DNA of 64,000 bases from positions 23,196 through 87,195 of the IMG/VR virus record IMGVR_UViG_3300032093_000065. One strand, written 5' to 3'. The number at the start of each line of letters is the position of its first letter. Position 1 is the stretch's first letter. A model generated the notes under the pieces. That model searched no databases and was not told the origin of the DNA. It saw nothing but the letters and a program-made list of their open reading frames with translations. Both the position numbers and the translations under genes were made by a program. This DNA comes from a virus. This document shows, one piece after another, positions 1-64,000 of this stretch.

Positions 1-120
1 TTTTTCCAAATACTCTTCTATGACCTTTGGGTCTTTGTAGTTCTTGGGAGCTTTTGGTGCAGACACGTAGCTCTGGAACTCTGGAGCAGCAACGCTGGTG
101 TAACCGATGTAATAAATCAT
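1..120 (-). CDS. Hypothetical protein, N-terminal fragment cut by window edge
   Basis: An open frame reads from an ATG at 120 to the window edge, giving 40 residues that start MIYYIGYTSVAAPEF and end in EEYLEK. An AAGGAAGG SD lies just upstream. The gene continues beyond the left edge. I recognise no domain; the proline/lysine-rich stretch APKAPKNYKDPK looks like a linker. It is the last visible gene of the leftward replication block. Confidence 0.6.
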   Translation of the reverse strand, partial: MIYYIGYTSVAAPEFQSYVSAPKAPKNYKDPKVIEEYLEK

Positions 121-131
121 TGGATCCTTCC

Positions 132-356
132 TTAGTCTTGAGAATCTACAAACCTAACAGACTCAAAGGGCACTTTGACCTTCAAAGGCCCACTAACGCC
201 TCTGTCGTCCAATAGTGTAAGCAAGGCATACTCCACACCTTCTTCCACCACAGGCAAACAGCCGGCATTGAAAAACACTCCCTTTCTTATAACCCTCCCG
301 TCAGGTAACTTGATAATACCCCTAGATTTAAAAACAAAAACTCTGTCAGTTTTCAT
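132..356 (-). CDS. Hypothetical 74-aa protein
   Basis: This small leftward gene lies between the acyl carrier protein gene and the edge gene. The product has a beta-rich pattern (RVFVFKSRGIIKLPDGRVI, then a VEEGVEYALLTLLDD segment), suggesting a small barrel or sandwich, and no cysteine cluster or membrane segment. Tight spacing to its neighbours indicates co-transcription. I do not recognise the family. Confidence 0.55.
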   Translation of the reverse strand: MKTDRVFVFKSRGIIKLPDGRVIRKGVFFNAGCLPVVEEGVEYALLTLLDDRGVSGPLKVKVPFESVRFVDSQD

Positions 357-358
357 TC

Positions 359-607
359 TTAAACCCCAACAGCAAGTTTGCAGACAGCTTCGCTAATAGC
401 GTTGACTGACAAGTCGCAGCTATTCTTTGGAAGGCTCTCCGCTAACTTGGTTAGATCAAATCTTCCCTCGATCGTGTAAACGATATCGAGGTAGTCCAGG
501 CTGTCTAAGCCCAGAGAGCTCAAAGGCTCGTCATGAGAAATGTTTTTTAAACCAGTAACCTCCTGTATGCACGCAGACACTTCATTCTTTACATCATCCT
601 GAGACAT
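359..607 (-). CDS. Acyl carrier protein-like protein
   Basis: The 82-aa product has the acyl carrier protein signature GLDSLDYLDIVYTIE, whose DSL serine is the usual 4'-phosphopantetheine attachment site, within a predicted four-helix domain of normal ACP length. I start at the ATG at 607 (MSQDDVKN), which has a GGAG SD, rather than at an upstream in-frame start that would overlap the next gene. No fatty-acid, polyketide or NRPS enzyme is nearby, so the partner is unknown; host AcpS would have to modify it. A role in acylating a phage product or diverting host acyl groups is inference. Confidence 0.8.
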   Translation of the reverse strand: MSQDDVKNEVSACIQEVTGLKNISHDEPLSSLGLDSLDYLDIVYTIEGRFDLTKLAESLPKNSCDLSVNAISEAVCKLAVGV

Positions 608-620
608 GACCACTCCGTGC

Positions 621-842
621 CTATGGGTACTCGCAAACTTGTGACCATAGTGTTTCATCCGCCGGGGTCACAGACCAGCGGTTGAGCCCAAGCTTATCTT
701 GCTGGTGCCTTCTTATACTATCTACGACTCTTCTGAGTTCAAGTAGAAGTGAGTCTATTTCTTTTAAAGTTTCTTTGTCCGCACAATCTTGTTTTTGTTC
801 TACGTACTTGCCTATTATCTTTCTTACGTCTTCATACGCCAT
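621..842 (-). CDS. Hypothetical helical protein
   Basis: The 73-aa product is charged and helical (MAYEDVRKIIGKYVEQKQD, then ETLKEIDSLLLELRRVVDSI), suggesting a coiled-coil hairpin, with a tryptophan-containing tail. It sits between the RuvC-like gene and the ACP gene in the same leftward run. I do not recognise the family. Confidence 0.55.
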   Translation of the reverse strand: MAYEDVRKIIGKYVEQKQDCADKETLKEIDSLLLELRRVVDSIRRHQQDKLGLNRWSVTPADETLWSQVCEYP

Positions 843-845
843 AGC

Positions 846-1508
846 TTAGTCCTCTGCAGAATCATCCTTAGGTTCAGCGAAACTTAAACCTTTAGCATAA
901 TTCTCCAGGGCAAGCAAACAAACAAAAGCAGAGTCGGCAGCGTTATCAAACCCGGCTGACTCGTAGTTAACCGGATCGTAGTCTGTTTTAAACATTTCAT
1001 TACAAGCTTTTATCATGTCTGACTTGTTGGCATTTCCTTTTCCCGTGGCTCTTTTCTTTATTGTGCCTATCGGGAAACTTCCACAAGGAATTCCATTTTC
1101 TTCTGCCCAGGTGCATACCGTTGCCTTGAGGGCTCCAAAAAATTCACAAGAGGTAGCTGCCCTAGCCAGTATAGAGTGCATGTTGAACTTGGTTAACTTT
1201 TCAGAAGGCGTGTACTTGACGTCTTCAAAAGCAATTATGTCTGGTTTAAGAATAGACAAAAATTGCCTTAAACGAACAAATCTGAGCGCGCCGCTGTCAT
1301 AGGAGCCGGCTGAAAGATCCCACTGACCTATGTGCATTTCTATATTTTCAGGAGCTACTAGCTGCTTTTCTTTTATGTAACAGTAGCTGTACCCACAGTT
1401 AGTGCCTAAGTCTAAACCTAATACTATATTTGTTTTAGGTTCGGCTGGTGGTTTTATAAAAAATTCTTTAAAAACCCACGGGTCACTACACATGTTGTAC
1501 TTACGCAC
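846..1508 (-). CDS. RuvC-like Holliday junction resolvase / RNase H-fold nuclease
   Basis: This 220-aa RNase H-fold protein carries RuvC-type acidic motifs in order: VLGLDLGTNCG (Asp near residue 33), IIAFEDVKY (Glu near 97) and a C-terminal DNAADSAFVC. Between them is the basic segment IKKRATGKGNANKSDM, typical of RuvC-like resolvases. It would resolve branched intermediates during phage replication or packaging. Its place downstream of the recombination genes (SbcCD, RecA-like, UvsW-like) fits. It is longer than E. coli RuvC (about 173 aa), with an N-terminal extension; an internal Met at residue 6 is an alternative start. Confidence 0.8.
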   Translation of the reverse strand: MRKYNMCSDPWVFKEFFIKPPAEPKTNIVLGLDLGTNCGYSYCYIKEKQLVAPENIEMHIGQWDLSAGSYDSGALRFVRLRQFLSILKPDIIAFEDVKYTPSEKLTKFNMHSILARAATSCEFFGALKATVCTWAEENGIPCGSFPIGTIKKRATGKGNANKSDMIKACNEMFKTDYDPVNYESAGFDNAADSAFVCLLALENYAKGLSFAEPKDDSAED

Positions 1509-1522
1509 TGGCTGGCTCTTTC

Positions 1523-2272
1523 TTAATTGCGTTCCAATTCCTTATATTCCTGGAACAAGTAATGAGTCAGTAAACAGTCAAAGTCTGCTTCGTGCGCTTT
1601 ATTCATGTCCAGGTTATGCTTTTTAGCCAAGTCGTATTTAACCGAGCAATGGTTATCCAAAGAGCCTTTTACAGAAGACCCTCCAAGCCTGTAAGCTCTT
1701 TTGCAAAAGTCTAACCAAGTCTCTTCGTCCGATATCTCTGGGAAAAGCTGAACGCTTTTTTCTATGCTCAAAGTGTCCAGGTACTCGTCAGGTTTGAACT
1801 TTAAACGCATACCTCCTTCAGATATTTCGCTGAGTATTCTGTCTAACATTGGTTGGTCTAATCTTAAACCGTTATGCGCTATAAACTTAAATCCGTTTTT
1901 CTTGCATTCATTAACTAAGCTGTGAAATTCTCTAAGAACTTTTTCTGGGATATCCCCTTGTCTCAACCTGTCTACTGATATTCCGTATACCTTGCCTGTA
2001 GCTACACCTTTTTTGTATTCAAACTGATTTTTAGTCCTAGCTATTCTATCGGATATCCAGTAATGAAACTCAGGCGGTTGACCCCTTAACCAGTTTAAAG
2101 TCCTAGAGCCAGAGTCAACCACCTTGTTGTTTTCAACTACTGCCCAGCCTATTTGGCCAGGAATGTCTATTGTCAAATCCAGGCCCGTAGTCTCTATGTC
2201 AAAAACTAGATAGCTATCTGGAAGCTTACCTAATTTTTCAGAGGCGTATTTGAGCCACGAGCCAGGATTCAT
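1523..2272 (-). CDS. DnaQ-like DEDDh 3'-5' exonuclease
   Basis: The 249-aa protein has the DEDDh exonuclease motifs: Exo I YLVFDIETTGLDLT near residue 25, Exo II FIAHNGLRLDQPMLDR, and a C-terminal HEADFDCLLTHYLF carrying the Exo III His and Asp. It would degrade single-stranded DNA or RNA 3'-5', for proofreading or nucleic-acid turnover. It lies downstream of ThyX and upstream of the resolvase. The replicative polymerase in this window has its own exonuclease domain, so this is probably a separate repair or salvage enzyme. Confidence 0.85.
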   Translation of the reverse strand: MNPGSWLKYASEKLGKLPDSYLVFDIETTGLDLTIDIPGQIGWAVVENNKVVDSGSRTLNWLRGQPPEFHYWISDRIARTKNQFEYKKGVATGKVYGISVDRLRQGDIPEKVLREFHSLVNECKKNGFKFIAHNGLRLDQPMLDRILSEISEGGMRLKFKPDEYLDTLSIEKSVQLFPEISDEETWLDFCKRAYRLGGSSVKGSLDNHCSVKYDLAKKHNLDMNKAHEADFDCLLTHYLFQEYKELERN

Positions 2273-2284
2273 CGCTTCTCCAAA

Positions 2285-2794
2285 CTATCGTCGCTTGAAA
2301 ATTTTCCAAGGCCTGACGATGTAATCGTACCAGCGAATCCTAGCTTTGTTTATAAAAGCTTGCTTTGCTTTAAAGCCCGCTTCAATTATATGCGCGTCGT
2401 TAAAAGGAGGATCGTCTGAATCGACGTGGACGTCTCTTATCGCATAGAAAAAAGCGCCTGTGATGACTTGCCCCATACGCACAAGAATTACGGCTTGATG
2501 CGAAGGAGGCAAGTCAAAAAAGCCACAGGCTGCGATAGCTTCTTCTGGAGACTTGTAACCTTTGTCTCCTTGGTCTAAACAAGCTTTAAAATAATTAGCA
2601 TATCTCTCAACCAGAACACCAAGGTCATTTTCAGAAATGTTGAACTTTTCTATTAGCTCTTTAGCTATAGGTTCCGACACTTCATTCTCATAAGCCATCA
2701 AAGCAGACTTCATGAGGTTAGGCCAAGCGTAAGCAATGTCCCTACTAGGGTTGTACCTGCGCCTGTCTACATGACCTTTGATGTTCATACCCAT
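2285..2794 (-). CDS. Hypothetical 169-aa protein
   Basis: The product is mostly helical with a conserved-looking core (KSPEEAIAACGFFDLPPSHQ, then a hydrophobic helix VRMGQVITGAFFYAIRDV) and a basic C-terminus ending WKIFKRR. The start at 2794 has an AAAGGAC SD and follows the ThyX stop by two bases. I do not recognise the family; context suggests an accessory nucleotide-metabolism or replication protein. Confidence 0.6.
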   Translation of the reverse strand: MGMNIKGHVDRRRYNPSRDIAYAWPNLMKSALMAYENEVSEPIAKELIEKFNISENDLGVLVERYANYFKACLDQGDKGYKSPEEAIAACGFFDLPPSHQAVILVRMGQVITGAFFYAIRDVHVDSDDPPFNDAHIIEAGFKAKQAFINKARIRWYDYIVRPWKIFKRR

Positions 2795-2796
2795 GT

Positions 2797-3498
2797 CTAC
2801 TGTCCTTTCTCTCCCTCAGGGTTATATCCGTGCTTTTCACGCCAGTTACTTATGCTAACAGGAAAAACAGGCTCGGCAAGCTTGAGTAGAGCTTTAGCGT
2901 ACTGCCGTATTTCCCATTGGGCATCAGAACCTAGCCTAAGTTTAAGGAAGTGCAATAGAGATCGCAAGTTGCATGAAGCCCACATAGCGCTATACATGCC
3001 TACGGGTAAAACAGACCTAGCTAATTCCTTAGCTAGCCCTCCAGCTATAAGTTTTTTATAACTTACAACAGACATGACGTAAGAATTTATAATCACATCT
3101 GTCAGCTCCTGGTTCTCGAAAGATTCTCCAGAAGCCTGCTTGTTTACCTTAGCCTGTCTCCTAAGCTCTTTAGGCACATAGCATTCAATGTCTATATCTT
3201 TACCGCCTTCCAAATACCTCATGCTCCATTCATTATAAGACCATCCAACTCTATGCCTGTGCCACTCCCTAAAAACAAATATGGGAGCTTTTATTTCAAA
3301 AGTGAGAATGTTGTGCTCCATGGGTGTTCCATGGTCGTGGTCTGCCAAATAAGCTATTAGCTTTTTGTCTCTTTCAGAAACTTCATCAACTCTTTTTGCG
3401 TAAGATACTCTAGCTGAGTTTACTACGCTCAAGTCTCCGCCTGTCTTTTGAATAAGCCTTACTTCTGAAACACCGTCTCCCAAAGGATCAATCGTCAT
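2797..3498 (-). CDS. thyX: Flavin-dependent thymidylate synthase ThyX
   Basis: ThyX makes dTMP from dUMP using FAD and methylene-tetrahydrofolate. The 233-aa product carries the diagnostic motif as RHRVGWSYNEWSMRY around residues 80-95, preceded by HGTPMEHNILTFEIKAP, and the C-terminal region YSAMWASCNLRSLLHFLKLR, which matches the substrate-binding end of ThyX. Length is typical. With Dcd and the CDA-fold deaminase it forms a dUMP/dTMP supply route. It overlaps the upstream gene by ATGA, indicating translational coupling. Confidence 0.95.
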   Translation of the reverse strand: MTIDPLGDGVSEVRLIQKTGGDLSVVNSARVSYAKRVDEVSERDKKLIAYLADHDHGTPMEHNILTFEIKAPIFVFREWHRHRVGWSYNEWSMRYLEGGKDIDIECYVPKELRRQAKVNKQASGESFENQELTDVIINSYVMSVVSYKKLIAGGLAKELARSVLPVGMYSAMWASCNLRSLLHFLKLRLGSDAQWEIRQYAKALLKLAEPVFPVSISNWREKHGYNPEGEKGQ

Positions 3499-4409
3499 AA
3501 CACTTCCTTTCTTGACATCTCACGTCCTGTTGTGTCTTCGTACCTTACGCAGTTTAAACACTTGTCAGAAGAAGAACTTGGGCTAAACAAAGAATCTGAA
3601 CCGCAATAACCACAAACATCAACAACATAAGTCTCACCGTGTGTTGCCGCCGAGCACCTGTCCTTTCCCATCCAGCAGTTATAGCAAGGAAGTTTAGCCT
3701 CAGGTTGCGATATCGGGCAGTTAAACCCAATACGCTTCCTTAGCTTTATTAGGTTTTTATTCCAGTTCTTCATGGCAGAAGACACAACAACTTCAGAAAA
3801 AGAAGGCTTGTTGTCTCTAGCCAACTCTGGAGAAAACCACCCCGCAAACCTCATCCAGAACAATTCCCTTTCATCTTTAAAAGGAGTTTTCTTGTAAGGA
3901 GCAGAAAATCCTAAAGCTTTTGAAATGCCTTTTAGGTACTTAAGCCCCAAAAACTTTTCAATAGTTTTGCCGGCTGCTGGGCCTGTCAAAACAAATAGAG
4001 TGTAAATGCAGCCCCTGTTGCGCGTGTGCCTAGAAGAAGGATTCAACAAGAAAGGTCTGCAGCTCTTAACTTGGACAACTCCCCATCCTGAGTGCGTCAT
4101 TGAAATAGTGGAGCACACAGGGACACCTTGTTTCAACAAAGGTATATTCCCCGCAATCCTCCAAGCTGTTTCACCGACTTCGTTATCCGTAACTAAGCCG
4201 CCTTTCAAGTGGCTTATCGAATCAACGATGACTTGGTCCGACAAGCCCGCAGGTAAACACTTGCGAACTTGTCGGACCAGATCAAAGAACTCCCTAGACG
4301 AAGAGTCTTCCTGGAAGTATCCAGAAAAGGCAGCCTTTAGACATTTAGCTCTGGTAATAGCGTCAGAAATGTCAAAGTAGACTCCTTTAGGAAGCTCTCC
4401 TAAACTCAT
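3495..4409 (-). CDS. Hypothetical zinc-finger protein
   Basis: The 304-aa protein ends in paired cysteine motifs, CYNCWMGKDRC followed by CGYCGSDS and CLNC, which probably form two zinc-binding knuckles. The N-terminal and middle parts (IAGNIPLLKQGVPVCSTISM and RELFWMRFAGWFSPEL) match no family I know. It overlaps ThyX by four bases at one end and the H1-like gene at the other. A nucleic-acid-binding role is inferred only from the cysteines and context. Confidence 0.6.
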   Translation of the reverse strand: MSLGELPKGVYFDISDAITRAKCLKAAFSGYFQEDSSSREFFDLVRQVRKCLPAGLSDQVIVDSISHLKGGLVTDNEVGETAWRIAGNIPLLKQGVPVCSTISMTHSGWGVVQVKSCRPFLLNPSSRHTRNRGCIYTLFVLTGPAAGKTIEKFLGLKYLKGISKALGFSAPYKKTPFKDERELFWMRFAGWFSPELARDNKPSFSEVVVSSAMKNWNKNLIKLRKRIGFNCPISQPEAKLPCYNCWMGKDRCSAATHGETYVVDVCGYCGSDSLFSPSSSSDKCLNCVRYEDTTGREMSRKEVL

Positions 4410-4618
4410 CGTTTGGTAGCCGCCTTGGCCTTACTGGCCATCTTAGTATTGGTAGACTTGGCGCGAGTCTTTGTAGTCGCCTTGCTTGTTGTAGCTTTAG
4501 CCGGCTTAGACTTAGCCTTAGTCTTAGCAGGCATAGTAGCCTTGGCCTTGCTGGCGCAGACAGGCTTTGTTTTATTGACAATCTTAGTCATAACCGTATC
4601 CATCTTAGCATTCTTCAT
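4406..4618 (-). CDS. Histone H1-like lysine/alanine-rich basic protein
   Basis: The 70-aa product is almost entirely Lys, Ala, Thr and Ser, with repeated AKAT/SKAT/TKAK units (for example SKPAKATTSKATTKTRAKS), like the C-terminal tail of histone H1 or bacterial HC1-type nucleoid proteins. It probably binds DNA or RNA non-specifically, in packaging or nucleoid takeover. The start has an AAAAGGG SD. An overlapping frame reading MSIKQSLSAP is an artefact of the repetitive sequence. Low complexity makes homology claims weak. Confidence 0.65.
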   Translation of the reverse strand: MKNAKMDTVMTKIVNKTKPVCASKAKATMPAKTKAKSKPAKATTSKATTKTRAKSTNTKMASKAKAATKR

Positions 4619-4675
4619 ATTAACCCTTTTCTGATGCCTTCGTTAAAAACCTAAATAGCGATAGAAGGCGTAACG

Positions 4676-5395
4676 CTACTTAGTGGTCTGATTTGGAGTA
4701 AAGCCTTTTCCTATGGGCCTCTCGGTTTTACTCGCTCCTCTCCTTTGAGCAGCAGATTCTTTTCCAAAAGAGTCTGCGTTTATAGCCACTCCTTCCTTGG
4801 TGTGTCTAAGTTTAAGATCGTTTTGAGCCAGGAGTATGCCCAAAGCCACATCTCCACCGCAGTGTTTTAACTCCTTTATAGGCCAATCGTAAGTTCTTAA
4901 AACATCGGTTCTAATGCACCACCATCCTCCAGTAGCGAATCTAGGAAACTGAGGAATAGGCTTACCTCTATACCAAGGTTGAGTTTCACACCAAGCCCTT
5001 TGATCTGCGCCGTACTTTATACCGTAGACAGATCCCAGCATGTCGCAGCTTTCCATGTCTTTTTCAATACTAGAAAGCCACAAAGGCAAGTTGTCGGCTT
5101 TGATGTAGCTGTCATCATCAAACCACATTAGGTAATCAGTTGTTATTGGTTTGCTGTAAAACAGCTCACGCATCATTGGATACTTAAATATTTGTGGGTT
5201 TGCCTCCCTGGTGGTTATTGAATCTCTTCTAGACAATACGTAATTTGAAGTCTCGTCGCAGACTTCGTTTAAGCCTACGCGAAGTTCTATAAGACCTAGC
5301 TCGTTCAACTTGAAAAGAGGTTCCAAGCATCTGCGAGCTAGATCTGGGTAGTCACCATATAAGAGGGCGCAGACTGTAAACTTAATATCAGCCAT
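4676..5395 (-). CDS. GT2-like glycosyltransferase
   Basis: The protein of about 239 aa has a GT-A fold start (KFTVCALLYGDYPDLARRCL), a DxD-type metal/nucleotide-sugar motif (LMWFDDDSYIKADN) and an acceptor-side block FATGGWWCIRTDVL with CGGDVALGILLAQ. It resembles the C-terminal half of the GT9-GT2 fusion at 61761-63767 (both have RRCL, WFDDD, GGD and an ARRGA/QRRGA-like end), so the two are paralogues. I place the start at ATG 5395 (MADIKF). Substrate unknown; LPS, virion protein or DNA-base glycosylation are possible. Confidence 0.8.
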   Translation of the reverse strand: MADIKFTVCALLYGDYPDLARRCLEPLFKLNELGLIELRVGLNEVCDETSNYVLSRRDSITTREANPQIFKYPMMRELFYSKPITTDYLMWFDDDSYIKADNLPLWLSSIEKDMESCDMLGSVYGIKYGADQRAWCETQPWYRGKPIPQFPRFATGGWWCIRTDVLRTYDWPIKELKHCGGDVALGILLAQNDLKLRHTKEGVAINADSFGKESAAQRRGASKTERPIGKGFTPNQTTK

Positions 5396-6287
5396 CTTTG
5401 TTCTTTTCTTTCTTTTCAGATACAAGCCTGTCGTAAGATTGCTTGAACTGAGGAATGAATTCTGCGCATTGCCGCTTTATAGTGTCTAGGGTGTCCTGGC
5501 ACAACGTCAAGCCTTCAAACACTTCTTTCCTAGCTGATTCTCCGCTAGTGTCTGCCAAGCCTACACAGGCGTTTCCTACCAGCTCGACCATCTTGTCGCT
5601 AAACTTGCAAGCTGCCTGGTACAACTTTTTCAAAGTTTTAGGGACATCCATAGATATTTCTGAGTCGCCTGAAGGCGGATGAGAGACTGACTGAGTTGAA
5701 GGCTCAGGCTGGTCTTCTATGTCTTGCTGTGTTTCTATTACTACCACTCCAGTCGATTCAGATTCTTTTGGAGTGTCTTCAGTAATAAAACTGCTTTCGT
5801 CAGGATTGATGGTTATGTTGTTTGAAGCCATCAATTCTTGCAGTTTCCTTACTGACATCTTTTTTTCTACTGCTTCAGCAATCAAATTTTCTCTAGTCTG
5901 ATCGTCCACGTGGACTAAAAGATTGAAATGACTCCAGCTCAAGCTGAAGTCGTTGTCTGAAAAGAATTCCATCAAATCTTGAAACTTAGCTATGTCTTCG
6001 TACATCTCGTAGAAAGAACATAGTTTGTAAGCGTAGCTGATACTGATTTCCAAAGCCTGAGCTAGAGTTGGCACAGCGTTTTTGCCGTAGTCCACTTTCT
6101 CTTTACCGTCAAGACTTAAGCCATTCTTTACCAGGTGTATTGTCTTGCCCCTGGCGCGGTGAAACCTAAGGCTGTTCTTAAAGTGAGTGTTGCTAGCTTC
6201 GACTTCGCTGTAGTACACCTCTTTGAGCGGAGTGTTCATCATTGAGAAAGCTTGTTCCGTGCCTGATACAATTTGAACCTCTGACAT
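5388..6287 (-). CDS. Hypothetical protein with WSH-type (ParB/DUF1016-N-like) DNA-binding segment
   Basis: The protein of about 299 aa contains SWSHFNLLVHVDDQTRENLI followed by AVEKKMSVRKLQELM. This resembles the 'WSHxxxLL...R...A...WSVRxL' helix pattern of ParB-type HTH and DUF1016 N-terminal domains. Before it is TLAQALEISISYAYKLCSFYEM, also HTH-like. The rest is acidic, low-complexity linker and a helical tail ending in lysines. Start codon TGATG-overlaps the upstream stop. It may be a DNA-binding regulator or partition-like protein; function unproven. Confidence 0.55.
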   Translation of the reverse strand: MSEVQIVSGTEQAFSMMNTPLKEVYYSEVEASNTHFKNSLRFHRARGKTIHLVKNGLSLDGKEKVDYGKNAVPTLAQALEISISYAYKLCSFYEMYEDIAKFQDLMEFFSDNDFSLSWSHFNLLVHVDDQTRENLIAEAVEKKMSVRKLQELMASNNITINPDESSFITEDTPKESESTGVVVIETQQDIEDQPEPSTQSVSHPPSGDSEISMDVPKTLKKLYQAACKFSDKMVELVGNACVGLADTSGESARKEVFEGLTLCQDTLDTIKRQCAEFIPQFKQSYDRLVSEKKEKNKDG

Positions 6288-7432
6288 CACAACCTCATCT
6301 TTCCTGAAAGAAGCCTAAACGAAGACTGCTCAAGGTGATCCCTGACAGTCAGACTGTTACTGCCGTTATTCCCTTCGGCAAGTAACGCGATAAAAACATC
6401 CAAAGCCGTCTTTGAGTTTATATCAATTTTGTTTTCCAAATTGAAAGTTCTCAAAGACCCGTCACCCGACTGAGAATACATGAACCTTTGTAAAACCCTC
6501 CTGGAAGTGGAACCGTTAACCTTGTTTACTGCCATCTTTCTTTTAAACTCAGAAGCCCAGTTTTCTAAGTTTATGGTTCCCTCTGAAATAGGCAGTCTGG
6601 AACAATACAGGGAAGACAACATGTCTGCAACCTTAGTTTCTGTTATTTCAAGTCTTTTAACTTGAACAGATTTTAAGAGGCTGCTCAGTCTAGCTGAGAA
6701 ATCTTTTCCTTTATGATCCAAGCACCAAGAGTTAGTGTATGGAACCATGGTGCTGCCGATATTACCAAAAGACATAAACAGAGTTACTTTTACAGAGCTG
6801 TCTCCGCTCTCGCTGTTTGAGAACAGTAGGCCTACGCGAACAGGGGATAGAACATCGCTGTGACCTAGAGAGTCAAGGGTCATAGGTTCGCAAAAAGCAA
6901 ACCTAGCCTGCATCTTTCTTCCGCTTATTGAACTTCTGAAAAAGGTATAAGACTCACCGAAACTTTTAAAGACTTTTTCTATTTTTTCAAGAAGCTCAAA
7001 GTTTGGGAGTCTTTGGTATCTTGGCCCCACCAAACAGTCCAGTGTACCTGTCTGATTGTTCTTTATTGCTTTTTTACCTAAAAGATGAGTATTGAAGCGC
7101 CTTCTTACAAAAGTGTTATACAAGACGCACGCGTCATAGTCAGAATAAGCCTCATTAAACTTTTTGTTTGTTGAGCTGTTCACTGACATATTGCTTACTA
7201 CGGTGTACAAGCCATTACACAAGAATCCACAAGCCTGCCTTAAGGCTTGCCAGCTGAGCTTGTACCCTCCGCTTATTGTTTTAAACCTGTCGTTAAGAGC
7301 CAACTGAGACGCATTGTCTACCGGAAACACTAGAGTGTTTTTTTCAATATTACTCAAATGATCTTTAAATAGCTTGTGCTGGCTTTCGCTAAAGTGAATT
7401 GTTTTTAGATCAGAAGCTATTTTTGACAGCAT
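6287..7432 (-). CDS. Hypothetical protein, possibly DUF932-like
   Basis: This 381-aa protein has YQRLPNFELLEKIEKVFKSF and mixed alpha/beta blocks (ARFAFCEPM, VRVGLLFSNSESGDSSVKVT), which recall phage/plasmid DUF932 proteins that carry a 'YxxxxN.El' motif; the match is weak. It has no catalytic motif I can name. It overlaps the next gene by TGATG and sits downstream of the RecA-like gene. Confidence 0.5.
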   Translation of the reverse strand: MLSKIASDLKTIHFSESQHKLFKDHLSNIEKNTLVFPVDNASQLALNDRFKTISGGYKLSWQALRQACGFLCNGLYTVVSNMSVNSSTNKKFNEAYSDYDACVLYNTFVRRRFNTHLLGKKAIKNNQTGTLDCLVGPRYQRLPNFELLEKIEKVFKSFGESYTFFRSSISGRKMQARFAFCEPMTLDSLGHSDVLSPVRVGLLFSNSESGDSSVKVTLFMSFGNIGSTMVPYTNSWCLDHKGKDFSARLSSLLKSVQVKRLEITETKVADMLSSLYCSRLPISEGTINLENWASEFKRKMAVNKVNGSTSRRVLQRFMYSQSGDGSLRTFNLENKIDINSKTALDVFIALLAEGNNGSNSLTVRDHLEQSSFRLLSGKMRL

Positions 7433-7441
7433 GGCTTATAC

Positions 7442-7960
7442 TCACAAGCTGGGAAACTCCCAAGAAATAGTTTCTAGCAGTTGAGTAAACGGCTCTATTA
7501 CAAACGGCATCTCTTCTTTTGACAATCTTTTTTTTATCCAAAAACCATTTGGTGTCTTATCGTCAAGAGTAGGCATTCTGTGAATGCAACAAACTCCAAA
7601 TCTCGGCCAGGTAAAAACACAACCAGTGACCCTGGAGTCATACTCTGGTTTCAAGCTGTCTATCTCTACCCATCCTTCAAAGCATGGAGTTTTTGTAAAC
7701 CTGTTTTTAAGTTCTCCGAAGATATCCCTCTGGTATTGAACTTTTCTTCTGCCGATAAAAATAGGGAAGCTTTGAAATTTGGTAACAAACCACAACAAAC
7801 TTGGTTTTGACCCTGTTTCTGATTTGCACATTGAAACAAGCATTCCGTAGGAAGGAGCTCCTACGGAATGCTTTAATATCGTCTTTATGACGGTCTCGTC
7901 AGTGTCGAACGATTCATCTGAAGCGTTTCCAACATTCAAGACTTCGTCATAAAAACTCAT
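7442..7960 (-). CDS. Hypothetical 172-aa protein
   Basis: The gene starts two bases after the recA-like stop, so it is very likely co-translated. The product is beta-rich (LLWFVTKFQSFPIFIGRRKV, GCVFTWPRFGVCCIHRMP) with an acidic start (DESFDTDETVIK). I recognise no family. A perfect inverted repeat, CATTCCGTAGGA/TCCTACGGAATG, lies inside the coding sequence at 7841-7871 and may be an RNA hairpin. Confidence 0.55.
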   Translation of the reverse strand: MSFYDEVLNVGNASDESFDTDETVIKTILKHSVGAPSYGMLVSMCKSETGSKPSLLWFVTKFQSFPIFIGRRKVQYQRDIFGELKNRFTKTPCFEGWVEIDSLKPEYDSRVTGCVFTWPRFGVCCIHRMPTLDDKTPNGFWIKKRLSKEEMPFVIEPFTQLLETISWEFPSL

Positions 7961-7962
7961 TG

Positions 7963-9258
7963 TTATTCCTCTTCTACAACGTTTGAGAAACCGCCAGGCA
8001 TACTAATCTCACCAGTTTCAGGATTAGTAGACAAAGCTTCTTGGATCTGATCTTTGTATGGAACGCCCATTTCAAACGGTCTTCTGGGGCATACTCCAAA
8101 TACCTTGTCTAGTTCTTTGACTAGCTCAGGAGATTCAGAAATAGCCTTGCCTACTTCGTGCCAAGATCCTTTGGATATACCAAGAACCGGACAGTCAGCA
8201 GTCCTTCGCGTCTTGTCTATGTTTTCAATAGAGCAAGCGTTGTGGACAGCCTTTCTTTGCCAAGCTTCTTGGAAAGAATCAAACAAGGCCACCGTAGCGT
8301 CGTGCCAATCCCACATAGAAGTTTGAACCAGGTTTTCATCTTTGGTCCAAAGAAGCTTTACTTCTATGTACCTCCTGTCTCCAGCTGAAGACAGGCTGTT
8401 CTTGTCGCTGTGGATTCTGATCAGTCTTCCTTGCTCACTCTTTGTGTGAATGTCCGCTTTTCTAGCCATCCTAAGAATGAACGTAGAAGTAAATCCAAGA
8501 CTAGCTCCTCCAGGAACTCTTCTGATAATAGGCTTGCCTGGAGAATGCTCTTCTTTCATATGGTTAATACCTATGAAAGAAATGGGCCAGTACTGCATCT
8601 TTGGGAAGAATACTTTTACCCACATGTTCAAGTTCTTGGCGATGTTACTAAAAGTAGGAGTAGCATAGCCGTTCTTCCACGTATCGTCTGTCTCACTTTT
8701 TGTAGTGGCTGCTGTGATGCTATCGACTCCTAGAGCCATAGGCATCTCCATACCTCCCCTACAATCGTAGTGAGCCTCCGCAGCTTTTACGTACTCACTG
8801 CACATCTTTTGCCAAGATTCTACAGTCAAACAAGAGTGGCTTTTAAAAGGCAAAGGAGCCTTTATAAAAGATTCCCTGAAATCTGGAGAATCCTTAGCCT
8901 CTACTTGAATATGACCAAAAAGCCCGTGAGGCATACCTGGGTCAAACTTAACTATCTTGCTGCCGTTGTATATGTGCCATCTATACATTTCATAAAGAAG
9001 AGCTGTTTTACAACTTTCAGGTATGCCTATAATTTCTGTCATTCTTGAGTACGGAAAAACGCTGTTGCAGAATAAGTACCTCAGACTGATCGCGTCTAGA
9101 GGTGCTCCAATGATAACCTTTGTGCTATCGTCACAAAGATAATCATTGCCCGGGCCATTCTCGACTTGCCTCATATTCAGCACTTGCTGAAAAAAGGAGT
9201 CTGGGCCTGTCTTGACTGCAGGCCTGGCGTCTTCAACAACAGCTTTCTTCCTACCCAT
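7963..9258 (-). CDS. RecA/UvsX-like recombinase
   Basis: A 431-aa strand-exchange ATPase of the RecA family. Evidence: a Walker A-like GIPESCKTAL near residue 80 in the RecA GPESSGKT position; a Walker B-like hydrophobic strand ending in Asp (MALGVDSIT); the SFIGINHMKEE block resembling RecA 'INQ'; and VPGGASLGFTSTFILRM, equivalent to 'GGxALKFyaSvRldiRR'. The P-loop Gly is replaced by Cys (SCKT). I start at ATG 9258 (MGRKKAVV), which has an AGGAGA SD; a longer frame extends upstream through a terminator and is not real. It follows the SSB-like gene. Its SD is complementary to an upstream segment, suggesting RNA control. Confidence 0.85.
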   Translation of the reverse strand: MGRKKAVVEDARPAVKTGPDSFFQQVLNMRQVENGPGNDYLCDDSTKVIIGAPLDAISLRYLFCNSVFPYSRMTEIIGIPESCKTALLYEMYRWHIYNGSKIVKFDPGMPHGLFGHIQVEAKDSPDFRESFIKAPLPFKSHSCLTVESWQKMCSEYVKAAEAHYDCRGGMEMPMALGVDSITAATTKSETDDTWKNGYATPTFSNIAKNLNMWVKVFFPKMQYWPISFIGINHMKEEHSPGKPIIRRVPGGASLGFTSTFILRMARKADIHTKSEQGRLIRIHSDKNSLSSAGDRRYIEVKLLWTKDENLVQTSMWDWHDATVALFDSFQEAWQRKAVHNACSIENIDKTRRTADCPVLGISKGSWHEVGKAISESPELVKELDKVFGVCPRRPFEMGVPYKDQIQEALSTNPETGEISMPGGFSNVVEEE

Positions 9259-9313
9259 GACATCAATCTCCTGATTAAAAACTAAACAAACAAAGAAATA
9301 AAAAAGTGACAAA

Positions 9314-9343
9314 AAATGCGCGTACGTAAAAATACGCGCATTT
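9314..9343 (-). terminator. Rho-independent terminator between ssb-like and recA-like genes
   Basis: An 11-bp perfect stem (AAATGCGCGTA / TACGCGCATTT) is followed on the minus strand by TTTTTTGTCACTTTTTT. It lies in the transcript between the ssb stop and the recA start, so recA expression needs read-through or its own promoter. Confidence 0.75.
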
Positions 9344-9353
9344 AAAACAAACG

Positions 9354-9410
9354 AACGTGCAACAGGAGATTGATAAAACAAACGCCTGTTGCACGTTTGC
9401 TTTATCAATC
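9354..9410 (-). promoter_or_regulatory. Candidate RNA switch (hairpin plus pseudoknot pairing) upstream of recA-like gene
   Basis: On the minus strand, GATTGATAAA (starting at the ssb stop codon) pairs with TTTATCAATC, extended by CAAACG/CGTTTG, giving a stem of about 16 bp with a TGCAACAGG loop. That loop plus its flank (AACGTGCAACAGG) is perfectly complementary to CCTGTTGCACGTT just downstream, allowing an H-type pseudoknot or two alternative hairpins. The same strand's ATCAATCTCCTG (9374-9363) is a perfect 12-nt complement of CAGGAGATTGAT (9273-9262), the recA SD region. The pairings are read directly; the switching role is inference. Confidence 0.5.
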
Positions 9411-10748
9411 TTCTGAAGGATTAGGTAACCGTGACTTTACAGCCTTACGGGCGTTCTGGATGTTTTGCCAAACTTTGTTATTAGCATCATTAGTAGCTTC
9501 TTCAGGAACAAACTCGCCAGACGTGGGAGGACTAATAGCCTCACTAGAGATTGTCTTGGCTGGAGTAAGAGAAAAAGACTTTAAAGCAGGCTTGGCAAAA
9601 GCAGGCGCTGGAGGCGCTTCAGCCACGACAGCAGCAGGCACAGCCACATCAGCCCAAGAAGGTTCAGGAGCTGAAATAGACGTAACTTTAGTCTTACCCA
9701 GCTGCTGCAACCCTTCTGCCCTGATCTTTGGATTCAGGTACTGCCCGTAACGGTCATCCAGAGCATACACCAGCAAAGAAGGGTAGCCTGAATAAAGGTC
9801 TTGAACAAGCAAAACCTGCTCCTCATTGCTCATGATGTTTACACAAGAAGACCAGTCTTTGATCTTCTGTGTAACAGCTTCAGCAACGGAAGACAAATCT
9901 GCGGAGAAACCTTTGTACTCCTTTTCAAGGAACACATCAAAACCTTTGATAGTCTTATCGTTGCGACCGGCTGCCTCCAGCATTCCTGGAGTAAACTGGT
10001 TTGTACGCTTAAGACCTGCACGGCGAGGGTCTTGACCTTCCGTGAAGATAGTTACGTAGCTGCCTTCGTCTAGAGCTATGGGGTCGCCACATACGAAGTG
10101 AGCAGACACATTACTGCTGTCTCCGCGATAATCAGTCCTTTCGTCCATGGCGCTTCTCAGGTTCTTATACACTGAGGGCTTTAAGAGCATGAACTGAGCA
10201 CTGTCGTCTGGAGCCAAACCCTTAGGAGTTTGGAAGTCCTCACCCTTGTAGGACATCAACAGACACTGCACTAGCCAGCAAAGCTTGGGCTTTGCCGGAA
10301 TAGCCGGAGAGTTGTAAGGCCCAGAAGGCAGAAGCAAACTAGCCCAACCCACAGAAAAAGGAAGACCTTTTTTGGTTCCCTCATCAGCAGCGCTGCGAAT
10401 CATCATGAGAGGATTGCTGCTAATGTCATAGAACCTATCATACGGGTCGTGCATAACCCAGGTTCTAGCCCTTTCACTCTTTGGGTCTTTGACAGACTCT
10501 GCTACTTGAATAGGGAAAAACCACTGACCAAATTCATTCATGTTGGTCGGCAGTCGCCACGGATCAAGCATAGTTGGATTGTCAGGATTAACGCCTGGAA
10601 GAATCCTGATCACAGTAGACTGATTCATTGGCGGGCTGTACAGCTTTCCAGCACCCGGCTTAAGAATCATGTTGAGATACTTTCCGTCACCTCCAGAAAG
10701 ATTGGCGCTGACAGAATTAACAGAGATACGGCGAGAGCTACCTTGCAT
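9405..10748 (-). CDS. Probable single-stranded DNA-binding protein (gp32-like)
   Basis: The 447-aa protein has a large N-terminal domain with STVIRILPGVNPDNP and WVMHDPYDRFYD blocks, then a Pro/Ala-rich linker (VPAAVVAEAPPAPAFAKPAL) and a charged tail ending in acidic PNPSED. This layout (core, linker, acidic tip) is typical of phage SSBs, and it lies directly upstream of the RecA-like gene and downstream of Dcd and the polymerase. I see no clear zinc site. I start at ATG 10748 (MQGSSRRISV), which has a GAAAGGA SD. SSB identity rests mainly on context and architecture. Confidence 0.55.
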   Translation of the reverse strand: MQGSSRRISVNSVSANLSGGDGKYLNMILKPGAGKLYSPPMNQSTVIRILPGVNPDNPTMLDPWRLPTNMNEFGQWFFPIQVAESVKDPKSERARTWVMHDPYDRFYDISSNPLMMIRSAADEGTKKGLPFSVGWASLLLPSGPYNSPAIPAKPKLCWLVQCLLMSYKGEDFQTPKGLAPDDSAQFMLLKPSVYKNLRSAMDERTDYRGDSSNVSAHFVCGDPIALDEGSYVTIFTEGQDPRRAGLKRTNQFTPGMLEAAGRNDKTIKGFDVFLEKEYKGFSADLSSVAEAVTQKIKDWSSCVNIMSNEEQVLLVQDLYSGYPSLLVYALDDRYGQYLNPKIRAEGLQQLGKTKVTSISAPEPSWADVAVPAAVVAEAPPAPAFAKPALKSFSLTPAKTISSEAISPPTSGEFVPEEATNDANNKVWQNIQNARKAVKSRLPNPSED

Positions 10749-10811
10749 GACAGTCCTTTCAAACTTGAAATTAAAAACGCCAAACGGCAAATGCCTAGCG
10801 GCATCGATATA

Positions 10812-11333
10812 CTACGCGTAGTCTTGGAAAAGGCAACTGGGAACTGCACCGTTTTGCCCTAAGTACCTGCCTGAGTAAGCACTTATTTTTCCAAAAGTTT
10901 TTTGATAAGCTACCTGGCACACTTCTGTGCCGTGGTACACTTTCAACGGATGAACCACAGTTATCTCCAAAGTCCATTTACCGCGAAATCCGGTATCCCC
11001 GAATCCTGCAGTAATATGCACTTGCATACCCAGTCTGCCTATTGAACTTCTTCCTTCAATGTGCGGAACATGGTTTGGAGTTTCTGTGTATTCTTCTGTC
11101 TCTCCCAGATAAAGAACACCAGGGTTAAGGTAAAGTCCATCATCAGGAATAATCAACTCTTGGGTCTTGTTCTCCTTTCGCATATCTAGTGGGAAATTGT
11201 TGTAAACCAGCAACCTCTTACCCAGCTTGAGGTTGTAGCTGTTGGGATTAACCTGTTTCATGTTGAATGGGGTTATAACAATATTTCCCATTTCAACTTC
11301 TTTTATAATTTGATCTCCAGTCAAAATAGACAT
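10812..11333 (-). CDS. dcd: dCTP deaminase (Dcd-like)
   Basis: The 173-aa product has the Dcd/dUTPase-superfamily core: VNPNSYNLKLG near the N-terminus, IEGRSSIGRLGMQVHITAG and FGDTGFRGKWTLEI, whose Glu matches the deaminase catalytic residue. It converts dCTP to dUTP and possibly on to dUMP in bifunctional versions, feeding ThyX. Its stop lies 63 bp before the ssb start, and its start overlaps the polymerase stop by one base. Confidence 0.9.
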   Translation of the reverse strand: MSILTGDQIIKEVEMGNIVITPFNMKQVNPNSYNLKLGKRLLVYNNFPLDMRKENKTQELIIPDDGLYLNPGVLYLGETEEYTETPNHVPHIEGRSSIGRLGMQVHITAGFGDTGFRGKWTLEITVVHPLKVYHGTEVCQVAYQKTFGKISAYSGRYLGQNGAVPSCLFQDYA

Positions 11334-14300
11334 CAGCCTGCTCCGTAAAATTCGTTAATACCCAACTTTGCGCACTCTTCTTTTGTAATAGGTACAGACC
11401 ATCTAGTGAATACGTCTGGAGGAGGAACCTGTAAATGATACGGACCTCCAGACCCTTTCCTGGTTCCGTCTAGGTTGCATGGCCACACATCAACCCTATC
11501 GCTCATGCACTCCGGTATGACGCTGTTTACAACCCAATCGACGCAGTTAACCGGAACCTCAAGAACTACGGCGTCATGTACCTGAAGAACTATGTCGTAC
11601 CATAACTCAGGGTCTTCTGCCTCAAGCCTGTACCAGTACAGATGGTCAAGCGCCCTGGACATGGCGTCAGCCACAGCTGACTGGACAGGGAAGTTCATGG
11701 CTTGCCTTTGCTGTTCCCCTGCAACATCTCTTTCAGAAGTTTTTGTAAACCTTCTGTACCTTCCAAAACAGTTTACTATGTAACCAGGATCTTGGCTCCT
11801 TTCACGGCATTCTTCAAAATACTTAGGAAGAGCTGGATACATTGAAACCAAGCCTTCAATAAGCTGACGAGCTTGATCAACAGTTACGTCAGCTCCTTCT
11901 TGTTTTGCTTTTCTTGCTGTAGCCTCAGCCTGTTGCCCGTAGGCGTAACCAAAAACCACGGCCTTGGCAGCACTTCTAAGCGCGCTTTTACCGATTGACT
12001 TTAAGCCTTGCTTGGTTGGCGGACAGCTTAGACCGAAAGTATTCACAGCCACGTTGCTGTGAATGTCGTAATAGTCTGGGTCGTCTTCAGGTAAACCGCT
12101 GCGCCTGACGTGTTCAGACATGTTTAAGTCGCCAGACTGCCAAGCCATGATAGCCAGCTCTGCGCCAGTGTAGTCTGCATCCACAAACACATGCCCAGGC
12201 TTGGCCCTTATTATGGACCTGAGAGGCATCTTGTACTCTAGCTGTATCTCTGATCCGTATCTTTTGAATACAGCCTTGTATTTTTCTTCAGCCGTCTTCC
12301 CCAAATTTTGCAAGGGAGGTCTTGCTGAGGAGGCTCTTCCTGTTTCTTTGGTTTGGAAGAACTGACTCCTGACGCGATTGTCAGCATGAAGATAAGAAAG
12401 AAGGCCGGACTCATACTCAATACGTCCATCCTCATCCCTCACAGCAGAACCTTCTTCTACACCTTTTCCTGGCCTCAAGACGTACCTAGTAAGCTGAGCT
12501 ACGTACCTTAAGTCTCGCAATAGCTCAACGCACGGATGCTTGTCAGAAAGTATTTGAAGTACTTCTTTGTCCGTGGAAACAGCGTAGTCACTTTCTATGT
12601 TCTTGGCTTTTATTTCCTTCCACATCTTAGGCCTTTTGCCTGTAGACTTGTATGGCTCCAAGTACAAAGACAAAGCTCCCTCGGGCCTGACGCTCTTTGG
12701 TTTAAAAGTTTCTTTGTCTATAACGCCGTTGTACTGCTCACCAAACATCATCTCTCGACAATGTTGAACGGAGCTGGTGTTGAACTCAGGCCAGTTTAGT
12801 TCTTTACGCAATATCTCAAGAAGCCTGTTCTTAGCTTTTAGATAATGCTCTGTTAGAGTTTCTGCTGTTTCCAAGTCTACTTGCAAACCAGTCATGTGCA
12901 TTTCACCAAACGCAGAGCTGGCTCTCATGGATACCCAGAAAGGTTTCCTGGAGTTATTGCCATAAGAATCTCTATCTAAAGCTCCTGGCTGATCTTCTTT
13001 TCCGTTAAAAAAATCAAAAAGACGCCTGGTGCAGTCAGCGTCATAGTTGCCGTAAGGTATTAGTATTTCATCAGGGCAATCGCCGTAACCTTCCAACTGC
13101 TCTGAGTTTATCTTGTTTTGTTCACAATAAGATTTTTTCCATTTCTGTAAATCTACGTCGTATCTTGGTACGCCTACATACCTTGTACCCAAGACTTCTA
13201 GCTTGAAATCTCCAGTCTCATTGACGGAGTGCGCGGCAAGAAGTGTGTCAAAACCTCCAAACTTTTTTGTCTTTTGATAACCAAACAATTTTTCTTTTCC
13301 GTTAGCCCCTGGAGAATCCATTGGAGCCACGAAGTTACTTCTTATGTCCAGTCCTACATGCATAAGCCAAGGCATGTCAGCGTTTAGGTAATGCCCTACT
13401 ACTCTTACTTTTCTTTTAGGCGTATTAGTAAAAACCTTGCTCAACTCTTCTATGACCGCAGGTATTCCTCCCTCTATCTCGGACTCTCCTCCTTGGTTGT
13501 GCAAAACAAAACAAGCAGCTTTTCCAGGTTTCCAGGAAATCTGTATTGTTCTGACGTACGCGTTTTTTTCAGTAGGGTACGAGCCGTGCCACTCAGCATC
13601 TACAGCTACAACGTTTGAGTCAGGCTCGTTTAATATTTCCTGTACTAAGATTTTCGCCTCGTCAAGACCTTTGATCGTCCTGTGGTCTATTACCTCTTCA
13701 GCCTTCTCCTGTCCTAAGATCGTGTTTAGAAAAACTCTGACAACTCCCTTAAGATCATCAGACCTTTCAGGCTTTTTCAGTACTGCAGCAGGGCTTATAC
13801 CAGTTATAACTTTTGCTGTAAAAAACTCATCTTCGCCTTTGCCGTCTTTTACTTTTATCTCCATCACCCTTCCTTGGGTGTTTGAAGTGGTATGGCCTTT
13901 ACCAAGAACAGCAGTTATAGCTTCAGAGCCCAAAGCAAGTATGAAGCTTGGCCGAACAAGCTTTATCTCTTGCTGCAGTATCAGAGAACAGTTTTTAATC
14001 CAAGAAGCTTTGAAAACTCCTCCCTTAGTGTCTGGGTGGTCATGCTTTATGACTGACGTGATGTAAAACTGTTGTTTGTCAAAAAATCCTTCTTCTTCAA
14101 AACAATTAGCCAGTATCTCTCCCGCGTTACCGACTAGAACTTTTCTGTTGTAGTGGTTCTTAACGTGAGGCTGCTTTACTACGATCATGACGGGAGACGG
14201 AACAGGCCCTGTAGCCTGCTCCGTCCACAGCCCGCCAAGAACAAAATTAACAGTAACTTTTTTATTTAAATACGATAACGGCAATACGAAATTGTCGTCG

Positions 14301-14527
14301 TACAAAGCTCTGTAGTATAAGGCTTCAAGCTCAAAGTCGTGAGTCTTGTAGTCTATACCGTCTTTTTTTAGCAGCTCAGCGTACTCAACAAAGTCTGGAC
14401 CCGGCGCGGGCAAGCCTTCAAAATTCTTTCTGTAAAAAGGAAAATTTTTGAATAGCTCTGTGTCACCGAATCTCAAAGTTTCTAAGAACCTGAGTTCGCT
14501 GTACATCTTTCTAAAATTATCGCTCAT
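11333..14527 (-). CDS. UDG-like domain / 3'-5' exonuclease / family A DNA polymerase fusion
   Basis: A 1064-aa fusion. Residues ~85-275 resemble family 4 uracil-DNA glycosylase (VLVGNAGEILANCF, FYITSVIKHDHPD, SFILALGSEAITAVLG). Residues ~295-500 are a DEDDy exonuclease (VVAVDAEWHGS, VVGHYLNADMPWL, YGNYDAD). The rest is a PolA polymerase: motif A FVDADYTGAELAIMAW, motif B RSAAKAVVFGYAYGQ, motif C VLQVHDAVVLE. It is the likely replicative polymerase. Two oddities: the UDG catalytic motif (normally GEAPG..E) reads VKQPHVKN and the HPS/HPA motif reads ISPAAVL, so glycosylase activity is doubtful; motif C has HDA instead of HDE. Confidence 0.93.
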   Translation of the reverse strand: MSDNFRKMYSELRFLETLRFGDTELFKNFPFYRKNFEGLPAPGPDFVEYAELLKKDGIDYKTHDFELEALYYRALYDDNFVLPLSYLNKKVTVNFVLGGLWTEQATGPVPSPVMIVVKQPHVKNHYNRKVLVGNAGEILANCFEEEGFFDKQQFYITSVIKHDHPDTKGGVFKASWIKNCSLILQQEIKLVRPSFILALGSEAITAVLGKGHTTSNTQGRVMEIKVKDGKGEDEFFTAKVITGISPAAVLKKPERSDDLKGVVRVFLNTILGQEKAEEVIDHRTIKGLDEAKILVQEILNEPDSNVVAVDAEWHGSYPTEKNAYVRTIQISWKPGKAACFVLHNQGGESEIEGGIPAVIEELSKVFTNTPKRKVRVVGHYLNADMPWLMHVGLDIRSNFVAPMDSPGANGKEKLFGYQKTKKFGGFDTLLAAHSVNETGDFKLEVLGTRYVGVPRYDVDLQKWKKSYCEQNKINSEQLEGYGDCPDEILIPYGNYDADCTRRLFDFFNGKEDQPGALDRDSYGNNSRKPFWVSMRASSAFGEMHMTGLQVDLETAETLTEHYLKAKNRLLEILRKELNWPEFNTSSVQHCREMMFGEQYNGVIDKETFKPKSVRPEGALSLYLEPYKSTGKRPKMWKEIKAKNIESDYAVSTDKEVLQILSDKHPCVELLRDLRYVAQLTRYVLRPGKGVEEGSAVRDEDGRIEYESGLLSYLHADNRVRSQFFQTKETGRASSARPPLQNLGKTAEEKYKAVFKRYGSEIQLEYKMPLRSIIRAKPGHVFVDADYTGAELAIMAWQSGDLNMSEHVRRSGLPEDDPDYYDIHSNVAVNTFGLSCPPTKQGLKSIGKSALRSAAKAVVFGYAYGQQAEATARKAKQEGADVTVDQARQLIEGLVSMYPALPKYFEECRERSQDPGYIVNCFGRYRRFTKTSERDVAGEQQRQAMNFPVQSAVADAMSRALDHLYWYRLEAEDPELWYDIVLQVHDAVVLEVPVNCVDWVVNSVIPECMSDRVDVWPCNLDGTRKGSGGPYHLQVPPPDVFTRWSVPITKEECAKLGINEFYGAG

Positions 14528-14533
14528 GATCCT

Positions 14534-15574
14534 TCACCTTTCGGGCCAAAACTCATCTAGGCCAGCAAGGGTCCTTCCCTTGTTTATCAATGCCCAACAG
14601 TCTTTGAAAGTCAAAGACCCAGGGTCTTTGACTCCCTCATGACAGATATTGAACACAGGAGCCTTTGTGATCAACCTCAGTTGTCTTACAATTTCTTCAG
14701 ATTTATGCTGAGCGTCAGAGTCTAAAAATACAGCTATCGGTTTGTCGCTCCAAGCCCCGTAAACCAAAGTTCCTTGGTCGTCTGCCAAGTCAGAACCCAG
14801 AAGCCCAGCACCGCAAGACCCTACCCTCCAAACATCAGCAGCTCCTTCGCATAAAACAACCATAGGCTGTTCTTTGGCAACGTCATAGTTGTAGAGCATT
14901 TGCCTTTTAGACATGCCTCTCAAATTGTAATACTTTTTTATTCCCGTGGTCTTCCAGTCTACATCGCCAATGAACCTACCTTGCCACCCAACAAGGTTTT
15001 GGCTCATAAACAACGGTATAAAAATTCTGTCTTTAAGAAGGTAATCCGCTCTATCAAAAACATAATTGCAATACCCTACACCAAAATTAAAAGACAGGTC
15101 GTTAGGAGAATAGCCCCTAGACGACAAGTAGTTAACGGCTGGGTGGTTTGGCTGTAACTCATTCAACATGAGTATGTCGCCAGGAAGGGATATAGGCTCC
15201 AAAGGTTTTCTAGCGTCAACTATAGTACCTTCTATGACTGGAAGCTTTATAGGCTCTGAAGAATTAAACAAGCTGGTGAAAAGCCTATCCCTGTTTAACT
15301 TTCCTTCCAGACCGTCCAAGCATCTAGTTTCGTTATAGCAAACAGACAACCACCTATGGTCAGTGAACCTGTGGTTTATCCATAGGCGATTACGCTGGTC
15401 TCCACAAAAAGGGCAATTAACGCAATAGTACTCTCCTGGAGATACTATCTTTAAACGCAACTTGCCGTTTTCTTTTCTGTTAACCAGCTGAAGACTTTGA
15501 CCCTGATTAGCTACTTTTACGCGACCAAACAACTGACCTAGCCTTTCATACAAGGCTGGACACAAAACTTTCAT
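14534..15574 (-). CDS. DNA primase (zinc ribbon plus TOPRIM)
   Basis: The 346-aa protein begins with a zinc-ribbon region (YYCVNCPFCGDQRNRLW, with a later Cys in CYNETRC). It continues into a TOPRIM domain: PMVVLCEGAADVWRVG (glutamate motif) and KPIAVFLDSDAQHK (DxD motif). It would make RNA primers for lagging-strand synthesis with the adjacent DnaB-like helicase. Gene order helicase-primase-polymerase is typical of phage replisomes. It is compact and lacks a fused helicase domain. Confidence 0.85.
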   Translation of the reverse strand: MKVLCPALYERLGQLFGRVKVANQGQSLQLVNRKENGKLRLKIVSPGEYYCVNCPFCGDQRNRLWINHRFTDHRWLSVCYNETRCLDGLEGKLNRDRLFTSLFNSSEPIKLPVIEGTIVDARKPLEPISLPGDILMLNELQPNHPAVNYLSSRGYSPNDLSFNFGVGYCNYVFDRADYLLKDRIFIPLFMSQNLVGWQGRFIGDVDWKTTGIKKYYNLRGMSKRQMLYNYDVAKEQPMVVLCEGAADVWRVGSCGAGLLGSDLADDQGTLVYGAWSDKPIAVFLDSDAQHKSEEIVRQLRLITKAPVFNICHEGVKDPGSLTFKDCWALINKGRTLAGLDEFWPER

Positions 15575-15583
15575 GACTACCTC

Positions 15584-17203
15584 TCAATCTATGTCCGCTG
15601 GAGACGCTACCGGTTGTCTTCTTTGTGGCCCTTGTGCTGAGTCTGGAAGAGACAGCCCTGGGGCGTAGCCTCTTGTTGAGGATATGTTTTCAGAAATTCT
15701 GAACCCACTGATTACCTGCGTGTCGCTGAGAGATAATGCCCCGTAATGCCCTACGTGAACCAGCTCAGGAATTATGCTGGGAGGAGCTACGTCTCTAGAC
15801 TTTGACACGTGTAATTTTATAGCTTTGCTTTCTGGGTTAGCCCTAGATAGCGCGAAACAGAAATGACAGTTCTCGCCAAAGTCAGAAGCTTCAGAAGAGT
15901 CTGTGTGGCTTATCAAGTCATTAGCGCTTCTCTTGTTAGCCTCCTTATTTACCTGTTGAAGAATCAAAGCCGCGCAGTCGTACTTTGAAGCTATGTTGGC
16001 TCTGACCATGTCTGGAAAAGCACCCAGCAAATGCCTTAGATGGTCTATCTTCATGTTGTTTAAAAGTATGTATCTTTTTACAAACAACTTGGCATAGTCC
16101 AGAAGAAACAAAGACATGCCCTTTCCAGTTATGCTTCTTATGTGCTCTATATTTGAATCTATCTCAGACACAAAATTTTTACCGGCTTTAGGGTTATTAT
16201 CTGAGCCGGAAAAATCTATTATGAAAAAATGATCCTCAACTTGTTCAACAGCCATCTCTAACCTATTCAAGGCAGGAACGTCTAATCCAAGTATGTTTTC
16301 ATACTCGTAGTGCCTAGGAGAACCGCTTAGAGCGCACCTTTCTTCATAGTGGTCCTTTATGTGCTTTACTGGAATCTTCGATAAGGCAGAGATAACTCTG
16401 TACTTTATTTCGTCAGGCTGGCCTTCGCAGTTAGCATATACAACAAACTCGCTAGAGTAACCGGCTGCCGCTTTTGCGTATTCAAGTCTTATTCTGCTTG
16501 CAGCCATCTGACACGCTAGAGTTGTCTTGCACCCTCCGAATACCCCAAACAAACCATTTACTGATTTTCTAGGAAGACCTCCTTCAGTTACAGCGTTCAT
16601 AAAATCAACGTCTACATCAAAATCGACCCTGGCGTTTGAGACTTGCTTAAACCTTGGAACGCCTGAAACAACGGAGTTGCTTACAAGGAGCTGTATTCCT
16701 TGTATCTCTGATTGAGACCTGGCTATTAGGTCTGATATGTTATTAACTTCTAAACTGCCAGAGCTGGCCATCGCCTCTCTTAAGCGTCTGGTTACCTTTC
16801 TATCCAACATTATTCTTCGCACATAGCTAAGAGCCAGATCTTCACAAGCCCTTAAGTCTTGGTCAGTGGAAGTTTCTTCAGTCAGATAGATTGATAGAAT
16901 TTCGTCTCTGGCTAAGTCTTTTATTGCAGGGTTTACCCTAGCGCCTACTTCAACCAAAGCGCTTGCCTTTGGAAGTTTAACCGTAGGGTTAGAGTCGTAG
17001 TGCTCGTAAAGAAGGGATATGAACACTCTATAAACATCTTCTCCAATTCCATTAAGAGTGTCTGGAACGAACATTTGTTTTATTCGCAGCATGAAGCTAG
17101 TGTTATGTAGCATTACGCTACACAACAAAGCCAGCTGGTCGTTGGTTATTGGAGATTCTACTTCTGCAACAAACTGACCTGAGTATCCTGGAAGCCCCGA
17201 CAT
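15584..17203 (-). CDS. DnaB-like replicative helicase
   Basis: The 539-aa protein has an N-terminal helical domain (NDQLALLCSVMLHNTSFMLR, as in DnaB-N) and a RecA-fold core with Walker A GVFGGCKTTLACQMA near residue 225, Walker B-like FFIIDFSGSDN and MSLFLLDYAKLFV, and AALILQQVNKEANKR (H3/Q motif). It unwinds DNA at the fork. As in the RecA-like protein, the invariant P-loop Gly before Lys is Cys (GGCKT). The C-terminus is a Ser/Pro/Gln-rich tail. Confidence 0.85.
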   Translation of the reverse strand: MSGLPGYSGQFVAEVESPITNDQLALLCSVMLHNTSFMLRIKQMFVPDTLNGIGEDVYRVFISLLYEHYDSNPTVKLPKASALVEVGARVNPAIKDLARDEILSIYLTEETSTDQDLRACEDLALSYVRRIMLDRKVTRRLREAMASSGSLEVNNISDLIARSQSEIQGIQLLVSNSVVSGVPRFKQVSNARVDFDVDVDFMNAVTEGGLPRKSVNGLFGVFGGCKTTLACQMAASRIRLEYAKAAAGYSSEFVVYANCEGQPDEIKYRVISALSKIPVKHIKDHYEERCALSGSPRHYEYENILGLDVPALNRLEMAVEQVEDHFFIIDFSGSDNNPKAGKNFVSEIDSNIEHIRSITGKGMSLFLLDYAKLFVKRYILLNNMKIDHLRHLLGAFPDMVRANIASKYDCAALILQQVNKEANKRSANDLISHTDSSEASDFGENCHFCFALSRANPESKAIKLHVSKSRDVAPPSIIPELVHVGHYGALSLSDTQVISGFRISENISSTRGYAPGLSLPDSAQGPQRRQPVASPADID

Positions 17204-17216
17204 CGCATCCTCCTTG

Positions 17217-17900
17217 TTAACTTCTGCCTTCCGTGACGCTAACCATCTCTGTGTCAGCTGCGTCCATAAGCTGACTTGTCAAAATGTTTTTCCAGAAAGA
17301 TCCGTCATAGGCTTCCCTATTTCTTATGTATTGAAGACAAGCATCTTTTAAGAAATGATCCTTTATGTCAGAAAAACCCAGCCTAGACGCCAAGCAGTGA
17401 CGGTACAAAGGCGTCATAGGCAGGGTCATGTCTGACAGTATAGATCGTAGAAGCCTTTCGCCAGTCCATCCTTTCTTGACTACAAAAAAATTCCTTGTGT
17501 TCACTTCGTTGATGAAAACGTCTTCAAGTTTTGCCAAGTACTGATTCAGAAATTCTGCAGAAACGTCTGATTGGCAAAGCTTCAAAGCTGCCCTGGATAT
17601 CATGTCTCCAGGCTCTGGAGGTCTAACTCCGCGAGTGTTGGAAAAAACAGAGCGTATCAAAAACAAAGGGTCTACTTTATTTTTGAAAGCAAACTCTGCT
17701 ATTTTAGGCCATACTGGTTTAAACTCCCTGCCGTACTTGTCAGGTTTTATTTTTCCGTAAAAACCTTGAGACGCCGTACCGTCCCATTTTTGTATATGAC
17801 CTTTTCCGTACTCGCTTTCAACGCCTGTCAACCTTGATTCAAATTTTCTCCTTTCTTGAATATAGGTTTCTCTGACAGCTGCAGCTATTGAGTTTTCCAT
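17217..17900 (-). CDS. Hypothetical protein between helicases (possible loader)
   Basis: The 227-aa product is basic and helical, with GHIQKWDGTASQGFYGKIKP and FLIRSVFSNTRGVRPPEPGDM. I recognise no family. It lies between the UvsW-like helicase (stop/start overlap at 17900) and DnaB, a position where T4-like phages keep helicase-loading or accessory proteins. That role is inference from location only. Translation probably starts at the ATG at 17900, just after a GTG. Confidence 0.55.
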   Translation of the reverse strand: MENSIAAAVRETYIQERRKFESRLTGVESEYGKGHIQKWDGTASQGFYGKIKPDKYGREFKPVWPKIAEFAFKNKVDPLFLIRSVFSNTRGVRPPEPGDMISRAALKLCQSDVSAEFLNQYLAKLEDVFINEVNTRNFFVVKKGWTGERLLRSILSDMTLPMTPLYRHCLASRLGFSDIKDHFLKDACLQYIRNREAYDGSFWKNILTSQLMDAADTEMVSVTEGRS

Positions 17901-19384
17901 CACTTTTTTCTCTTTGGAAAAGTCTGCTCCCAGCCTTGTTCGTCGTAAGTCTTCTTCCTTTCAAAACTTCTTTTCTTGAACCCTGGGTCAAAACTGTCCA
18001 AACAGTCTATGACTATACCATGTTCTTTTCCAGAAGCGTCATGCCTACGAACGACACGGCCCGGTGCTTGTATATCCATAATCTCACTAGCCCTGGCGTC
18101 TGCGCGAATTAAAACTGAAAGCATCGGAAAGTCTACGCCTGTAGACCATACATCCGTGGCTATTACTTTTTTAAGAGTTCCAGCTTCAAAATCTTTTGAC
18201 ATTTTGTCTCGGATAGCTGGAGTCATCGCGGGCTCATTTACAGTATCCAGCATTCCCTTGTTCACGCACTTTTCGTAATCAGAAGGGTCTATGCTGTCAT
18301 AACAAAGTTTAAATTCAGGAAGCTCCTGTTTTAAATGAATAGCGTGGTCTAAAGTTCTTACCAATATAAGTATTTGATCGTCGTCGCTGAACTGTCTGGC
18401 TTTAGCTGCAATCATAGAGTTCCTGGTTTTATTGCGCCAAATACCCCACCTTTCTTTTACAACTTCTTTCATTCCTTCACACGGATTCTGCATCGATATG
18501 TCTAGCCACTCGACCTTGACCGGAAGAACTAAACCATTAGAAACAGCTTCCTGATAAGACATCTTGAAAATGTGAGGTCCAAACAAACCTTCAAGCACAA
18601 AATGCGCGTTATCAAACCTGCCTTCTGGAGTCGCTGTAAAACCGTACATCCTGGCATGTTGGTACTTAGACAGTTCATCCTTATAACTAGGAGCTGCCGC
18701 TTCGTGAACTTCGTCATACAAAACTATGTCGGCACAATTAGAAACCCTGTGGTCTACCAAGTGCAGGCTATCCGCCGTTATTACTGTGACCCTTCCCCAT
18801 TCTTTTTTGCCGGCTCCAACTTGCCCAACGTTTGGAACAAATTTAACCAGATGCCTAAGAAGCCTTTTCATTACGTCCTTGCGTCTAGTGACAATGTGTA
18901 TTCTTGCGTTGTAGAACAAAAGACAAATAGCGGCAAACAAAAACGATTTACCAAAACCTGTAGGGGCTACGATTATACCGCAGTCGTTTGATACTATCGA
19001 AGCGAGGCACTCATCTTGTTTGGCTTTTAACTCCATTCGTTCAAAGATTCTCTCAAATGAATAAGCAAATCTTTCAGGGTTAAGGCCGTTGTTTACAAAA
19101 TTGCGCACCTCAACTTCAAAACCAAATTTCTCACAAATACCTTTTATCTTCTTAAGAAACCCACGCATAAAAACCAGATTTCCAGTTTGACCGTATTTGT
19201 ACAGAGATCTTTCTTCGTAAACAAAAGGTTGATAAGATCCTCCCTTGTACGCGGCAACTCCTCTGTTTTGAACAACGTGAGTATATGTCAAACTTCTTTC
19301 AAGCTCTGCTTTTAGATTTTCAGTAAAATCTCCTTGAATATCGGCCAGGTTTCCTTGACTACGAATCAGAAAACTTCCAGACAT
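17900..19384 (-). CDS. SF2 helicase, UvsW-like
   Basis: A helicase of about 494 aa with motif I GIIVAPTGFGKSFLFAA, motif II DIVLYDEVHEAAAP (DEVH), motif III YGFTATPEGR and C-terminal motifs ILVRTLDHAI and VIATDVWSTGVDFP plus QAPGRVVRR (motif VI). This is the architecture of T4 UvsW and related DNA helicase/annealases that remodel branched DNA. I start at ATG 19384 (MSGSFLIRSQ), which has an AAGGAAG SD; in-frame upstream Mets at 19402 and 19483 are alternatives. Confidence 0.88.
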   Translation of the reverse strand: MSGSFLIRSQGNLADIQGDFTENLKAELERSLTYTHVVQNRGVAAYKGGSYQPFVYEERSLYKYGQTGNLVFMRGFLKKIKGICEKFGFEVEVRNFVNNGLNPERFAYSFERIFERMELKAKQDECLASIVSNDCGIIVAPTGFGKSFLFAAICLLFYNARIHIVTRRKDVMKRLLRHLVKFVPNVGQVGAGKKEWGRVTVITADSLHLVDHRVSNCADIVLYDEVHEAAAPSYKDELSKYQHARMYGFTATPEGRFDNAHFVLEGLFGPHIFKMSYQEAVSNGLVLPVKVEWLDISMQNPCEGMKEVVKERWGIWRNKTRNSMIAAKARQFSDDDQILILVRTLDHAIHLKQELPEFKLCYDSIDPSDYEKCVNKGMLDTVNEPAMTPAIRDKMSKDFEAGTLKKVIATDVWSTGVDFPMLSVLIRADARASEIMDIQAPGRVVRRHDASGKEHGIVIDCLDSFDPGFKKRSFERKKTYDEQGWEQTFPKRKK

Positions 19385-19454
19385 GACATGACTTCCTTTC
19401 ATGGCAAGGACTGAACTTACCATCTTATTGAAACCATTGGAGGTGGGTAAGAGC

Positions 19455-20438
19455 TTACTTGAAAAATTTTCTGTAAGCTTCAAGTTGCTCTTTAGACTTA
19501 AAGAACAACTCAGGAACGAAAACGCTTTCTTTCCAAGGCGTTGGGTCAGGATACATGTACATAAGCCACTTTCTATAAACGAATTCTAAAAATTTTCTGC
19601 TGGCAAATTTTTCAGCCATGTCTTCAGAATGTCCTGTTCCGTCTTTGCCGGCTTTAGCGACTATCTCTGAGTCCATAGCTGCCCAATAAGCTTGAGCTAT
19701 AAAGTTTTCTGGACTCTTATCTTCAGTGTCAAAATAGTTTTTCCAACAAGCTATAACTATTTTTCTTTTTGAAGCTTTTGAAAATATGGAGTTTGGAGCG
19801 TCTAAAACCCCATCGTCTTTTTTGCTGGAATTAAAATCCAAACCAAAATACTTATACAAATCTGTGAGACCGTCTGGGTGAGCCGGAGAAAAGAACCATC
19901 TAGGGTCAATGATTAGACCAGCCAACAAAGCGCAAGATTGATGATCTATACCAGGCACGAATGACGCTATCTCGTGCAAAGGGTGTCGGCTGTACAACAA
20001 CTTAACTTTTTCAGAAACTTTTGACAAATCCTCTGAAGTCATCATGTTAGTAAGAGTGTAAATATAAAACTCATCCTGTGAAACTTCGTGGAAACCTCCG
20101 GCAGAAGCGGCGTACTGCCATCTACGCATGTTCAATAAAACGTTTTCAGGAGAGTAGTTAGGCAAGTTGATGTATTCAACTTTTGGACTGCACACCTGCA
20201 ATTTGCCTAGCTTTTTTACTCTTTTACGTATGTACAAGTTGTAAATCAATTCTGAATTTTTATGGTCTCCGCAAGTCATTACGGTGTCGCAGGACTTTAA
20301 AAGCTTGCTTGTGTTGCAAAATTCAGAAGCTTTACGGTCTGAACACTCAGGCATACCTTTCTTGTTTATATACCAGACTGTTCCTTGATAATCTGTGTAG
20401 AGTTTGAGCGCTGTAGTTTCTTCCACCTTGTCGCTCAT
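19455..20438 (-). CDS. Hypothetical 327-aa protein
   Basis: The product has an N-terminal part with several cysteines (PECSDRKASEFCNTSKLLKSC) and a helical rest with ALLAGLIIDPRWFFSPAHPDG and FLEFVYRKWLMYMYPDP. I recognise no family. It is co-directional between the SbcC and UvsW-like genes, so a recombination role is plausible but unproven. The ATG at 20438 has a CTGGAG SD; a TTG at 20456 is a weaker alternative. Confidence 0.55.
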   Translation of the reverse strand: MSDKVEETTALKLYTDYQGTVWYINKKGMPECSDRKASEFCNTSKLLKSCDTVMTCGDHKNSELIYNLYIRKRVKKLGKLQVCSPKVEYINLPNYSPENVLLNMRRWQYAASAGGFHEVSQDEFYIYTLTNMMTSEDLSKVSEKVKLLYSRHPLHEIASFVPGIDHQSCALLAGLIIDPRWFFSPAHPDGLTDLYKYFGLDFNSSKKDDGVLDAPNSIFSKASKRKIVIACWKNYFDTEDKSPENFIAQAYWAAMDSEIVAKAGKDGTGHSEDMAEKFASRKFLEFVYRKWLMYMYPDPTPWKESVFVPELFFKSKEQLEAYRKFFK

Positions 20439-20452
20439 GGTGTTCTCCAGGC

Positions 20453-22579
20453 TCAACCTAGGTCTATGGTGTTATTAAACAGGTGGCTTATTCCTTTCTC
20501 GTGGCTAACCACGATAATTTGAATGTCGTTAGCTGCGGAAAACTCTTTTAGCCTTTCAAAAGCCATCTCCATAGCGTGCAAGTTTATCTCGTCAAGACCC
20601 ACTGTTGGCTCGTCTAGGCAGAGCAGCCCAAGATTTGAAGCAAAAGTCGCGTTGACTGCAAGCCTGAAGGCTATAGTCAATATTATCTTTTGACCTCCTG
20701 AAAGCCTGCTGGCAGAAATCTTAAAGTCTCTAAACTTGGCTTCAAATCCTAAGTTTGCGTCTAGCTCTATTGTAAAGGGTAAACCGATATAACTCAAAGT
20801 ATTGTTTAACTCAATTACCACCCTTTCCATGTGCTTTCTGGATATGGCCATGGGAAGAGCGTCGTGCTTGAAAACCTTCTTTAGTCGGTCAAGACGGCTG
20901 TTCCAACTTACTTGCCTTTCAGCCATCTGCCTTTCTAGATTAGCGTTTGATATTTTTTCTTTTATGCTCTTAACCTCAGCGGCCATGGTGGCGTGTTCCA
21001 GCCTGGCGTCTCCTACTTTTAGCTTTTCAGCTTTAAAAAATTCCAGCTCCGTTTCAAGGTCTGCGAGTTTGTTTTCGTCAACTCTTTCATAATTTTTTTG
21101 CAGCTCTAGATCTTTTTCTATTTCAGCAGACTGTTGCTCTATTCCGCTGAGTAAACCTTTTATTGTTAAATTAGTTTCGTTAATAGCCTTGTTTATTGCT
21201 TCTATTTCTTTATTCAAAACCTGAGCTTCTGAAATTATTTTCTTAGAGTCTTCCATGGATATGGAAGGAATAGAAACTTCAATCAACTTTGATTTTTCAA
21301 AGTTAAGTTGATTAAGTCTGTCGTCATAAGTTTTCTTCCAAACAAGATAAGAGTTCATGCTCTTGTCAAAAGACATGGTTACTCTAAGCGCGTCTGTAAG
21401 CGCGTCTACCTGAGGGGATATCTGCTTTATCTGCTCTTCAGCTTCTTTTAAATTACTTGCTAAGTTTTCTGCCGGAGTGGCGCATACCGGGCATCTGCTT
21501 TTCTTGTCGTTAACGTCTATAGACTTAACCATGTTCTTGTAGAAAGCAAGATAGTATTTGAAGCTATCTAGCTTGGTATTAGCTTCATTCTCGTCCTCTA
21601 TGTAATTCTCTGGCTTTTGGGGAGTAGGGTTTAAAGCTTTTTCTTTTTCAAGATTAGCTATTGCAGTACTAATCCTGTTCTTAGATCCGACGTAATTGCT
21701 GTATTTGTTCCAGAGTAATTCAGCTTGTTCAGCCTGAACCCTGAGAGCTGAGCCCTCAGAGTAAGAAGTCATCTTGGCTGCTAACTCTTCTTTTTTGTGA
21801 TTTAACCTTTTCTCATGCCCTGACATTTGAGTAGTGTAGTTATCTATATAAGACAAGCGAGAAGAAATGCTAGCGGCAAGCCTGATCTTTTCTTTGCAGG
21901 CGTTGACGTCGTTGACTATTGAAATAATCTTGTCGTCAAGACTTTCTATCGTTGGGTAGTCTTCAACGACTTTTTTCAAAGTTTCTAAACTGGCCTGCTT
22001 GTCTGCCAGCTCTTTTTCTAAGTCTGTTTTGTTATAACTAAAATTTAAAATAGCGGCTTTGTAATCGCTTTTACCTATTTGCTCACATACGTTGTTTAGC
22101 TGGTCTATTCTAAAAAGTTTTTGGAAAGCGCTAATACGTTTAGCCGGGGTTAGGTTAAAGGGGCCAAAATGATCCCACTGCTCTACAAAGCAATACTGGT
22201 CAAGTATCACCTCGTCGACGTCCAGAACTTCAAGCAATTTCTTTTTGAACTCTGCCTCAGACGTGTAAGTGTTTCCAGCCAGGGTCAGTTCTCTTTTTGA
22301 TGGGTCTATCCATCTAACAATCTTGATGTCTTCTGAACCGTGGGATAGCTGAAGCTCAACTGAGCATTCTTTTCCAGCTATCCTGTTAATGCTAACGTTG
22401 TCGGACAAAACGCCCGCGTTTCTTGAGAAGTTTCCAGTTATTCCGCCGTATATCGCAGTAAGTATGTTGGACTTTCCTGAGCCGTTAGGACCTACTATCG
22501 CGTTTAGTCCTTTCTCGAAAGTTATAGTCTTATCCGTATGTTGACAAAAATTTGAAAGCTTGACGCTCTTGATGAACAT
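20453..22579 (-). CDS. SbcC/Rad50-like recombination endonuclease subunit (gp46-like)
   Basis: A 708-aa SMC-type ATPase. It begins with a Walker A motif (LNAIVGPNGSGKSNILTAIYG). Long coiled-coil arms flank a zinc hook (CPVCATP near residue 368). The C-terminus has the signature FKISASRLSGGQKIILTIAF and Walker B LGLLCLDEPTVGLDE with a His switch (IIVVSHEKG). With SbcD it resects DNA ends for recombination and recombination-dependent replication. I start at ATG 22579, which has an AAAGGA SD. Confidence 0.92.
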   Translation of the reverse strand: MFIKSVKLSNFCQHTDKTITFEKGLNAIVGPNGSGKSNILTAIYGGITGNFSRNAGVLSDNVSINRIAGKECSVELQLSHGSEDIKIVRWIDPSKRELTLAGNTYTSEAEFKKKLLEVLDVDEVILDQYCFVEQWDHFGPFNLTPAKRISAFQKLFRIDQLNNVCEQIGKSDYKAAILNFSYNKTDLEKELADKQASLETLKKVVEDYPTIESLDDKIISIVNDVNACKEKIRLAASISSRLSYIDNYTTQMSGHEKRLNHKKEELAAKMTSYSEGSALRVQAEQAELLWNKYSNYVGSKNRISTAIANLEKEKALNPTPQKPENYIEDENEANTKLDSFKYYLAFYKNMVKSIDVNDKKSRCPVCATPAENLASNLKEAEEQIKQISPQVDALTDALRVTMSFDKSMNSYLVWKKTYDDRLNQLNFEKSKLIEVSIPSISMEDSKKIISEAQVLNKEIEAINKAINETNLTIKGLLSGIEQQSAEIEKDLELQKNYERVDENKLADLETELEFFKAEKLKVGDARLEHATMAAEVKSIKEKISNANLERQMAERQVSWNSRLDRLKKVFKHDALPMAISRKHMERVVIELNNTLSYIGLPFTIELDANLGFEAKFRDFKISASRLSGGQKIILTIAFRLAVNATFASNLGLLCLDEPTVGLDEINLHAMEMAFERLKEFSAANDIQIIVVSHEKGISHLFNNTIDLG

Positions 22580-22581
22580 GA

Positions 22582-23709
22582 TCAATCCTTTCCTTCAATG
22601 GCCAAATGCTCTTCTTTCATTGACGTCAATTCTAGGGAAACGTTTTCAGATCCGTACACCCTTATTACGTCTTTATAGGTATTGGGGTCGTCAGTGAATT
22701 TGCTTACGCACTCGGCTATGTCTATAGCCGCCATTTCACCTCTACCGTTTGGATCAGATACCATACGCTCGTGATCAAAGTCTGTCGATACTAGTTCATA
22801 GACCCAATCGCCCAGCTTGTCAGCCAGCAAAGAATGGCAATTCGGTAAATTTCTATTGTATTTTATTTTGATCAAAGGCTTAGTGATGCCTTCAGGCAAA
22901 TCTTTAATAGGCCAGTTATCCAATACGACTTGCAGGTTTCTATCCAAAAACATCTGTAGTGATTCATGGTCTTCTATGGACTCAGAAAAACACGGCCTAG
23001 TTTTCAAGCTATATTTTGTTATAGACAAATCATCGTTTAAAATAATCACAAACTTTCTTGGGTTTTCGTCATGGCTTTGCATACAAGTAGAGCCGGTAGA
23101 AAGAACCCTGACTTTGCCGAAGTTACTATCAACATACCTGTGGTAATCTCCTGTGTATAAAATTTTGCAGAACTTAACAGCGTCCAAAGAAAACTCGCTG
23201 CTTGTATTTATAGTGAAGTCTTTCCAGACTTGGTGAGTTATAAACAAATCAAAAGTACCGTGATTCTGAGCGTACGCGTGCGCACTTTCAAGACAATCAA
23301 CAAAATAGCTAGGCTTAGCTATATCCATGGCACAGCAACGTAAGCCGTTTATTTCTATAGGAGAAACAGCTCCGTAAGAATCAAAGCTGTGTATGTTTAC
23401 GGCGTTATCAAACAACGTCATCCAAGGCGGGTCAGAGAGCTCATGCTGGCCTTGAATGAAATAAACTTTTTGCCCAGCACTTGCCAATTTACGCATTTCA
23501 TGTAAACAAATACTTACGCTTAAGCTGTCTGGAGTTTTGTTGTCAAACAAATCTCCAGCTGCTACAAGCGGAACTTCAAGGGATACAGCTAGATCTACGA
23601 TTTGCTGCAGAGAGTAATACGCGTCTCCTCTAATAGCCGGATACTTCTTCCAAGCCGCTGGAAGAAGGTGCCAATCTGAAGAAAGGACGGCTATAGGTTT
23701 TGACGGCAT
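22582..23709 (-). CDS. SbcD/Mre11-like exonuclease subunit (gp47-like)
   Basis: The 375-aa calcineurin-like phosphoesterase has metal-binding motifs in order: AVLSSDWHLLP (D-x-H), VAAGDLFDNK (GDxxD), FIQGQHELSD (GxxE variant of GNHD), LFITHQVWKDF and ILYTGDYHRY (GDYH). It partners SbcC. The frame extends upstream, but ATG 23709 (MPSKPIAVLSS) has a clear AAGGAGAG SD and lies just downstream of a promoter-like sequence. First gene of the leftward replication operon. Confidence 0.92.
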   Translation of the reverse strand: MPSKPIAVLSSDWHLLPAAWKKYPAIRGDAYYSLQQIVDLAVSLEVPLVAAGDLFDNKTPDSLSVSICLHEMRKLASAGQKVYFIQGQHELSDPPWMTLFDNAVNIHSFDSYGAVSPIEINGLRCCAMDIAKPSYFVDCLESAHAYAQNHGTFDLFITHQVWKDFTINTSSEFSLDAVKFCKILYTGDYHRYVDSNFGKVRVLSTGSTCMQSHDENPRKFVIILNDDLSITKYSLKTRPCFSESIEDHESLQMFLDRNLQVVLDNWPIKDLPEGITKPLIKIKYNRNLPNCHSLLADKLGDWVYELVSTDFDHERMVSDPNGRGEMAAIDIAECVSKFTDDPNTYKDVIRVYGSENVSLELTSMKEEHLAIEGKD

Positions 23710-23719
23710 GTTTCTCTCC

Positions 23720-23748
23720 TTGAAAACAAGAATGTTAGTGTCTAGAGT
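23720..23748 (+). promoter_or_regulatory. Candidate sigma70-type promoter for csrA
   Basis: TTGAAA (23720-23725) and TAGAGT (23743-23748) are separated by exactly 17 bp and lie ~30 bp upstream of the csrA start and SD (AAAGGAG). The -10 is imperfect. Confidence 0.45.
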
Positions 23749-23760
23749 ATAGCCAGTCAA
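23732..23760 (-). promoter_or_regulatory. Candidate sigma70-type promoter for the leftward sbcD operon
   Basis: On the minus strand TTGACT (23760-23755) and TAACAT (23737-23732) are 17 bp apart and end ~22 bp before the sbcD ATG. It overlaps the divergent csrA promoter, so the two may interfere. Confidence 0.45.
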
Positions 23761-23778
23761 CCAGGAAAGGAGACCTTC

Positions 23779-23967
23779 ATGTTAGTTTTATCTAGAAAGC
23801 CCAACCAGGTTATCAGGATTGGGGACAACATCTCAATAACCATCGTGAAAGTAGATGGGTTGAAAGTAAGTATAGGAATAGAAGCTCCAAGGGAAATCCC
23901 AGTGATGAGAGAAGAGTTGATAAAGGACGGAGTTTTTACTAAGCCTAACAACAACAAAAAGGACTAA
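23779..23967 (+). CDS. csrA: CsrA/RsmA carbon storage regulator homologue
   Basis: The 62-aa product is full length with the CsrA beta core ([20 protein letters not shown]), the second strand pair [22 protein letters not shown] and a short basic tail. CsrA dimers bind GGA motifs in leaders and control translation. The phage copy could reprogram host metabolism or act on phage mRNAs, which are rich in AAGGA/AGGAG leaders. SD is AAAGGAG. It is followed three bases later by a sulfotransferase gene in the only rightward pair of this half of the window. Confidence 0.93.
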
Positions 23968-23970
23968 GTC

Positions 23971-24597
23971 ATGGCTGACAAGACTTGCATTTTGATTTTA
24001 AACACTCCCTACTCCGGAGGCAGTGTAGTAGCAGGAATACTTAACAACCTTGGAGTTCCTGTTGGAGAAGACCCGTCAAGGGGGATCATCGACTATCACG
24101 CATGGCAGCTAAACACCATGCTTTGCGGTCAGGTGGAGAATCCAAAAATAAGTTACAGCGCGCCTAGAAATTCTCAAGGGTCTATAAAGTATTATCTCAC
24201 TGAAAAAAAAGAAACAATGTGGGGAGCGTGCGATGTAAGATTTTGCATGACTGCTCCTGACTACATGGACGCAGCTGAGGCTGTAGGGGTAGAGCTGCTA
24301 GTAATAATTCCAGTAAGAACTCCGCACCACAGCGTGTTAAACATGCTTAAAGCTGAAAAAGATTTAAGGATGGAAAGAGCAGCTGATCTTTTTGGCAGGT
24401 ATTCTACTGCCAGGTCTATGAACACTGAAAGATTTTTGTTGTTGAACAAAGACAACAAAGAAAAAGTTTTGTACGTAAGTTTTGAACAGATGATTGAAAA
24501 CCCTAAAGAAGTTGTAGACTCTATAGTTTCTTTTTTGAAACTAGAGCCCAGCCAAGAACAAAAAGACGCAGCTACAGCGTCTGTGAAGAAGAGCTAA
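23971..24597 (+). CDS. Sulfotransferase-like P-loop protein
   Basis: The 208-aa product starts with a PAPS-type P-loop region (ILILNTPYSGGSVVAGILNN) and ends with the sulfotransferase-like VLYVSFEQMIENPKEVVDSIVSFLKL, the 3'-PAPS/phosphate region. Family members move sulfate from PAPS to sugars, lipids or proteins. Here it may modify a surface glycan, given the nearby sugar genes. It is co-transcribed with csrA and converges on hldE with a 26-bp tail overlap. Short length suggests a minimal or divergent enzyme. Confidence 0.7.
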   Translation: MADKTCILILNTPYSGGSVVAGILNNLGVPVGEDPSRGIIDYHAWQLNTMLCGQVENPKISYSAPRNSQGSIKYYLTEKKETMWGACDVRFCMTAPDYMDAAEAVGVELLVIIPVRTPHHSVLNMLKAEKDLRMERAADLFGRYSTARSMNTERFLLLNKDNKEKVLYVSFEQMIENPKEVVDSIVSFLKLEPSQEQKDAATASVKKS

Positions 24598-26050
24598 GTA
24601 TTTTAAGAATGGTGGAGGTTGTACTCTTGCCCTCAGTCATGGGGACAAGTTTTACATCTCCACCATTCTTTTTTGTTTCAGCTGCTCCAGGTATGTCACA
24701 GCCCGCGTACTCTGAACCTTTTACAAGATAAGAAGGTTTAATTCCTGAAATCAGAGGAACAAGCTGGTCTTGTTCAAAAGGAACAACAGCGTCAACCACG
24801 GACAAAGAAGCAAGAAGCCTCAATCGCAAAGACAAAGGATTAAAAGGCCTTCCATCGCCTTTAAGCTGTTTTATGCTTTCATCTGTGTTTACTGCGACTA
24901 TAAGGCTGCCGCCTAGGCTCTTGGCTTCTTCTAAAAGACTTATGTGTCCGTCATGTAGTATGTCAAAGCATCCGTTAGTAAACACTATTGGATTTTGAAC
25001 AGTCTTGTTAGCCCTGGCCCAAGACACAGCCTGTTGTACTGTAAGTATTTTAGACTCTGATTTTTTAGGAACACAGTCGTGTGTTTCTGCGCATATAGCG
25101 GCTATCTCATCAACGCTTACTACAGAAGTATTTTCTTTTGTGACGGCAACGCTGGAAGCGGCATTAGCGTAAGCTACCGAAGTTTTAATTGGATAGTTAC
25201 ATTTCAAAGCAGAAGCCAGAGCCGAAACAAAAACGTCTCCAGCGCCAGTTACGTTAGCGGGCCTTTTAGTTAAAGCTTTTATGCTGGAGCACTCACCGCT
25301 AAATCTGTCATAGTAAGAACAACCGTGCTGTGATCTAGTTATTACTATAAGAGGTAAACTGGGCATAAGCCTAGACAAAGCCAAGGTCAAAGATTCACAA
25401 TACGCGTCATCTCCAAGTAAGTCTGGAGAGTAGTTTATTTTTAGTATTTGACAGGCTTCTTTAAAATTAGGAGTTATGCAAAAGCATTCAGACCACAGTC
25501 TGGCTGTATTCGGCTTAGCGTCAACAAAAACTTTTATACCTTTTAAAGCGCAGACCCTTTGCAAACCTTCGGCCAAAGCTGACGATATAGTTTTTTTGTT
25601 GTAGTCTGACACAACCAAACAATCAAAGTTTGCCGCTTGGCTTTTAAACCTATTAAAAAGAGTTTCAGTTAAATTTTTGTAATCAGAAGAAGTAGATATA
25701 TCTTTTTCTAAATCAAATCTAAATAGATGATGCTGCCAGGATACTATCCTTGTTTTAACAGGTGTGTTCCAGTCAGATAACTTGACCAAGTCACTCTTGA
25801 CGCCAACAGAAGAAAGATGGTCTTCCAGGTAAGAGCCTTCTTGATCTTTTCCAACTGCCGAAAAAAGAGTTACGTTTTCACCCAGCTCTTTTAAGCAAGC
25901 TGCTACGTGCGCCGCGCCTCCTGGGCACTGGCTTTGCCTGTTTATCAAGGCTAGCGGTACCGGGGCTTCTGGAGATATCCTGGAGACTTCTCCAAAAAGA
26001 TACCTGTCCAACATCACATCCCCGATAACCGCTACGCCTTTAAAAGACAT
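24572..26050 (-). CDS. hldE: Bifunctional heptose kinase/adenylyltransferase HldE-like
   Basis: This 492-aa protein joins a PfkB/ribokinase-type heptose-7-phosphate kinase (GVAVIGDVMLDRYLFGEV at the start, VTGAGDVFVSALASAL anion-hole motif near 270) to a cytidylyltransferase-fold heptose-1-phosphate adenylyltransferase (IVFTNGCFDILHDGHISLLE and VKGSEYAG, ending TTSTILKIL). That is the domain order and size of E. coli HldE. It makes ADP-heptose precursors for LPS core. GmhA, GmhB and HldD are absent here, so host enzymes would complete the pathway. Start at ATG 26050 with a GAGGTG SD. Confidence 0.92.
   Translation of the reverse strand: MSFKGVAVIGDVMLDRYLFGEVSRISPEAPVPLALINRQSQCPGGAAHVAACLKELGENVTLFSAVGKDQEGSYLEDHLSSVGVKSDLVKLSDWNTPVKTRIVSWQHHLFRFDLEKDISTSSDYKNLTETLFNRFKSQAANFDCLVVSDYNKKTISSALAEGLQRVCALKGIKVFVDAKPNTARLWSECFCITPNFKEACQILKINYSPDLLGDDAYCESLTLALSRLMPSLPLIVITRSQHGCSYYDRFSGECSSIKALTKRPANVTGAGDVFVSALASALKCNYPIKTSVAYANAASSVAVTKENTSVVSVDEIAAICAETHDCVPKKSESKILTVQQAVSWARANKTVQNPIVFTNGCFDILHDGHISLLEEAKSLGGSLIVAVNTDESIKQLKGDGRPFNPLSLRLRLLASLSVVDAVVPFEQDQLVPLISGIKPSYLVKGSEYAGCDIPGAAETKKNGGDVKLVPMTEGKSTTSTILKILSSSSQTL
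24605..24674 (+). terminator. Terminator of csrA-sulfotransferase, embedded in the hldE coding end
   Basis: A perfect 13-bp stem AAGAATGGTGGAG (24605-24617) / CTCCACCATTCTT (24658-24670), with a 40-nt loop, is followed by TTTTG on the plus strand. It lies inside the 3' coding part of the convergent hldE gene, so one sequence serves as coding DNA on one strand and terminator on the other. Confidence 0.6.
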
Positions 26051-26058
26051 CGTGCACC

Positions 26059-26238
26059 TCACTGACCTGAATCTATATTTGAATGGTTTTTAACAGGTCT
26101 TGGATTTCTTTCCTTGGAGTTAGTCTCGTTGCAAGGGCCACAAACTCTGTTGGTTAACTTATTGACCGACTTGAATACCTTGCCGCACTTTATACAAGGT
26201 CTGTTGCCGGGTCTATCGTCAGGGTAATAACCAGCCAT
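26059..26238 (-). CDS. Small zinc-ribbon protein (59 aa)
   Basis: This gene runs from an ATG at 26238 (SD GAGG) to a TGA at 26059. The product has two CxxC pairs (RPCIKCGKVF and RVCGPCNETN) separated by 15 residues, a zinc ribbon resembling small phage Zn-finger proteins, with a polar tail (KERNPRPVKNHSN). It lies just upstream of hldE in the same leftward unit. Probably binds nucleic acid or a transcription component; unproven. Confidence 0.65.
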   Translation of the reverse strand: MAGYYPDDRPGNRPCIKCGKVFKSVNKLTNRVCGPCNETNSKERNPRPVKNHSNIDSGQ

Positions 26239-26245
26239 AGGTACC

Positions 26246-26692
26246 TCAAGTTAAATCTAAAACGTCATCGTCTGTGTCACTCTGATCGTCTTCATCTTGT
26301 TTTGATGAAAACATCCTTCCTCCCAGTCCTTCTTTTCTTTTTCTATTTTTACAAAATTTAAGAAGCAAGTCCTCAGCGTCTTCGGTGCTCTTAAACTCCA
26401 TAAGAGTAAAAGTAACAGAAGAGTCAGAAATAGCTTTAGCATAAGGCTCTGTAAGAGGGTCGCAACGTCCTAGCTGCCACCTAGACGTGAATATCTCTAA
26501 AACGTCAATCGCCTCTTCATAAGAGTAAGAAGCGTCGTCCAAAGGGAAGGACTTTAATTTTATATATTGGAAAACAGGTTTATCGTCATTTACGCGCTGA
26601 TAGCTGACAGGCAAATCTTGGTCAGAGGGTAAATAGGGTATGTGAGGAACTACTACTTTGAACCTTACGCCTTCTTCTTTTATTTTTGGCAT
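26246..26692 (-). CDS. Hypothetical protein with acidic tail
   Basis: The 148-aa product has a predicted alpha/beta core (VRFKVVVPHIPYLPSD, EEAIDVLEIFTSRWQLGRCD) and a very acidic tail ending QDEDDQSDTDDDVLDL. Acidic tails occur in phage SSB-like proteins and DNA mimics, but I cannot assign a family. It starts the small unit that continues through the zinc ribbon and hldE. Confidence 0.55.
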   Translation of the reverse strand: MPKIKEEGVRFKVVVPHIPYLPSDQDLPVSYQRVNDDKPVFQYIKLKSFPLDDASYSYEEAIDVLEIFTSRWQLGRCDPLTEPYAKAISDSSVTFTLMEFKSTEDAEDLLLKFCKNRKRKEGLGGRMFSSKQDEDDQSDTDDDVLDLT

Positions 26693-26737
26693 GTTTAACC
26701 TCTATGCGCGCATATCTCAATAATAAAAATAATACAC

Positions 26738-26768
26738 GCGTTTGGCGTGCTTGCAACACGCCAAACGC
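26738..26768 (-). terminator. Terminator-like hairpin
   Basis: A perfect 12-bp stem GCGTTTGGCGTG / CACGCCAAACGC with a 7-nt loop is followed on the minus strand by an AT-rich stretch (GTGTATTATTTTTATT). It lies just downstream of the gene ending at 26774. Confidence 0.55.
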
Positions 26769-26773
26769 AAAAA

Positions 26774-27544
26774 TCACAAGTAAAAAGAACCAAAAGTAAA
26801 AAAGTACTTTGACTTCTTAGGCCTATGTCTTATGAGGTCAGACATAAACTTTGAAGAGTAAGCTGGAGAAAGGCAACCGTAAGGATAAGATATTTGCGAT
26901 GCTACCTTAACAAATGCGGATCTACCTTTAAAAACAAGTTTGTTACTATAACTAAAATCAATTGCTTTGCTGGTGTGCAGAACTATTTTAGTTACAACAA
27001 ACGCTTTGTTTTCTGACGGAAAAGCGTAACACAAGCACGCTCCGCCCTCTATGCCAACCCTCCTTTTCAGTCTAGATACTGCCTTATTGGCTTCGGCGGT
27101 TTTCAGAGACAGTAGCTCTGAAGCCTCCTTGCCATTACATGAAGTCTCAAATCTTTCCGTAATTACATAAAATAAACTTTCTGGATTAAGAGCAGCTGCT
27201 CTCTTGGCTTTACGATATATCTTTTGGGTATACCTTCTAGACCAACACCATGGACACATAAAACTAAGTTTACAACTTTTAGGGCTATAGCTTCCAGAGG
27301 AGAAAGAACCAACACTAGGAGGGCAGTTTCTAAGATATTGCATTCTAGATTCAACACCCATTCCCAAAATGGTTTTGTCTATTCTCCTAAGGTCTTCTAG
27401 CTTAAGCCGCCAAAACCTTACAAACTTTTTTGTTTTGTTTTTTATTTTTTCAAAGTCAAAAACGCTAAGTCTAAAAAGGCTCTGGATCAAACACCTGGTA
27501 AGCCTAGTCTTGTTGAGACTAGTTATTTTAAAACGTACGTCCAT
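26774..27544 (-). CDS. Hypothetical basic protein with Rep-like cysteine motif
   Basis: The 256-aa, Lys/Arg-rich protein contains LSFMCPWCWSRRYTQKIYRK, like the 'CPxCxxRR..K' segment at the start of plasmid/phage rolling-circle Rep proteins, followed by SLFYVITERFETS and a helix AVSRLKRRVGIEGG where Rep proteins have LxTLTxxN and the E.H region. The catalytic HUH motif is not visible, so if related it is degenerate. It is the upstream member of the group ending at the 26738 hairpin. Confidence 0.5.
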   Translation of the reverse strand: MDVRFKITSLNKTRLTRCLIQSLFRLSVFDFEKIKNKTKKFVRFWRLKLEDLRRIDKTILGMGVESRMQYLRNCPPSVGSFSSGSYSPKSCKLSFMCPWCWSRRYTQKIYRKAKRAAALNPESLFYVITERFETSCNGKEASELLSLKTAEANKAVSRLKRRVGIEGGACLCYAFPSENKAFVVTKIVLHTSKAIDFSYSNKLVFKGRSAFVKVASQISYPYGCLSPAYSSKFMSDLIRHRPKKSKYFFTFGSFYL

Positions 27545-27825
27545 TACCAGGTATTAGCCGTTAAGTCTTCTAAGTCATATTTATCAATCATAAAACTTAC
27601 AGCCTCGCTTGGAGTCATCTTACAATTAAAGTACTTCATTGATACCTCGACGTCACCACAAGCGTCATTCCAATCTATTCCGCATCTTTTTTTTAACTCT
27701 GCATCAAATTTTTTAAACCAAGATTCGTAAGTATCTGCGGCGACCACGCGACTGCTCCATTGAAAAAAAGTAACTAAAATAACAGTCATAACAAAAGAAG
27801 CAACAGAAAGCAGTAATACTCGCAT
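27544..27825 (-). CDS. Small exported or membrane-anchored protein
   Basis: The 93-aa product begins with a hydrophobic segment MRVLLLSVASFVMTVILVTF, consistent with a signal anchor or signal peptide. A mature part with three cysteines follows (KKRCGIDWNDACGDVEVS...NCKMTP), possibly disulfide-bonded outside the cytoplasm. Its stop overlaps the next gene's start. Role unknown; small membrane proteins of large phages often act in host takeover or superinfection exclusion. Confidence 0.55.
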   Translation of the reverse strand: MRVLLLSVASFVMTVILVTFFQWSSRVVAADTYESWFKKFDAELKKRCGIDWNDACGDVEVSMKYFNCKMTPSEAVSFMIDKYDLEDLTANTW

Positions 27826-27894
27826 GTTACACCTTGTTGTATGCTGTTTTTAAATACAATATTTAATTTTTTAATAAAACAAACGGATAAGCTC

Positions 27895-28143
27895 TCACTT
27901 GTTAAACCAGCACTTTCCGCAACCGTTGCATCGCGCTAGCCCGTCTACGTCGTCGTCTTCAAATACTTCAGACGTGGAGCAGTAAGGACAGGTGTCGTCA
28001 AACTCAACGGCACTTTGCGCTGAAATAGCTTCTTGATCAGAAATCATTTTTCCTACGGCTTTTAAAATAGTGGTTAAGGCGTTTATTTTTTCTTTTAAAT
28101 GTTGGTTTTCTTTTTCCAATTCCTCTATCCGCGCATCAATCAT
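27895..28143 (-). CDS. Coiled-coil zinc-ribbon protein
   Basis: The 82-aa protein has an N-terminal coiled coil (IEELEKENQHLKEKINALTT) and a C-terminal zinc ribbon (CPYCSTSEVFEDDDVDGLAR, then CNGCGKCW). I start at ATG 28143 (MIDARIEELE), which has a GAGGAG SD. Probably a dimeric nucleic-acid-binding protein; no named family. Confidence 0.6.
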   Translation of the reverse strand: MIDARIEELEKENQHLKEKINALTTILKAVGKMISDQEAISAQSAVEFDDTCPYCSTSEVFEDDDVDGLARCNGCGKCWFNK

Positions 28144-28147
28144 GCTG

Positions 28148-28375
28148 TTACTCCTCTTTGTTTGAATCCGGCCCTTTAGGCTTAAACCCAAGAGCTTCTG
28201 TAACCCACTTATCGGGAACCCAGCATCTTAGGCCGTATCCTGGATCGTACCAGTGCCCGCAGTTTTTCTGAACTGCCAGCCTTAGCTTTTTCAACTTGTC
28301 AGCATTGTCGTGAGCTATGTCTTGAAACGACAACACCAGAGACTCAAGAGCCTTTATCCTTTCGTCGTCTGTCAA
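28148..28375 (-). CDS. Hypothetical 75-aa protein, probable TTG start
   Basis: The helical core DERIKALESLVLSFQDIAHD is followed by CGHWYDPGYGLRCWVPDKW, with two cysteines. The longest frame would overlap the upstream gene by 53 bp and add a spurious hydrophobic leader. A TTG at 28375 has a well-placed GGGGAG SD, so I prefer it. No recognised family. Confidence 0.45.
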   Translation of the reverse strand: MTDDERIKALESLVLSFQDIAHDNADKLKKLRLAVQKNCGHWYDPGYGLRCWVPDKWVTEALGFKPKGPDSNKEE

Positions 28376-28403
28376 AACTTTACTCCCCTGGTTCGACGTG
28401 TAC

Positions 28404-28685
28404 TTACTTCCCGTAATACTGAAAAAGAACAGCATTACAGTAGCAATGAACTGCACCGACGGTCATTCCTGTGTCGTGGCAGTGGTGTAAATGGACCGGA
28501 TACTTTAGAAAACCTTTTGGAAAAATCTTGAGGTTTATTTGTTTTTCCATTACTTCAAAAGAAGCTGGACCGTCTAAAGCCTCCCCGCAGTGACTGCACC
28601 TGCCTTCTTGAAGTAGAACATACTCTTCTCTAACTTTTTTTCTTTGCACTCTGCTTAATATCGTATAGTCAACTGGAAGATCCAT
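28404..28685 (-). CDS. HNH-like endonuclease-type protein
   Basis: The 93-aa protein has a CxxC pair (GRCSHCGEALDGPA) and a C-terminal block VHLHHCHDTGMTVGAVHCYC followed by NAVLFQYYGK. This matches a small family in phages and environmental bacteria that resembles HNH/endonuclease VII proteins (HH..H.TG...GAVHC.CN). It may bind zinc and cut or bind branched DNA, but nuclease activity is not established. Confidence 0.5.
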   Translation of the reverse strand: MDLPVDYTILSRVQRKKVREEYVLLQEGRCSHCGEALDGPASFEVMEKQINLKIFPKGFLKYPVHLHHCHDTGMTVGAVHCYCNAVLFQYYGK

Positions 28686-28687
28686 AA

Positions 28688-28987
28688 TTAACCTACTTCT
28701 CCCGGAAGTTCACCGATTGGTCGCCAATGCGATATAGCCCGGAGTGGCCATCTTCCATTCCAATGCAGAACCATGAGTTCAGCCCCACCGTAAAATTCGT
28801 GCCGCTGAACAAGGTAATTGCCGTGCCCTGTCGGCGGTTCGCCCCACGCATCACGCCAGCGAAGCAAATCTTCCAGATTCCTGCACTTCTGACATTTCCC
28901 AAGCTGGTTAAGTGCCTCGGTTATTTCTTCCTCTGTTTCATCTCCCGGCCACTTGCCGATAATCCGGCCTATTGGCGTGTCACTCAT
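28688..28987 (-). CDS. DUF551-like protein, copy 1 (diverged)
   Basis: The 99-aa product has a polar N-terminus with a CQKC pair, then LLRWRDAWGEPPTGHGNYLV and LHWNGRWPLRAISHWRPIGE, ending LPGEVG. The 'W..a..ePP..G.Ylv...W.g.W......WRPIG.LP' plan is that of DUF551-type phage proteins. First of four related genes in a GC-rich island; the most diverged copy. Function unknown. Confidence 0.6.
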   Translation of the reverse strand: MSDTPIGRIIGKWPGDETEEEITEALNQLGKCQKCRNLEDLLRWRDAWGEPPTGHGNYLVQRHEFYGGAELMVLHWNGRWPLRAISHWRPIGELPGEVG

Positions 28988-29274
28988 CACTCCCCTCCTT
29001 CGCCCGGCAGCGGGCCGATTGGTCGCCAGTAATCCACCGGCTTAATTTCCCAACGGTCATTTTCCCAGTAATTATCCGACCATGATACAATATTATTTCG
29101 ACAGGTGGCTACTATATATCGGCCTTCAAGGGTAGGCGGCTCGGTGTGAGCATTCCGCCAGCGATTCAGGTCTTCCAGTTTTACGAGTTGCTCCAGCAGT
29201 CTGGAGTTTTCCCATATAAGGTTTTTGAACATCCTTTCCCAGTAGAAAGCTGGGTCATTGTCATCCTCACTCAT
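28987..29274 (-). CDS. DUF551-like protein, copy 2
   Basis: The 95-aa product has a helical N-terminal half (AFYWERMFKNLIWENSRLLE) and the DUF551-like half (RWRNAHTEPPTLEGRYIVAT, then WRPIGPLPGEGGE). Its coding DNA is repeated almost perfectly at 29974-30255. Start ATG 29274 overlaps the previous stop. Confidence 0.65.
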   Translation of the reverse strand: MSEDDNDPAFYWERMFKNLIWENSRLLEQLVKLEDLNRWRNAHTEPPTLEGRYIVATCRNNIVSWSDNYWENDRWEIKPVDYWRPIGPLPGEGGE

Positions 29275-29317
29275 CACTCACCTCCTTCGCCCGGCAGCGG
29301 GCCGATTGGTCGCCAGT
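29003..29317. repeat. Direct repeat, copy 1 of DUF551-like duplication
   Basis: Bases 29003-29279 appear identical to 29984-30260 (offset 981). Similarity continues to about 29317/30298 with a few changes. The duplicated unit covers nearly a whole DUF551-like gene plus the next gene's end module. Confidence 0.85.
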
Positions 29318-29552
29318 ATGGAACCGTAAAACCGATTGGCCACTTGCCTTTCCAGTAAGTGGCGTGGATGCTTGTGCAACCATCGAAGTCGTTATTTATC
29401 ACAAGGTAGATGCCTTCCTCCGTTGGCGATTCACCATACGCGTCACGCCAGCGGAGCTGTTCACGCAGCTTGGCGTTCTCCGACTCAAGCTCAGCAATTT
29501 TCTCGTCCGCTTCGCACAACTGGTCGAGCCAGTCCACATCACGGTCGCCCAT
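29274..29552 (-). CDS. DUF551-like protein, copy 3
   Basis: The 92-aa product has a coiled-coil start (LDQLCEADEKIAELESENAK) followed by LRWRDAYGESPTEEGIYLVI and PYWRPIGPLPGEGGE. I start at ATG 29552, which has a GGGAGGATG SD; the longer frame upstream looks non-coding. It shares the C-terminal module with copies 2 and 4 but has a different N-terminus, as if shuffled. Confidence 0.6.
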   Translation of the reverse strand: MGDRDVDWLDQLCEADEKIAELESENAKLREQLRWRDAYGESPTEEGIYLVINNDFDGCTSIHATYWKGKWPIGFTVPYWRPIGPLPGEGGE

Positions 29553-29611
29553 TGCATCCTCCCGCTGAACGCCCAGCCAGTCGCAAAGACTAGCTGGGCA
29601 CAAACAACCGT

Positions 29612-29908
29612 TTAGCCACCAACTCTGCCGTTGTACCAAGCAGTCACAACCGACATCGCTGCCTTAATAGCAGCCTCAGCAACAGCGTCTGGAACATCGT
29701 AAAACTTGATGTTTTTGCCATCTTCGCCAGAAATCGCACCAACTTGCAGGGATGCCTTGTTGTCCTTGAACGAAAGGTACTTCAAGTACCCGTACCTGCT
29801 GCTGTCGCCGTTTGGCTCAGCAGCTAGTACAGGCATCCTCTGGTGGCTGTCGGAATAAGCACAGCACGAACTAGTCCAGAAACCCGGAACACTCTTATCG
29901 TCAGTCAT
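29612..29908 (-). CDS. Hypothetical 98-aa protein in GC-rich island
   Basis: The product starts MTDDKSVPGFWTSSCCAYSD and ends with a helix VAEAAIKAAMSVVTAWYNGR. It has a CGAGGTG SD. It separates DUF551-like copies 3 and 4, with GC-rich codon use like theirs. I do not recognise it. Confidence 0.5.
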   Translation of the reverse strand: MTDDKSVPGFWTSSCCAYSDSHQRMPVLAAEPNGDSSRYGYLKYLSFKDNKASLQVGAISGEDGKNIKFYDVPDAVAEAAIKAAMSVVTAWYNGRVGG

Positions 29909-29973
29909 GTTGTCACCTCGTAGCATTCCATCTCTCTGGAGTCACACCACAGAACGGCAGGTGTCGCCGTGGT

Positions 29974-30255
29974 TCACTCGCCTCCCGGCAGCGGGCCGAT
30001 TGGTCGCCAGTAATCCACCGGCTTAATTTCCCAACGGTCATTTTCCCAGTAATTATCCGACCATGATACAATATTATTTCGACAGGTGGCTACTATATAT
30101 CGGCCTTCAAGGGTAGGCGGCTCGGTGTGAGCATTCCGCCAGCGATTCAGGTCTTCCAGTTTTACGAGTTGCTCCAGCAGTCTGGAGTTTTCCCATATAA
30201 GGTTTTTGAACATCCTTTCCCAGTAGAAAGCTGGGTCATTGTCATCCTCACTCAT
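29974..30255 (-). CDS. DUF551-like protein, copy 4 (duplicate of copy 2)
   Basis: The 93-aa product is identical to copy 2 except at the C-terminus (LPGGE instead of LPGEGGE). Near-perfect nucleotide identity means a recent duplication or ongoing gene conversion. Confidence 0.65.
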   Translation of the reverse strand: MSEDDNDPAFYWERMFKNLIWENSRLLEQLVKLEDLNRWRNAHTEPPTLEGRYIVATCRNNIVSWSDNYWENDRWEIKPVDYWRPIGPLPGGE

Positions 30256-30298
30256 CACTCCCCTCCTTCGCCCGGCAACGGGCCGATTGGTCGCCAGT
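29984..30298. repeat. Direct repeat, copy 2 of DUF551-like duplication
   Basis: Second copy of the 29003-29317 repeat. The end module encoding WRPIGPLPGE (plus-strand GCCGATTGGTCGCCAGT) also occurs at the junctions near 28715, 29030, 29305, 30005 and 30290, marking likely recombination points. Confidence 0.85.
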
Positions 30299-30439
30299 AG
30301 TAAGATTTTCGGGATAAGGCAAACTAGGGTCCCAAGACCCGTAAGCCCAATACCCTACAACTTTACCGTTCTCGTCCAAGGCAGCCATCTCAGAGACCGC
30401 TCCTCCTATAGTGTCTTTAACAACAAATCTAATCTGCAT
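30248..30439 (-). CDS. Hypothetical protein with out-of-frame repeat-derived tail
   Basis: The 63-aa product begins MQIRFVVKDTIGGAVSEMAA and runs to SWDPSLPYPENL. It then enters the DUF551 end module in a different reading frame, giving TTGDQSARCRAKEGSDE. The original C-terminus appears to have been replaced by the repeat. Start ATG 30439 has a GGAGGT SD. Confidence 0.5.
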   Translation of the reverse strand: MQIRFVVKDTIGGAVSEMAALDENGKVVGYWAYGSWDPSLPYPENLTTGDQSARCRAKEGSDE

Positions 30440-30455
30440 AAACTTACCTCCTACC

Positions 30456-30719
30456 TCAGTTGCTACCAGACCTGTCCTGAACGGCAAGGCTGTCAGCAAA
30501 AGCCCACAACTCAATGTCAAAAAAAGCAGAGTCGTGTTCCTCCATCGCTTTTCTGTGCTTGGCTATAGCCGATATAAGTTCAGAGTTTTGAAGCCCAAGA
30601 TACGTCACAGTTTCTACAAGGTTTTGTTTCTCCTCTTCCAAGGCGGAAACCCTTTTACGCAAACCGTCAATAACCCAGCCAGCCTCTCCGCCATCTGCGT
30701 CATAATTGTCTTTGCTCAC
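30456..30719 (-). CDS. Coiled-coil hypothetical protein
   Basis: The 87-aa product has a central coiled coil (LRKRVSALEEEKQNLVETVT) and the acidic C-terminal EEHDSAFFDIELWAFADSL. No recognised family. It lies between the SPL-like gene and the GC-rich island. Confidence 0.5.
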   Translation of the reverse strand: MSKDNYDADGGEAGWVIDGLRKRVSALEEEKQNLVETVTYLGLQNSELISAIAKHRKAMEEHDSAFFDIELWAFADSLAVQDRSGSN

Positions 30720-30739
30720 AGACTTTCTCCTTTATAGGT

Positions 30740-31864
30740 TTAAAATATGTACCTGATCTGGCAGTAAGGTAGGAATAAAGAAAGTATGGACTTTAAGTTA
30801 TCTACGGCTTCTGCCTTAAAATTATTCTTGTATCTAAGGTTGACCATGCCGTTTTGAGACAACTTTCTCTGTTGTATAACAGGAAGTCCAAATTTATTTT
30901 TGGACTTGTCGTTCTCGTCATCCCAGTGCCTCCAAAGGTACTTCTCTTCAGCTTGAGGATGCCATTGCATGTTTAACTCATGCAACTTTTCGTTGTGAGT
31001 TAAAAATATTACTTCAGCTTTTAGTTGCTCCTTTGCCTTAGAAGACAAAACGTCGTCGAGCTGTGTAAACAAATCCGCGTAGTCTCTTTGCCATCCTTCA
31101 TAGAGTATTACGGGGCTAAGGTTTATGTGTACCTCGTACCCAGCGTCTACGAAATCGTTTATAGCGGATATTCGTTCAGCTATTGAGCTGGTACGAACAT
31201 CAACTACTTTAGAAACGCTCTCAGGCATGAGGCTAAACCTAACCCTAGTTTTTAGCTGAGGGTCATACCCAAGAAGTTGCCTGTTTACAAACTTAGTGGC
31301 AAAGCTGGCTTTGCCGTTGGGGGTGCTGACAAAAGACTTGATCAAATCTTTTACGTTATCGCTTACAAGATCATCGACAGAACAATCATTGTTCTCTCCG
31401 ATATCCCAAGTCCAATAAACGGGGTCACACTGGGTGTTTTCAGGCGTAAGTATTTTTGCGCCTAGCTTTTCACACTTACGCCTTATGTGCGCTATAACTT
31501 TGCATATATTAGCGAAAACGGCTATAGGGTTAGCGTAGCCTTTACGCCTAGCTACGTAACAATAAGAACAAGCCATGGCGCAGCCAGAGCTGTGAGACGG
31601 GGCGATCCAGTCCGTAGACCTGGAGTTGGGCCTAGAAGCTATAGCAGTCTTTACGCCAAGAACAAGAGTTTGAGCTTTTGTCTTGTTCCACTCTCTAACC
31701 ATGTCTGGGTTATTGTTGAGTTCTTCGATACGCCAATGGCTATCTACAAGTATTTTGTTTTCTACGTCTTTGTACTTGTTGAATATTTCTTTTCCCCTAG
31801 GAAAGTTTAAAGCTTTAGCGTCATAGTAAAGGGTGTTGATATTCAAAAGGCTAGCGGCATCCAT
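30740..31864 (-). CDS. Spore photoproduct lyase-like radical SAM enzyme
   Basis: The 374-aa protein has the radical SAM cluster motif in the spacing used by spore photoproduct lyase, CX3CX2C (SSGCAMACSYCYVARRKGY). SplB-like surroundings follow: IGENNDCSVDDLV, RVRFSLMPESVSKVV, DAGYEVHINLSPVILYEGW, then a C-terminal region with WHPQAEEKYLWRHW. SPL reverses thymine dimers using SAM. In a phage it could repair genome UV damage in the virion or the infected cell. I start at ATG 31864 (MDAASLLNI), which has an AAGGAG SD. Confidence 0.8.
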   Translation of the reverse strand: MDAASLLNINTLYYDAKALNFPRGKEIFNKYKDVENKILVDSHWRIEELNNNPDMVREWNKTKAQTLVLGVKTAIASRPNSRSTDWIAPSHSSGCAMACSYCYVARRKGYANPIAVFANICKVIAHIRRKCEKLGAKILTPENTQCDPVYWTWDIGENNDCSVDDLVSDNVKDLIKSFVSTPNGKASFATKFVNRQLLGYDPQLKTRVRFSLMPESVSKVVDVRTSSIAERISAINDFVDAGYEVHINLSPVILYEGWQRDYADLFTQLDDVLSSKAKEQLKAEVIFLTHNEKLHELNMQWHPQAEEKYLWRHWDDENDKSKNKFGLPVIQQRKLSQNGMVNLRYKNNFKAEAVDNLKSILSLFLPYCQIRYIF

Positions 31865-31898
31865 GTCAGTGTCTCCTTGTAAAAAATAAACAAAAAAC

Positions 31899-31934
31899 AA
31901 AAGGTTGGTACTTAGCGATAAGTACCAACCTTTT
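31899..31934 (-). terminator. Strong Rho-independent terminator
   Basis: A perfect 16-bp stem AAAAGGTTGGTACTTA / TAAGTACCAACCTTTT with a 4-nt loop is followed on the minus strand by GTTTTTTGTTTATTTTTT. It ends the unit of the gene at 31952-32431. Confidence 0.85.
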
Positions 31935-31951
31935 GTACGTAAAAGTTTTAG

Positions 31952-32431
31952 TTACTGCGCCTCCTTCCGTAAACGCCTGATTTCTTCAATAAGCCTGGGT
32001 ATAGCGGCTTTAGCCTCACATATGAACAACAGGTTGCTGTCATGGGTGTCAGCTGTATCCGCTAGCCTTGGAGACTGCAGCAAGGTTATCGCCACAGTCT
32101 TGGTGGAGTCCTGGTCATAGATATACCCGTCGTGTTGAAACCCTTTACCGGGGTCAACGCTTATCCAACGGGCGTTCATGCACATGTCATCGTCACCAGC
32201 CCTGGGATACCACAGGCCTGGCGTTGTCTGGTTGTGCAGCTTTTCCAAAAGAACCAAGTAATCCTCGTCCATCTTGTCTCGATGAAATTGGATGTTAACC
32301 TGGTCTGTCTCTTCTGGTGTTAACTTTAAAAAATCATTGAAGTCGCCACTGACCCAGCCTTTAGCTTCATCTTTACTAATTGGGTCGTCTACGTTGTATT
32401 CAACTTTCAAATAAAGCTTATCGTTGCTCAT
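31952..32431 (-). CDS. Ea22/Ead-like hypothetical phage protein
   Basis: The 159-aa product ends with THDSNLLFICEAKAAIPRLI and a basic helix, the 'dAxFIaxAR..iP.Ll..i..L' pattern of Ead/Ea22-like and related phage early proteins. A central region has TTPGLWYPRAGDDDMC. The function of this family is unknown. Confidence 0.55.
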   Translation of the reverse strand: MSNDKLYLKVEYNVDDPISKDEAKGWVSGDFNDFLKLTPEETDQVNIQFHRDKMDEDYLVLLEKLHNQTTPGLWYPRAGDDDMCMNARWISVDPGKGFQHDGYIYDQDSTKTVAITLLQSPRLADTADTHDSNLLFICEAKAAIPRLIEEIRRLRKEAQ

Positions 32432-32486
32432 GCCAGACCCTTCCTGGTTCTGATTAAACCTTTTTGAAAGCCATAGAAACTTATAA

Positions 32487-32601
32487 AGCCCTGGAGGGAC
32501 TCAAACCCTCATTTCCCCTTACGCACTGGGGGTGTCCTCGTTGCAACTATTAAACGGTGCGCACGCTTATTTGCAACAGGCCTCAATTAGACGACAGGGC
32601 G
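32487..32601 (-). tRNA. tRNA-like gene with enlarged D-loop (possible pseudo-tRNA)
   Basis: On the minus strand a cloverleaf can be drawn. The acceptor is GCCCTG / CAGGGC, followed by TC. The D-stem is GTCT / GGAC with A14 and A21-like positions. The anticodon stem is CCCC / GGGG around GTGCGTA (plus one A-A mismatch), and the T-arm is GAGGG TTTGAGT CCCTC. The D-loop carries about 40 extra bases flanked by GTTGCAA repeats. The anticodon would read GCG, but T at position 37 and T-loop C56 changed to T are abnormal. Real, intron-like or decayed status is unresolved. Confidence 0.35.
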
Positions 32602-32607
32602 TTTTGG

Positions 32608-32799
32608 TTATTCTTCGGTAGCGCAGACTACCTTGCGCACCCGAAACTCAGAGCGGTACAGGCCTGTTAGCCGTTCCAAGTCCGACAGTGCTTTTTTCTC
32701 AGCATCTTCGGGGGAAGCCGCTTTTAAAAACAAAACTTTTTGAGGGTTTTGCACAAAAGGCATTCTTTGCCACACAACCTTCCATTCTAAGTCACCCAT
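32608..32799 (-). CDS. Small hypothetical protein
   Basis: The 63-aa product (MGDLEWKVVWQRMPFVQNPQ, then AASPEDAEKKALSDLERLTG) has a beta-helix-beta pattern and resembles small DpnD/PcfM-like or ubiquitin-like phage proteins. It lies immediately upstream of the tRNA-like gene. Function unknown. Confidence 0.5.
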   Translation of the reverse strand: MGDLEWKVVWQRMPFVQNPQKVLFLKAASPEDAEKKALSDLERLTGLYRSEFRVRKVVCATEE

Positions 32800-32809
32800 C
32801 AGGATCCTC

Positions 32810-33136
32810 CTAAAGCATAGAACAATACTCTGGCTTTAGACGCCATTCCATAAGCCGCCTTGCGTGATTTGAAACACGGGAAGACTTTAAGAATCGACCT
32901 GTGTGTTCAAACTCACAAGAACGGAATAAAGACCCCGCAGCTGGACCGAGGGTCTTTATTCCGTGTCTTTCAAAAAGAACTTCGCCAACATCGTCTGCGG
33001 TGCATGAACCTCTGCTTCGACATAGCTCCATGGCTATAGCTCTAGCTAGCTGAAGGGGAACAACGCTATTAGCGGCTCCGGCTCTCATTCCTGAAATTTT
33101 TAAAGATTCAGAAACGCCAGCGTCGAACATAGTCAT
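32810..33136 (-). CDS. Hypothetical protein, winged-helix-like
   Basis: The 108-aa product has VVPLQLARAIAMELCRSRGS followed by CTADDVGEVLFERHGIKTLG and AGSLFRSCEFEHTGRFLKSS, the helix-turn-helix-wing rhythm of small winged-helix domains seen in phage early proteins. Possibly DNA-binding. Transcribed with the adjacent HTH/AT-hook gene. Confidence 0.5.
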   Translation of the reverse strand: MTMFDAGVSESLKISGMRAGAANSVVPLQLARAIAMELCRSRGSCTADDVGEVLFERHGIKTLGPAAGSLFRSCEFEHTGRFLKSSRVSNHARRLMEWRLKPEYCSML

Positions 33137-33189
33137 GGTACTTACCTCACGCCAGGGTGTGCCCGTGACATGATAGTAGAAACAGCACG

Positions 33190-33747
33190 TCAGTCAAGCG
33201 CTCGGAAAAGTTGATTGATGGCTTCCTCAAAACCATCAGACGAAAAGTCTGACAAGATCTGCTCTTCTTTAACAGAAGGCAGGTACGTGTCTTCAGCTGG
33301 CGAAGACACAACGGCTTCTTGCTTTGGTGCCTCTGTTTTGCGGGGTCTTCCGCGCTTTCTGGTCAAAACTGGGAGTTGAGTCGGTTTTTGTTTAGGGCTC
33401 GAGGAAGGTCGTGTTTTGCAAGACCCCGTGAGGGCCGCGTGCTTTGCCATAAGCAAAGATGCGAGCATGTCGTTCATTACGATGACATTCCTAAGACGAG
33501 AACCGTTTGGCTCCCTCAAGGAATGCAGCACAGGCTCTGGAAGCATGACTCCGCTGGATTTCAAAGCATTGAACCTTTTGATGACTGCCGTCCTGGTCAT
33601 GTGTAAAGCCTCCGCTACAGCCTCAATACCAAGGTCGTGGAATAATATCCAAGCCGCCGCAAAGATACCAACCGGCTTTGTCTTTTCTTTCTTATCTGGG
33701 TAATAACCAAGATAAAGACAAAGGTCTTGGTAAATCTTCTTACTCAC
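33190..33747 (-). CDS. HTH protein with AT-hook
   Basis: The 185-aa product has an HTH (LGIEAVAEALHMTRTAVIKR, then FNALKSSGV), a linker with an AT-hook core (KRGRPRK near residue 135) and an acidic, helical C-terminus. The HTH would read a specific operator while the AT-hook binds AT-rich minor groove. It starts with GTG at 33747 (SD AAAGGAGA), only 55 bp from the large AT-rich inverted repeat, which it may bind. Confidence 0.65.
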   Translation of the reverse strand: MSKKIYQDLCLYLGYYPDKKEKTKPVGIFAAAWILFHDLGIEAVAEALHMTRTAVIKRFNALKSSGVMLPEPVLHSLREPNGSRLRNVIVMNDMLASLLMAKHAALTGSCKTRPSSSPKQKPTQLPVLTRKRGRPRKTEAPKQEAVVSSPAEDTYLPSVKEEQILSDFSSDGFEEAINQLFRALD

Positions 33748-33801
33748 GTTCGTCTCCTTTCAAAAAGGGGATGAAAGACCTAATCCAAAAGATAGTAGTT
33801 T

Positions 33802-34023
33802 ATATACCCGGTATCATGTAGACCTTGTTCGTCTCTTTCTTCTTTTTAAGAAGAAAGAATACACCTAAAAAAAAATTTACTCTAAACAAGTTAACTTTCT
33901 AAACATTACTTATTTGATAAACATTAAATTAAAAAAGCATTTTTGAGTAAATTTTTTTTTGAGTATATTCTTTCTTCTATAAGAAGAAAGAAACGAACAA
34001 GGTCTACATGATACCGGGTATAT
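33802..34023. repeat. Long AT-rich inverted repeat (~80-bp arms)
   Basis: Left arm 33802-33882 and right arm 33945-34023. The outer 31 bp (ATATACCCGGTATCATG...CTTGTTCGT) are perfectly inverted. The inner part is imperfect and each arm contains its own hairpin, TTTCTTCTT / AAGAAGAAAG. A 62-bp AT-rich centre separates the arms. It fills the largest AT-rich non-coding gap of this region, upstream of the HTH/AT-hook gene. Candidate replication origin, operator or cruciform; no gene within. Confidence 0.85.
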
Positions 34024-34053
34024 CTTAACATATACTTAGTTTAAACAAAATAA

Positions 34054-34085
34054 CCCGCGTGAAAACTTTTACGCTCTCACGCGGG
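34054..34085 (-). terminator. Rho-independent terminator
   Basis: A stem CCCGCGTGA / TCACGCGGG is followed on the minus strand by TTATTTTGTTT. It ends the unit whose last gene stops at 34097. Confidence 0.75.
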
Positions 34086-34096
34086 CTATTGTTTGT

Positions 34097-34384
34097 TTAC
34101 GACTCTAGAACTTCTAGAAACTTCCAGAGGACTTTCTTTAGGTCTTCGATCTCAGCGTCACCGTTCAACCTTATTGAGACGGTGTCGACAGGGCTGGCTT
34201 TGAAAGCCGAGTTATCTGCAGGAGGAAAAGCCCGCACGTAAGAAGCTGCCGAAGACCCAGGGTGAAAGATAAACGTGATCAACGTAGCAGAGTCTTCTCC
34301 GCCGGTCTTTCCGGTTGTCTGGATCCTTGCTCCTAGGACGTCTCCGTCAAAGTGCCCCTTCTTTATCAGCTGGTTTATCCGCAC
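34097..34384 (-). CDS. Hypothetical 95-aa protein
   Basis: The product has a small beta-rich domain (SATLITFIFHPGSSAASYVR) and a C-terminal helix (IEDLKKVLWKFLEVLES). No recognised family. It overlaps the preceding gene by 38 bp and is the last gene before the terminator. Confidence 0.5.
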   Translation of the reverse strand: MRINQLIKKGHFDGDVLGARIQTTGKTGGEDSATLITFIFHPGSSAASYVRAFPPADNSAFKASPVDTVSIRLNGDAEIEDLKKVLWKFLEVLES

Positions 34385-34571
34385 TGCTGGGCTCCTTCCT
34401 CTTTAAACTTTTTTGCTTTGACTTTGGTAAAGTCACGGTCATTAGTACCTCGACCTTTACTTTTAACTCTTCTACCTCCTTTTCCAGAATTATTATCCTT
34501 GCCAGCGCCGAGTGTAACCTTTCTGTCGCATCCAGAGCCAACTTGGCTGCATCCAGGTTCGTCGTTGCCAT
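34347..34571 (-). CDS. Coiled-coil hypothetical protein
   Basis: The 74-aa product has a helix LHSALARIIILEKEVEELKV and a Lys/Ser tail. Start ATG has an AAAGGAAAG SD. It overlaps the tail of the gene starting at 34797 in another frame; codon pattern and SD favour this frame in the overlap. Confidence 0.5.
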   Translation of the reverse strand: MATTNLDAAKLALDATERLHSALARIIILEKEVEELKVKVEVLMTVTLPKSKQKSLKRKEPSSADKPADKEGAL

Positions 34572-34797
34572 TTCTTTCCTTTATGACTACCACTTTGCTA
34601 TCCGTTTCAACCCAGACAGTAGCCCCGCAAGACAGCGGTTTGTCAGGGCTGTACACAACGACAGAAGGGCCAAGTATAGCCACTTTTTTGGCGTATACGT
34701 TGGCCCCTTTTGACTTGACTGTTATTACTGGCTTACTTTCCCCTTTCTTCTTGTTTGACCTTATCACGTGCTGATTCACATGAATCTTGGTCACCAC
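34375..34797 (-). CDS. Conserved phage-type protein with probable read-on tail
   Basis: The N-terminal part (KIHVNQHVIRSNKKKGESKP, then GPSVVVYSPDKPLSCGATVW and VETDSKVVVI) matches a small conserved family I recall from phages and environmental bacteria, usually ending about there. The last ~60 residues (GAGKDNNSGKGGRRVKSKGR...) look like out-of-frame translation over the next gene, suggesting loss of the normal stop. GTG start at 34797 has an AGGAGGA SD. Function unknown. Confidence 0.5.
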   Translation of the reverse strand: MVTKIHVNQHVIRSNKKKGESKPVITVKSKGANVYAKKVAILGPSVVVYSPDKPLSCGATVWVETDSKVVVIKERNGNDEPGCSQVGSGCDRKVTLGAGKDNNSGKGGRRVKSKGRGTNDRDFTKVKAKKFKEEGAQQCG

Positions 34798-34985
34798 TTC
34801 AACTCCTCCTTGTCGCACTCGTCCAAAGCTTTTTCAAGCTTGTCTACCTTTTCCAAAAGAACCTCTATCGCGGCAATGGCTTCACTCCTGTAGTAGGCGT
34901 CTATAGACGGCCAGTTACCAGAATTGTCCACCTTGGCGTCTTTCAAACTTTGCAAAACTTTTTTTGGGTCTGTTCCTGCAGGCAT
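34791..34985 (-). CDS. Small hypothetical helical protein
   Basis: The 64-aa product (DPKKVLQSLKDAKVDNSGNW, then AIAAIEVLLEKVDKLEKALD) is a helical hairpin with a short coiled coil. Its TGA overlaps the next gene's GTG start. No recognised family. Confidence 0.5.
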   Translation of the reverse strand: MPAGTDPKKVLQSLKDAKVDNSGNWPSIDAYYRSEAIAAIEVLLEKVDKLEKALDECDKEELKW

Positions 34986-34996
34986 GTGGTTCCTCC

Positions 34997-35299
34997 TTAA
35001 ACTTTTAGCCCTACTTTACTGGCTACCTTCTCTAAGGTCTTCCAGTACTCGCCCTGCTTCTTCCTTATACTTTTGTCCACCTCCTTGCCTATCTTGTTAA
35101 CTGTCCTGTCATCAAAGTCCGCGTCCTTCACGGCTGTGACAGTTTCAGTCAAGTCTTCCATGACTGTAGGGTTCGCGCCAGAAAACACGACAACCGTGAA
35201 AGCTACTTTTATTTCACGGTTGTCGTGATACACCCAGGACTTTATTCCTTTCTTATTGTGACTGGTCCTGTGCAGTCTCTGCCACTTTCCGCTTAGCAC
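34997..35299 (-). CDS. Hypothetical 100-aa basic protein
   Basis: The product begins with GKWQRLHRTSHNKKGIKSWV and has a strand-helix plan (REIKVAFTVVVFSGANPTVM). A GTG start at 35299 has an AAAAGGAG SD inside the end of the upstream gene. No recognised family. Confidence 0.45.
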   Translation of the reverse strand: MLSGKWQRLHRTSHNKKGIKSWVYHDNREIKVAFTVVVFSGANPTVMEDLTETVTAVKDADFDDRTVNKIGKEVDKSIRKKQGEYWKTLEKVASKVGLKV

Positions 35300-36995
35300 G
35301 CAATCTCCTTTTAAGTATCAAAGTTTTGTTTGTTTTTAGTACCTGTATAAGTTCTTTATAAGCTTCCCAGTCGCTGTTTTCCATACCGATAACTAGCATA
35401 AAATACTCTATCTGTTTGTTCCTTTCAAAAATGTAACTAAATGGACGAGTGGAAACGACCTGCTTTATCAAAGGCTCAGCCGTGTCATAAAAAGTTTTTA
35501 GCCTTCTCGCCACAAGAACGGTCAACGTGTGCCTTTCTCCTTGTTGTTCTGAAGTGGCTGACGCTCCATTACCTATACTCTCTTCAAACTTTTGAAGCTC
35601 TGTCTTTTTTTCTATATACTTAGATAAATTTTTTGATGCTCCTTCTATAGCTGCTTGCAAAATTCTTTCTTTAAAACCAAAACCAAAATCTTCACCATCG
35701 ATCTCTGCGCAGCTATTGTCGTAAAAGCCTAAGCCGTCTCTAAGCCTTCTTTCTGCTTTTTCTAGTTCTTCTAGAACGCTTTCTCTAAACTTTGGATTCT
35801 CTTCAAACAATTTTTTTATTAAAATTCGTTCTTGCCTGTTGTTGTCTATAAACAAGTTGTGCAATAAAAATATGCTCCTCTCTCCTTCTTGCTTCAACTT
35901 GCTGTGAACCAAATACCATCTAGCGTACGCCAGCGTACTTTCTTTGTTTTCTTTTTTTCCATTTTCTGACAGCCAGGCTCTTCTGAAATAGAAAAGCATG
36001 TCATGCAACTCAGACTCTATACGGTTAATAACATTTTGTCTTTCTGTCTTGTAATTTTCAGGGACAGAGCAGCTGACTATTTTTTCTATGACTGAGTCCA
36101 AAATATTCTTGTCAAAGAAAAGAAAAACTTGGATAACCAAATGACTAAACACACAGCTGTGCCTAGTCTTTTCTATGTAGTTAAACAACGTGTTAAATTG
36201 TGCAAGAAAACTTGACCTGTCATCGTCGTTTTCTTTTACCCAAGCATATTTATCTAAAGCCTCTTTTAACTCCTGCAGCTTTTCTTCAATAACCTGGTTT
36301 TGAAATTTAACTAAAACATTTGGTCTTATGCAATCAACACAGGTTATTAAAATTTTTAGTCCTTCTATGTCGATGTGGTTTTCTATTCCAAAAATTTCTC
36401 TTATTGCTTTTTCATCTCCAATCACTCCTTTGTTGTGAAGGTATTTATGCACATCCGACGTAGTTATACCTCTGTATTTATACTCAAATCGACTATAGAA
36501 AAATTGTTTTATAAGAGACTCAAGGCCTGGCCATCTTTCTTTTATTACGTCTATGCCATATTCCACGGCCCCGCTTTCAAACTTTAAGATTACTTCTTCT
36601 ATCTCCTCTAAACGACTTCCTGTTTTTTTGGCGTACTCTGTAGCCGCTTTTATAAGAGGCCAAGGAACGTCAAATACAGTTTCGTTTTTATCCATAACTT
36701 CCTTTATTCTTTTTACTATCTCTTCTTTTATGGCGTTTGACCCTTCTTTACCCATTCTTCTTAAAACAAATTGATACAAACCTCTTGGTAGGTATTCATT
36801 CCTGTTTTCTTCTGTTGCCTTTGTCATACCTAAGAGCCTTAGAAAATCTTCTCCAGACATGATCATATTTTCAATAAACGTTTCAAACTCAAATATCCCC
36901 ATTTCTTCAAATTTTTCTTCCATTACCTCCTTGGGTTTTTGCGCCTTCTCAAGCTTTTCCAGAAACTCCATACCCTGGCTTGTTATCTCCAACAT
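35253..36995 (-). CDS. Large helical protein of unknown function
   Basis: The 580-aa product is highly charged and almost entirely helical. It contains one copy of a pattern I know as a repeat in phage/bacterial hypotheticals, 'A.eYa.dVIK.RWPg.E..I' (here GAVEYGIDVIKERWPGLESL). The C-terminal third is basic (LKRRLRAKRKVAE). No catalytic motif, membrane segment or signal peptide is visible. It directly follows the 399-aa helical gene (3-bp gap). SD AAGGAGAG precedes ATG 36995. AT-rich codons differ from the neighbouring gene upstream of 35250. Confidence 0.6.
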   Translation of the reverse strand: MLEITSQGMEFLEKLEKAQKPKEVMEEKFEEMGIFEFETFIENMIMSGEDFLRLLGMTKATEENRNEYLPRGLYQFVLRRMGKEGSNAIKEEIVKRIKEVMDKNETVFDVPWPLIKAATEYAKKTGSRLEEIEEVILKFESGAVEYGIDVIKERWPGLESLIKQFFYSRFEYKYRGITTSDVHKYLHNKGVIGDEKAIREIFGIENHIDIEGLKILITCVDCIRPNVLVKFQNQVIEEKLQELKEALDKYAWVKENDDDRSSFLAQFNTLFNYIEKTRHSCVFSHLVIQVFLFFDKNILDSVIEKIVSCSVPENYKTERQNVINRIESELHDMLFYFRRAWLSENGKKENKESTLAYARWYLVHSKLKQEGERSIFLLHNLFIDNNRQERILIKKLFEENPKFRESVLEELEKAERRLRDGLGFYDNSCAEIDGEDFGFGFKERILQAAIEGASKNLSKYIEKKTELQKFEESIGNGASATSEQQGERHTLTVLVARRLKTFYDTAEPLIKQVVSTRPFSYIFERNKQIEYFMLVIGMENSDWEAYKELIQVLKTNKTLILKRRLRAKRKVAETAQDQSQ

Positions 36996-36998
36996 GGC

Positions 36999-38198
36999 TC
37001 ACTCTCCTTTTTTGAATTTGACCAGGTGCCTGGCGTAAACTTCCGCCAGGCTAACACGACCAGACGCCACTATCATTTTCTCTACGTACTCTGTTCCTCC
37101 TTTTGTGGCTTTGATGAATTTTTCAATTGTCCAACCAAATTGCCAGCGATAGAAAGCTGTACAATTATCAGCTTTCATGGCCTGGACCATCCAAAAGAAA
37201 CATTCTTCTTTGTTTTCTTCTTTTATGTCGTGACCTTCCGCTATAAGATCAAACAAAGTTGACATAAAAGCATAAGGATGTTTTTCTAGTTCATCCCTGT
37301 ACTCTTGCCAGTTTCCTTCTTTGCAATTTTCTTCATACCTTCCATAAAGCCACTCGTTAGTCAAAGAGTTGCTTCTAGGTATTTCTATCTCTCTCCCTTC
37401 TTCCCTAGCTTTTAGAATTTTATTCTTCCTAATAGCTTCTTCTTTTAAACCTTTTATAAGAACAGTCTCTATCCTTTCATTAGGCTTTCTTATAACTTTT
37501 ACGTAATAAAAAAGAATTGCGGCTATTTTTTTGTCATAAACTTTGTCTTCATGATTTCTATAGCTTTCTAGATTTAAGCTAAGAACTATTGTTTCTAAAA
37601 CACTTAGAAACTTGTTTTTAGCTTCGACGCTATTAATCGACTCAACGTAATCTTCCAAAAACTCTAGTATAATTTCAGCGGCTTCTAGCTCGTTTATCTG
37701 TAGATTATTATTCCTAACCTCCAGTTGCTTACTTAAAAACAGCTCTGTTGTCCTTACAAGCTCTGCTTCTAACTCCTCCCATCTATCTTCATTTTCTGAG
37801 TTCTCGTCGGCATGTTTAAGAACCGAAGTGTATCGCGTGGCGTGCGCTACTGTACTCTTAAACGCTGTTTTATTATGAAACATTACTTCATAGTCAATTT
37901 CTCTAAGCTCTTTTATGATGAGGTCTTCTACAGGCTTAAACCTTTTATGCAAGATATAATTTGCATAGTCTGTAGCTATGTTTATAGACGTCAGAATTAA
38001 TTCTTCGTAATGCGGATTTCCTACATAACTTCTGTTTTTATGGATTCGTCTATAGGCTTCGTACGCTGACATGCCCTTGTCTGGTTTTTTAGCTTTAAAT
38101 CTGCTTTCTCCTTCTTTGACAGCAACTTTTGGTTTGTACTTTTTAGCCTTATCTATGATCTGAGCCGCCTCGATCATCTTGTCAGCTACGTCTGTCAT
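36999..38198 (-). CDS. Helical protein of unknown function, partner of the 580-aa gene
   Basis: The 399-aa product starts with a basic region (AKKYKPKVAVKEGESRFKAK), followed by helices (ELEAAEIILEFLEDYVESIN, EDKVYDKKIAAILFYYVKVI) and the tail GRVSLAEVYARHLVKFKKGE, which resembles a single degenerate 'RWPE' repeat end. No known family. It is tightly coupled to the 580-aa gene downstream and overlaps the 98-aa gene upstream by four bases, so the three form one operon. Confidence 0.6.
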   Translation of the reverse strand: MTDVADKMIEAAQIIDKAKKYKPKVAVKEGESRFKAKKPDKGMSAYEAYRRIHKNRSYVGNPHYEELILTSINIATDYANYILHKRFKPVEDLIIKELREIDYEVMFHNKTAFKSTVAHATRYTSVLKHADENSENEDRWEELEAELVRTTELFLSKQLEVRNNNLQINELEAAEIILEFLEDYVESINSVEAKNKFLSVLETIVLSLNLESYRNHEDKVYDKKIAAILFYYVKVIRKPNERIETVLIKGLKEEAIRKNKILKAREEGREIEIPRSNSLTNEWLYGRYEENCKEGNWQEYRDELEKHPYAFMSTLFDLIAEGHDIKEENKEECFFWMVQAMKADNCTAFYRWQFGWTIEKFIKATKGGTEYVEKMIVASGRVSLAEVYARHLVKFKKGE

Positions 38199-38491
38199 TT
38201 CTTGCTCCTGTCCTTGGTTAGTTCAAACTCAATCCTTGCCTTGATCTTGTCTACAACTTTTGAGATAGTCTCGGCATTTGGTGACTCATCTCCTTTAGGG
38301 CTTTCTCCTGGAATGACCCCAAGCTCTCTTAAGATCGACATGCAAAAATTCAAATCGTAATAGAGCTCAAAAAGATACTTGTCAGTCTTGCCTGACCCTA
38401 TAGTTCTTCTTAGATACACCTCCTTCAATCTTTCTCTTATGTTTGCCAGCCGTTTGAACGGGTCTTTTATGTGATTACGACCTATCGCCAT
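38195..38491 (-). CDS. Hypothetical 98-aa protein
   Basis: The product has helices FKRLANIRERLKEVYLRRTI and LYYDLNFCMSILRELGVIPG, a short Pro/Gly/Ser linker and a charged C-terminal helix. Operon-linked to the two large helical genes by a 4-bp overlap, so possibly a third subunit. Unknown function. Confidence 0.5.
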   Translation of the reverse strand: MAIGRNHIKDPFKRLANIRERLKEVYLRRTIGSGKTDKYLFELYYDLNFCMSILRELGVIPGESPKGDESPNAETISKVVDKIKARIEFELTKDRSKK

Positions 38492-38957
38492 CTTCGCTCC
38501 TCCACCAAAAAGGTTTTTCCCTGCCCTTCCAAGAAGCTATATTTTTCTTTCCTCCTATGTAATAAGCCCTGTATGCCTCTATTACACTTTCCCTTTTGTA
38601 CTCGTCAGGCATAGCCTGAGGAGGTTCGGAGAAAGGGAACTCCGGAAGAAGAACCGACTGCTTTTTGCAATCGTCTAGCACTTCTAAACACTTGTGTGTT
38701 TTTCCGTACCTGTATTGGTACTCAGAACACAAAGAAAACCCGAGAGCCACCAACCAATTAAAATTGGCCTGTGACTCTCGGGTCCATAAATTGCACGGAT
38801 GGTTCTTATGAGCTTTTTTGTAGAGGGGCTTACCGCCGTGATACCACAGCGCCGTGCAAAGCAACTGCGCGGTTTCAAGCGGCATCTTGACTACATGTTT
38901 ATCAAGATGCCACTTGGCGCATTCCTCTACGTCATAAGAAAGAACGAATATATTCAT
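38475..38957 (-). CDS. Conserved phage protein, possibly pyrimidine-dimer glycosylase-like
   Basis: The 160-aa product starts MNIFVLSYDVEECAKWHLDK then HVVKMPLETAQLLCTALWY, with THKC and HPCNLWTRESQANFNWLV. This 'DKhvvKM.lEtaQll...HkNHP...W.ReS..N..WL' family is common in large phages and is sometimes annotated as pyrimidine-dimer DNA glycosylase. The similarity to T4 DenV is remote and I do not rely on it. Conserved His/Lys/Glu residues suggest an enzyme. A UV-repair role would fit the SPL-like gene. Confidence 0.55.
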   Translation of the reverse strand: MNIFVLSYDVEECAKWHLDKHVVKMPLETAQLLCTALWYHGGKPLYKKAHKNHPCNLWTRESQANFNWLVALGFSLCSEYQYRYGKTHKCLEVLDDCKKQSVLLPEFPFSEPPQAMPDEYKRESVIEAYRAYYIGGKKNIASWKGREKPFWWRSEDGDRS

Positions 38958-39127
38958 TCGTCTGTCGGCTTCATCTTCTCCTCCATGGTCTTCAAATACA
39001 CCATCACAAATTCGTCAACCACTTGAGTGCTGTCAGAACCCTCGTATTTCTCCTTCATTCTCTTAAGCGTCTTAATCGCTTCGTCTCTGAGCTGCTCGTA
39101 TGTCACAACCACTGTCAGCTTGACCAT
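38954..39127 (-). CDS. Small hypothetical protein
   Basis: The 57-aa product (MVKLTVVVTYEQLRDEAIKT...) is a strand plus long helix. I start at ATG 39127, which has an AGGAGAG SD. It overlaps the next gene by ATGA. Confidence 0.5.
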   Translation of the reverse strand: MVKLTVVVTYEQLRDEAIKTLKRMKEKYEGSDSTQVVDEFVMVYLKTMEEKMKPTDE

Positions 39128-39137
39128 ATAAACTCTC

Positions 39138-39410
39138 CTAGTCGCAACTAAGCCAACGATCCAGAACCAAAACAAAATTGTTGTTAGAGTCTTTCTTGTC
39201 CATAGCCTCGGACATGTATCCGCATGGCGGATACCAGCTCAAGAAAGCTTCTTTTATTTTCTCTTTGTTTTCTTCTACTCCTTGTCCCTGCATGGAAACT
39301 GTCGACTTTGAGCTGTCTCTGTACTCAAAAACCTTCCAGTCTTTTGTTTCTTCCGGCGTGAAAATTTCGTTGAGATACCCAAGGCTTTTCAACTGTATAG
39401 GTAAACCCAT
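39138..39410 (-). CDS. Hypothetical 90-aa protein
   Basis: The product has EIFTPEETKDWKVFEYRDSS, EAFLSWYPPCGYMSEAM and a terminal strand NFVLVLDRWLSCD. No recognised family. Leftward, one of a run of small genes downstream of the deaminase. Confidence 0.5.
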   Translation of the reverse strand: MGLPIQLKSLGYLNEIFTPEETKDWKVFEYRDSSKSTVSMQGQGVEENKEKIKEAFLSWYPPCGYMSEAMDKKDSNNNFVLVLDRWLSCD

Positions 39411-39424
39411 GACTCTTTCCTTTC

Positions 39425-39625
39425 TTAAAACAACTCTGGAAAATTAGCCTTGAGCGTGTCGTCTGATACACTTTCAAGTCTGTCAGTTCCAACTAAGAAA
39501 TCTTCCATCTTGTCTTCTGAAAGTTCTATTCCTGGCACCAACCTTTCTGTTTCAGAAATCTTTCTCCAACATTTTTGTTTTGCCTCTAGCGCTTCTCTTA
39601 ATAATCGAAGCTTCTCTTGGGACAT
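39425..39625 (-). CDS. Small hypothetical protein overlapping the deaminase end
   Basis: The 66-aa product (MSQEKLRLLREALEAKQKCW...) is helical with an acidic C-terminus. The likely start at 39625 lies inside the deaminase gene, a 74-bp overlap in another frame, preceded by AGGAGGG at a long spacing. Start is uncertain. Confidence 0.4.
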   Translation of the reverse strand: MSQEKLRLLREALEAKQKCWRKISETERLVPGIELSEDKMEDFLVGTDRLESVSDDTLKANFPELF

Positions 39626-40007
39626 ACGATAAAAACCCTCCTGGGAAACTGTAGTAAAATTTGCTGCAGCCAAGTGCGGTCATCATCTTGGTGCAAGCAG
39701 CACAGGGCTTGCTTATTCGCAAATCCCCTTGTTTGTTCATCCTCACGTTCACTATTTGAAAAGGAGGTTTAACTGGAGACTTTCTATAAGCCGCCAGTTC
39801 TGAGTGCCACTTAGGTCTAAACCCTTTGTCCCAGTTTCGGTGATACCCGTAATGCCTGGGAGGTTCTTTCTTTGAGTTGGTTGCCCAACTTACCAAAACA
39901 CCGTCTTTTATTACGAAACTGTAATGCGGGAAATTTTTTAGCTCTGGATGCTTACTTAATTTTTTTAAACAAGTAGACAGTATCTTATCCACAAGTTTCT
40001 TCTTCAT
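39552..40007 (-). CDS. CDA-fold cytidine/deoxycytidylate deaminase-like enzyme
   Basis: The 151-aa product has the zinc-deaminase motifs HSELAAYRK (HxE) and KPCAACTKMMTALGCSKFYY (PCxxC), so it should deaminate a cytidine nucleotide or base. With Dcd and ThyX it may raise dUMP. I start at ATG 40007 (MKKKLVDK), which has an AAAGGAA SD. Two long hairpins lie just upstream. Its tail overlaps the next small gene. Confidence 0.8.
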   Translation of the reverse strand: MKKKLVDKILSTCLKKLSKHPELKNFPHYSFVIKDGVLVSWATNSKKEPPRHYGYHRNWDKGFRPKWHSELAAYRKSPVKPPFQIVNVRMNKQGDLRISKPCAACTKMMTALGCSKFYYSFPGGFLSYVPREASIIKRSARGKTKMLEKDF

Positions 40008-40043
40008 AGCGTTCCTTTCTTTAAACACAAACTTAGCTAGGTT

Positions 40044-40079
40044 AAATCGCTTGTCTTTTTTGAAAAAAGTCAAGTGATT
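40044..40079. repeat. T/A-tract inverted repeat, copy 1
   Basis: AAATCGCTTGTCTTTTTT / AAAAAAGTCAAGTGATT forms a near-perfect hairpin upstream of the deaminase start. It is a diverged copy of the hairpin at 40169-40205. Confidence 0.7.
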
Positions 40080-40168
40080 GGCTTTGCTAAGAAGTTTAGT
40101 AAAGAAAAGTTAACTAACTTGTTTTTAAATTTTTGTATAAAAAATTTACAAAAATTATAGCAAATGCC

Positions 40169-40205
40169 AAATCGCTTGACTTTTTTAAAAAAAGTCAAGC
40201 GATTT
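40169..40205. repeat. T/A-tract inverted repeat, copy 2 (terminator-like)
   Basis: AAATCGCTTGACTTTTTT / AAAAAAGTCAAGCGATTT is an almost perfect 18-bp inverted repeat 36 bp past the Cas12-like stop. The T-tract inside the stem makes it a likely bidirectional terminator. Between the two copies lies ~90 bp of AT-rich sequence with no gene. Confidence 0.7.
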
Positions 40206-40240
40206 GAACTCATACAACTTTGCGTGACAGCGTGACAAAC

Positions 40241-41494
40241 TTATTGTATTAACACGGTTATACTAAAGTCGTTAGCAGCGTTAATTAGCCTGTTAAGCAT
40301 GTTAGACCAGTTCCAATCGTACTGACCTATTGTCCTTTCGGCCTTGTTTATTACAATTGTTCCGCAGTCTTCCTTAACTGCCCAGTCTACCAATCTTCTT
40401 ACCCAAGCCTTGTTGTAGTCTTCTATCACCCTTTCTCGGTTTAAAGTATTCCTGTCTCGTACAGCTTGGTGCCTAAGCCAGGCTCTCCTGTGTCCCCAAG
40501 GTCTTGTCTTACTACCGCAGGCTGACACCCTCTTGTCTAAAGCTTTAGACCTTTGTTGATGCTGAGCCAGCCAGGCCAGCACAGCCTCCTGGTCTATGAG
40601 TAAAGGCTTTATTTTTTTCTCTCCTTTCATTTCAGTCTTCGCTGAAATTAAATACTGTTTATTAGTTTCTAGCTTGTTGTTTATATCTATTCTTAAAGTG
40701 TTAGGCCTTTCTGTTGTATCCTTTTTGTTTCGCTCATAGGCTATTCTTAAACAAAGCTGGTCAGGCTTTGAATCCTTTCTCTTGTAATTTATGTCCACAG
40801 ACAAAAACTTGTACTCTGGGTTCTCCTGGTTCCAACCTTCTTTTATTTTCCTCCATACCGCGTTCCTCATGCCGTCAAGGTTGCCTATTTTGAAAGCAAC
40901 CTCTCCAACGTCTTTACGCCAAGACAAAGTCAAAGTCCTTTTTACGAAAGCTTTTTTCTTCAAATGAGCCGCGAACATTGTTATTGGTACTCTCTCCATC
41001 CTAGGCTCTTTTCTAACGGCCTGAAGATGCAGAAAATTTCTTTTAGCGTTATAGACCGGATCGCCGGATTTATAAGCTTTTGTCACCTTTTCCCTGACGT
41101 CATCAAACAGAAGCGATTTGGCGTTTCCAGCGTACAAGTCTTCAAGAACTACGCTCCTGAGCTCGTACATAGTCATTCCGGACTTTCCTCCAAACAGGGA
41201 TTTTAAAGTATCACTTGTAGCTTCCTTGTTTGGCACAAGGACTATGTTAGTGTCATCTCCGTTGGAGACGTGCCGTATAGTAGCTCCCGACAGCAGAGCT
41301 TGACCGTATATGGCTGACACTTTCTTGCATACTTTTCTGTGGTCATCTATTGAAGTTATGACTCTTCTTTTAAGAGCGCGCTCAGCCTCAATTATTTCTT
41401 CCTTTGTGGCTTTATCGTCCACTTCAGGAACTACAAAAACATCGAGGCCGAGCGTCAAAATTACCTTGTTGCTGACAACTGTCTCAGTAGCCAT
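40241..41494 (-). CDS. Truncated Cas12/TnpB-like protein, probably nuclease-dead
   Basis: The 417-aa protein has the order of Cas12/TnpB effectors: a helical N-terminal region; a wedge/OB-like part (residues ~185-265, LTLSWRKDVGEVAFKIGNLD and YKFLSVDINYKRK ending LCLRIAYE); then RuvC-I TLRIDINNKLE with the Asp near 270; a basic bridge-like segment (GHRRAWLRHQAVRDRNTLNR); and an RuvC-II position reading CGTIVINKAER, with Asn (~383) where the Glu of IVIE is expected. It stops at SITVLIQ, before the zinc-finger and RuvC-III Asp. Length 417 is close to TnpB, yet the end is missing. SD AAAGGA. Family placement is inference from motif order. Confidence 0.6.
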   Translation of the reverse strand: MATETVVSNKVILTLGLDVFVVPEVDDKATKEEIIEAERALKRRVITSIDDHRKVCKKVSAIYGQALLSGATIRHVSNGDDTNIVLVPNKEATSDTLKSLFGGKSGMTMYELRSVVLEDLYAGNAKSLLFDDVREKVTKAYKSGDPVYNAKRNFLHLQAVRKEPRMERVPITMFAAHLKKKAFVKRTLTLSWRKDVGEVAFKIGNLDGMRNAVWRKIKEGWNQENPEYKFLSVDINYKRKDSKPDQLCLRIAYERNKKDTTERPNTLRIDINNKLETNKQYLISAKTEMKGEKKIKPLLIDQEAVLAWLAQHQQRSKALDKRVSACGSKTRPWGHRRAWLRHQAVRDRNTLNRERVIEDYNKAWVRRLVDWAVKEDCGTIVINKAERTIGQYDWNWSNMLNRLINAANDFSITVLIQ

Positions 41495-41504
41495 TGGAAT
41501 CCTT

Positions 41505-41837
41505 TCAGTCAGTTACAGCCTTGAACCATAAGACCCCGGCTATTGCGATGGTCAAGGCTATCCATCCTTGCCACCCTATGCTCTTTTCTTGCAGCATCGC
41601 CGGTATTACTGCATATAGAGCTACGATTATTATGTCCCACGCCATCGAGAAGGCGATTATCTTATCCGTGTCGTTCATTGTCTTTACAGTGAAGACCCAG
41701 AGAAGAGAGGACATAATACTTACAGACATGCTGATAGGAAGAAAAAAGTTAGAGTCTCGAATCTCTTGTTTGTAAGTAGCCATTGAAGCAATGGAGTATA
41801 TCAAAGTAACCATCAATAAACTCACTATTGCTACCAC
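41505..41837 (-). CDS. Small four-TM membrane protein
   Basis: The 110-aa product has about four hydrophobic segments (MVAIVSLLMVTLIYSIASMA; FLPISMSVSIMSSLLWVF; IIAFSMAWDIIIVALYAVIP; WIALTIAIAGVLWF). It resembles small DMT/SMR-like or holin-sized proteins, with no diagnostic motif. It lies 10 bp upstream of the Cas12-like gene on the same strand. Confidence 0.6.
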   Translation of the reverse strand: MVAIVSLLMVTLIYSIASMATYKQEIRDSNFFLPISMSVSIMSSLLWVFTVKTMNDTDKIIAFSMAWDIIIVALYAVIPAMLQEKSIGWQGWIALTIAIAGVLWFKAVTD

Positions 41838-41864
41838 AGCGCCTCCCAGCTTTTAAAAAGCAAA

Positions 41865-41879
41865 GGCTCGAAGCGAGCC
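41865..41879 (-). terminator. Short terminator hairpin
   Basis: GGCTCG / CGAGCC with a 3-nt loop is followed on the minus strand by TTTGCTTTTT, downstream of the gene ending at 41890. Confidence 0.6.
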
Positions 41880-41889
41880 CTTACTGATT

Positions 41890-42273
41890 CTAAACTGAGT
41901 GGCCTTCCAACTCTATAGCTACGATCTGCTCAACTTTTCTAAGAGCCTCAGTCCTTACCCCGGCTTTTCTTGCCTGATCAGCAAGCTCTTTTGCTGTCTT
42001 AAGCAAATCGACCATTTGATCAGAAATATTTTCCATAACGCCTACAGACTCTTCCATTCTGTCTATCAAGCTGTTGTAACTGTCGGAATATTCCTTCAGT
42101 AGCAATTTTGTTTTTATTACTTCATCCACCAAGTACTGGACTGCTTTTTCTTCAGTCACGTCCCCTTGGTTGAAAGCCTCTACAGTCTTTTTTATCTCTT
42201 CGTGCTTCTTTAAGTCTTTGGCTTTTATTTTTTCTTCCAGCCCAGGAACTCTGTAAACAATATTCCTTGCCAT
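41890..42273 (-). CDS. Coiled-coil hypothetical protein
   Basis: The 127-aa product is helical with coiled-coil segments (VIKTKLLLKEYSDSYNSLID, DQMVDLLKTAKELADQARKA). I start at ATG 42273 (MARNIVYRVPG), which has an AAGGAGAC SD. Flanked by terminators on both sides, it looks like a monocistronic unit. Unknown function. Confidence 0.55.
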   Translation of the reverse strand: MARNIVYRVPGLEEKIKAKDLKKHEEIKKTVEAFNQGDVTEEKAVQYLVDEVIKTKLLLKEYSDSYNSLIDRMEESVGVMENISDQMVDLLKTAKELADQARKAGVRTEALRKVEQIVAIELEGHSV

Positions 42274-42297
42274 ACTTGTCTCCTTGTAAAACAAAAA

Positions 42298-42322
42298 CCC
42301 CAGCTGCTACTAACAGCTGGGG
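42298..42322 (-). terminator. Rho-independent terminator of the tRNA transcript
   Basis: CCCCAGCTG / CAGCTGGGG is followed on the minus strand by TTTTTGTTTT. It lies immediately downstream of tRNA-Arg and ends the Ile-Thr-Arg tRNA unit. Confidence 0.85.
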
Positions 42323-42325
42323 CAT

Positions 42326-42399
42326 TACTCTCGGCGGGAATCGAACCCACAACCTGCGGAGTAGAAATCCGCTGCTCTATCCAGTTGAGCTACGAGAGC
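42326..42399 (-). tRNA. tRNA-Arg(UCU)
   Basis: The minus strand folds as a full cloverleaf: acceptor GCTCTCG / CGAGAGT, D-arm, anticodon stem GCGGA / TCCGC around TTTCTAC (anticodon UCU), T-loop TTCGATT. No encoded CCA. AGA codons are common in these AT-rich genes. Confidence 0.93.
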
Positions 42400-42402
42400 T
42401 TA

Positions 42403-42474
42403 AGCCACCGGAGGGACTCGAACCCTCAACCCCTGGTTTACAAAACCAGAGCTCTACCGTTGAGCTACAGTGGC
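42403..42474 (-). tRNA. tRNA-Thr(UGU)
   Basis: Cloverleaf on the minus strand: acceptor GCCACTG / CGGTGGC, anticodon stem CTGGT / ACCAG around TTTGTAA (anticodon UGU), T-loop TTCGAGT. Three bases from tRNA-Arg. Confidence 0.93.
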
Positions 42475-42478
42475 TAAT

Positions 42479-42550
42479 TGGACTCGGAAGGGATCGAACC
42501 TTCGACCGGACGTATATAAGACGTCTGCTCTCCCGCTGAGCTACGAGTCC
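42479..42550 (-). tRNA. tRNA-Ile(UAU)
   Basis: Cloverleaf on the minus strand: acceptor GGACTCG / CGAGTCC, anticodon stem GACGT / ACGTC around CTTATAT (anticodon UAU, reading AUA codons), T-loop TTCGATC. The UAU anticodon is rare in bacteria (most use modified CAU) but recurrent in phages. Confidence 0.92.
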
Positions 42551-42555
42551 TTAAA

Positions 42556-42589
42556 ATAACGCAGGAGAGTTTAAGCTCTCCTGCGTTAT
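42556..42589 (-). terminator. Strong hairpin terminator
   Basis: A perfect 14-bp stem ATAACGCAGGAGAG / CTCTCCTGCGTTAT is followed on the minus strand by TTTTAAGG. It separates the secreted-protein gene (42611-42985) from the tRNAs. Confidence 0.75.
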
Positions 42590-42610
42590 CATCTGGTCAG
42601 TTAAACTGAC

Positions 42611-42985
42611 TTAGTAACGGCAGCAGGCGTAGAACATGCCGTTGCTGCCTTGGGCAATACCCACTTCACGGGGTTGCCAGCGATTGCGGAAGCAGCAGTT
42701 CATCTCTGCTGCGTACGGCGTGGATCCGCATCCAACGCCTTCATAGCCAGAATTACCACCGAAGTGGCCAATCCTTAATAGGCTGGCCATGTGGTTGGCC
42801 ACGCCTTGAGCTGTTGAAAACGTTCCAGCAGCTACTGTCCTTACTGGTCCTTGGTTAGTTCCTCCGCCTTGCCCTCCGTTCCCGCGACGGTTGAACAGTC
42901 CAAAAGGACCAGCCTGCACGGTTGAGGCAACAGTGGCGACCATGCCAGCGGCTAGGACAGTCTTCAAAATCTTACTACGCATCAT
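42611..42985 (-). CDS. Secreted Gly-rich small protein
   Basis: The 124-aa product has a signal peptide (MMRSKILKTVLAAGMVATVA, cleaved after VQA), a Gly-rich linker (RRGNGGQGGGTNQGP) and a conserved-looking domain AQGVANHMASLLRIGHFGGN, GYEGVG, AAEMNCCFRNRW and FYACCRY. This resembles a secreted family I recall from planctomycete genomes ('A..kA...a......HfGg..yEGVG.....A..nCc......ei.va.g..Gw.A..ry'). Cysteine-rich and probably exported. Confidence 0.65.
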   Translation of the reverse strand: MMRSKILKTVLAAGMVATVASTVQAGPFGLFNRRGNGGQGGGTNQGPVRTVAAGTFSTAQGVANHMASLLRIGHFGGNSGYEGVGCGSTPYAAEMNCCFRNRWQPREVGIAQGSNGMFYACCRY

Positions 42986-43005
42986 GCACCTCTCTTTTTT
43001 TAAAC

Positions 43006-43287
43006 TTACTTACCTGCAGGCACTGCGATGTCAGGACCGTGCTTTTGATGCACAGTCTTGACAGCTTCCTTTTTAGGTGAGGCTACTAGGCCTTCCTTGC
43101 CCTTTGTTACTGGACTGATTGATCCATCAGACCAGCGAAGAGCGGGCGTTCCGTCCTTCTGGACGATGATCTCAACCTTCTCCGTATGACGAGCCTCTCG
43201 GCGCTCTTTAATCCTTTCAAAAACTCCGGCTGTCGCCGTGCTACCTACTACCAAAGCCGCGCTTGCTGCCAAAACGATTCTCAACAT
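43006..43287 (-). CDS. Secreted hypothetical protein
   Basis: The 93-aa product has a signal peptide (MLRIVLAASAALVVGSTATA) and a basic, polar mature part (FERIKERREARHTEKVEIIV, then DGTPALRWSDGSISPVT). It is co-directional with the secreted protein at 42611-42985. No recognised family. Confidence 0.6.
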   Translation of the reverse strand: MLRIVLAASAALVVGSTATAGVFERIKERREARHTEKVEIIVQKDGTPALRWSDGSISPVTKGKEGLVASPKKEAVKTVHQKHGPDIAVPAGK

Positions 43288-43315
43288 GTCAAAACCCTTT
43301 CTTAAGAAAACAAAA

Positions 43316-43487
43316 ACAGGAACTTCCTGTCTTACTGAAAATACGAGTTTCTGAGAAACCCGTCAGACCCTTAACCATTACTGGTTCGCCTCTCCTGGCG
43401 TTGCGTTTCATATTGAAACACTCAGGCTTAAGGGTAAGCCTTTTGATTGATACCCCTAGAGGCCTAGGTTGGCAAGGCCTCTAGGGG
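43316..43487 (-). ncRNA. Candidate structured RNA with chained hairpins and terminator
   Basis: Read leftward, perfect hairpins follow one another: CCCCTAGAGGCCT / AGGCCTCTAGGGG (43453-43487), AGGCTTACCCTTAAGCCT (43424-43441), GTTTCAATATGAAAC (43405-43419), CGCCAGGAGAGGCG (43387-43400), AACCAGTAATGGTT (43373-43386), GTTTCTCAGAAAC (43347-43359). The chain ends with ACAGGAAGTTCCTGT (43316-43330) plus TTTTTGTTTT, a terminator. The AGGCTT hairpin is identical to that opening each CRISPR leader. Further stems at 43513-43588 and no open frame extend the structured zone to the tRNA-Met 3' end. Confidence 0.55.
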
Positions 43488-43656
43488 TTTGATGCCTTTA
43501 AGTTGCTGCAGCATCGTTCCCGGTCCTGAAACGATTCTGGTGGTTAAGTGTCCTTAAGACGGTTGGAGTTATTACCATCAGACACTTCGTATGAGGTCTC
43601 GTACCGTTCCCTCCCTACCGCAGCAAAAGCTCCGACAAAGCTTTCCTCAAAGGCCA

Positions 43657-43729
<73 letters not shown>

Positions 43730-43747
43730 TTTTATTTTTACTGCCTT

Positions 43748-43962
43748 TCTCTTATCCACGCACACGTGGGTGAGACGCCCTGGTGGACCTGGCCGACTAT
43801 TCGTCCGTACCCCTTATCCACGCACGCGTGGGTGAGACGATGAGTTGGACAACTCCAACATTCCTCAAATCCCCCTTATCCACGCACGCGTGGGTGAGAC
43901 GATGACGCGGATGAAGCTTGGCTGGAAACGGTTCCCCTTATCCACGCACGCGTGGGTGAGAC
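43748..43962 (-). CRISPR. CRISPR array A (4 repeats, 3 spacers)
   Basis: 29-nt repeats lie at 43748-43776, 43810-43838, 43872-43900 and 43934-43962, with a period of exactly 62 and three different 33-nt spacers. In transcribed orientation (minus) the repeat starts GTCTCACCCACGCG and ends GTGGATAAGGGG with an internal CCACGC/GCGTGG stem, matching the type I-E repeat layout (29 nt, GnnnncCCC...GGATAAnnnG). The repeat furthest from the leader (43748) has three changes, normal for the trailer end. No cas gene adjoins it. Confidence 0.88.
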
Positions 43963-44031
43963 CCTAAAGTCTCACCAGTCCATCCGGACATTACAGTTCG
44001 TTACGAACTGTTTAGGCTTAAGGGTAAGCCT
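43963..44031 (-). promoter_or_regulatory. CRISPR leader A (hairpin leader)
   Basis: This 69-bp leader holds three hairpins on the minus strand: AGGCTTACCCTTAAGCCT, CAGTTCGTAACGAACTG and GTCCGGATGGAC. A further leader segment pairs with the first bases of the first repeat (GGTGAGAC...GTCTCACC). Nearly identical leaders precede arrays B and C. It begins immediately after the stop codon of the glycosyltransferase gene. Confidence 0.75.
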
Positions 44032-44568
44032 CTAACGTATGAAGTTATAGTAACAAAGATATTTGTCAAGTTTGGTGCAACCTACTTTGTCGTATATTTT
44101 TTCTGCGAGTATTCCGTCAGCCGCATACGCGCTTTCATGAAAACGAAAGTTCTTCAAAATTTCCCAACGAATCATAAAGCAAGCCGTGTCTATTATGTTA
44201 ACCCTTGGCTCAGTCACTGGCTTTAGTCTTATTTGTCCGTTCTTATGCAACTGACCCCAAACTATAAAGTTATTATTTTTTAAATGATCAGAGACCCCTT
44301 TCAGCCATTCTGGATGTACCACGTTGTCATCGTCCAAAAAATACACCCAGTCTGAGTCATCCGCCTGTAGATTTTCCATGACGTAGTTTCTAGTCATGTT
44401 TCCAAAATTTCCAGAATACGGCGACTTTACAATCTTGGCTTTTTCTACTATTACTTCTTTTTCTACTTTGGCGTCCAAGCCTATCCACCAAAGACAAGTC
44501 TCTGGTATAGATTTTTTTATTATCTCTAAGTTCTCAGGCCTAGAGCATGGTGTTATGATATGTATCAT
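44032..44568 (-). CDS. GT-A fold glycosyltransferase
   Basis: The 178-aa product starts MIHIITPCSRPENLEIIKKS, has SGNFGNMTRNYVMENLQADD and the DxD region WVYFLDDDNVVHPEWL, then ACFMIRWEIL. It is short, close to the minimal GT2 catalytic core. Its TAG stop abuts CRISPR leader A, so array A may be transcribed as the 3' part of this gene's mRNA. Substrate unknown. Confidence 0.75.
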   Translation of the reverse strand: MIHIITPCSRPENLEIIKKSIPETCLWWIGLDAKVEKEVIVEKAKIVKSPYSGNFGNMTRNYVMENLQADDSDWVYFLDDDNVVHPEWLKGVSDHLKNNNFIVWGQLHKNGQIRLKPVTEPRVNIIDTACFMIRWEILKNFRFHESAYAADGILAEKIYDKVGCTKLDKYLCYYNFIR

Positions 44569-44644
44569 TTTATTTACTAGCCTAAATGAAGCTGCAGGGA
44601 CTAAGCTAATTAAACTTAATCCCTGCAGTTCACGCTAGTCCATA

Positions 44645-44992
44645 CTAGAACTCAGTCTGAGCGGCCTCCTCAAAATGTGACAAAGTTTTCTTGACCTGTG
44701 CTACCAGATTAAGAACTTTCTGGTTAACCTCATCCTGGGCTACTATGCCCTGTAGGATGTTAATCTTTGATTCAAGCCGATCTAGGTCTGCTTGAATCGA
44801 TTCAAATTTTTTAAGCTTCTCTTCCAAAGCTATAAACTTCCGAGAAAGATTGGTGTAGTCTTGCTCGGCCTGCTCAACTTTTAGCTTGAAGTTGTTCTCA
44901 AGAACTACTAAGTTCTTTGAGTTAAACGCGCAAGCTTCTGAGAGGTCTGATAGCCTCTCCAAAGTTTCTTTGCTCTTTTTTGTTCCAAACAT
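44645..44992 (-). CDS. Coiled-coil protein
   Basis: The 115-aa product is almost entirely coiled coil (YTNLSRKFIALEEKLKKFES, IQADLDRLESKINILQGIVA). One-base overlap with the upstream HTH-like gene indicates coupling. A structural or scaffold role is possible but no family is recognised. Confidence 0.55.
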   Translation of the reverse strand: MFGTKKSKETLERLSDLSEACAFNSKNLVVLENNFKLKVEQAEQDYTNLSRKFIALEEKLKKFESIQADLDRLESKINILQGIVAQDEVNQKVLNLVAQVKKTLSHFEEAAQTEF

Positions 44993-45348
44993 TAGCAGCA
45001 GCCTCCATTATTTTTGAGCATTTCCTTTTTGACCTGCACAAATTGTTTAATTTTGTTCAGGTACTGCTCGTATTCCTTCTTTCTCATTTCATTGCCTTCT
45101 CTCACGGCTCTAGGGATAACACCTCCAATACGTGAGTTGAGAAGGTTCTTCCTCCACCGAATTTGGTGCTTTGGCCATTTCAAAATCTTTGCTGCTTCAG
45201 AATATTTGAAGCCAGCTTTGAACCAAGCGTTGATGAGTTTTACCTCCCAACGCATTTCTGAGCCTCTCATCTGAGGCAAGTTTATTTTTGCCTCTACTTT
45301 CAGCTTGTAAGCTGACTTGTAAACTGACTTGTACGTAGCCTTGTACAT
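44992..45348 (-). CDS. HTH-like basic protein
   Basis: The 118-aa protein starts with a repetitive segment (KATYKSVYKSAYKLK) and has an HTH-like core (FKYSEAAKILKWPKHQIRWR), with a C-terminal coiled coil ending in CC. Possibly a small DNA-binding protein or terminase small-subunit-like protein; the latter is speculation, since terL is about 3 kb away. Confidence 0.5.
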   Translation of the reverse strand: MYKATYKSVYKSAYKLKVEAKINLPQMRGSEMRWEVKLINAWFKAGFKYSEAAKILKWPKHQIRWRKNLLNSRIGGVIPRAVREGNEMRKKEYEQYLNKIKQFVQVKKEMLKNNGGCC

Positions 45349-45368
45349 AGGATCCTTCCCTCTCTCAA

Positions 45369-46793
45369 TTAGTCAAGTTGAAGACGCCGGTTGGTCGTGA
45401 CTTGCACCGCTGTGGTCAAGCCACTTCGATTGTTAATGAGGCGCATGGAATTGCGCAACTCATGCATATAGTTCAGTTCGACAGTTTGCGTTATGCCCGC
45501 AATCGTGTCGTTAACGTGAACTACGTCCCGAGTCTCTTCTGTGCTGATTAGCAAAGAAAAGAACTCGAAGTCCATTCGTTTACGCCCTTCAGAGGCGATA
45601 AACGTAATAGGTCTAAAGTCTTCGTCAAGAAGCATGATAAACACTTCGCCTGACGGTTTTCCCATCTCAGCGAAAATTATCGACCGGTCTCCAGATTTCT
45701 TGACGTCAACATTAAGAAGCCTGCTTTCTCCGAAACTACACAAAGTCATGTCTGGCTTTGGCAATTTCTTTTTTATGAACCTAGACTTTCCTTCAAAAGT
45801 TTTGATAGGGTCTAGCTTTTTTATTTCTTCTAGAAAACTTAATCTGCTTTCTGCAAACTTAATATCCCAATCATTATAAACATGCAGAAACTTATCAGTC
45901 GCTAGGTAAAGCTTTTTACCTGTAAAAGCAAAATCTCTTACCTCCCCTCCTTCCTCTTTGTCTAGATAAAAAGAAAGTCGGTAGCCAGACTTGCTGTTAT
46001 ATTTTGAGCTATACTCGTGGAAATAAATCTGGTTGTCAAACGCTACAGCCTGACTGACCCCTCCTGACTTTACACGTACTGTGTAATCAAAATTCAACAT
46101 CTCTCTTTGCGTTACAGCGTAAGTAGAAGAAACTCCTTTTACGCTGTTGCCGGCTATTACTCTGTCCCTAGAGGATGTCTTAATGCTTTTAAACTCAACA
46201 ACCCCGGACACTCCAGTGGTCTGGTCTGTAAAGACTGAGGCTGTTCTCAAAGTGCTGTGACCCGTTTCAGCTCCTGAAGAATCAAAGCCAATATACCTAT
46301 TGTTCCAATCCCCTTCGTTGACCAGACCGGCTCCTCGAAAACATGAAGTTATAAGGGTATGGAACTCTAATTTACTTTTTGTCCATTCTTGGACATACTC
46401 TGAAGGAAACATTACTTTTGACATGTCTTTTTTTGCCACCGACATGTTAGTTGGCGACAAAAACAACAGCACCATGTCAAAACCGTCTTCAGGGTTTGTC
46501 GGCTCAACTATAGCTATAATCTGCCGGTTGTTCTCAAAATTACTGCTTTGTATCAAAGACAGTATTTTGTTCTTTAATGCTACAAAGTAATGGATCTCGC
46601 CAGTCTCTATGTTTCCAAAATGTACCCTGTTGTCTCCACGCATAGAGACAGCGCAGTTTACTTTTGGCCATGGTGAGAAAGCCTGGTAGCTCAACCGGGT
46701 CTTGTTTCCAGGACCAGGCAACTCTTTCCTAAAAACTAGAAGATTATCTAGCTTGGTGTTGCCCGTTTTAGTCTCAAATTTAATTGCTCTCAT
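45369..46793 (-). CDS. Hypothetical 474-aa beta-rich protein
   Basis: The product has repeating beta-strand blocks (QIIAIVEPTNPEDGFDMVLL, SQAVAFDNQIYFHEY, DFAFTGKKLYLATDKFLHVY, RSIIFAEMGKPSGEVFIMLL), suggestive of a propeller- or sandwich-rich structural or surface protein. No signal peptide. A virion or host-surface role is possible; family unknown. Confidence 0.55.
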   Translation of the reverse strand: MRAIKFETKTGNTKLDNLLVFRKELPGPGNKTRLSYQAFSPWPKVNCAVSMRGDNRVHFGNIETGEIHYFVALKNKILSLIQSSNFENNRQIIAIVEPTNPEDGFDMVLLFLSPTNMSVAKKDMSKVMFPSEYVQEWTKSKLEFHTLITSCFRGAGLVNEGDWNNRYIGFDSSGAETGHSTLRTASVFTDQTTGVSGVVEFKSIKTSSRDRVIAGNSVKGVSSTYAVTQREMLNFDYTVRVKSGGVSQAVAFDNQIYFHEYSSKYNSKSGYRLSFYLDKEEGGEVRDFAFTGKKLYLATDKFLHVYNDWDIKFAESRLSFLEEIKKLDPIKTFEGKSRFIKKKLPKPDMTLCSFGESRLLNVDVKKSGDRSIIFAEMGKPSGEVFIMLLDEDFRPITFIASEGRKRMDFEFFSLLISTEETRDVVHVNDTIAGITQTVELNYMHELRNSMRLINNRSGLTTAVQVTTNRRLQLD

Positions 46794-47103
46794 TGATCTG
46801 CTCCTTCAGAGACCTTATCCTCTCAGCCAGCTCTCCTGCCAGCTTGTCGGTTCTATACAGCATCTCTTCAAGATGCTGTACTTGATGTGACAGCATTTTA
46901 GTTGTCTGCTGGGTTATTGCCATAAGGCTACCAGGAGCTATGCTGTCTCCTTCCCGGCTAACCATAAACCCAAAACCCAAATCGTTGTTAATCGCTTTCC
47001 ACGACGTTATAACTGCCACCGTGTCTAGATATTCATCAACCGAAAAAGCCGCCTCCACCGCTTGATGGATCATCTCCGCTACTTTCTGCGCCGGTAATGA
47101 CAT
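46780..47103 (-). CDS. Hypothetical coiled-coil protein
   Basis: The product of about 107 aa has AEMIHQAVEAAFSVDEYLDT, a Ser/Gly-containing middle and a C-terminal coiled coil (LEEMLYRTDKLAGELAERIR). ATG 47103 has a GGGAG SD; GTG 47109 is an alternative. It overlaps both neighbouring genes. Confidence 0.5.
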   Translation of the reverse strand: MSLPAQKVAEMIHQAVEAAFSVDEYLDTVAVITSWKAINNDLGFGFMVSREGDSIAPGSLMAITQQTTKMLSHQVQHLEEMLYRTDKLAGELAERIRSLKEQINESN

Positions 47104-47419
47104 TACCACTCCCTTCTAGGTTTTCTTCAAGTATGTCCAGGAACCTTGCGGCTGTTCTTGCCGCCAGCCACCACGGCGGCATAAGCCACCATGACGGCAT
47201 AAGCGGCAAACAACATAAGGTAAGCCAAAGAGAGGAGTGGTAGCTGAAGCAGAACTTACAAGTGAGTAACTCACCTAGTTTTCTGCTTAGCCACCAACTC
47301 CCCTCTTCTCGGATAAGCTCAGCCCAAGCTCTGTACCATGAAAATATTGAACCTAAAAACCAGCAGTCTATTATGGCTTTAGACCCAAAAGCACACAGAA
47401 CAAAAGCTAGGGCTAACAT
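47036..47419 (-). CDS. Small membrane protein with CxxC motif
   Basis: The 127-aa product has hydrophobic segments (MLALAFVLCAFGSKAIIDCW, SLWLTLCCLPLMPSWWLMPP) and LLTCKFCFSYHSSLW, a cytoplasmic CxxC like that of DUF1360-type small membrane proteins, followed by a Gly/Ser-rich tail. Its tail overlaps the next gene by 68 bp. Function unknown. Confidence 0.5.
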   Translation of the reverse strand: MLALAFVLCAFGSKAIIDCWFLGSIFSWYRAWAELIREEGSWWLSRKLGELLTCKFCFSYHSSLWLTLCCLPLMPSWWLMPPWWLAARTAARFLDILEENLEGSGNVITGAESSGDDPSSGGGGFFG

Positions 47420-47430
47420 TCTTATCCTTT

Positions 47431-47868
47431 CTAGACAGCGCTCTTAGCGCCGTCTCTCACATCCTGATACAGGTGCTCCCGCGATCCGACAAATATTCTT
47501 TCGTGAGACTCTGGCTCAGGGGCCAAAAGTAAATCGTACACCCTGAAGTTGTAAAGAAAAAATTCATAGCTGCACATCTTTATCCACGCGTTCTTCAACT
47601 CGTCAATAAAGCTATCCCAGCTTATCTTTTTGTCTTCTGTCAGGTCAGAGCAGATTGTAAATATATCTGCTTTTGACGCTGTTGCAAACATCTTCCGCAT
47701 AAAGATGTCAGCCCAGGAGACGCGGATTTGAAAAAGATTGTCTAGGATATCTTCCGCCTCTTCCTTTTCTTTGATGGCGTTGGTGACGTGTCGGAGCATC
47801 TCGTCAACGCCAATGGTGTAAGACACCCTTGTGTTGTACTCCTTAACTGTGTCGCTAGCTTTAATCAT
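47431..47868 (-). CDS. Hypothetical 145-aa helical protein
   Basis: The product is helical (VDEMLRHVTNAIKEKEEAED, DIFMRKMFATASKADIFTIC, FIDELKNAWIKMCSYEFFLY). Its ATG overlaps the stop of the small membrane protein upstream. No recognised family; it belongs to the leftward run diverging from terL. Confidence 0.55.
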   Translation of the reverse strand: MIKASDTVKEYNTRVSYTIGVDEMLRHVTNAIKEKEEAEDILDNLFQIRVSWADIFMRKMFATASKADIFTICSDLTEDKKISWDSFIDELKNAWIKMCSYEFFLYNFRVYDLLLAPEPESHERIFVGSREHLYQDVRDGAKSAV

Positions 47869-48044
47869 TGCTTCCTGATTCCTTTCTTGTTGTCGTATTT
47901 TGGAACTTCTTTAGAAACGAAGTTCCCGGCCATGAAAATCATAACCCATGCCGCTAATGGAACCATTACCGGCACCCCGACTTTTGTCATGACTAAAAAC
48001 AGTCCGACAAGCATCAGGTTCAATGCTGACAAACAGCCGCCCAT
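47865..48044 (-). CDS. Small membrane protein (59 aa)
   Basis: A frame from ATG 48044 to TGA 47865 encodes MGGCLSALNLMLVGLFLVMT followed by a second hydrophobic helix (VMVPLAAWVMIFMAG) and a basic tail (KKGIRKQ): two membrane spans with the tail inside. SD AAGGAAAG. Its stop overlaps the next gene's ATG by four bases, supporting translation. Confidence 0.6.
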   Translation of the reverse strand: MGGCLSALNLMLVGLFLVMTKVGVPVMVPLAAWVMIFMAGNFVSKEVPKYDNKKGIRKQ

Positions 48045-48056
48045 AGACTTTCCTTG

Positions 48057-48260
48057 TCATGAGGGCCAAACCGTAGATTTTCCTCTGTCTGGAACAGGGA
48101 AGCCTTGGGTATAACCAATCTTCTCAGCCGACGGGAAAGGGGGGTCTAGTGGATATTCTCTAATGCGAAGTGCATTGAGATTCACTGTAGGCATGGGCCT
48201 ACGATAAGTAGGCACAATACCCCGCCTCTCGAGGAATCTTTTCGGTGATTTTGATACCAT
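48057..48260 (-). CDS. Hypothetical 67-aa basic protein
   Basis: The product is Arg/Pro-rich without obvious secondary structure (SPKRFLERRGIVPTYRRPMP, then YPLDPPFPSAEKIGYTQG). SD AGGAGG. It is divergent from terL, with 67 bp between the two starts. Unknown function. Confidence 0.5.
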   Translation of the reverse strand: MVSKSPKRFLERRGIVPTYRRPMPTVNLNALRIREYPLDPPFPSAEKIGYTQGFPVPDRGKSTVWPS

Positions 48261-48279
48261 GGTCAGCCTCCTGTATAAT
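48251..48279 (+). promoter_or_regulatory. Candidate sigma70 promoter for terL
   Basis: TTGATA (48251-48256) and a perfect TATAAT (48274-48279) are 17 bp apart upstream of terL. A short inverted repeat GCTTAA TCGC TTAAGC (48279-48294) follows at the expected start site and could be an operator. Confidence 0.55.
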
Positions 48280-48327
48280 GCTTAATCGCTTAAGCTATTA
48301 TACAAAATGAGGCCAAGAGAAACATCA

Positions 48328-50175
48328 ATGATTGATCAAGCTAAACTTAGAGATCAAGTCATAGAAAAAATCGATGACATGTCTGAGCTTGATCGCTTAG
48401 AGCTGTTTCTAAAACTTGTAAAGGACGGGCACTTTCCTAACTTTGCTCCTCTTCTTCCATTAGTGCTTACCTTAGACGGAAAGCCTTACAGTTTGGAGAA
48501 CCATTTTCAGTTTGAAACCTTGTTTTATACAAGGATGCCAAAGGCTATGGTTCTGAAGACTGGCCGTCAGGTGGGCAAGTCTACCGTAGGCAGCGCCCAC
48601 GGCGTTATAACTTGCACGTCAATCCCTTACTTCCGCACACTCTATGTAACTCCGTTGTTTGAACAGGTGCGACGTCTTTCAAACAACTACGTTCGACCCT
48701 TTGTCGAACAGTCTCCTATCCGGAATCTTTGGATCGGAAACAGTACTGAGAACTCAGTGCTTCAGCGATCGTTCCGGAATTATTCAATGATGCAGTTTTC
48801 TTTCGCCTCTCTTGACGCCGATAGAGTGCGCGGTGTACGCGCAGACAAGATCGTCATAGACGAGGTTCAAGACATAGACCAAGACCATATCCCTATCATC
48901 AAGGAAACGATGTCAGCGTCTCCTTGGGCCTTGAGCCAATTCTCTGGAACTCCCAAAACTCCTGAGAACACTATCGAAGGATTATGGCTTATGTCTTCTC
49001 AGGCAGAGTGGTGCATACCCTGCCGAAACTGCAAGAAGTTAAATGTATCGGCAACAACCCACGATCTAGAAAAGATGATAGGCCCGTACCGAGACGACAT
49101 TTCAGAAGCTAATCCTGGCACGGTTTGCGCCAAGTGCCAAAAAGTAATACACCCAAATGACGGTCGCTGGATACACAAGTACCCGGAGCGAAGGTTTAGA
49201 TTCGCCGGATTCCATGTTCCGCAGCCAATCATGCATATCCACTATTCTGAACCTTCCAAATGGACAGAGCTAATAGCCAAGAGAGAAGGCTACGGCAACT
49301 ACACTCCTGAAAAGTACATGAATGAAGTACTGGGAGAGAGTTGCGGAGTTGGTGTTCAGCTTGTCTCTATGGATGAACTGCAAAAAGCCTGCGTTCTAAA
49401 CCATGAAAACAAACCCAAGCAACCAGAAGATTGTATGCAAGATCTTGCCAAGTACAGGTATAGAATTCTTTCTGTGGACTGGGGAGGCGGCGGAGAAGAA
49501 GGCATAAGCCTGACAGTAGCTACCGTGATGGGCATAACACCTACGGGAGTTGTACATGTCATTTGGGCCAGACGCCTAATGACTCCACACGATCACCTAG
49601 CCGAGGCTAGACAATGTCTACATTATTTCAATCTTTTTAAATGCCACTTTGTATCTCATGACTTTACAGGCGCTGGCGTCTTGAGAGAGACTCTCTTGTG
49701 CCAGGCCGGAGTAGAGTACAAGAGGCTTATACCTATAAGGTACATAAGAGCGTCTGCCGCTAAGATAATGACTCACATCAAACCTACCTCGATAAACCCC
49801 AGAAGTTTTTATCAGGTAGACAAGACACGGTCTCTTCTAACCACCTGCGCGGCTATTCGCTTGATGCGAATTAGATTTTTTAAATATGATTACAAATCCA
49901 CAGACGACCCAGGCTTGATTCATGACTTCCTAGCTTTGACAGAAAGGAAAACAGAAACAAGACTGGGGTCTGACGTTTATACTATCGGGCGAAACCCTCA
50001 CCTTAGTGATGACTTCGCCCAAGCAGTTAATATAGGATGCTGCGCCTTGTGGCACATGACAGGCGCTTGGCCTAACTTCAACGTTCCTGAAAAGTTTCAG
50101 CTTTCCGAGGAGGTCGAGAACCATTTACAAAACGGTTCATGGTCTCCTGTCGAGTCCGAGGACGGTCCAGGCTAG
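48328..50175 (+). CDS. Terminase large subunit (GpA-like)
   Basis: A packaging ATPase/nuclease of about 615 aa: Walker A VLKTGRQVGKSTVGS, Walker B KIVIDEVQDID, coupling FSGTPKTPEN, a cysteine-bearing insertion (CIPCRNCKKLN, CAKCQKVIHP) typical of GpA-type terminases, and an RNase H-fold nuclease (RILSVDWGGGGEE, FVSHDFTGAGVLRE, SDDFAQAVNIG). It drives genome packaging into the prohead. ATG 48328 has an AAGAGA SD; ATG 48307 is in frame but lacks an SD. No small subunit was recognised next to it. Confidence 0.93.
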   Translation: MIDQAKLRDQVIEKIDDMSELDRLELFLKLVKDGHFPNFAPLLPLVLTLDGKPYSLENHFQFETLFYTRMPKAMVLKTGRQVGKSTVGSAHGVITCTSIPYFRTLYVTPLFEQVRRLSNNYVRPFVEQSPIRNLWIGNSTENSVLQRSFRNYSMMQFSFASLDADRVRGVRADKIVIDEVQDIDQDHIPIIKETMSASPWALSQFSGTPKTPENTIEGLWLMSSQAEWCIPCRNCKKLNVSATTHDLEKMIGPYRDDISEANPGTVCAKCQKVIHPNDGRWIHKYPERRFRFAGFHVPQPIMHIHYSEPSKWTELIAKREGYGNYTPEKYMNEVLGESCGVGVQLVSMDELQKACVLNHENKPKQPEDCMQDLAKYRYRILSVDWGGGGEEGISLTVATVMGITPTGVVHVIWARRLMTPHDHLAEARQCLHYFNLFKCHFVSHDFTGAGVLRETLLCQAGVEYKRLIPIRYIRASAAKIMTHIKPTSINPRSFYQVDKTRSLLTTCAAIRLMRIRFFKYDYKSTDDPGLIHDFLALTERKTETRLGSDVYTIGRNPHLSDDFAQAVNIGCCALWHMTGAWPNFNVPEKFQLSEEVENHLQNGSWSPVESEDGPG

Positions 50176-50400
50176 ATCAAACATCTCGCTGTTCTTTTCT
50201 GCTTCTTCATAAAAGCAGTTAAAACAACAAGCGTATATAATCATTTTTTCTTTTTTTACTTTTTTTGCAGAGCTAGGAAAAATTTCTTTTTTGCAAAACG
50301 CGCAATGGCAAGGTTCTTTTGAATTTAAAAGAACATCTATTTTTGAAAACCACATTCGGAAGACTTTAACTTTCTTCCTTTTTGTTTCCATGTAGCTCAT
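50137..50400 (-). CDS. Small cysteine-rich protein
   Basis: The 87-aa product has CHCAFCKKEIFPSSAKKVKK and ACCFNCFYEEAEK, so a probable zinc-binding domain. I start at ATG 50400, which has an AAGGAAAG SD. Its end overlaps the convergent terL end by 39 bp. Function unknown. Confidence 0.55.
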   Translation of the reverse strand: MSYMETKRKKVKVFRMWFSKIDVLLNSKEPCHCAFCKKEIFPSSAKKVKKEKMIIYACCFNCFYEEAEKNSEMFDLAWTVLGLDRRP

Positions 50401-50638
50401 TATTCTTTCCTTCGGCAGCATCTTTCTTCTCCTCAGTCTCTATTAGTTTCTCGATAAGCCACTTGGCTTTTTTCAAGTCGATTAACTTTCCTTTCTTAGG
50501 CCACCTCCATAAGTACTTTGTTATGTTGCCCCAGATGAAACCCCTGTACTCGTCCGAGGTCATCATGTTCCTTATAGAATCAAGGCAAGTTATTCCTTCA
50601 CTTCCCTTATAGTGATCTGGGTTTTCTGGCCTGCTCAT
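50366..50638 (-). CDS. DUF3310-family protein
   Basis: The 90-aa product has the DUF3310 pattern: PDHYKGSEGITCLDSIRNMM, then EYRGFIWGNITKYLWRWPKK and DLKKAKWLIEKLIE. This family is widespread in phages (SaV-like/'nucleotide kinase-like' in old annotations) with unknown activity. ATG 50638 has a GAGG SD and overlaps the primase-like stop by ATGA. Confidence 0.8.
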   Translation of the reverse strand: MSRPENPDHYKGSEGITCLDSIRNMMTSDEYRGFIWGNITKYLWRWPKKGKLIDLKKAKWLIEKLIETEEKKDAAEGKNNELHGNKKEES

Positions 50639-53268
50639 ATTGATATCCTCAGGATTCTGCTTTCTGTTGATTTCATTACCAGGTCCCACCACGCTGGAGA
50701 AACTGCCCAGTAATCTTTTTCTAAAGATTTGTCTATGTCAGCTCCTACGCCTTCAGAGTCTAAAGCCTGCTGAATCTCTGTACCTACAAGTATTTCAAAC
50801 GTACCGTAGATTCCAGCAGAGTAAAAATTTTCTTTTTTTATTTTAATTGCCGTAGCTGACTTTATTACCGAGCCACGGACTGATTCATTTATGTAACCTG
50901 ACTCAACGGCAGCAGAACATAACTTAAAGAAAGCTTTTGTTATATTTTTGTTTCTAGAGTCTTTTGAACTATAGACAATTGTTTCTCTAGCTTGTTGAAT
51001 TACTTCCGAGCATACAGCTGACTCGTTTAACCATTCTTCAAATAAGCTAAAAACGGTTTCAAGCAGTGTTTCTTTTCTGTCAAACTTTAAACCGTATTTT
51101 GTTAACAACCATTTAGTAAAGGCGGGAACTATTTTACTTATTTCTTTTTCTTGTTTATGCACTAAGGCGCTTACGTTTACATGCATACAATCTAAATCTT
51201 GAGATAGCAGCATGGAAGCGGCTTCTAGTTCTGACGTTTCCATCATGTACGGTTTCTTTTCGTTACTAGCCATCCACTTTTGCAAAGACGTTTGAATGTC
51301 TTTTCTTTTTCTATAAGACAGCACTTCTGTCCACCTTACCTTTATCTTTCTATTTTTGCCGTGCCTAGCTTCTTTACAGCCAAGATACGACAAAGGTAAG
51401 TCTGCAGCGTCTGAACCTCTTCCGTAATAAAGCATTTTTCTATAGTCTTCTCGCAGAGCCGGGGCTAGCATGTTCGACAGCACGAACGCGGCCATCGCCC
51501 ATATGCTTTTATTTGTTTCAATTTTAGTAGTCAAACGGTCAAAGTCTTCAGACGACATAAACAAACTAGACTGAGTGAACACATCCGTAGGTATTTCTTT
51601 TTTTACCTTAAGAAGACCATGATTCTTACATAAGTTGCCCTGAGCGTCCAAAGCCATCCTGGCAAACTGGAAAACTTTTTGATCTGAGTACCAGCCTATG
51701 GTTGAAGTTCTGTTTATTACTTTGGGGTCATTAAACTTAAGAGCTATCTCCCAGCTTTTTGACTCATAACTCTTATCGTAAAGACAAACTTTTTTAAACC
51801 GTTTCAAAACAGTACTAGCTATGAACTCCAGAATCTTGTCCTGAAGTTTTTTCTTAGGCACAAAAACCTTTACTCTTTTTTTCCTGAACCTAACATAGCC
51901 AGAATAAACTGAGTAGTTTTTGGAGAAGTTATACACTTCGTATATTTTTAAAGTTCCCTCGCATATGCAGTTGTTTCCTGACCACCAGCCCGTTTCTTTT
52001 TCTTGTATCTCTTCACCTCTCACTGTTATTGTTTTTCCTACTTGGTTCCTTATGCTTTTTAAAACACTTTTTATTTTTGGATAAACTTCTTTGTTAATAG
52101 CCTTCTCTTCTTCCAGGCTAAACTCCAACTGTCCTATGACTGATTGAGCCAAGTACAAGTTATCCTGTTCTGCCCACTTCTCGATAACGTCTATTGGCTT
52201 TATGGCATTATCAGAGGCAAACCTACACCAGCTCTTAGGACTCATCTTCCTAAAAGCCGATTCACTGGTCAAAGGATTGGGCTCGTCTATACGGACGTCT
52301 ATTTTTGAATTGTGTATTGCTTTCAAAGTTTTTTGACTTACCTCTGGGTTCCAGATTACAAGTTTGTTTGATAACAATTTTAATAAAAATTTTATTTTAG
52401 TAACGTCAGATATGGCTACTAATGGAAGTATATCTTTTGAATCTCTAAAATTAGAAGCGTGCATCATCAAAGCTTTTTCTAAATTTTCCACCAAAACCAA
52501 ATTACTTTCCTTGGAATACTTGATTATCGAATCAAGGAAAGACAACGAGCAGCAATCGTCGTATATTTTTCTGTGAGATAAAAACTTTCGGCTTGTTCTA
52601 AGCTGTCCGTCGACATAGCCGTAAAACACAAATTCTCTTATTCTTCCTGGAAGGTCATAGAAAGGAACTATTACTACGTTCTTCCAGCCTCCTACAAAAG
52701 GTCTATGCGCTCCGGTTAGCTTTTCTTCAAAACCGTGAGATACCGCTATAGCTCTTTCAGTGTCTTTCTTTGAAGCAAACCCCATTAGTTTGCCCATGCC
52801 TTTTTTCCATGTTTCAACGTTGCTAGGCAACGGGATTCTTAGTTCTCTTAGACAGTCTCTTAGATCTGGGTTTTCGTAATGCATCATATTGCTGGTAGCA
52901 GCTTTCCAAAATTCATTATGTTTTTTTCTTTGATCTAAGCATTTATGTTTGTATATCTTGAATAGATCTTCGTAGTAATAGTATTTTTGAATTACGTTCT
53001 TAACCAGTAGAAGGTCTGAAGCTACTCTGTCTTCTACTTGCCACACCTGGCTTGCTATATTTATTGGATCTCCTGAGTTGCCACAGCTGATACAATGGAA
53101 CCAGTGAGATTTGTAAAAACTGTCTGGATATACCGTCATTGTTTTCTTACAATGGCAAAACGGACAGGTTAGACTAGTTGGTACAGAGTCTTCAGAGATA
53201 TCCAGGTCTAGAAGGGATATTAAAGACTTAAAGTCGATAGCTTCCAATATCGAAGAGGTAGGACGCAT
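50635..53268 (-). CDS. Second primase-like protein (CHC2-type zinc finger, degenerate TOPRIM)
   Basis: The 877-aa protein begins with a CHC2/DnaG-type zinc finger (SLTCPFCHCKKTMTVYPDSF, then HWFHCISCGNSGDPINIASQ). A TOPRIM-like region follows in which the Glu motif reads NLVLVENLEKALMM and the DxD motif reads KLVIWNPEVSQ, without the acidic pair. The long C-terminal region (ETNKSIWAMAAFVLSNMLAP, EDYRKMLYYGRGSDAADLPL) matches no family I know and shows no Walker A. It may be an inactivated primase retained for another role. It starts back-to-back with the plus-strand gene at 53269. Confidence 0.6.
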   Translation of the reverse strand: MRPTSSILEAIDFKSLISLLDLDISEDSVPTSLTCPFCHCKKTMTVYPDSFYKSHWFHCISCGNSGDPINIASQVWQVEDRVASDLLLVKNVIQKYYYYEDLFKIYKHKCLDQRKKHNEFWKAATSNMMHYENPDLRDCLRELRIPLPSNVETWKKGMGKLMGFASKKDTERAIAVSHGFEEKLTGAHRPFVGGWKNVVIVPFYDLPGRIREFVFYGYVDGQLRTSRKFLSHRKIYDDCCSLSFLDSIIKYSKESNLVLVENLEKALMMHASNFRDSKDILPLVAISDVTKIKFLLKLLSNKLVIWNPEVSQKTLKAIHNSKIDVRIDEPNPLTSESAFRKMSPKSWCRFASDNAIKPIDVIEKWAEQDNLYLAQSVIGQLEFSLEEEKAINKEVYPKIKSVLKSIRNQVGKTITVRGEEIQEKETGWWSGNNCICEGTLKIYEVYNFSKNYSVYSGYVRFRKKRVKVFVPKKKLQDKILEFIASTVLKRFKKVCLYDKSYESKSWEIALKFNDPKVINRTSTIGWYSDQKVFQFARMALDAQGNLCKNHGLLKVKKEIPTDVFTQSSLFMSSEDFDRLTTKIETNKSIWAMAAFVLSNMLAPALREDYRKMLYYGRGSDAADLPLSYLGCKEARHGKNRKIKVRWTEVLSYRKRKDIQTSLQKWMASNEKKPYMMETSELEAASMLLSQDLDCMHVNVSALVHKQEKEISKIVPAFTKWLLTKYGLKFDRKETLLETVFSLFEEWLNESAVCSEVIQQARETIVYSSKDSRNKNITKAFFKLCSAAVESGYINESVRGSVIKSATAIKIKKENFYSAGIYGTFEILVGTEIQQALDSEGVGADIDKSLEKDYWAVSPAWWDLVMKSTESRILRISI

Positions 53269-54420
53269 ATGGTTACTCGCTTAGACCAACAAGGCGATGC
53301 AAACGGCCAAACACTGCACAAGCTGATCAAGCTATACGACGCGCCAGATTTTGTTAAGTCAGCGTCGTCTGACTCAATCAACTACACGTCTGAAGAACGA
53401 AACCCTAACGTTTTTGCAGACGTTACCGCCTTGTCTTTTCCTTGTCACACCGCTCCAGCCACTTACGTCTCAATGCTCTACTGCCTTGAGAATCAGGGCC
53501 AGCTCGGTAAGAAAGCATCTCATATACAAGGTAGAATCGTCAAGGCCGCAGAGTACTTCGGCATCAAGAAGCACATAGACAGTCTTCTTGAAAAACACGC
53601 TCAGATTCACTCTGTCAGCCTTGACGCTCTACCAGATGACATCTTTGCTTTTGTTGTTGAATATGAAAACGGAGTAAAGGAAAGGCACCTTCCTTTACGT
53701 AATTCATCAGAGACAAAACAAGCTTGTGAGTATCTTAGAAAATATCGCGGAGAGTTTGGCTACTACGATCGTGTTAAAATCGCTGAGCGTATTCTCAAGA
53801 AAGGCGACATTTCTGAAATCAGTTCAGAAGACCAAGACTATTTGTACAAGCAGGCCGGAGCTGCCGTAGGTACAGCTAAGAAAGCGGCCCGAATGCTTCT
53901 AGACAGGGCTATGTGCCTAAAGACCTTGGGTAAAGATATTGATCTTCAAGCCGGTCTAGCCAAAGCAGCCCAAGCTTGTTTACAAGACAAGAACTCAGTA
54001 CACAGCATAAGTGGAATGAGAAAGATAGCCTCTATAATTGACAGAGTCGATAGAGACTATAAGTTGAGCAAGTTTGAAACTTTAGGCAACGCTGAAGACC
54101 TGTTTGTTTTCACAATCAAGCAGGCCAGCGAATTTGCCGAAGATCACGTTCAGCTAACTTCAGGGTCTGTTTACAAAAAAGCAGACCTTGAGAAGATTTC
54201 AGCTGATGCAATAAAAGACCTCCTGGGAGATTCCTTTTTGGACAGGGTCTCCGCAGGAGGTCTTATTCTTGACGCCGAGAAATTTGCCGAGGAGCTTAGA
54301 ACGCTACCCAGGCGAGACGCTCAGCTGTTTGACAAACTGGCAGAAAGCGCCAGGCTGTCTCCTGTTGTAAAGCAAGCAGAGTCTATAAGAGAGCTTGCTG
54401 CTATGTACAAGGCTAAATAA
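53269..54420 (+). CDS. Hypothetical protein, possible structural/head-region protein
   Basis: The 383-aa helical, lysine-rich product (KLIKLYDAPDFVKSASSDSI, KKAARMLLDRAMCLKTLGKD) has no membrane or catalytic motif. It shares the plus strand only with terL in this half of the window, which suggests late or virion expression; this is inference. Its ATG touches the start of the minus-strand primase-like gene (CATATG), and its SD (GAGG) lies inside that gene. Confidence 0.55.
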   Translation: MVTRLDQQGDANGQTLHKLIKLYDAPDFVKSASSDSINYTSEERNPNVFADVTALSFPCHTAPATYVSMLYCLENQGQLGKKASHIQGRIVKAAEYFGIKKHIDSLLEKHAQIHSVSLDALPDDIFAFVVEYENGVKERHLPLRNSSETKQACEYLRKYRGEFGYYDRVKIAERILKKGDISEISSEDQDYLYKQAGAAVGTAKKAARMLLDRAMCLKTLGKDIDLQAGLAKAAQACLQDKNSVHSISGMRKIASIIDRVDRDYKLSKFETLGNAEDLFVFTIKQASEFAEDHVQLTSGSVYKKADLEKISADAIKDLLGDSFLDRVSAGGLILDAEKFAEELRTLPRRDAQLFDKLAESARLSPVVKQAESIRELAAMYKAK

Positions 54421-54670
54421 CCTTGGACATAAATATCGGAGTGGCGTCTCCAACGAAAGACCCTACTATGTTGAACTCATAGTATTCTAGGGCTTCCTCT
54501 CTGGACATGCCGTTTTTTTCTTGCAGTATACTTATGACTTTTTCTTCGTCATAAACAACTGCAGTTTTATTGAACTGCCTTCCTATGCCTATGATGGCTT
54601 GGTCAAAGCCGTCGGCAAACAGAAGAAGTTCTCCGGCGTCAGACGCCCATTCTTCTATCTGCTCCCTCAC
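54413..54670 (-). CDS. Conserved phage hypothetical protein
   Basis: The 85-aa product has LLLFADGFDQAIIGIGRQFN, DEEKVISILQEKNGMSREEA and YYEFNIVGSFVGDATPIF. This 'DGfd.AiiG......vvYd..kvi.iL...gms.eEA.Ey.eFNv.GayvGe.tP.F' protein is widespread in phages, with unknown function. Its end overlaps the convergent gene by 8 bp. Confidence 0.65.
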   Translation of the reverse strand: MREQIEEWASDAGELLLFADGFDQAIIGIGRQFNKTAVVYDEEKVISILQEKNGMSREEALEYYEFNIVGSFVGDATPIFMSKVI

Positions 54671-54843
54671 TCTTCACCTACAAGCTCTTCCACTTGCTCG
54701 ATGAGGCCATCGTCTTCTAGACCCTCCGACAGCTCAAGCACCATATCCCTAAGTTGGTGCGTGTGTCCTAGAATCTTTTCTAGGGCGTCTTTGTCTCCCT
54801 CCCTAGCAGCTTCGCACAGAGCTTCAAATTCAGAGTCATTCAT
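54667..54843 (-). CDS. Small acidic helical protein
   Basis: The 58-aa product (MNDSEFEALCEAAREGDKDA...) is acidic and helical, ending VEELVGEE. ATG 54843 has a CGGAGG SD. Overlaps both neighbours by a few bases. No recognised family. Confidence 0.55.
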   Translation of the reverse strand: MNDSEFEALCEAAREGDKDALEKILGHTHQLRDMVLELSEGLEDDGLIEQVEELVGEE

Positions 54844-55315
54844 CGCTAACCTCCGTGTTATAGACAAATCCGTATCCATCATTGCCTGGACCGAACTTGT
54901 CTTTCTTGATGTCAACGCCTTTGAAATTCAAACTCCTGAAAAATTTCTGAGCTTGAACATTCAACTCAGGCACAAGCACTGAGATCGACGTTTTGATTCT
55001 GAAACGCTCGTAGGCGTCTACCAGAAACTTAACCATGGACGTGCCGCCACCGTTCCTCCTGAAAGGGTGGTCTACGTGCAACAGAACTATGGTTATGTTA
55101 GGTACACTATGCTTGTACATAAGCATACCTACAATCTCTCCGCCAAACTCAAGGCAGAGAGTGGAATAACCTGAACCTTTCCTCAGGCGGTTCATAAACC
55201 TGGAGATAGTCTTCTTTTTCCTCATTACTTCCGAGTACATAAACAACAGTGCCGCTTTGTCAGCGTCATCGTTGTTTATGAATCGGACTTTTAAGTCCAG
55301 AACCTCCTCTACCAT
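54836..55315 (-). CDS. GNAT-family acetyltransferase
   Basis: The 159-aa product has a GNAT fold: STLCLEFGGEIVGMLMY, NITIVLLHVDHPFRRNGGGT (acetyl-CoA-binding RxxGxG-like motif), LVDAYERFRIKTSISVLVPE and QAQKFFRSLNFKGV. It transfers an acetyl group from acetyl-CoA to an unknown target, perhaps a toxin-like, tRNA or protein substrate. Part of a GC-richer run of short overlapping genes. Confidence 0.8.
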   Translation of the reverse strand: MVEEVLDLKVRFINNDDADKAALLFMYSEVMRKKKTISRFMNRLRKGSGYSTLCLEFGGEIVGMLMYKHSVPNITIVLLHVDHPFRRNGGGTSMVKFLVDAYERFRIKTSISVLVPELNVQAQKFFRSLNFKGVDIKKDKFGPGNDGYGFVYNTEVSDE

Positions 55316-55560
55316 TTTTCGTCACCAAACCTATTCTGCTCAAGCCAAGCCACCTCAGCGGACAAGGCGTCGGCACGGTTGTCAAACGGTCCCAGAATAG
55401 GACCGCCGACCCTAGACAGGTCGGCGGTCCATTTTCCAGAGTCCGTTGGTTCCACTTCAGAGGCCCTCTTTATTTCTGACTTACCTTCCGCCATAAGACA
55501 TCGAAGGGTGTCGTCATAAATAAATTTCAGGCCGCCGTCGGGTCGGACTTCTATCAACAT
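55309..55560 (-). CDS. Hypothetical 83-aa protein
   Basis: The product (MLIEVRPDGGLKFIYDDTLR, then GPFDNRADALSAEVAWLEQN) has a beta start and a C-terminal helix, similar to small proteins accompanying the DUF2997 gene. It overlaps GNAT by 7 bp. Unknown function. Confidence 0.55.
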   Translation of the reverse strand: MLIEVRPDGGLKFIYDDTLRCLMAEGKSEIKRASEVEPTDSGKWTADLSRVGGPILGPFDNRADALSAEVAWLEQNRFGDEKW

Positions 55561-55566
55561 TTAACT

Positions 55567-55752
55567 TTATCCCCTTGTGTGTATACGGCTGTTCTCTTCT
55601 TTCTCGTAAAATTCTTTCTTTAGGGCAGACCCAGTTGTCTTGCCCAAAGCCTCCTGCAGGCTGTCTGTCAGACCCTGACAAGAGGAGCCTTTGACGCCGT
55701 TGACGTCAAACTCGACTTGCCCGTCACGACCGATGTTCACAATAATTTCCAT
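55567..55752 (-). CDS. DUF2997-family protein
   Basis: The 61-aa product (MEIIVNIGRDGQVEFDVNGV, then GSSCQGLTDSLQEALGKTTG) matches DUF2997: a short beta hairpin, 'kG..C...t..le..lG', and a charged tail. In bacteria DUF2997 commonly sits beside DUF1257 and an AAA+ gene, exactly as here. Function unknown; the conserved Cys could bind metal or a cofactor. Confidence 0.75.
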   Translation of the reverse strand: MEIIVNIGRDGQVEFDVNGVKGSSCQGLTDSLQEALGKTTGSALKKEFYEKEENSRIHTRG

Positions 55753-55764
55753 GACAATGTCCTC

Positions 55765-56133
55765 CTAGCGGGAAAACCTTAGTTGAATAGTCCCATCCTG
55801 GTTGAGCTGTCGACCCAGAAGCCGTAGGCCTTGCTGCTGAGCCTTGTTGACAGTGACAGCCTCAGCATACCCTTGCTGAAGTGCGTGCATCTTGGAGATG
55901 TCTCCCCAAGAGCCGTTGTAATTGTCATAGGCGACTGTTCCGTCCTCCTTTACAACCAACGGATATGACCATCCTGGAATGTCAACCCTTGTTAGATTCT
56001 CTCCTCTCTCAGTGTTCTCAAATAAGCGTACCTCTTTCAGGCCGGTTGTTACCTTGTAACCCAAACCCTCAGCGACCTGCCGCAGAGTGTCCACGTCCTT
56101 GATCTCAGTCTTAACCGTTGCCGTGTGGCTCAT
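55765..56133 (-). CDS. DUF1257 (Ycf35-like) protein
   Basis: The 122-aa product begins MSHTATVKTEIKDVDTLRQV with GLGYKVTTG, has YPLVVKEDGTVAYDNYNGSW and ends KAQQQGLRLLGRQLNQDGTI. This is the DUF1257/Ycf35 pattern ('Msh.s.i.T.i.d...L..aL..Lg', 'vYDnw.Gs.g'). Ycf35 is a conserved protein of plastids and cyanobacteria without known biochemistry. I start at ATG 56133 with an AAGGA SD; the longer frame overlaps the next gene. Confidence 0.8.
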   Translation of the reverse strand: MSHTATVKTEIKDVDTLRQVAEGLGYKVTTGLKEVRLFENTERGENLTRVDIPGWSYPLVVKEDGTVAYDNYNGSWGDISKMHALQQGYAEAVTVNKAQQQGLRLLGRQLNQDGTIQLRFSR

Positions 56134-56149
56134 CGGAATCCTTCCTTTC

Positions 56150-57316
56150 TTAATCCAAAGACAAAGTACGAACGAACCCACCAAAGGCTCGCTCATGGGT
56201 CTCAACGGCGGTCAACTCTTCCCGCACGTTCTTCAGTGAAGCAGACATGGCTTTAGCCATGTCAGAGTTGCTGTTCAAGTCTTTAAGGTTTATACCCTCA
56301 AGACTATTACGGATGTTGGCTAACCTCTGCTGGAGGTCGCCAGTCGCCATGAACGAAAAGGCTTGCAGCTTGTCGTAAGCCTCTTTCACTGCATTGAAAG
56401 AGGAGCTACGAAGCTTAGCCCCATTGTTCAAGGACTCTTCAAGGTGGGCCAAAGTCTGAGCAAACTCAGTCAATGGCTCCTGGACCATTTTCTTGACTGC
56501 TTCTCCGATGGCCTCGCTAGTGGCCCTCTGAGCTTCAGTCAACCACGCCGAGCCCGCTGTGAGGTCTGAGAGAGCCTCACCCGCGTTCTCGTTGCACACC
56601 TCTTTGATGGCAGCAGTCAGGTCAGGCAAAAGCCTTTCCATCATGCTTGAGTCGCCAGCTGTCAGGCCCATACCTTTTATCTTTGCAGATATCAAGGTAT
56701 CGAAGTTAGACGGGAGGCCTCCTCCCATCGGAAAAAGGATTGCCGAAATCTTGTGGCGATTTACAAACTCTTCGCCAGATACGAGGAAGCCTTTAAGCAC
56801 CTCGTACTCTACCGGAAAGTCTGTTTTTATCCTTTCCACATGCTGCTCCCACATAGGCCGCAGCTCTTCGGCTTTCGCCCGGTATTCCTGGCGAACCTCT
56901 TCTATCGAGGATAGTACCTGCTGAACAGGTCTTACCCCATGACGGTTTGGCGCTACTGGAATCAACCAGGAGCCGCCAACAAAAGGAGTACCTACCGTGA
57001 GTAGGTTCCTGGCACGGGCTCCTATCCGCGCCATTTGGTTTCTGAGATTCTGCGGCAAGACTTTGAATCTTGCGCCGGCAACCAGGTCTTTTGGTACTAC
57101 CTGGTCGCCGGATCTGATCTCAGCATCCGGGATAATCTTCTCCATAGGCGGAGACTCTACGGTAACTTTTACCGCAAGAAACCTTTCCCTCAGAGAACGG
57201 AGCATAACCGAAGATGGATACCTAGAAATATCTACAGATATTTCAGGCGTCTCCACCCTTATTCCGGTTGCCGTTGCCGTGGCTGCCTCTTCTGCAGTTT
57301 CAATTTCTTCTGACAT
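56150..57316 (-). CDS. DUF3150-like protein of the AAA+ module
   Basis: The 388-aa product has RARNLLTVGTPFVGGSWLIP, then a long helix QEYRAKAEELRPMWEQHVER and FPVEYEVLKGFLVSGEEFVN. This resembles DUF3150 proteins ('..GV.f.GG..vP......l...l..i...f......f...y...i..w'), which in other phages and plasmids accompany MoxR-type AAA+ ATPases. The C-terminal half is helical with coiled coil. The match is by pattern only. It lies between DUF1257 and the AAA+ gene. Confidence 0.5.
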   Translation of the reverse strand: MSEEIETAEEAATATATGIRVETPEISVDISRYPSSVMLRSLRERFLAVKVTVESPPMEKIIPDAEIRSGDQVVPKDLVAGARFKVLPQNLRNQMARIGARARNLLTVGTPFVGGSWLIPVAPNRHGVRPVQQVLSSIEEVRQEYRAKAEELRPMWEQHVERIKTDFPVEYEVLKGFLVSGEEFVNRHKISAILFPMGGGLPSNFDTLISAKIKGMGLTAGDSSMMERLLPDLTAAIKEVCNENAGEALSDLTAGSAWLTEAQRATSEAIGEAVKKMVQEPLTEFAQTLAHLEESLNNGAKLRSSSFNAVKEAYDKLQAFSFMATGDLQQRLANIRNSLEGINLKDLNSNSDMAKAMSASLKNVREELTAVETHERAFGGFVRTLSLD

Positions 57317-57335
57317 GTCTTCCTCCTGAAAAAAA

Positions 57336-57360
57336 CCAGGGCAGCGATGTGCTGCCCTGG
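57336..57360 (-). terminator. Rho-independent terminator after the AAA+ gene
   Basis: CCAGGGCAGC / GCTGCCCTGG with a 5-nt loop is followed on the minus strand by TTTTTTT. It separates the AAA+ gene from the DUF3150-like gene, so relative dosage is controlled. Confidence 0.85.
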
Positions 57361-57375
57361 TGTCCTGTCAATCAA

Positions 57376-59019
57376 TCAACGAACCAGGTTGGGGTCTCCT
57401 ATCTCCGCAGACAAACTGCGGGTTTTGACTTGAGCCGATTCGGCTCTGCGTCGAGAAACCGGAAGGGCGTGCTCTTTGCCGAACTTTCGGATTTGAGCAA
57501 TACCTTCAGGGTTTCTTCTGGTCAAAGGAACTATTCCTTTGAGCTCGGTAACCAGAAGCTCTGGATCAAAACGCCAACGGTTCTCCTCAGAGATAGCCAT
57601 GGCCTTGAACACGACGTTCCTCACGCCTTGCTCGATCTCAGCACCGACAAATCCGTCGGTGACTGATACTACTTTATTCCAGTTAGACTCGGTGAAATGG
57701 TCAAACTGGATGTTTCGTTTCCTCATGTGGATCTCGCAAATTTTCCTCCTTTCTAAATCTGCAGGAGTATCCACGAAGAACACTTCGTCGAACCGGCCAG
57801 AACGAAGCAGCTCGGGAGGCATACCGTCCACTCTGTTCATGGTCATTACCACGAACGTTTTGGACTTCTTCTCGGCCAACCATGTTAGTAGGTTGCCGAA
57901 GATACGCCGGGTAACGCCGCTATCACCAGAGCTTTCATGCGCATTGCCGAAAGCCTTGTCGGCCTCGTCAATTAGCAAGACACAGCCGTTCATCGCGTCT
58001 ACCTTCCTGAGGGCATCGCGCATACGAGCCTCGGACTCACCAACAAGCGAGTTGAAGATAGCGCCTACGTCAAGGCGTACCAGGGCGATACCTAGCTTCT
58101 GCCCGATGACAGAGCCGCAGACTGACTTGCCAGAACCGGGCACGCCGACTAGGGCACAACCCTTCGGCTGCTCGATCTGGAATTCTTCCGCCTTGGCCGT
58201 GTAAGCGATCAGGCGGTAGTTCAGCCAGTCCTCGAACTCTTCATAGCCAGCCAAGTCCTCCAGCTTGGCGATCTTGTCCCTAGAGGTGTAAGTAAGGGTC
58301 TGGCTCTTTTTAAGCAGCTGGCCCTTCGTTTCTTCGATGTACCTAAGGGCTGGGGAAGCCAAGCCCCTTGACCTAATGAAAGCCTCGCTCAAAGCTTGGT
58401 GGGCCTCGGAGCCTGTAAGACCGCCCAAAGACGTCAGCAGCTGATAATTAAAGTCAGCTGTTGTGTCCACAGCGCTGGAGTCTCCGCCAGCTTGTATCTC
58501 CTCCCTCACTTTGTTTACAGTCAGCTGAAGTTCATCAGCTGTCGGGTAAGGCATCTCTACCTGCTTAACGTAAGGCAGGCAATCGGGGTTGAAATTAGAC
58601 TCCGTGGGAGTCATGATGACTACCAGCCTTGTCGTGCCTTTGCTGATAAAGGCCGACTCAGCTACCGCCCTGTTAAAGGCTGACACTACCGCTGGGTTTG
58701 AACCCAGCTCGTAGTGGAAGTTTAACAACACGATGATGGCATTAGCCTTAGAGTCCACCGGGTCGTTCCGGTTTGGATCGGCTATTGCCTGTACTGCTTG
58801 TACAGGGTTCATCAAGTTGTTTTGACCGAAACCCCTAGCCGCGTCCCATATAGCCAGAAACCATTTCTTGTTCTCTTTGTTGGTAGCCTCCAGTTCTTGT
58901 GTTAGTTCCCGAAGCATGTGAATAGCCTCGGCCTGTTGACCTCCTACTATCAAGTGCAGGGCCTGCACGTTCGCCTTGATGTAAACCTTGATATCCTGAG
59001 CCAGCTTAGTCACGCTCAT
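57376..59019 (-). CDS. Ycf46-like AAA+ ATPase
   Basis: The 547-aa product has an N-terminal NTPase-fold-like region (TRLVVIMTPTESNFN), a linker (LEDLAGYEEFEDWLNYRLIA) and an AAA+ core: Walker A GCALVGVPGSGKSVCGSVIG, LVRLDVGAIFNSLVGESEAR, Walker B CVLLIDEADKAFG, SGDSGVTRRIFGNLLTWLAE, sensor 1 VVMTMNR and Arg-finger region PPELLRSGRFDEVFFVD. Domain order and these blocks match Ycf46, a conserved cyanobacterial/plastid ATPase. It forms a module with DUF3150-like, DUF1257 and DUF2997 genes. Substrate unknown. GC-rich codons unlike the flanking AT-rich genes suggest transfer. Confidence 0.82.
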   Translation of the reverse strand: MSVTKLAQDIKVYIKANVQALHLIVGGQQAEAIHMLRELTQELEATNKENKKWFLAIWDAARGFGQNNLMNPVQAVQAIADPNRNDPVDSKANAIIVLLNFHYELGSNPAVVSAFNRAVAESAFISKGTTRLVVIMTPTESNFNPDCLPYVKQVEMPYPTADELQLTVNKVREEIQAGGDSSAVDTTADFNYQLLTSLGGLTGSEAHQALSEAFIRSRGLASPALRYIEETKGQLLKKSQTLTYTSRDKIAKLEDLAGYEEFEDWLNYRLIAYTAKAEEFQIEQPKGCALVGVPGSGKSVCGSVIGQKLGIALVRLDVGAIFNSLVGESEARMRDALRKVDAMNGCVLLIDEADKAFGNAHESSGDSGVTRRIFGNLLTWLAEKKSKTFVVMTMNRVDGMPPELLRSGRFDEVFFVDTPADLERRKICEIHMRKRNIQFDHFTESNWNKVVSVTDGFVGAEIEQGVRNVVFKAMAISEENRWRFDPELLVTELKGIVPLTRRNPEGIAQIRKFGKEHALPVSRRRAESAQVKTRSLSAEIGDPNLVR

Positions 59020-59043
59020 CGAACAACCTCCATGAAAATAAAA

Positions 59044-59067
59044 AACGGGAGGAACCTTCCTCCCGTT
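59044..59067 (-). terminator. Terminator after CRISPR array B
   Basis: AACGGGAGGAA / TTCCTCCCGTT with a 2-nt centre is followed on the minus strand by TTTTATTTTC. It sits 36 bp beyond the last repeat of array B and 25 bp before the AAA+ start, ending the array transcript. Confidence 0.8.
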
Positions 59068-59102
59068 ACCCAGTAAAACACCTTACCGAGGATCAACCCG
59101 CA

Positions 59103-59253
59103 CCCCTTATTCACGCGAGAGTGGGTGAGACGATCTAGGGGCGTCCACCACACAAATGCTCTCACCCTTATCCACGCACGCGTGGGTGAGACGCCTTGAG
59201 TATTAGGTCCTCAAAGCGCTTTTTCCCCTTATCCACGCACGCGTGGGTGAGAC
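59103..59253 (-). CRISPR. CRISPR array B (3 repeats, 2 spacers)
   Basis: Repeats lie at 59103-59131 (degenerate), 59164-59192 and 59225-59253, with a period of 61 and two different 32-nt spacers, the exact type I-E geometry (29+32). Repeat and leader are the same as in array A. Degeneracy is at the leader-distal end. Confidence 0.87.
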
Positions 59254-59321
59254 CCTAAGGTCTCACCGTCCATCCGGACATTACAGTTCGTTACGAACTG
59301 TTTAGGCTTAAGGGTAAGCCT
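59254..59321 (-). promoter_or_regulatory. CRISPR leader B
   Basis: A 68-bp copy of the hairpin leader. The leader end plus first repeat bases form a perfect GGTGAGACC TTAG GGTCTCACC hairpin on the minus strand. It begins directly after the TAA of the gene at 59322-60029. Confidence 0.75.
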
Positions 59322-60029
59322 TTAGGTCATGCCCTTTATCATTCTGGCTACCGCTTCAGTAGGGTCGCCATTATTTAAGGGCAAGTCTTTCATCTGCTCT
59401 AGCAGACTTTTTAACATTCCTTTTATAGTTTTGTTTATGTCTCCTGTTCTAGAAGACTGCATATCGTAAACAGCGTTGAACATTTCTGGGTCATCGCTGT
59501 AATCGTATTTTACTTTCTCAAGTATCTTACTGAACTCTTCTTTCATGCCAACCTTTAAAACATCAGGCGGAGTAAGTAAACCTTCTGATTTTAAAGTTTG
59601 GGCGATGTAGTTAACTATGTCTTCAGAGAAGGGATTTTCTTCGTCGTCCTCTGGAGGACTTATGAGCATACCTTCTGACATTCCCCACGCTATCTCAGCC
59701 GAGTCAGCTGGGTCGAAAACTGCTGGGTCGTAAGAGTCTCCAGCTAAAACGTTACAAAGAGCTATAAAGTCAGGCAGAGACTTATAGAAGCTATCTGTGG
59801 TCAAAATGGCTATTCCAGCCATAAGCCTATCAAATACACTTCTTTCTACCTTTACTCCGAAGTCTTGTTCTATCTCTGACTGGATCGTCATAGGATCCCA
59901 GTCGAGACCTTCCGTCCCGTATGTGTCTATGAACAAAGCCAAAAGAGTCGTGGCAAAACTGTCTGGGTTTTGCCACACCCTTTTTCTAGCTTGAAAGCTA
60001 TCAGACACATTAGAACGGGAGTCGTCCAT
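59322..60029 (-). CDS. Hypothetical 235-aa protein
   Basis: The product is acidic and helical (KRVWQNPDSFATTLLALFID, DRLMAGIAILTTDSFYKSLP, DFIALCNVLAGDSYDPAVFD). The 'nP..FA......fG.dwl.WepeTi..el....g........nk..A...l....Ffe....F..v...l....' layout recalls a family of large-phage hypotheticals. Its stop abuts leader B, so array B is probably on its mRNA. Confidence 0.6.
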   Translation of the reverse strand: MDDSRSNVSDSFQARKRVWQNPDSFATTLLALFIDTYGTEGLDWDPMTIQSEIEQDFGVKVERSVFDRLMAGIAILTTDSFYKSLPDFIALCNVLAGDSYDPAVFDPADSAEIAWGMSEGMLISPPEDDEENPFSEDIVNYIAQTLKSEGLLTPPDVLKVGMKEEFSKILEKVKYDYSDDPEMFNAVYDMQSSRTGDINKTIKGMLKSLLEQMKDLPLNNGDPTEAVARMIKGMT

Positions 60030-60298
60030 TAGAAGCCCGCTTGGATTGGGAAGTGAGCCCTACATTTCTTAACAGGAGAATTTTTGAAAGCTTCTCCAAC
60101 CAAAACATTACCAGAGTCGTCTACCCACTCAACCCAGGGAGAGCCGTTAAAGCCCGGTCTGTTCAACCCTAGCTTAACAGCATGATCCAGAGCAGCTTGT
60201 CTAGCTTGGAGGCTGTAAACCTGCTCAAGGTTGTCTCCCTCTACTGCAACCTCTGCCCGATCTCCGGTTCTTTGGCTGGCCGCTTCTGCAATCTTCAT
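60029..60298 (-). CDS. Hypothetical 89-aa protein
   Basis: The product has a helix LEQVYSLQARQAALDHAVKL and WVEWVDDSGNVLVGEAFKNS. I start at ATG 60298 (MKIAEAASQ), which has an AAAGGAAA SD. One-base overlap with the next gene. Unknown function. Confidence 0.55.
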   Translation of the reverse strand: MKIAEAASQRTGDRAEVAVEGDNLEQVYSLQARQAALDHAVKLGLNRPGFNGSPWVEWVDDSGNVLVGEAFKNSPVKKCRAHFPIQAGF

Positions 60299-60452
60299 AA
60301 CTTTCCTTTCTTTTATAAAAAACAAAAAGACAGCTTTATATTACTAACAACGTTATGTTTTGCCAATAGCTAAGCAAATAGCCTCGGTTACCCACACCGT
60401 TAAAGTAGGCGTGGGAAGGTTTACTTTTAATATAAAATTAAATTAAATTTTT

Positions 60453-60503
60453 AGTTTTAAAAGTTTAAGTTCTGAACAAGCCAGGACTTAAACTTTTAAA
60501 ACT
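60453..60503. repeat. Inverted repeat at the end of array C (terminator-like)
   Basis: AGTTTTAAAAGTTTAAGT (60453-60470) / ACTTAAACTTTTAAAACT (60486-60503) is an 18-bp perfect inverted repeat with a 15-nt loop. It begins a few bases beyond the last degenerate repeat of array C and is followed on the minus strand by AAAAATTTAATTTAATTTT. The stretch from here to 60298 holds only a second small hairpin (CCCACACC...GGCGTGGG near 60400) and no gene. Confidence 0.7.
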
Positions 60504-60508
60504 TATAT

Positions 60509-60781
60509 ACTCACGACCAGGGTCGCGAGGGTGAGACCCTGAGGCCCCACGCTGCCGGATTTCATCCACCCCTTATCAACTCACGCGTGGTTGAGACAGG
60601 TGAGCATGGATGGTGAAAGGCCGGACTATCCCCTTATTCACGCACGCGTGGGTGAGACTCCTCAAAAGCGCCATTTCGCGATTTTCCAGGTCCCCTTATC
60701 CACGCACGCGTGGGTGAGACGATGGTAGAACCTCACGCAACTCGCCCTAATACCCCTTATCCACGCACGCGTGGGTGAGAC
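60509..60781 (-). CRISPR. CRISPR array C (5 repeats, 4 spacers)
   Basis: Repeats lie at 60753-60781, 60692-60720, 60630-60658 and 60569-60597 (partly degenerate), plus a strongly degenerate one ending at 60537. Four unique spacers of 31-33 nt separate them. Repeat quality falls steadily away from the leader. Repeat and leader match arrays A and B; spacers all differ. Confidence 0.87.
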
Positions 60782-60849
60782 CCTAAGGTCTCACCGTCCA
60801 TCCGGACATTACAGTTCGTTACGAACTGTTTAGGCTTAAGGGTAAGCCT
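60782..60849 (-). promoter_or_regulatory. CRISPR leader C
   Basis: A 68-bp copy, effectively identical to leader B. Here it is not preceded by a coding gene but by a 130-bp AT-rich gap (60850-60978) with one hairpin, ATGCTACC / GGTAGCAT; any promoter for array C should lie there. Confidence 0.72.
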
Positions 60850-60978
60850 TTATGCTACCTACGTTATATAAACGGGTAGCATTTAATTATGACGTGTTTA
60901 TTAGACTGTATTAAACAGCTAAAAACAAATTACAACTATATCAACATCGTATTATGACAGAACTTTGTTATTTATTAA

Positions 60979-61278
60979 CTAAAGAGTTGTTTGTACTATT
61001 TTTCCGTTGTCCGTCCTTTGCAGTATCCTTATCTTGTCTGCTCCTATGTGTTCTTTGAACTTAGCCAGACTCTCTCCTCTAAGGTTCGATATAACTGTCT
61101 TTACTTTTGAGTAGTCAGCGATTTTATCCCTAGCCCTCATTGCGCAAGGTTTGCAGCCAGGCTTTGAAGACTTAGAGGCTGCCGCCAGCTTTATGCTAGG
61201 CAAGTCAGCCAGCAGCTTAGGGTTAGACAGAATTGAAGCTATAAGGGCTTCTTCTATGATTACTATTTTTTCTGCCAT
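60979..61278 (-). CDS. Hypothetical 99-aa protein with CxxC
   Basis: The product has a helical start (KIVIIEEALIASILSNPKLL), PGCKPCAMRARDKIADYSKV with one CxxC, and a C-terminal strand. Possibly a small metal- or nucleic-acid-binding virion protein. Unknown family. Confidence 0.55.
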   Translation of the reverse strand: MAEKIVIIEEALIASILSNPKLLADLPSIKLAAASKSSKPGCKPCAMRARDKIADYSKVKTVISNLRGESLAKFKEHIGADKIRILQRTDNGKIVQTTL

Positions 61279-61285
61279 CTTACAC

Positions 61286-61753
61286 CTAGCCTATGGAAGA
61301 AGACGAGTCTGCTGGAGGAGGGTCTCCAATTTTCAAATTATCAGAAGGCTCCATTACGTCCATGATATTTAAAGTTGATACCAGGTTTGTTACTTCTTCT
61401 ACTAAAATTTGCCAAGCGTCTTCGGCTACTGACTGGGACCTGAACACAAGGTCTACATAGTCCAATCTGCAAAACTGAGGAAAACCTTCAGGGTTTGGCT
61501 CGTCCTCAGGATACTCTTCTATATCTGAAGGAGAACAAACTCCGTCAAAGGCCAGTCTGTAAGTTGCCTCCCTTGCGTTCAAATCTTCCTTGGCGTATCT
61601 AAATATTTTATTGGGTATGTTGTTACCGCCGTAAGCTTCTACCTTGAACCTAAAGCCGTCTATGCTGTTTGCGTTAGTCCTTGTTTGTGTGTACCTCTTC
61701 AAATAGAGTCCACGACCGTAGTCGCCTATTGAAATGCTGCTGCTATCAGGCAT
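61286..61753 (-). CDS. Hypothetical 155-aa protein
   Basis: The product has GDYGRGLYLKRYTQTRTNAN, a central acidic loop (DIEEYPEDEPNPEGFPQFCR) and a helical C-terminus VAEDAWQILVEEVTNLVSTL, with a Pro/Ser-rich tail. Possibly structural; no recognised family. It lies 8 bp downstream of the GT9-GT2 fusion stop on the same strand. Confidence 0.55.
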   Translation of the reverse strand: MPDSSSISIGDYGRGLYLKRYTQTRTNANSIDGFRFKVEAYGGNNIPNKIFRYAKEDLNAREATYRLAFDGVCSPSDIEEYPEDEPNPEGFPQFCRLDYVDLVFRSQSVAEDAWQILVEEVTNLVSTLNIMDVMEPSDNLKIGDPPPADSSSSIG

Positions 61754-61760
61754 GATTCAC

Positions 61761-63767
61761 CTATATGTTAAAGATAGGCTGGTTAGCGCCTCTTCTAGCG
61801 GTGCTTGACCAACATACTATTTTTTTGTCACCGTTCCAGCTTTTAAGATTATATCCATTTTGCCAGACTTGTTCACCTATGCAAATGTCTCCACCGTTGT
61901 GAGACAGCCTTTCGTCGGGCACGTCGGCTTTCTTTAAAGCTTCTGTCTTCAAAGCCCAGAAGCTGCCGGTAACAAAAAATATCTTGTTGGCATTCACAGA
62001 CTCTTTTCCTGACTTGTCTCTGAACTGCCTTCCTTTGTACCACTTTCCTTGCTTGATCCAATTAGCGTGTCTATCTTGTAAAGCGTAATGATAGATAGGT
62101 CCTAGCATACCAAAGTTAGAGTCTGCTATACTTGTAGAATTTATTACAGAGCATAGCTTGTCAAACCACAGCGGGTCTGTGTCGCACATGGTATCGTCAT
62201 CAAACCATAGAACCCATTTTGTTTTTATTGGAAACTTTTCGTCGTGGAACATTTCTCTCATGCACGGGTATTTGAATTTATTTTTGTCCGAACTGTAAAT
62301 GACACTGACTACTCCATCGTTGAATAGTTTTTTGCAAAGCTCTTGGGTGTCAAGACAAACGTTGTTGCAGTAAACCCTGAGCTCTACAGAATCTCTGGTA
62401 GTCGTGTTTTGAATTGCTGTAAGACACCTTCTGTGCATGTCAGGAAAGTTTCCATAGAGCAGAACAAACATTGTTATCTTTCCGCCTATGTGCGGAGAGT
62501 CTACGAGCCTGGTACCGGCGGATTGTCTGACCACAGGTCCGTTGAAAGCATCAACCATCAAGTTAGTTCTTGGAGACGCCAGCTCTGGGGTCACTAGCTT
62601 TGGAGGACCTGTGTCTATTGTTTCCTTCTTGTTTACCGCCAAAGACAATTCAGTCACTGCGTAAGGTGTTTCATTTATGGGCATGTCCAACATCTGTTCG
62701 CTCATGGTAGGTTCGCCTCCTTCCCTTAAAACGAACAAGCTGAACCTTTCCTCGCCTTGTTTAAAAGTTATAGGCTGGGTTACATCTGGAAGCACCATAC
62801 CCTCCAATAACGGCAAAGTGCCGTCTAGGTAATAACTCAAAACAGAACCTACCACTTTTTCAACAGTTATCATGTCCATGCACAGCGGAACCATCTGACC
62901 TTTTTCCGCCTGCACTGGATACGAGCAAAAACTTCTGTCTCCTTCAGCCCTTTGTACTTTATTTTTCCAGCAGCCTTTCTTGGCGCAGCAGTCAAGCTTT
63001 CCTATGGTGTGAAGATATCTATGGCTTACAGGCAACAAATTTTGAACCGGCACCAGAGCGGGATTTCTTTGGTGATACGCTTCCCACCACCATTCTTCCC
63101 TGCCAGCACCTGTTACTACGCAAGGCTTTCCAAAGGCTGCGGCTATGTGCATCGCTGAAGTGATTGTGCAAATAACTCCGTCTGCGCTGTTTATCAGACG
63201 CATCATTTGTCTGATGTCTGTTTTTCCCACCATGTCTAAAACGTTGTTCAGTTTAGGGTGAGCGTGTGTAGGATGACTTCCTTTACCGCCTACCTGAACA
63301 AACTTTATTCCAAAGGGCCTTAAAGAATCCACAACCTTCTGGCACCTGTCGTATATCCAGTGCTTTGTTGTAAAGTCGTTCTTACCCCCAGCCACTATTA
63401 CCCAATAGCGTCCTTCTATCAAAGACTCTTGCTCTTCTTCGTTTAAATGTAAATCTGGATGAGGCTGAAGCAGAGACACTTTTATGTTAGTTTGTTTTTC
63501 AAAATCTTTATGGAAAGAGCTTATGAAATGAGTATGTTCTGTAGCCGCTTTTTTTATGTAAGCTCCGTACGTTAGGTTTACTATCCTGGCGTTCTTCTTG
63601 TCAGGCATTGGCTTAACGTAAGGATTGTTAAGCCACACGTCTCTAAACGTAGTGTCTACATTTATGTGAAATCTTCCTGGGTAACTCTTCTCAAGATCGC
63701 GTGCAAGGGCGGTCATTACGACTATGTCGCCTAAAGCCCTTTGGTGCCTTAATATGATCTTTTCCAT
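61761..63767 (-). CDS. GT9 (heptosyltransferase-like)-GT2 fusion glycosyltransferase
   Basis: A 668-aa fusion. Residues ~1-310 resemble GT9 ADP-heptose:LPS heptosyltransferases (IILRHQRALGDIVVMTALAR at the start; HFISSFHKDFE; YWVIVAGGKNDFTTKHW; DMVGKTDIRQMMRLINSADG; a cysteine cluster CCAKKGCWKNK). Residues ~430-668 are a GT2-type domain (KITMFVLLYGNFPDMHRRCL, KWVLWFDDDTMCDTDPLW, FFVTGSFWALKTEALK, NGGDICIGEQVW, ARRGA) paralogous to the gene at 4676-5395. With HldE it implies heptose-based glycan building. Acceptor unknown. Confidence 0.85.
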   Translation of the reverse strand: MEKIILRHQRALGDIVVMTALARDLEKSYPGRFHINVDTTFRDVWLNNPYVKPMPDKKNARIVNLTYGAYIKKAATEHTHFISSFHKDFEKQTNIKVSLLQPHPDLHLNEEEQESLIEGRYWVIVAGGKNDFTTKHWIYDRCQKVVDSLRPFGIKFVQVGGKGSHPTHAHPKLNNVLDMVGKTDIRQMMRLINSADGVICTITSAMHIAAAFGKPCVVTGAGREEWWWEAYHQRNPALVPVQNLLPVSHRYLHTIGKLDCCAKKGCWKNKVQRAEGDRSFCSYPVQAEKGQMVPLCMDMITVEKVVGSVLSYYLDGTLPLLEGMVLPDVTQPITFKQGEERFSLFVLREGGEPTMSEQMLDMPINETPYAVTELSLAVNKKETIDTGPPKLVTPELASPRTNLMVDAFNGPVVRQSAGTRLVDSPHIGGKITMFVLLYGNFPDMHRRCLTAIQNTTTRDSVELRVYCNNVCLDTQELCKKLFNDGVVSVIYSSDKNKFKYPCMREMFHDEKFPIKTKWVLWFDDDTMCDTDPLWFDKLCSVINSTSIADSNFGMLGPIYHYALQDRHANWIKQGKWYKGRQFRDKSGKESVNANKIFFVTGSFWALKTEALKKADVPDERLSHNGGDICIGEQVWQNGYNLKSWNGDKKIVCWSSTARRGANQPIFNI

Positions 63768-63776
63768 TTAAGCCTT

Positions 63777-64000
63777 TCAAGACACCGGCTCGTACTTATC
63801 GCATTCCGTGCATACGGCTATATCTTTATAGTCACCAGCGCGCCTACATTTTTCAAACAAATTACACTTGTGCGTTACTGCGCCATTGCAACCGCAGCTT
63901 GAAGCTTTTTCTAGCGGTGGTCCTAGATGTACGCAAGGCACTCTAAGCCTTTGAATTTTTTCGTTAGCTGTTCCTTTGACGTTTATAGTTTTGGGTACTG
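63777..64000 (-). CDS. C-terminal fragment with cysteine cluster, cut by window edge
   Basis: An open frame enters from the right edge and ends at TGA 63777. It includes RLRVPCVHLGPPLEKASSCG, CNGAVTHKCNLFEKC and AVCTECDKYEPV: eight cysteines in a pattern often found at the ends of phage glycosyltransferase-like proteins ('C.hlG........C.C......C......C........C..C..y'). Likely the tail of another sugar-modifying enzyme. Confidence 0.65.
   Translation of the reverse strand, partial: VPKTINVKGTANEKIQRLRVPCVHLGPPLEKASSCGCNGAVTHKCNLFEKCRRAGDYKDIAVCTECDKYEPVS

What the first reader, a model, noticed from the sequence alone, without database searches (positions are those of the whole stretch)
43316..43656. 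Orphan structured RNA sharing the CRISPR-leader hairpin
Between tRNA-Met and the gene at 43287 there is no open frame but at least seven perfect short hairpins in a row, ending in a Rho-independent terminator on the minus strand. One hairpin (AGGCTTACCCTTAAGCCT) is identical to the first hairpin of the CRISPR leaders. It could be a new phage ncRNA family, an anti-CRISPR-type RNA decoy, a guide scaffold for the Cas12-like protein, or a nuclease-resistant RNA.
Basis: partly seen in the sequence, partly recalled or inferred. Interest (0 to 1): 0.72.

Follow-up and report, generated by a model that had tools for sequence, protein, structure and literature searches.

The report
Phage RNA sharing CRISPR-leader hairpin module
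Behind a tRNA gene, this uncultured phage encodes a roughly 340-base structured RNA that contains a diverged but still base-paired copy of the three-hairpin leader preceding its own three mini-CRISPR arrays, which suggests that the hairpins work as RNA, though what they do has not been shown.

Summary
Minus strand 43656-43313 is non-coding and folds far better than shuffles (z -7.4; plus strand -3.1), with a chain of hairpins ending in a terminator. Hairpin 1 is identical (18/18) to the one opening all three CRISPR leaders in the window.

New result: the likeness covers a three-hairpin module of about 55 nt, aligned without gaps. Hairpin 1 is invariant. Hairpin 2 differs in five of eight pairs yet stays fully paired (four double compensatory changes, one G-U). 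Hairpin 3 has one more double change. The module is therefore probably kept as RNA structure, and the orphan is not a plain relic.

Arrays, orphan RNA and Cas12-like gene occur only in three near-identical records. In 48 related phage records no module was found; several join tRNA, short hairpin and the same 93-aa gene directly. In arrays 1 and 2 hairpin 1 starts at the base after the upstream stop codon.

Best mechanism (inferred, not shown): a cis-acting module shielding long untranslated RNA from Rho and RNases, or promoting read-through like HK022 put RNA. RNA anti-CRISPR (no repeat), tracr/guide RNA (no anti-repeat) and known Rfam families found no support.

The parts
43657..43729 (-). 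tRNA-Met (CAT), directly 5' of the RNA
43491..43656 (-). Domain A: closed multibranch domain, 5' part of the RNA
   Evidence: z -4.0 minus, -1.4 plus
43452..43488 (-). 14-bp GC-rich hairpin without a U tract
   Evidence: z -6.6
43424..43441 (-). Hairpin 1, AGGCTTACCCTTAAGCCT, identical to the three CRISPR leaders
43403..43421 (-). Hairpin 2 (8-3-8), in register with the leaders; 4 double compensatory pairs, 1 G-U, 3 invariant, 0 broken
43387..43400 (-). Hairpin 3, in register with the leaders; 1 double compensatory pair, innermost leader pair lost
43367..43374 (-). TTAAGGGT, complementary to the apex of hairpin 1 (ACCCTTAA); mostly unpaired in the fold; possible tertiary contact, weak evidence
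   Evidence: P 0.009 (3' part only) to 0.028 (whole RNA)
43343..43363 (-). 9-pair hairpin 5
43313..43333 (-). Terminator-like hairpin, T-rich tail; at the place where related phages have a terminator-like hairpin after a tRNA
43748..44031 (-). CRISPR array 1 (4 repeats, 3 spacers) with its hairpin leader 44031-43963; hairpin 1 begins at the base after the stop codon of the glycosyltransferase-like gene 44568-44032
59103..59321 (-). CRISPR array 2 (3 repeats) with leader 59321-59254; hairpin 1 begins at the base after the stop codon of the upstream gene
60569..60849 (-). CRISPR array 3 (4 repeats plus a degenerate one beyond) with leader 60849-60782

Best explanation
The region encodes a minus-strand structured RNA of about 344 nt, probably transcribed together with CRISPR array 1 and tRNA-Met and ending at the terminator at 43313. 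Its 3' half carries a diverged copy of the three-hairpin module that opens the phage's three CRISPR leaders. I infer that the module acts in cis on RNA that is not translated: it forms as RNA polymerase leaves a gene or tRNA and keeps the following untranslated RNA intact, either by denying Rho and RNases an entry or by acting on the polymerase as a read-through element in the manner of HK022 put RNA. Shown: non-coding, strand-specific fold, shared module, compensatory changes, placement right after stop codons in two arrays. Inferred: transcription, co-transcription, the cis role and the choice between shield and read-through.
For: Strand-asymmetric fold. Gap-free in-register alignment of hairpins 1-3 with the leaders, 5 pairs changed on both sides, 96.7% of cells paired against 22-40% in slid controls; anchored identity 18/36 (4 of 5000 shuffles) and 11/12 leader pairs kept (5 of 20000 shuffles). 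The G-U pair in hairpin 2 is valid only as minus-strand RNA. No terminator found between array 1 and the orphan on the minus strand. Hairpin 1 starts right after a stop codon at arrays 1 and 2, where untranslated RNA begins. Rho termination in CRISPR leaders is documented (PMC6700203) and put RNA has two adjacent stem-loops of about 70 nt in two related copies (PMC9378689).
Against: One evolutionary contrast only (the leaders are near-identical to each other). No transcript data. No sigma-70-like promoter found in 43200-44200. Beyond hairpin 1 an unanchored alignment is not significant. The domain upstream of the module is unexplained by a cis role. No sequence link to put RNA was tested.
Confidence: 0.4

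Rival explanations
1. Relic of a fourth CRISPR locus: the leader is left, repeats and spacers were lost, and the rest is incidental.
For: The likeness runs to the leader/repeat junction (TTAAGGGTCTGAC against CTTAGGGTCTCAC), and the orphan lies about 0.3 kb from array 1.
Against: Changes in hairpin 2 are compensatory and none breaks a pair, unlike neutral decay; a 14-bp hairpin and domain A with z -4 are not leader parts; no repeat remnant.
Confidence: 0.2
2. Trans-acting phage RNA: a stable ncRNA released from the tRNA transcript that shares a binding factor with the CRISPR leaders through hairpin 1, and so titrates or recruits that factor.
For: Hairpin 1 is invariant while hairpin 2 keeps only pairing, as expected of a bound element; both ends of the RNA would be closed by helices after tRNA processing.
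Against: No factor known; no homologues; no expression data.
Confidence: 0.2
3. RNA anti-CRISPR (Racr / solitary repeat unit) acting as a decoy for host Cascade.
For: The phage carries type I-E-like arrays and the RNA shares the leader.
Against: No repeat-like stretch above chance (repeat against whole RNA 154/500 shuffles as good); Racrs mimic repeats (PMC10651486).
Confidence: 0.05
4. tracrRNA or guide scaffold for the Cas12-like protein at 41494-40241.
For: Both are confined to this lineage; the protein resembles Cas12f/Cas12u; a weak IS605-orfB-I Rfam match.
Against: No anti-repeat (repeat duplex -27.0, 22 of 200 shuffles as good); gene 1.8 kb away with other genes between; the Rfam match is far below its cut-off, breaks hairpins 1 and 2 and runs into the 93-aa gene.
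Confidence: 0.05
5. DNA element: hairpin 1 is an operator palindrome or a recombination/integration site, RNA folding being secondary.
For: Perfect 7-4-7 palindrome; the boundary of the duplicated leader unit lies at it; two deletions in G001 end inside it.
Against: Only four sites in the whole record, all in the module; strand-asymmetric folding and the U-G replacement favour RNA; the G001 deletions look like assembly errors.
Confidence: 0.06

Closest known systems
CRISPR leader of this phage's own type I-E-like mini-arrays
   Same: Hairpins 1-3 in register, hairpin 1 identical, part of the leader/repeat junction kept
   Different: No repeat or spacer follows; hairpin 4 (leader paired with repeat) is replaced; hairpin 2 sequence diverged
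HK022 put RNA (PMC9378689)
   Same: Adjacent stem-loops in a short cis module, two or more related copies in one phage
   Different: No sequence comparison made; put stems carry bulges and a triplex; no early promoter shown here; RNA polymerase binding untested
Racr / solitary repeat units (PMC10651486)
   Same: Small phage ncRNA with a CRISPR link
   Different: Racrs mimic the repeat; this mimics the leader and holds no repeat
GOLLD / ROOL ornate RNAs
   Same: Structured RNAs, some phage-linked and near tRNAs (general knowledge; PMC12286853 seen as abstract only)
   Different: Much larger (from memory); no Rfam match here

Membership tests
RNA anti-CRISPR (Racr/SRU) | Solitary CRISPR-repeat mimic | tested here: not met
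RNA anti-CRISPR (Racr/SRU) | Promoter within 250 bp upstream | tested here: inconclusive
   none by sigma-70 consensus in 43200-44200; phage promoters may differ
tracrRNA / Cas12 guide scaffold | Anti-repeat complementary to the CRISPR repeat | tested here: not met
IS605-orfB-I / TnpB-associated RNA (RF03065) | Score at or above the Rfam gathering score | tested here: not met
   17.8 bits, cut-off 94.2
put RNA | Two adjacent stem-loops in about 70 nt, related copies in one phage | tested here: met
   feature list from PMC9378689
put RNA | Shared sequence or structure detail with put | not tested
   no put sequence was compared
put RNA | Antitermination through the beta' zinc-binding domain of RNA polymerase | not testable with these tools
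   needs transcription assays
CRISPR leader | Lies directly before a repeat-spacer array | tested here: not met
   no repeat in the orphan; the three sister copies do
GOLLD, ROOL and other Rfam RNAs | Covariance-model match | tested here: not met
   only the tRNA reaches its gathering score

The most novel reading that the evidence does not exclude
A dedicated phage RNA module, built into its mini-CRISPR leaders and re-used in a tRNA-linked ncRNA, that controls transcription or stability of untranslated phage RNA (an RNA-only read-through element for CRISPR arrays) or lets the ncRNA compete in trans for a leader-binding factor.
Probability: 0.2. Interest if true: 0.75.

Novelty: new variant of a known kind. 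Interest (0 to 1): 0.45.

Why it matters
How phages transcribe and keep CRISPR arrays that lack their own cas operon is poorly understood. A leader made of RNA hairpins placed right after a stop codon, with the same module re-used in a separate ncRNA, points to an RNA-level control that can be tested with simple reporters. If it is an RNA-only read-through element it would join a very small class that includes put RNA.

Tried and rejected
Rfam at gathering and at relaxed thresholds: IS605-orfB-I hit rejected (below threshold, breaks the supported hairpins, enters a gene). blastn against phages and plasmids: the hits listed are to the tRNA or at chance level. Exact and relaxed patterns in IMG/VR: beyond the two near-identical strains only lone hairpins without the rest of the module. 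Repeat pattern in GTDB genomes twice: no host found. Covariance model over 48 related records: the weak hits examined lacked hairpin 2 or kept it only with mismatches, and those in G019-G021 lie in a proline/lysine-rich coding repeat. Spacers: no match in phage records nor in the loci held. Decayed gene in the region: no protein similarity beyond the tRNA. CRISPR-like repeat in relative L026: a hairpin repeat, not CRISPR.

Full report
Observation. The window is bases 23196-87195 of an 87 kb virus record, G000. Between tRNA-Met and the 93-aa gene at 43287 there is no plausible gene. On the minus strand the stretch folds much better than shuffles (z -6.4 for 43656-43300; -7.4 for 43656-43313), and the plus strand clearly less (-3.5; -3.1). 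The order along the RNA is: a 166-nt closed multibranch domain, a 14-bp hairpin, hairpins 1, 2 and 3, a 5-bp hairpin, a 9-bp hairpin, a terminator-like hairpin. Some other stretches nearby, coding ones included, also reach z of about -6 in 150-nt windows, so z alone is not proof.

The leader link. AGGCTTACCCTTAAGCCT occurs four times in the window: once here and once at the start of each CRISPR leader. The alignment runs without gaps through three hairpins. Hairpin 1 is identical. In hairpin 2 five of eight pairs differ and all remain paired: four changed on both sides, one became U-G. In hairpin 3 one pair changed on both sides, and the innermost leader pair is lost. Over the structure 96.7% of cells are paired, against 22-40% in slid controls. 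Anchored at hairpin 1, the next 36 nt match at 18 positions (mean 8.9 in shuffles; 4 of 5000 as high) and keep 11 of 12 leader pairs (mean 4.7; 5 of 20000 as high). Without the anchor, local alignment of the rest is not significant, so homology beyond hairpin 1 rests on register and pairing. The leaders are near-identical to each other, so this is one contrast, not many.

The arrays. Repeats are GTCTCACCCACGCGTGCGTGGATAAGGGG, 29 nt, with spacers of 32-33 nt, 3 or 4 clear repeats per array, degenerate at the far end; this is the geometry of type I-E (from general knowledge). The last bases of each leader pair with the start of the first repeat in a fourth hairpin. In arrays 1 and 2 hairpin 1 begins at the base after the stop codon of an intact co-directional gene, so there is no room for an intergenic promoter there. 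Array 3 has an A+T-rich stretch with a promoter-like site upstream.

Distribution. Orphan and array 1 are identical in two further records, G001 and G002. Terminase and 235-aa-protein searches gave related phages; a covariance model of the module found nothing convincing in 12 plus 36 related records (weak hits checked), nor was the Cas12-like gene found there. Many of these records are fragments, so absence is not proof for each phage. In L016, L019, L020, L021 and L024 a tRNA is followed by a short terminator-like hairpin and then the same 93-aa gene, so the orphan appears to have been inserted between tRNA and terminator in this lineage.

Interpretation. Because pairing is kept through change on both sides, RNA (or a cruciform) is the selected form; U-G in place of C-G and the strand asymmetry favour minus-strand RNA. 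An invariant hairpin 1 beside a hairpin 2 that keeps only its pairing looks like a contacted element beside a scaffold. TTAAGGGT downstream can pair with the apex of hairpin 1, and AGGGTCT is also kept at the leader/repeat junction; significance is modest (P 0.01-0.03). All four copies sit in RNA that would not be translated, two of them right after a stop codon. This fits a cis element that protects untranslated RNA from Rho or RNases, or promotes read-through as HK022 put RNA does (PMC9378689); Rho termination in CRISPR leaders is documented (PMC6700203). The mechanism is inference.

Alternatives. A Racr-type decoy needs a repeat mimic, and none is present (PMC10651486). A tracrRNA needs an anti-repeat, and none was found. 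The IS605-orfB-I match is spurious. A plain relic is hard to reconcile with the compensatory changes. A trans-acting RNA sharing a binding partner with the leaders remains open.

Novelty. No homologue was found in Rfam, phage, plasmid or IMG/VR searches apart from the same phage population, and the repeat was not found in GTDB genomes. A hairpin leader shared between mini-CRISPR arrays and a repeat-free ncRNA was not met in the papers consulted, which is a limited reading of the literature. Phage mini-arrays without cas genes are themselves known (PMC7162821). I rate the finding a new variant of a known kind (structured phage cis/ncRNA), interest 0.45.

Noticed in passing
41494-40241 (-): Cas12f/Cas12u-like protein (PADLOC Cas12u3 E 3.5e-7) that ends where Cas12f continues into its last third; in the weak alignment to Cas12f 9i8y the RuvC-II position reads N where Cas12f has E. 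Probably nuclease-dead, like the phage dCas14 mentioned in PMC7162821. Found only in this lineage.
   Followed up: partly
59437-59316 and 60920-60844 (absent from G001): In G001 the leaders of arrays 2 and 3 both lack upstream DNA (122 and 77 nt), and both gaps end at the same base inside hairpin 1, while the flanks are 100% identical. One would truncate a conserved gene; probably an assembly error in a repeat, but not proven.
   Followed up: partly
40042-40205: Imperfect palindrome of about 160 bp with a perfect core at 40168-40206, just 3' of the Cas12-like gene.
   Followed up: no
33802-34023: Imperfect 222-bp palindrome, A+T-rich.
   Followed up: no
29003-29302 and 29984-30283: 300-bp direct repeat, 99% identical.
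   Followed up: no
43287-43006 and 42985-42611 (-): Two small proteins with secretion-signal-like starts (by eye), conserved behind tRNAs in related phages; no informative family match.
   Followed up: no
L026 1571-1683 and about 2104-2140: Dispersed hairpin repeat (GTTGCACTTAACTCATAATACTCTAAAGAGTATTATAATTG), two tandem copies and one inverted copy, in a related phage; not CRISPR.
   Followed up: no
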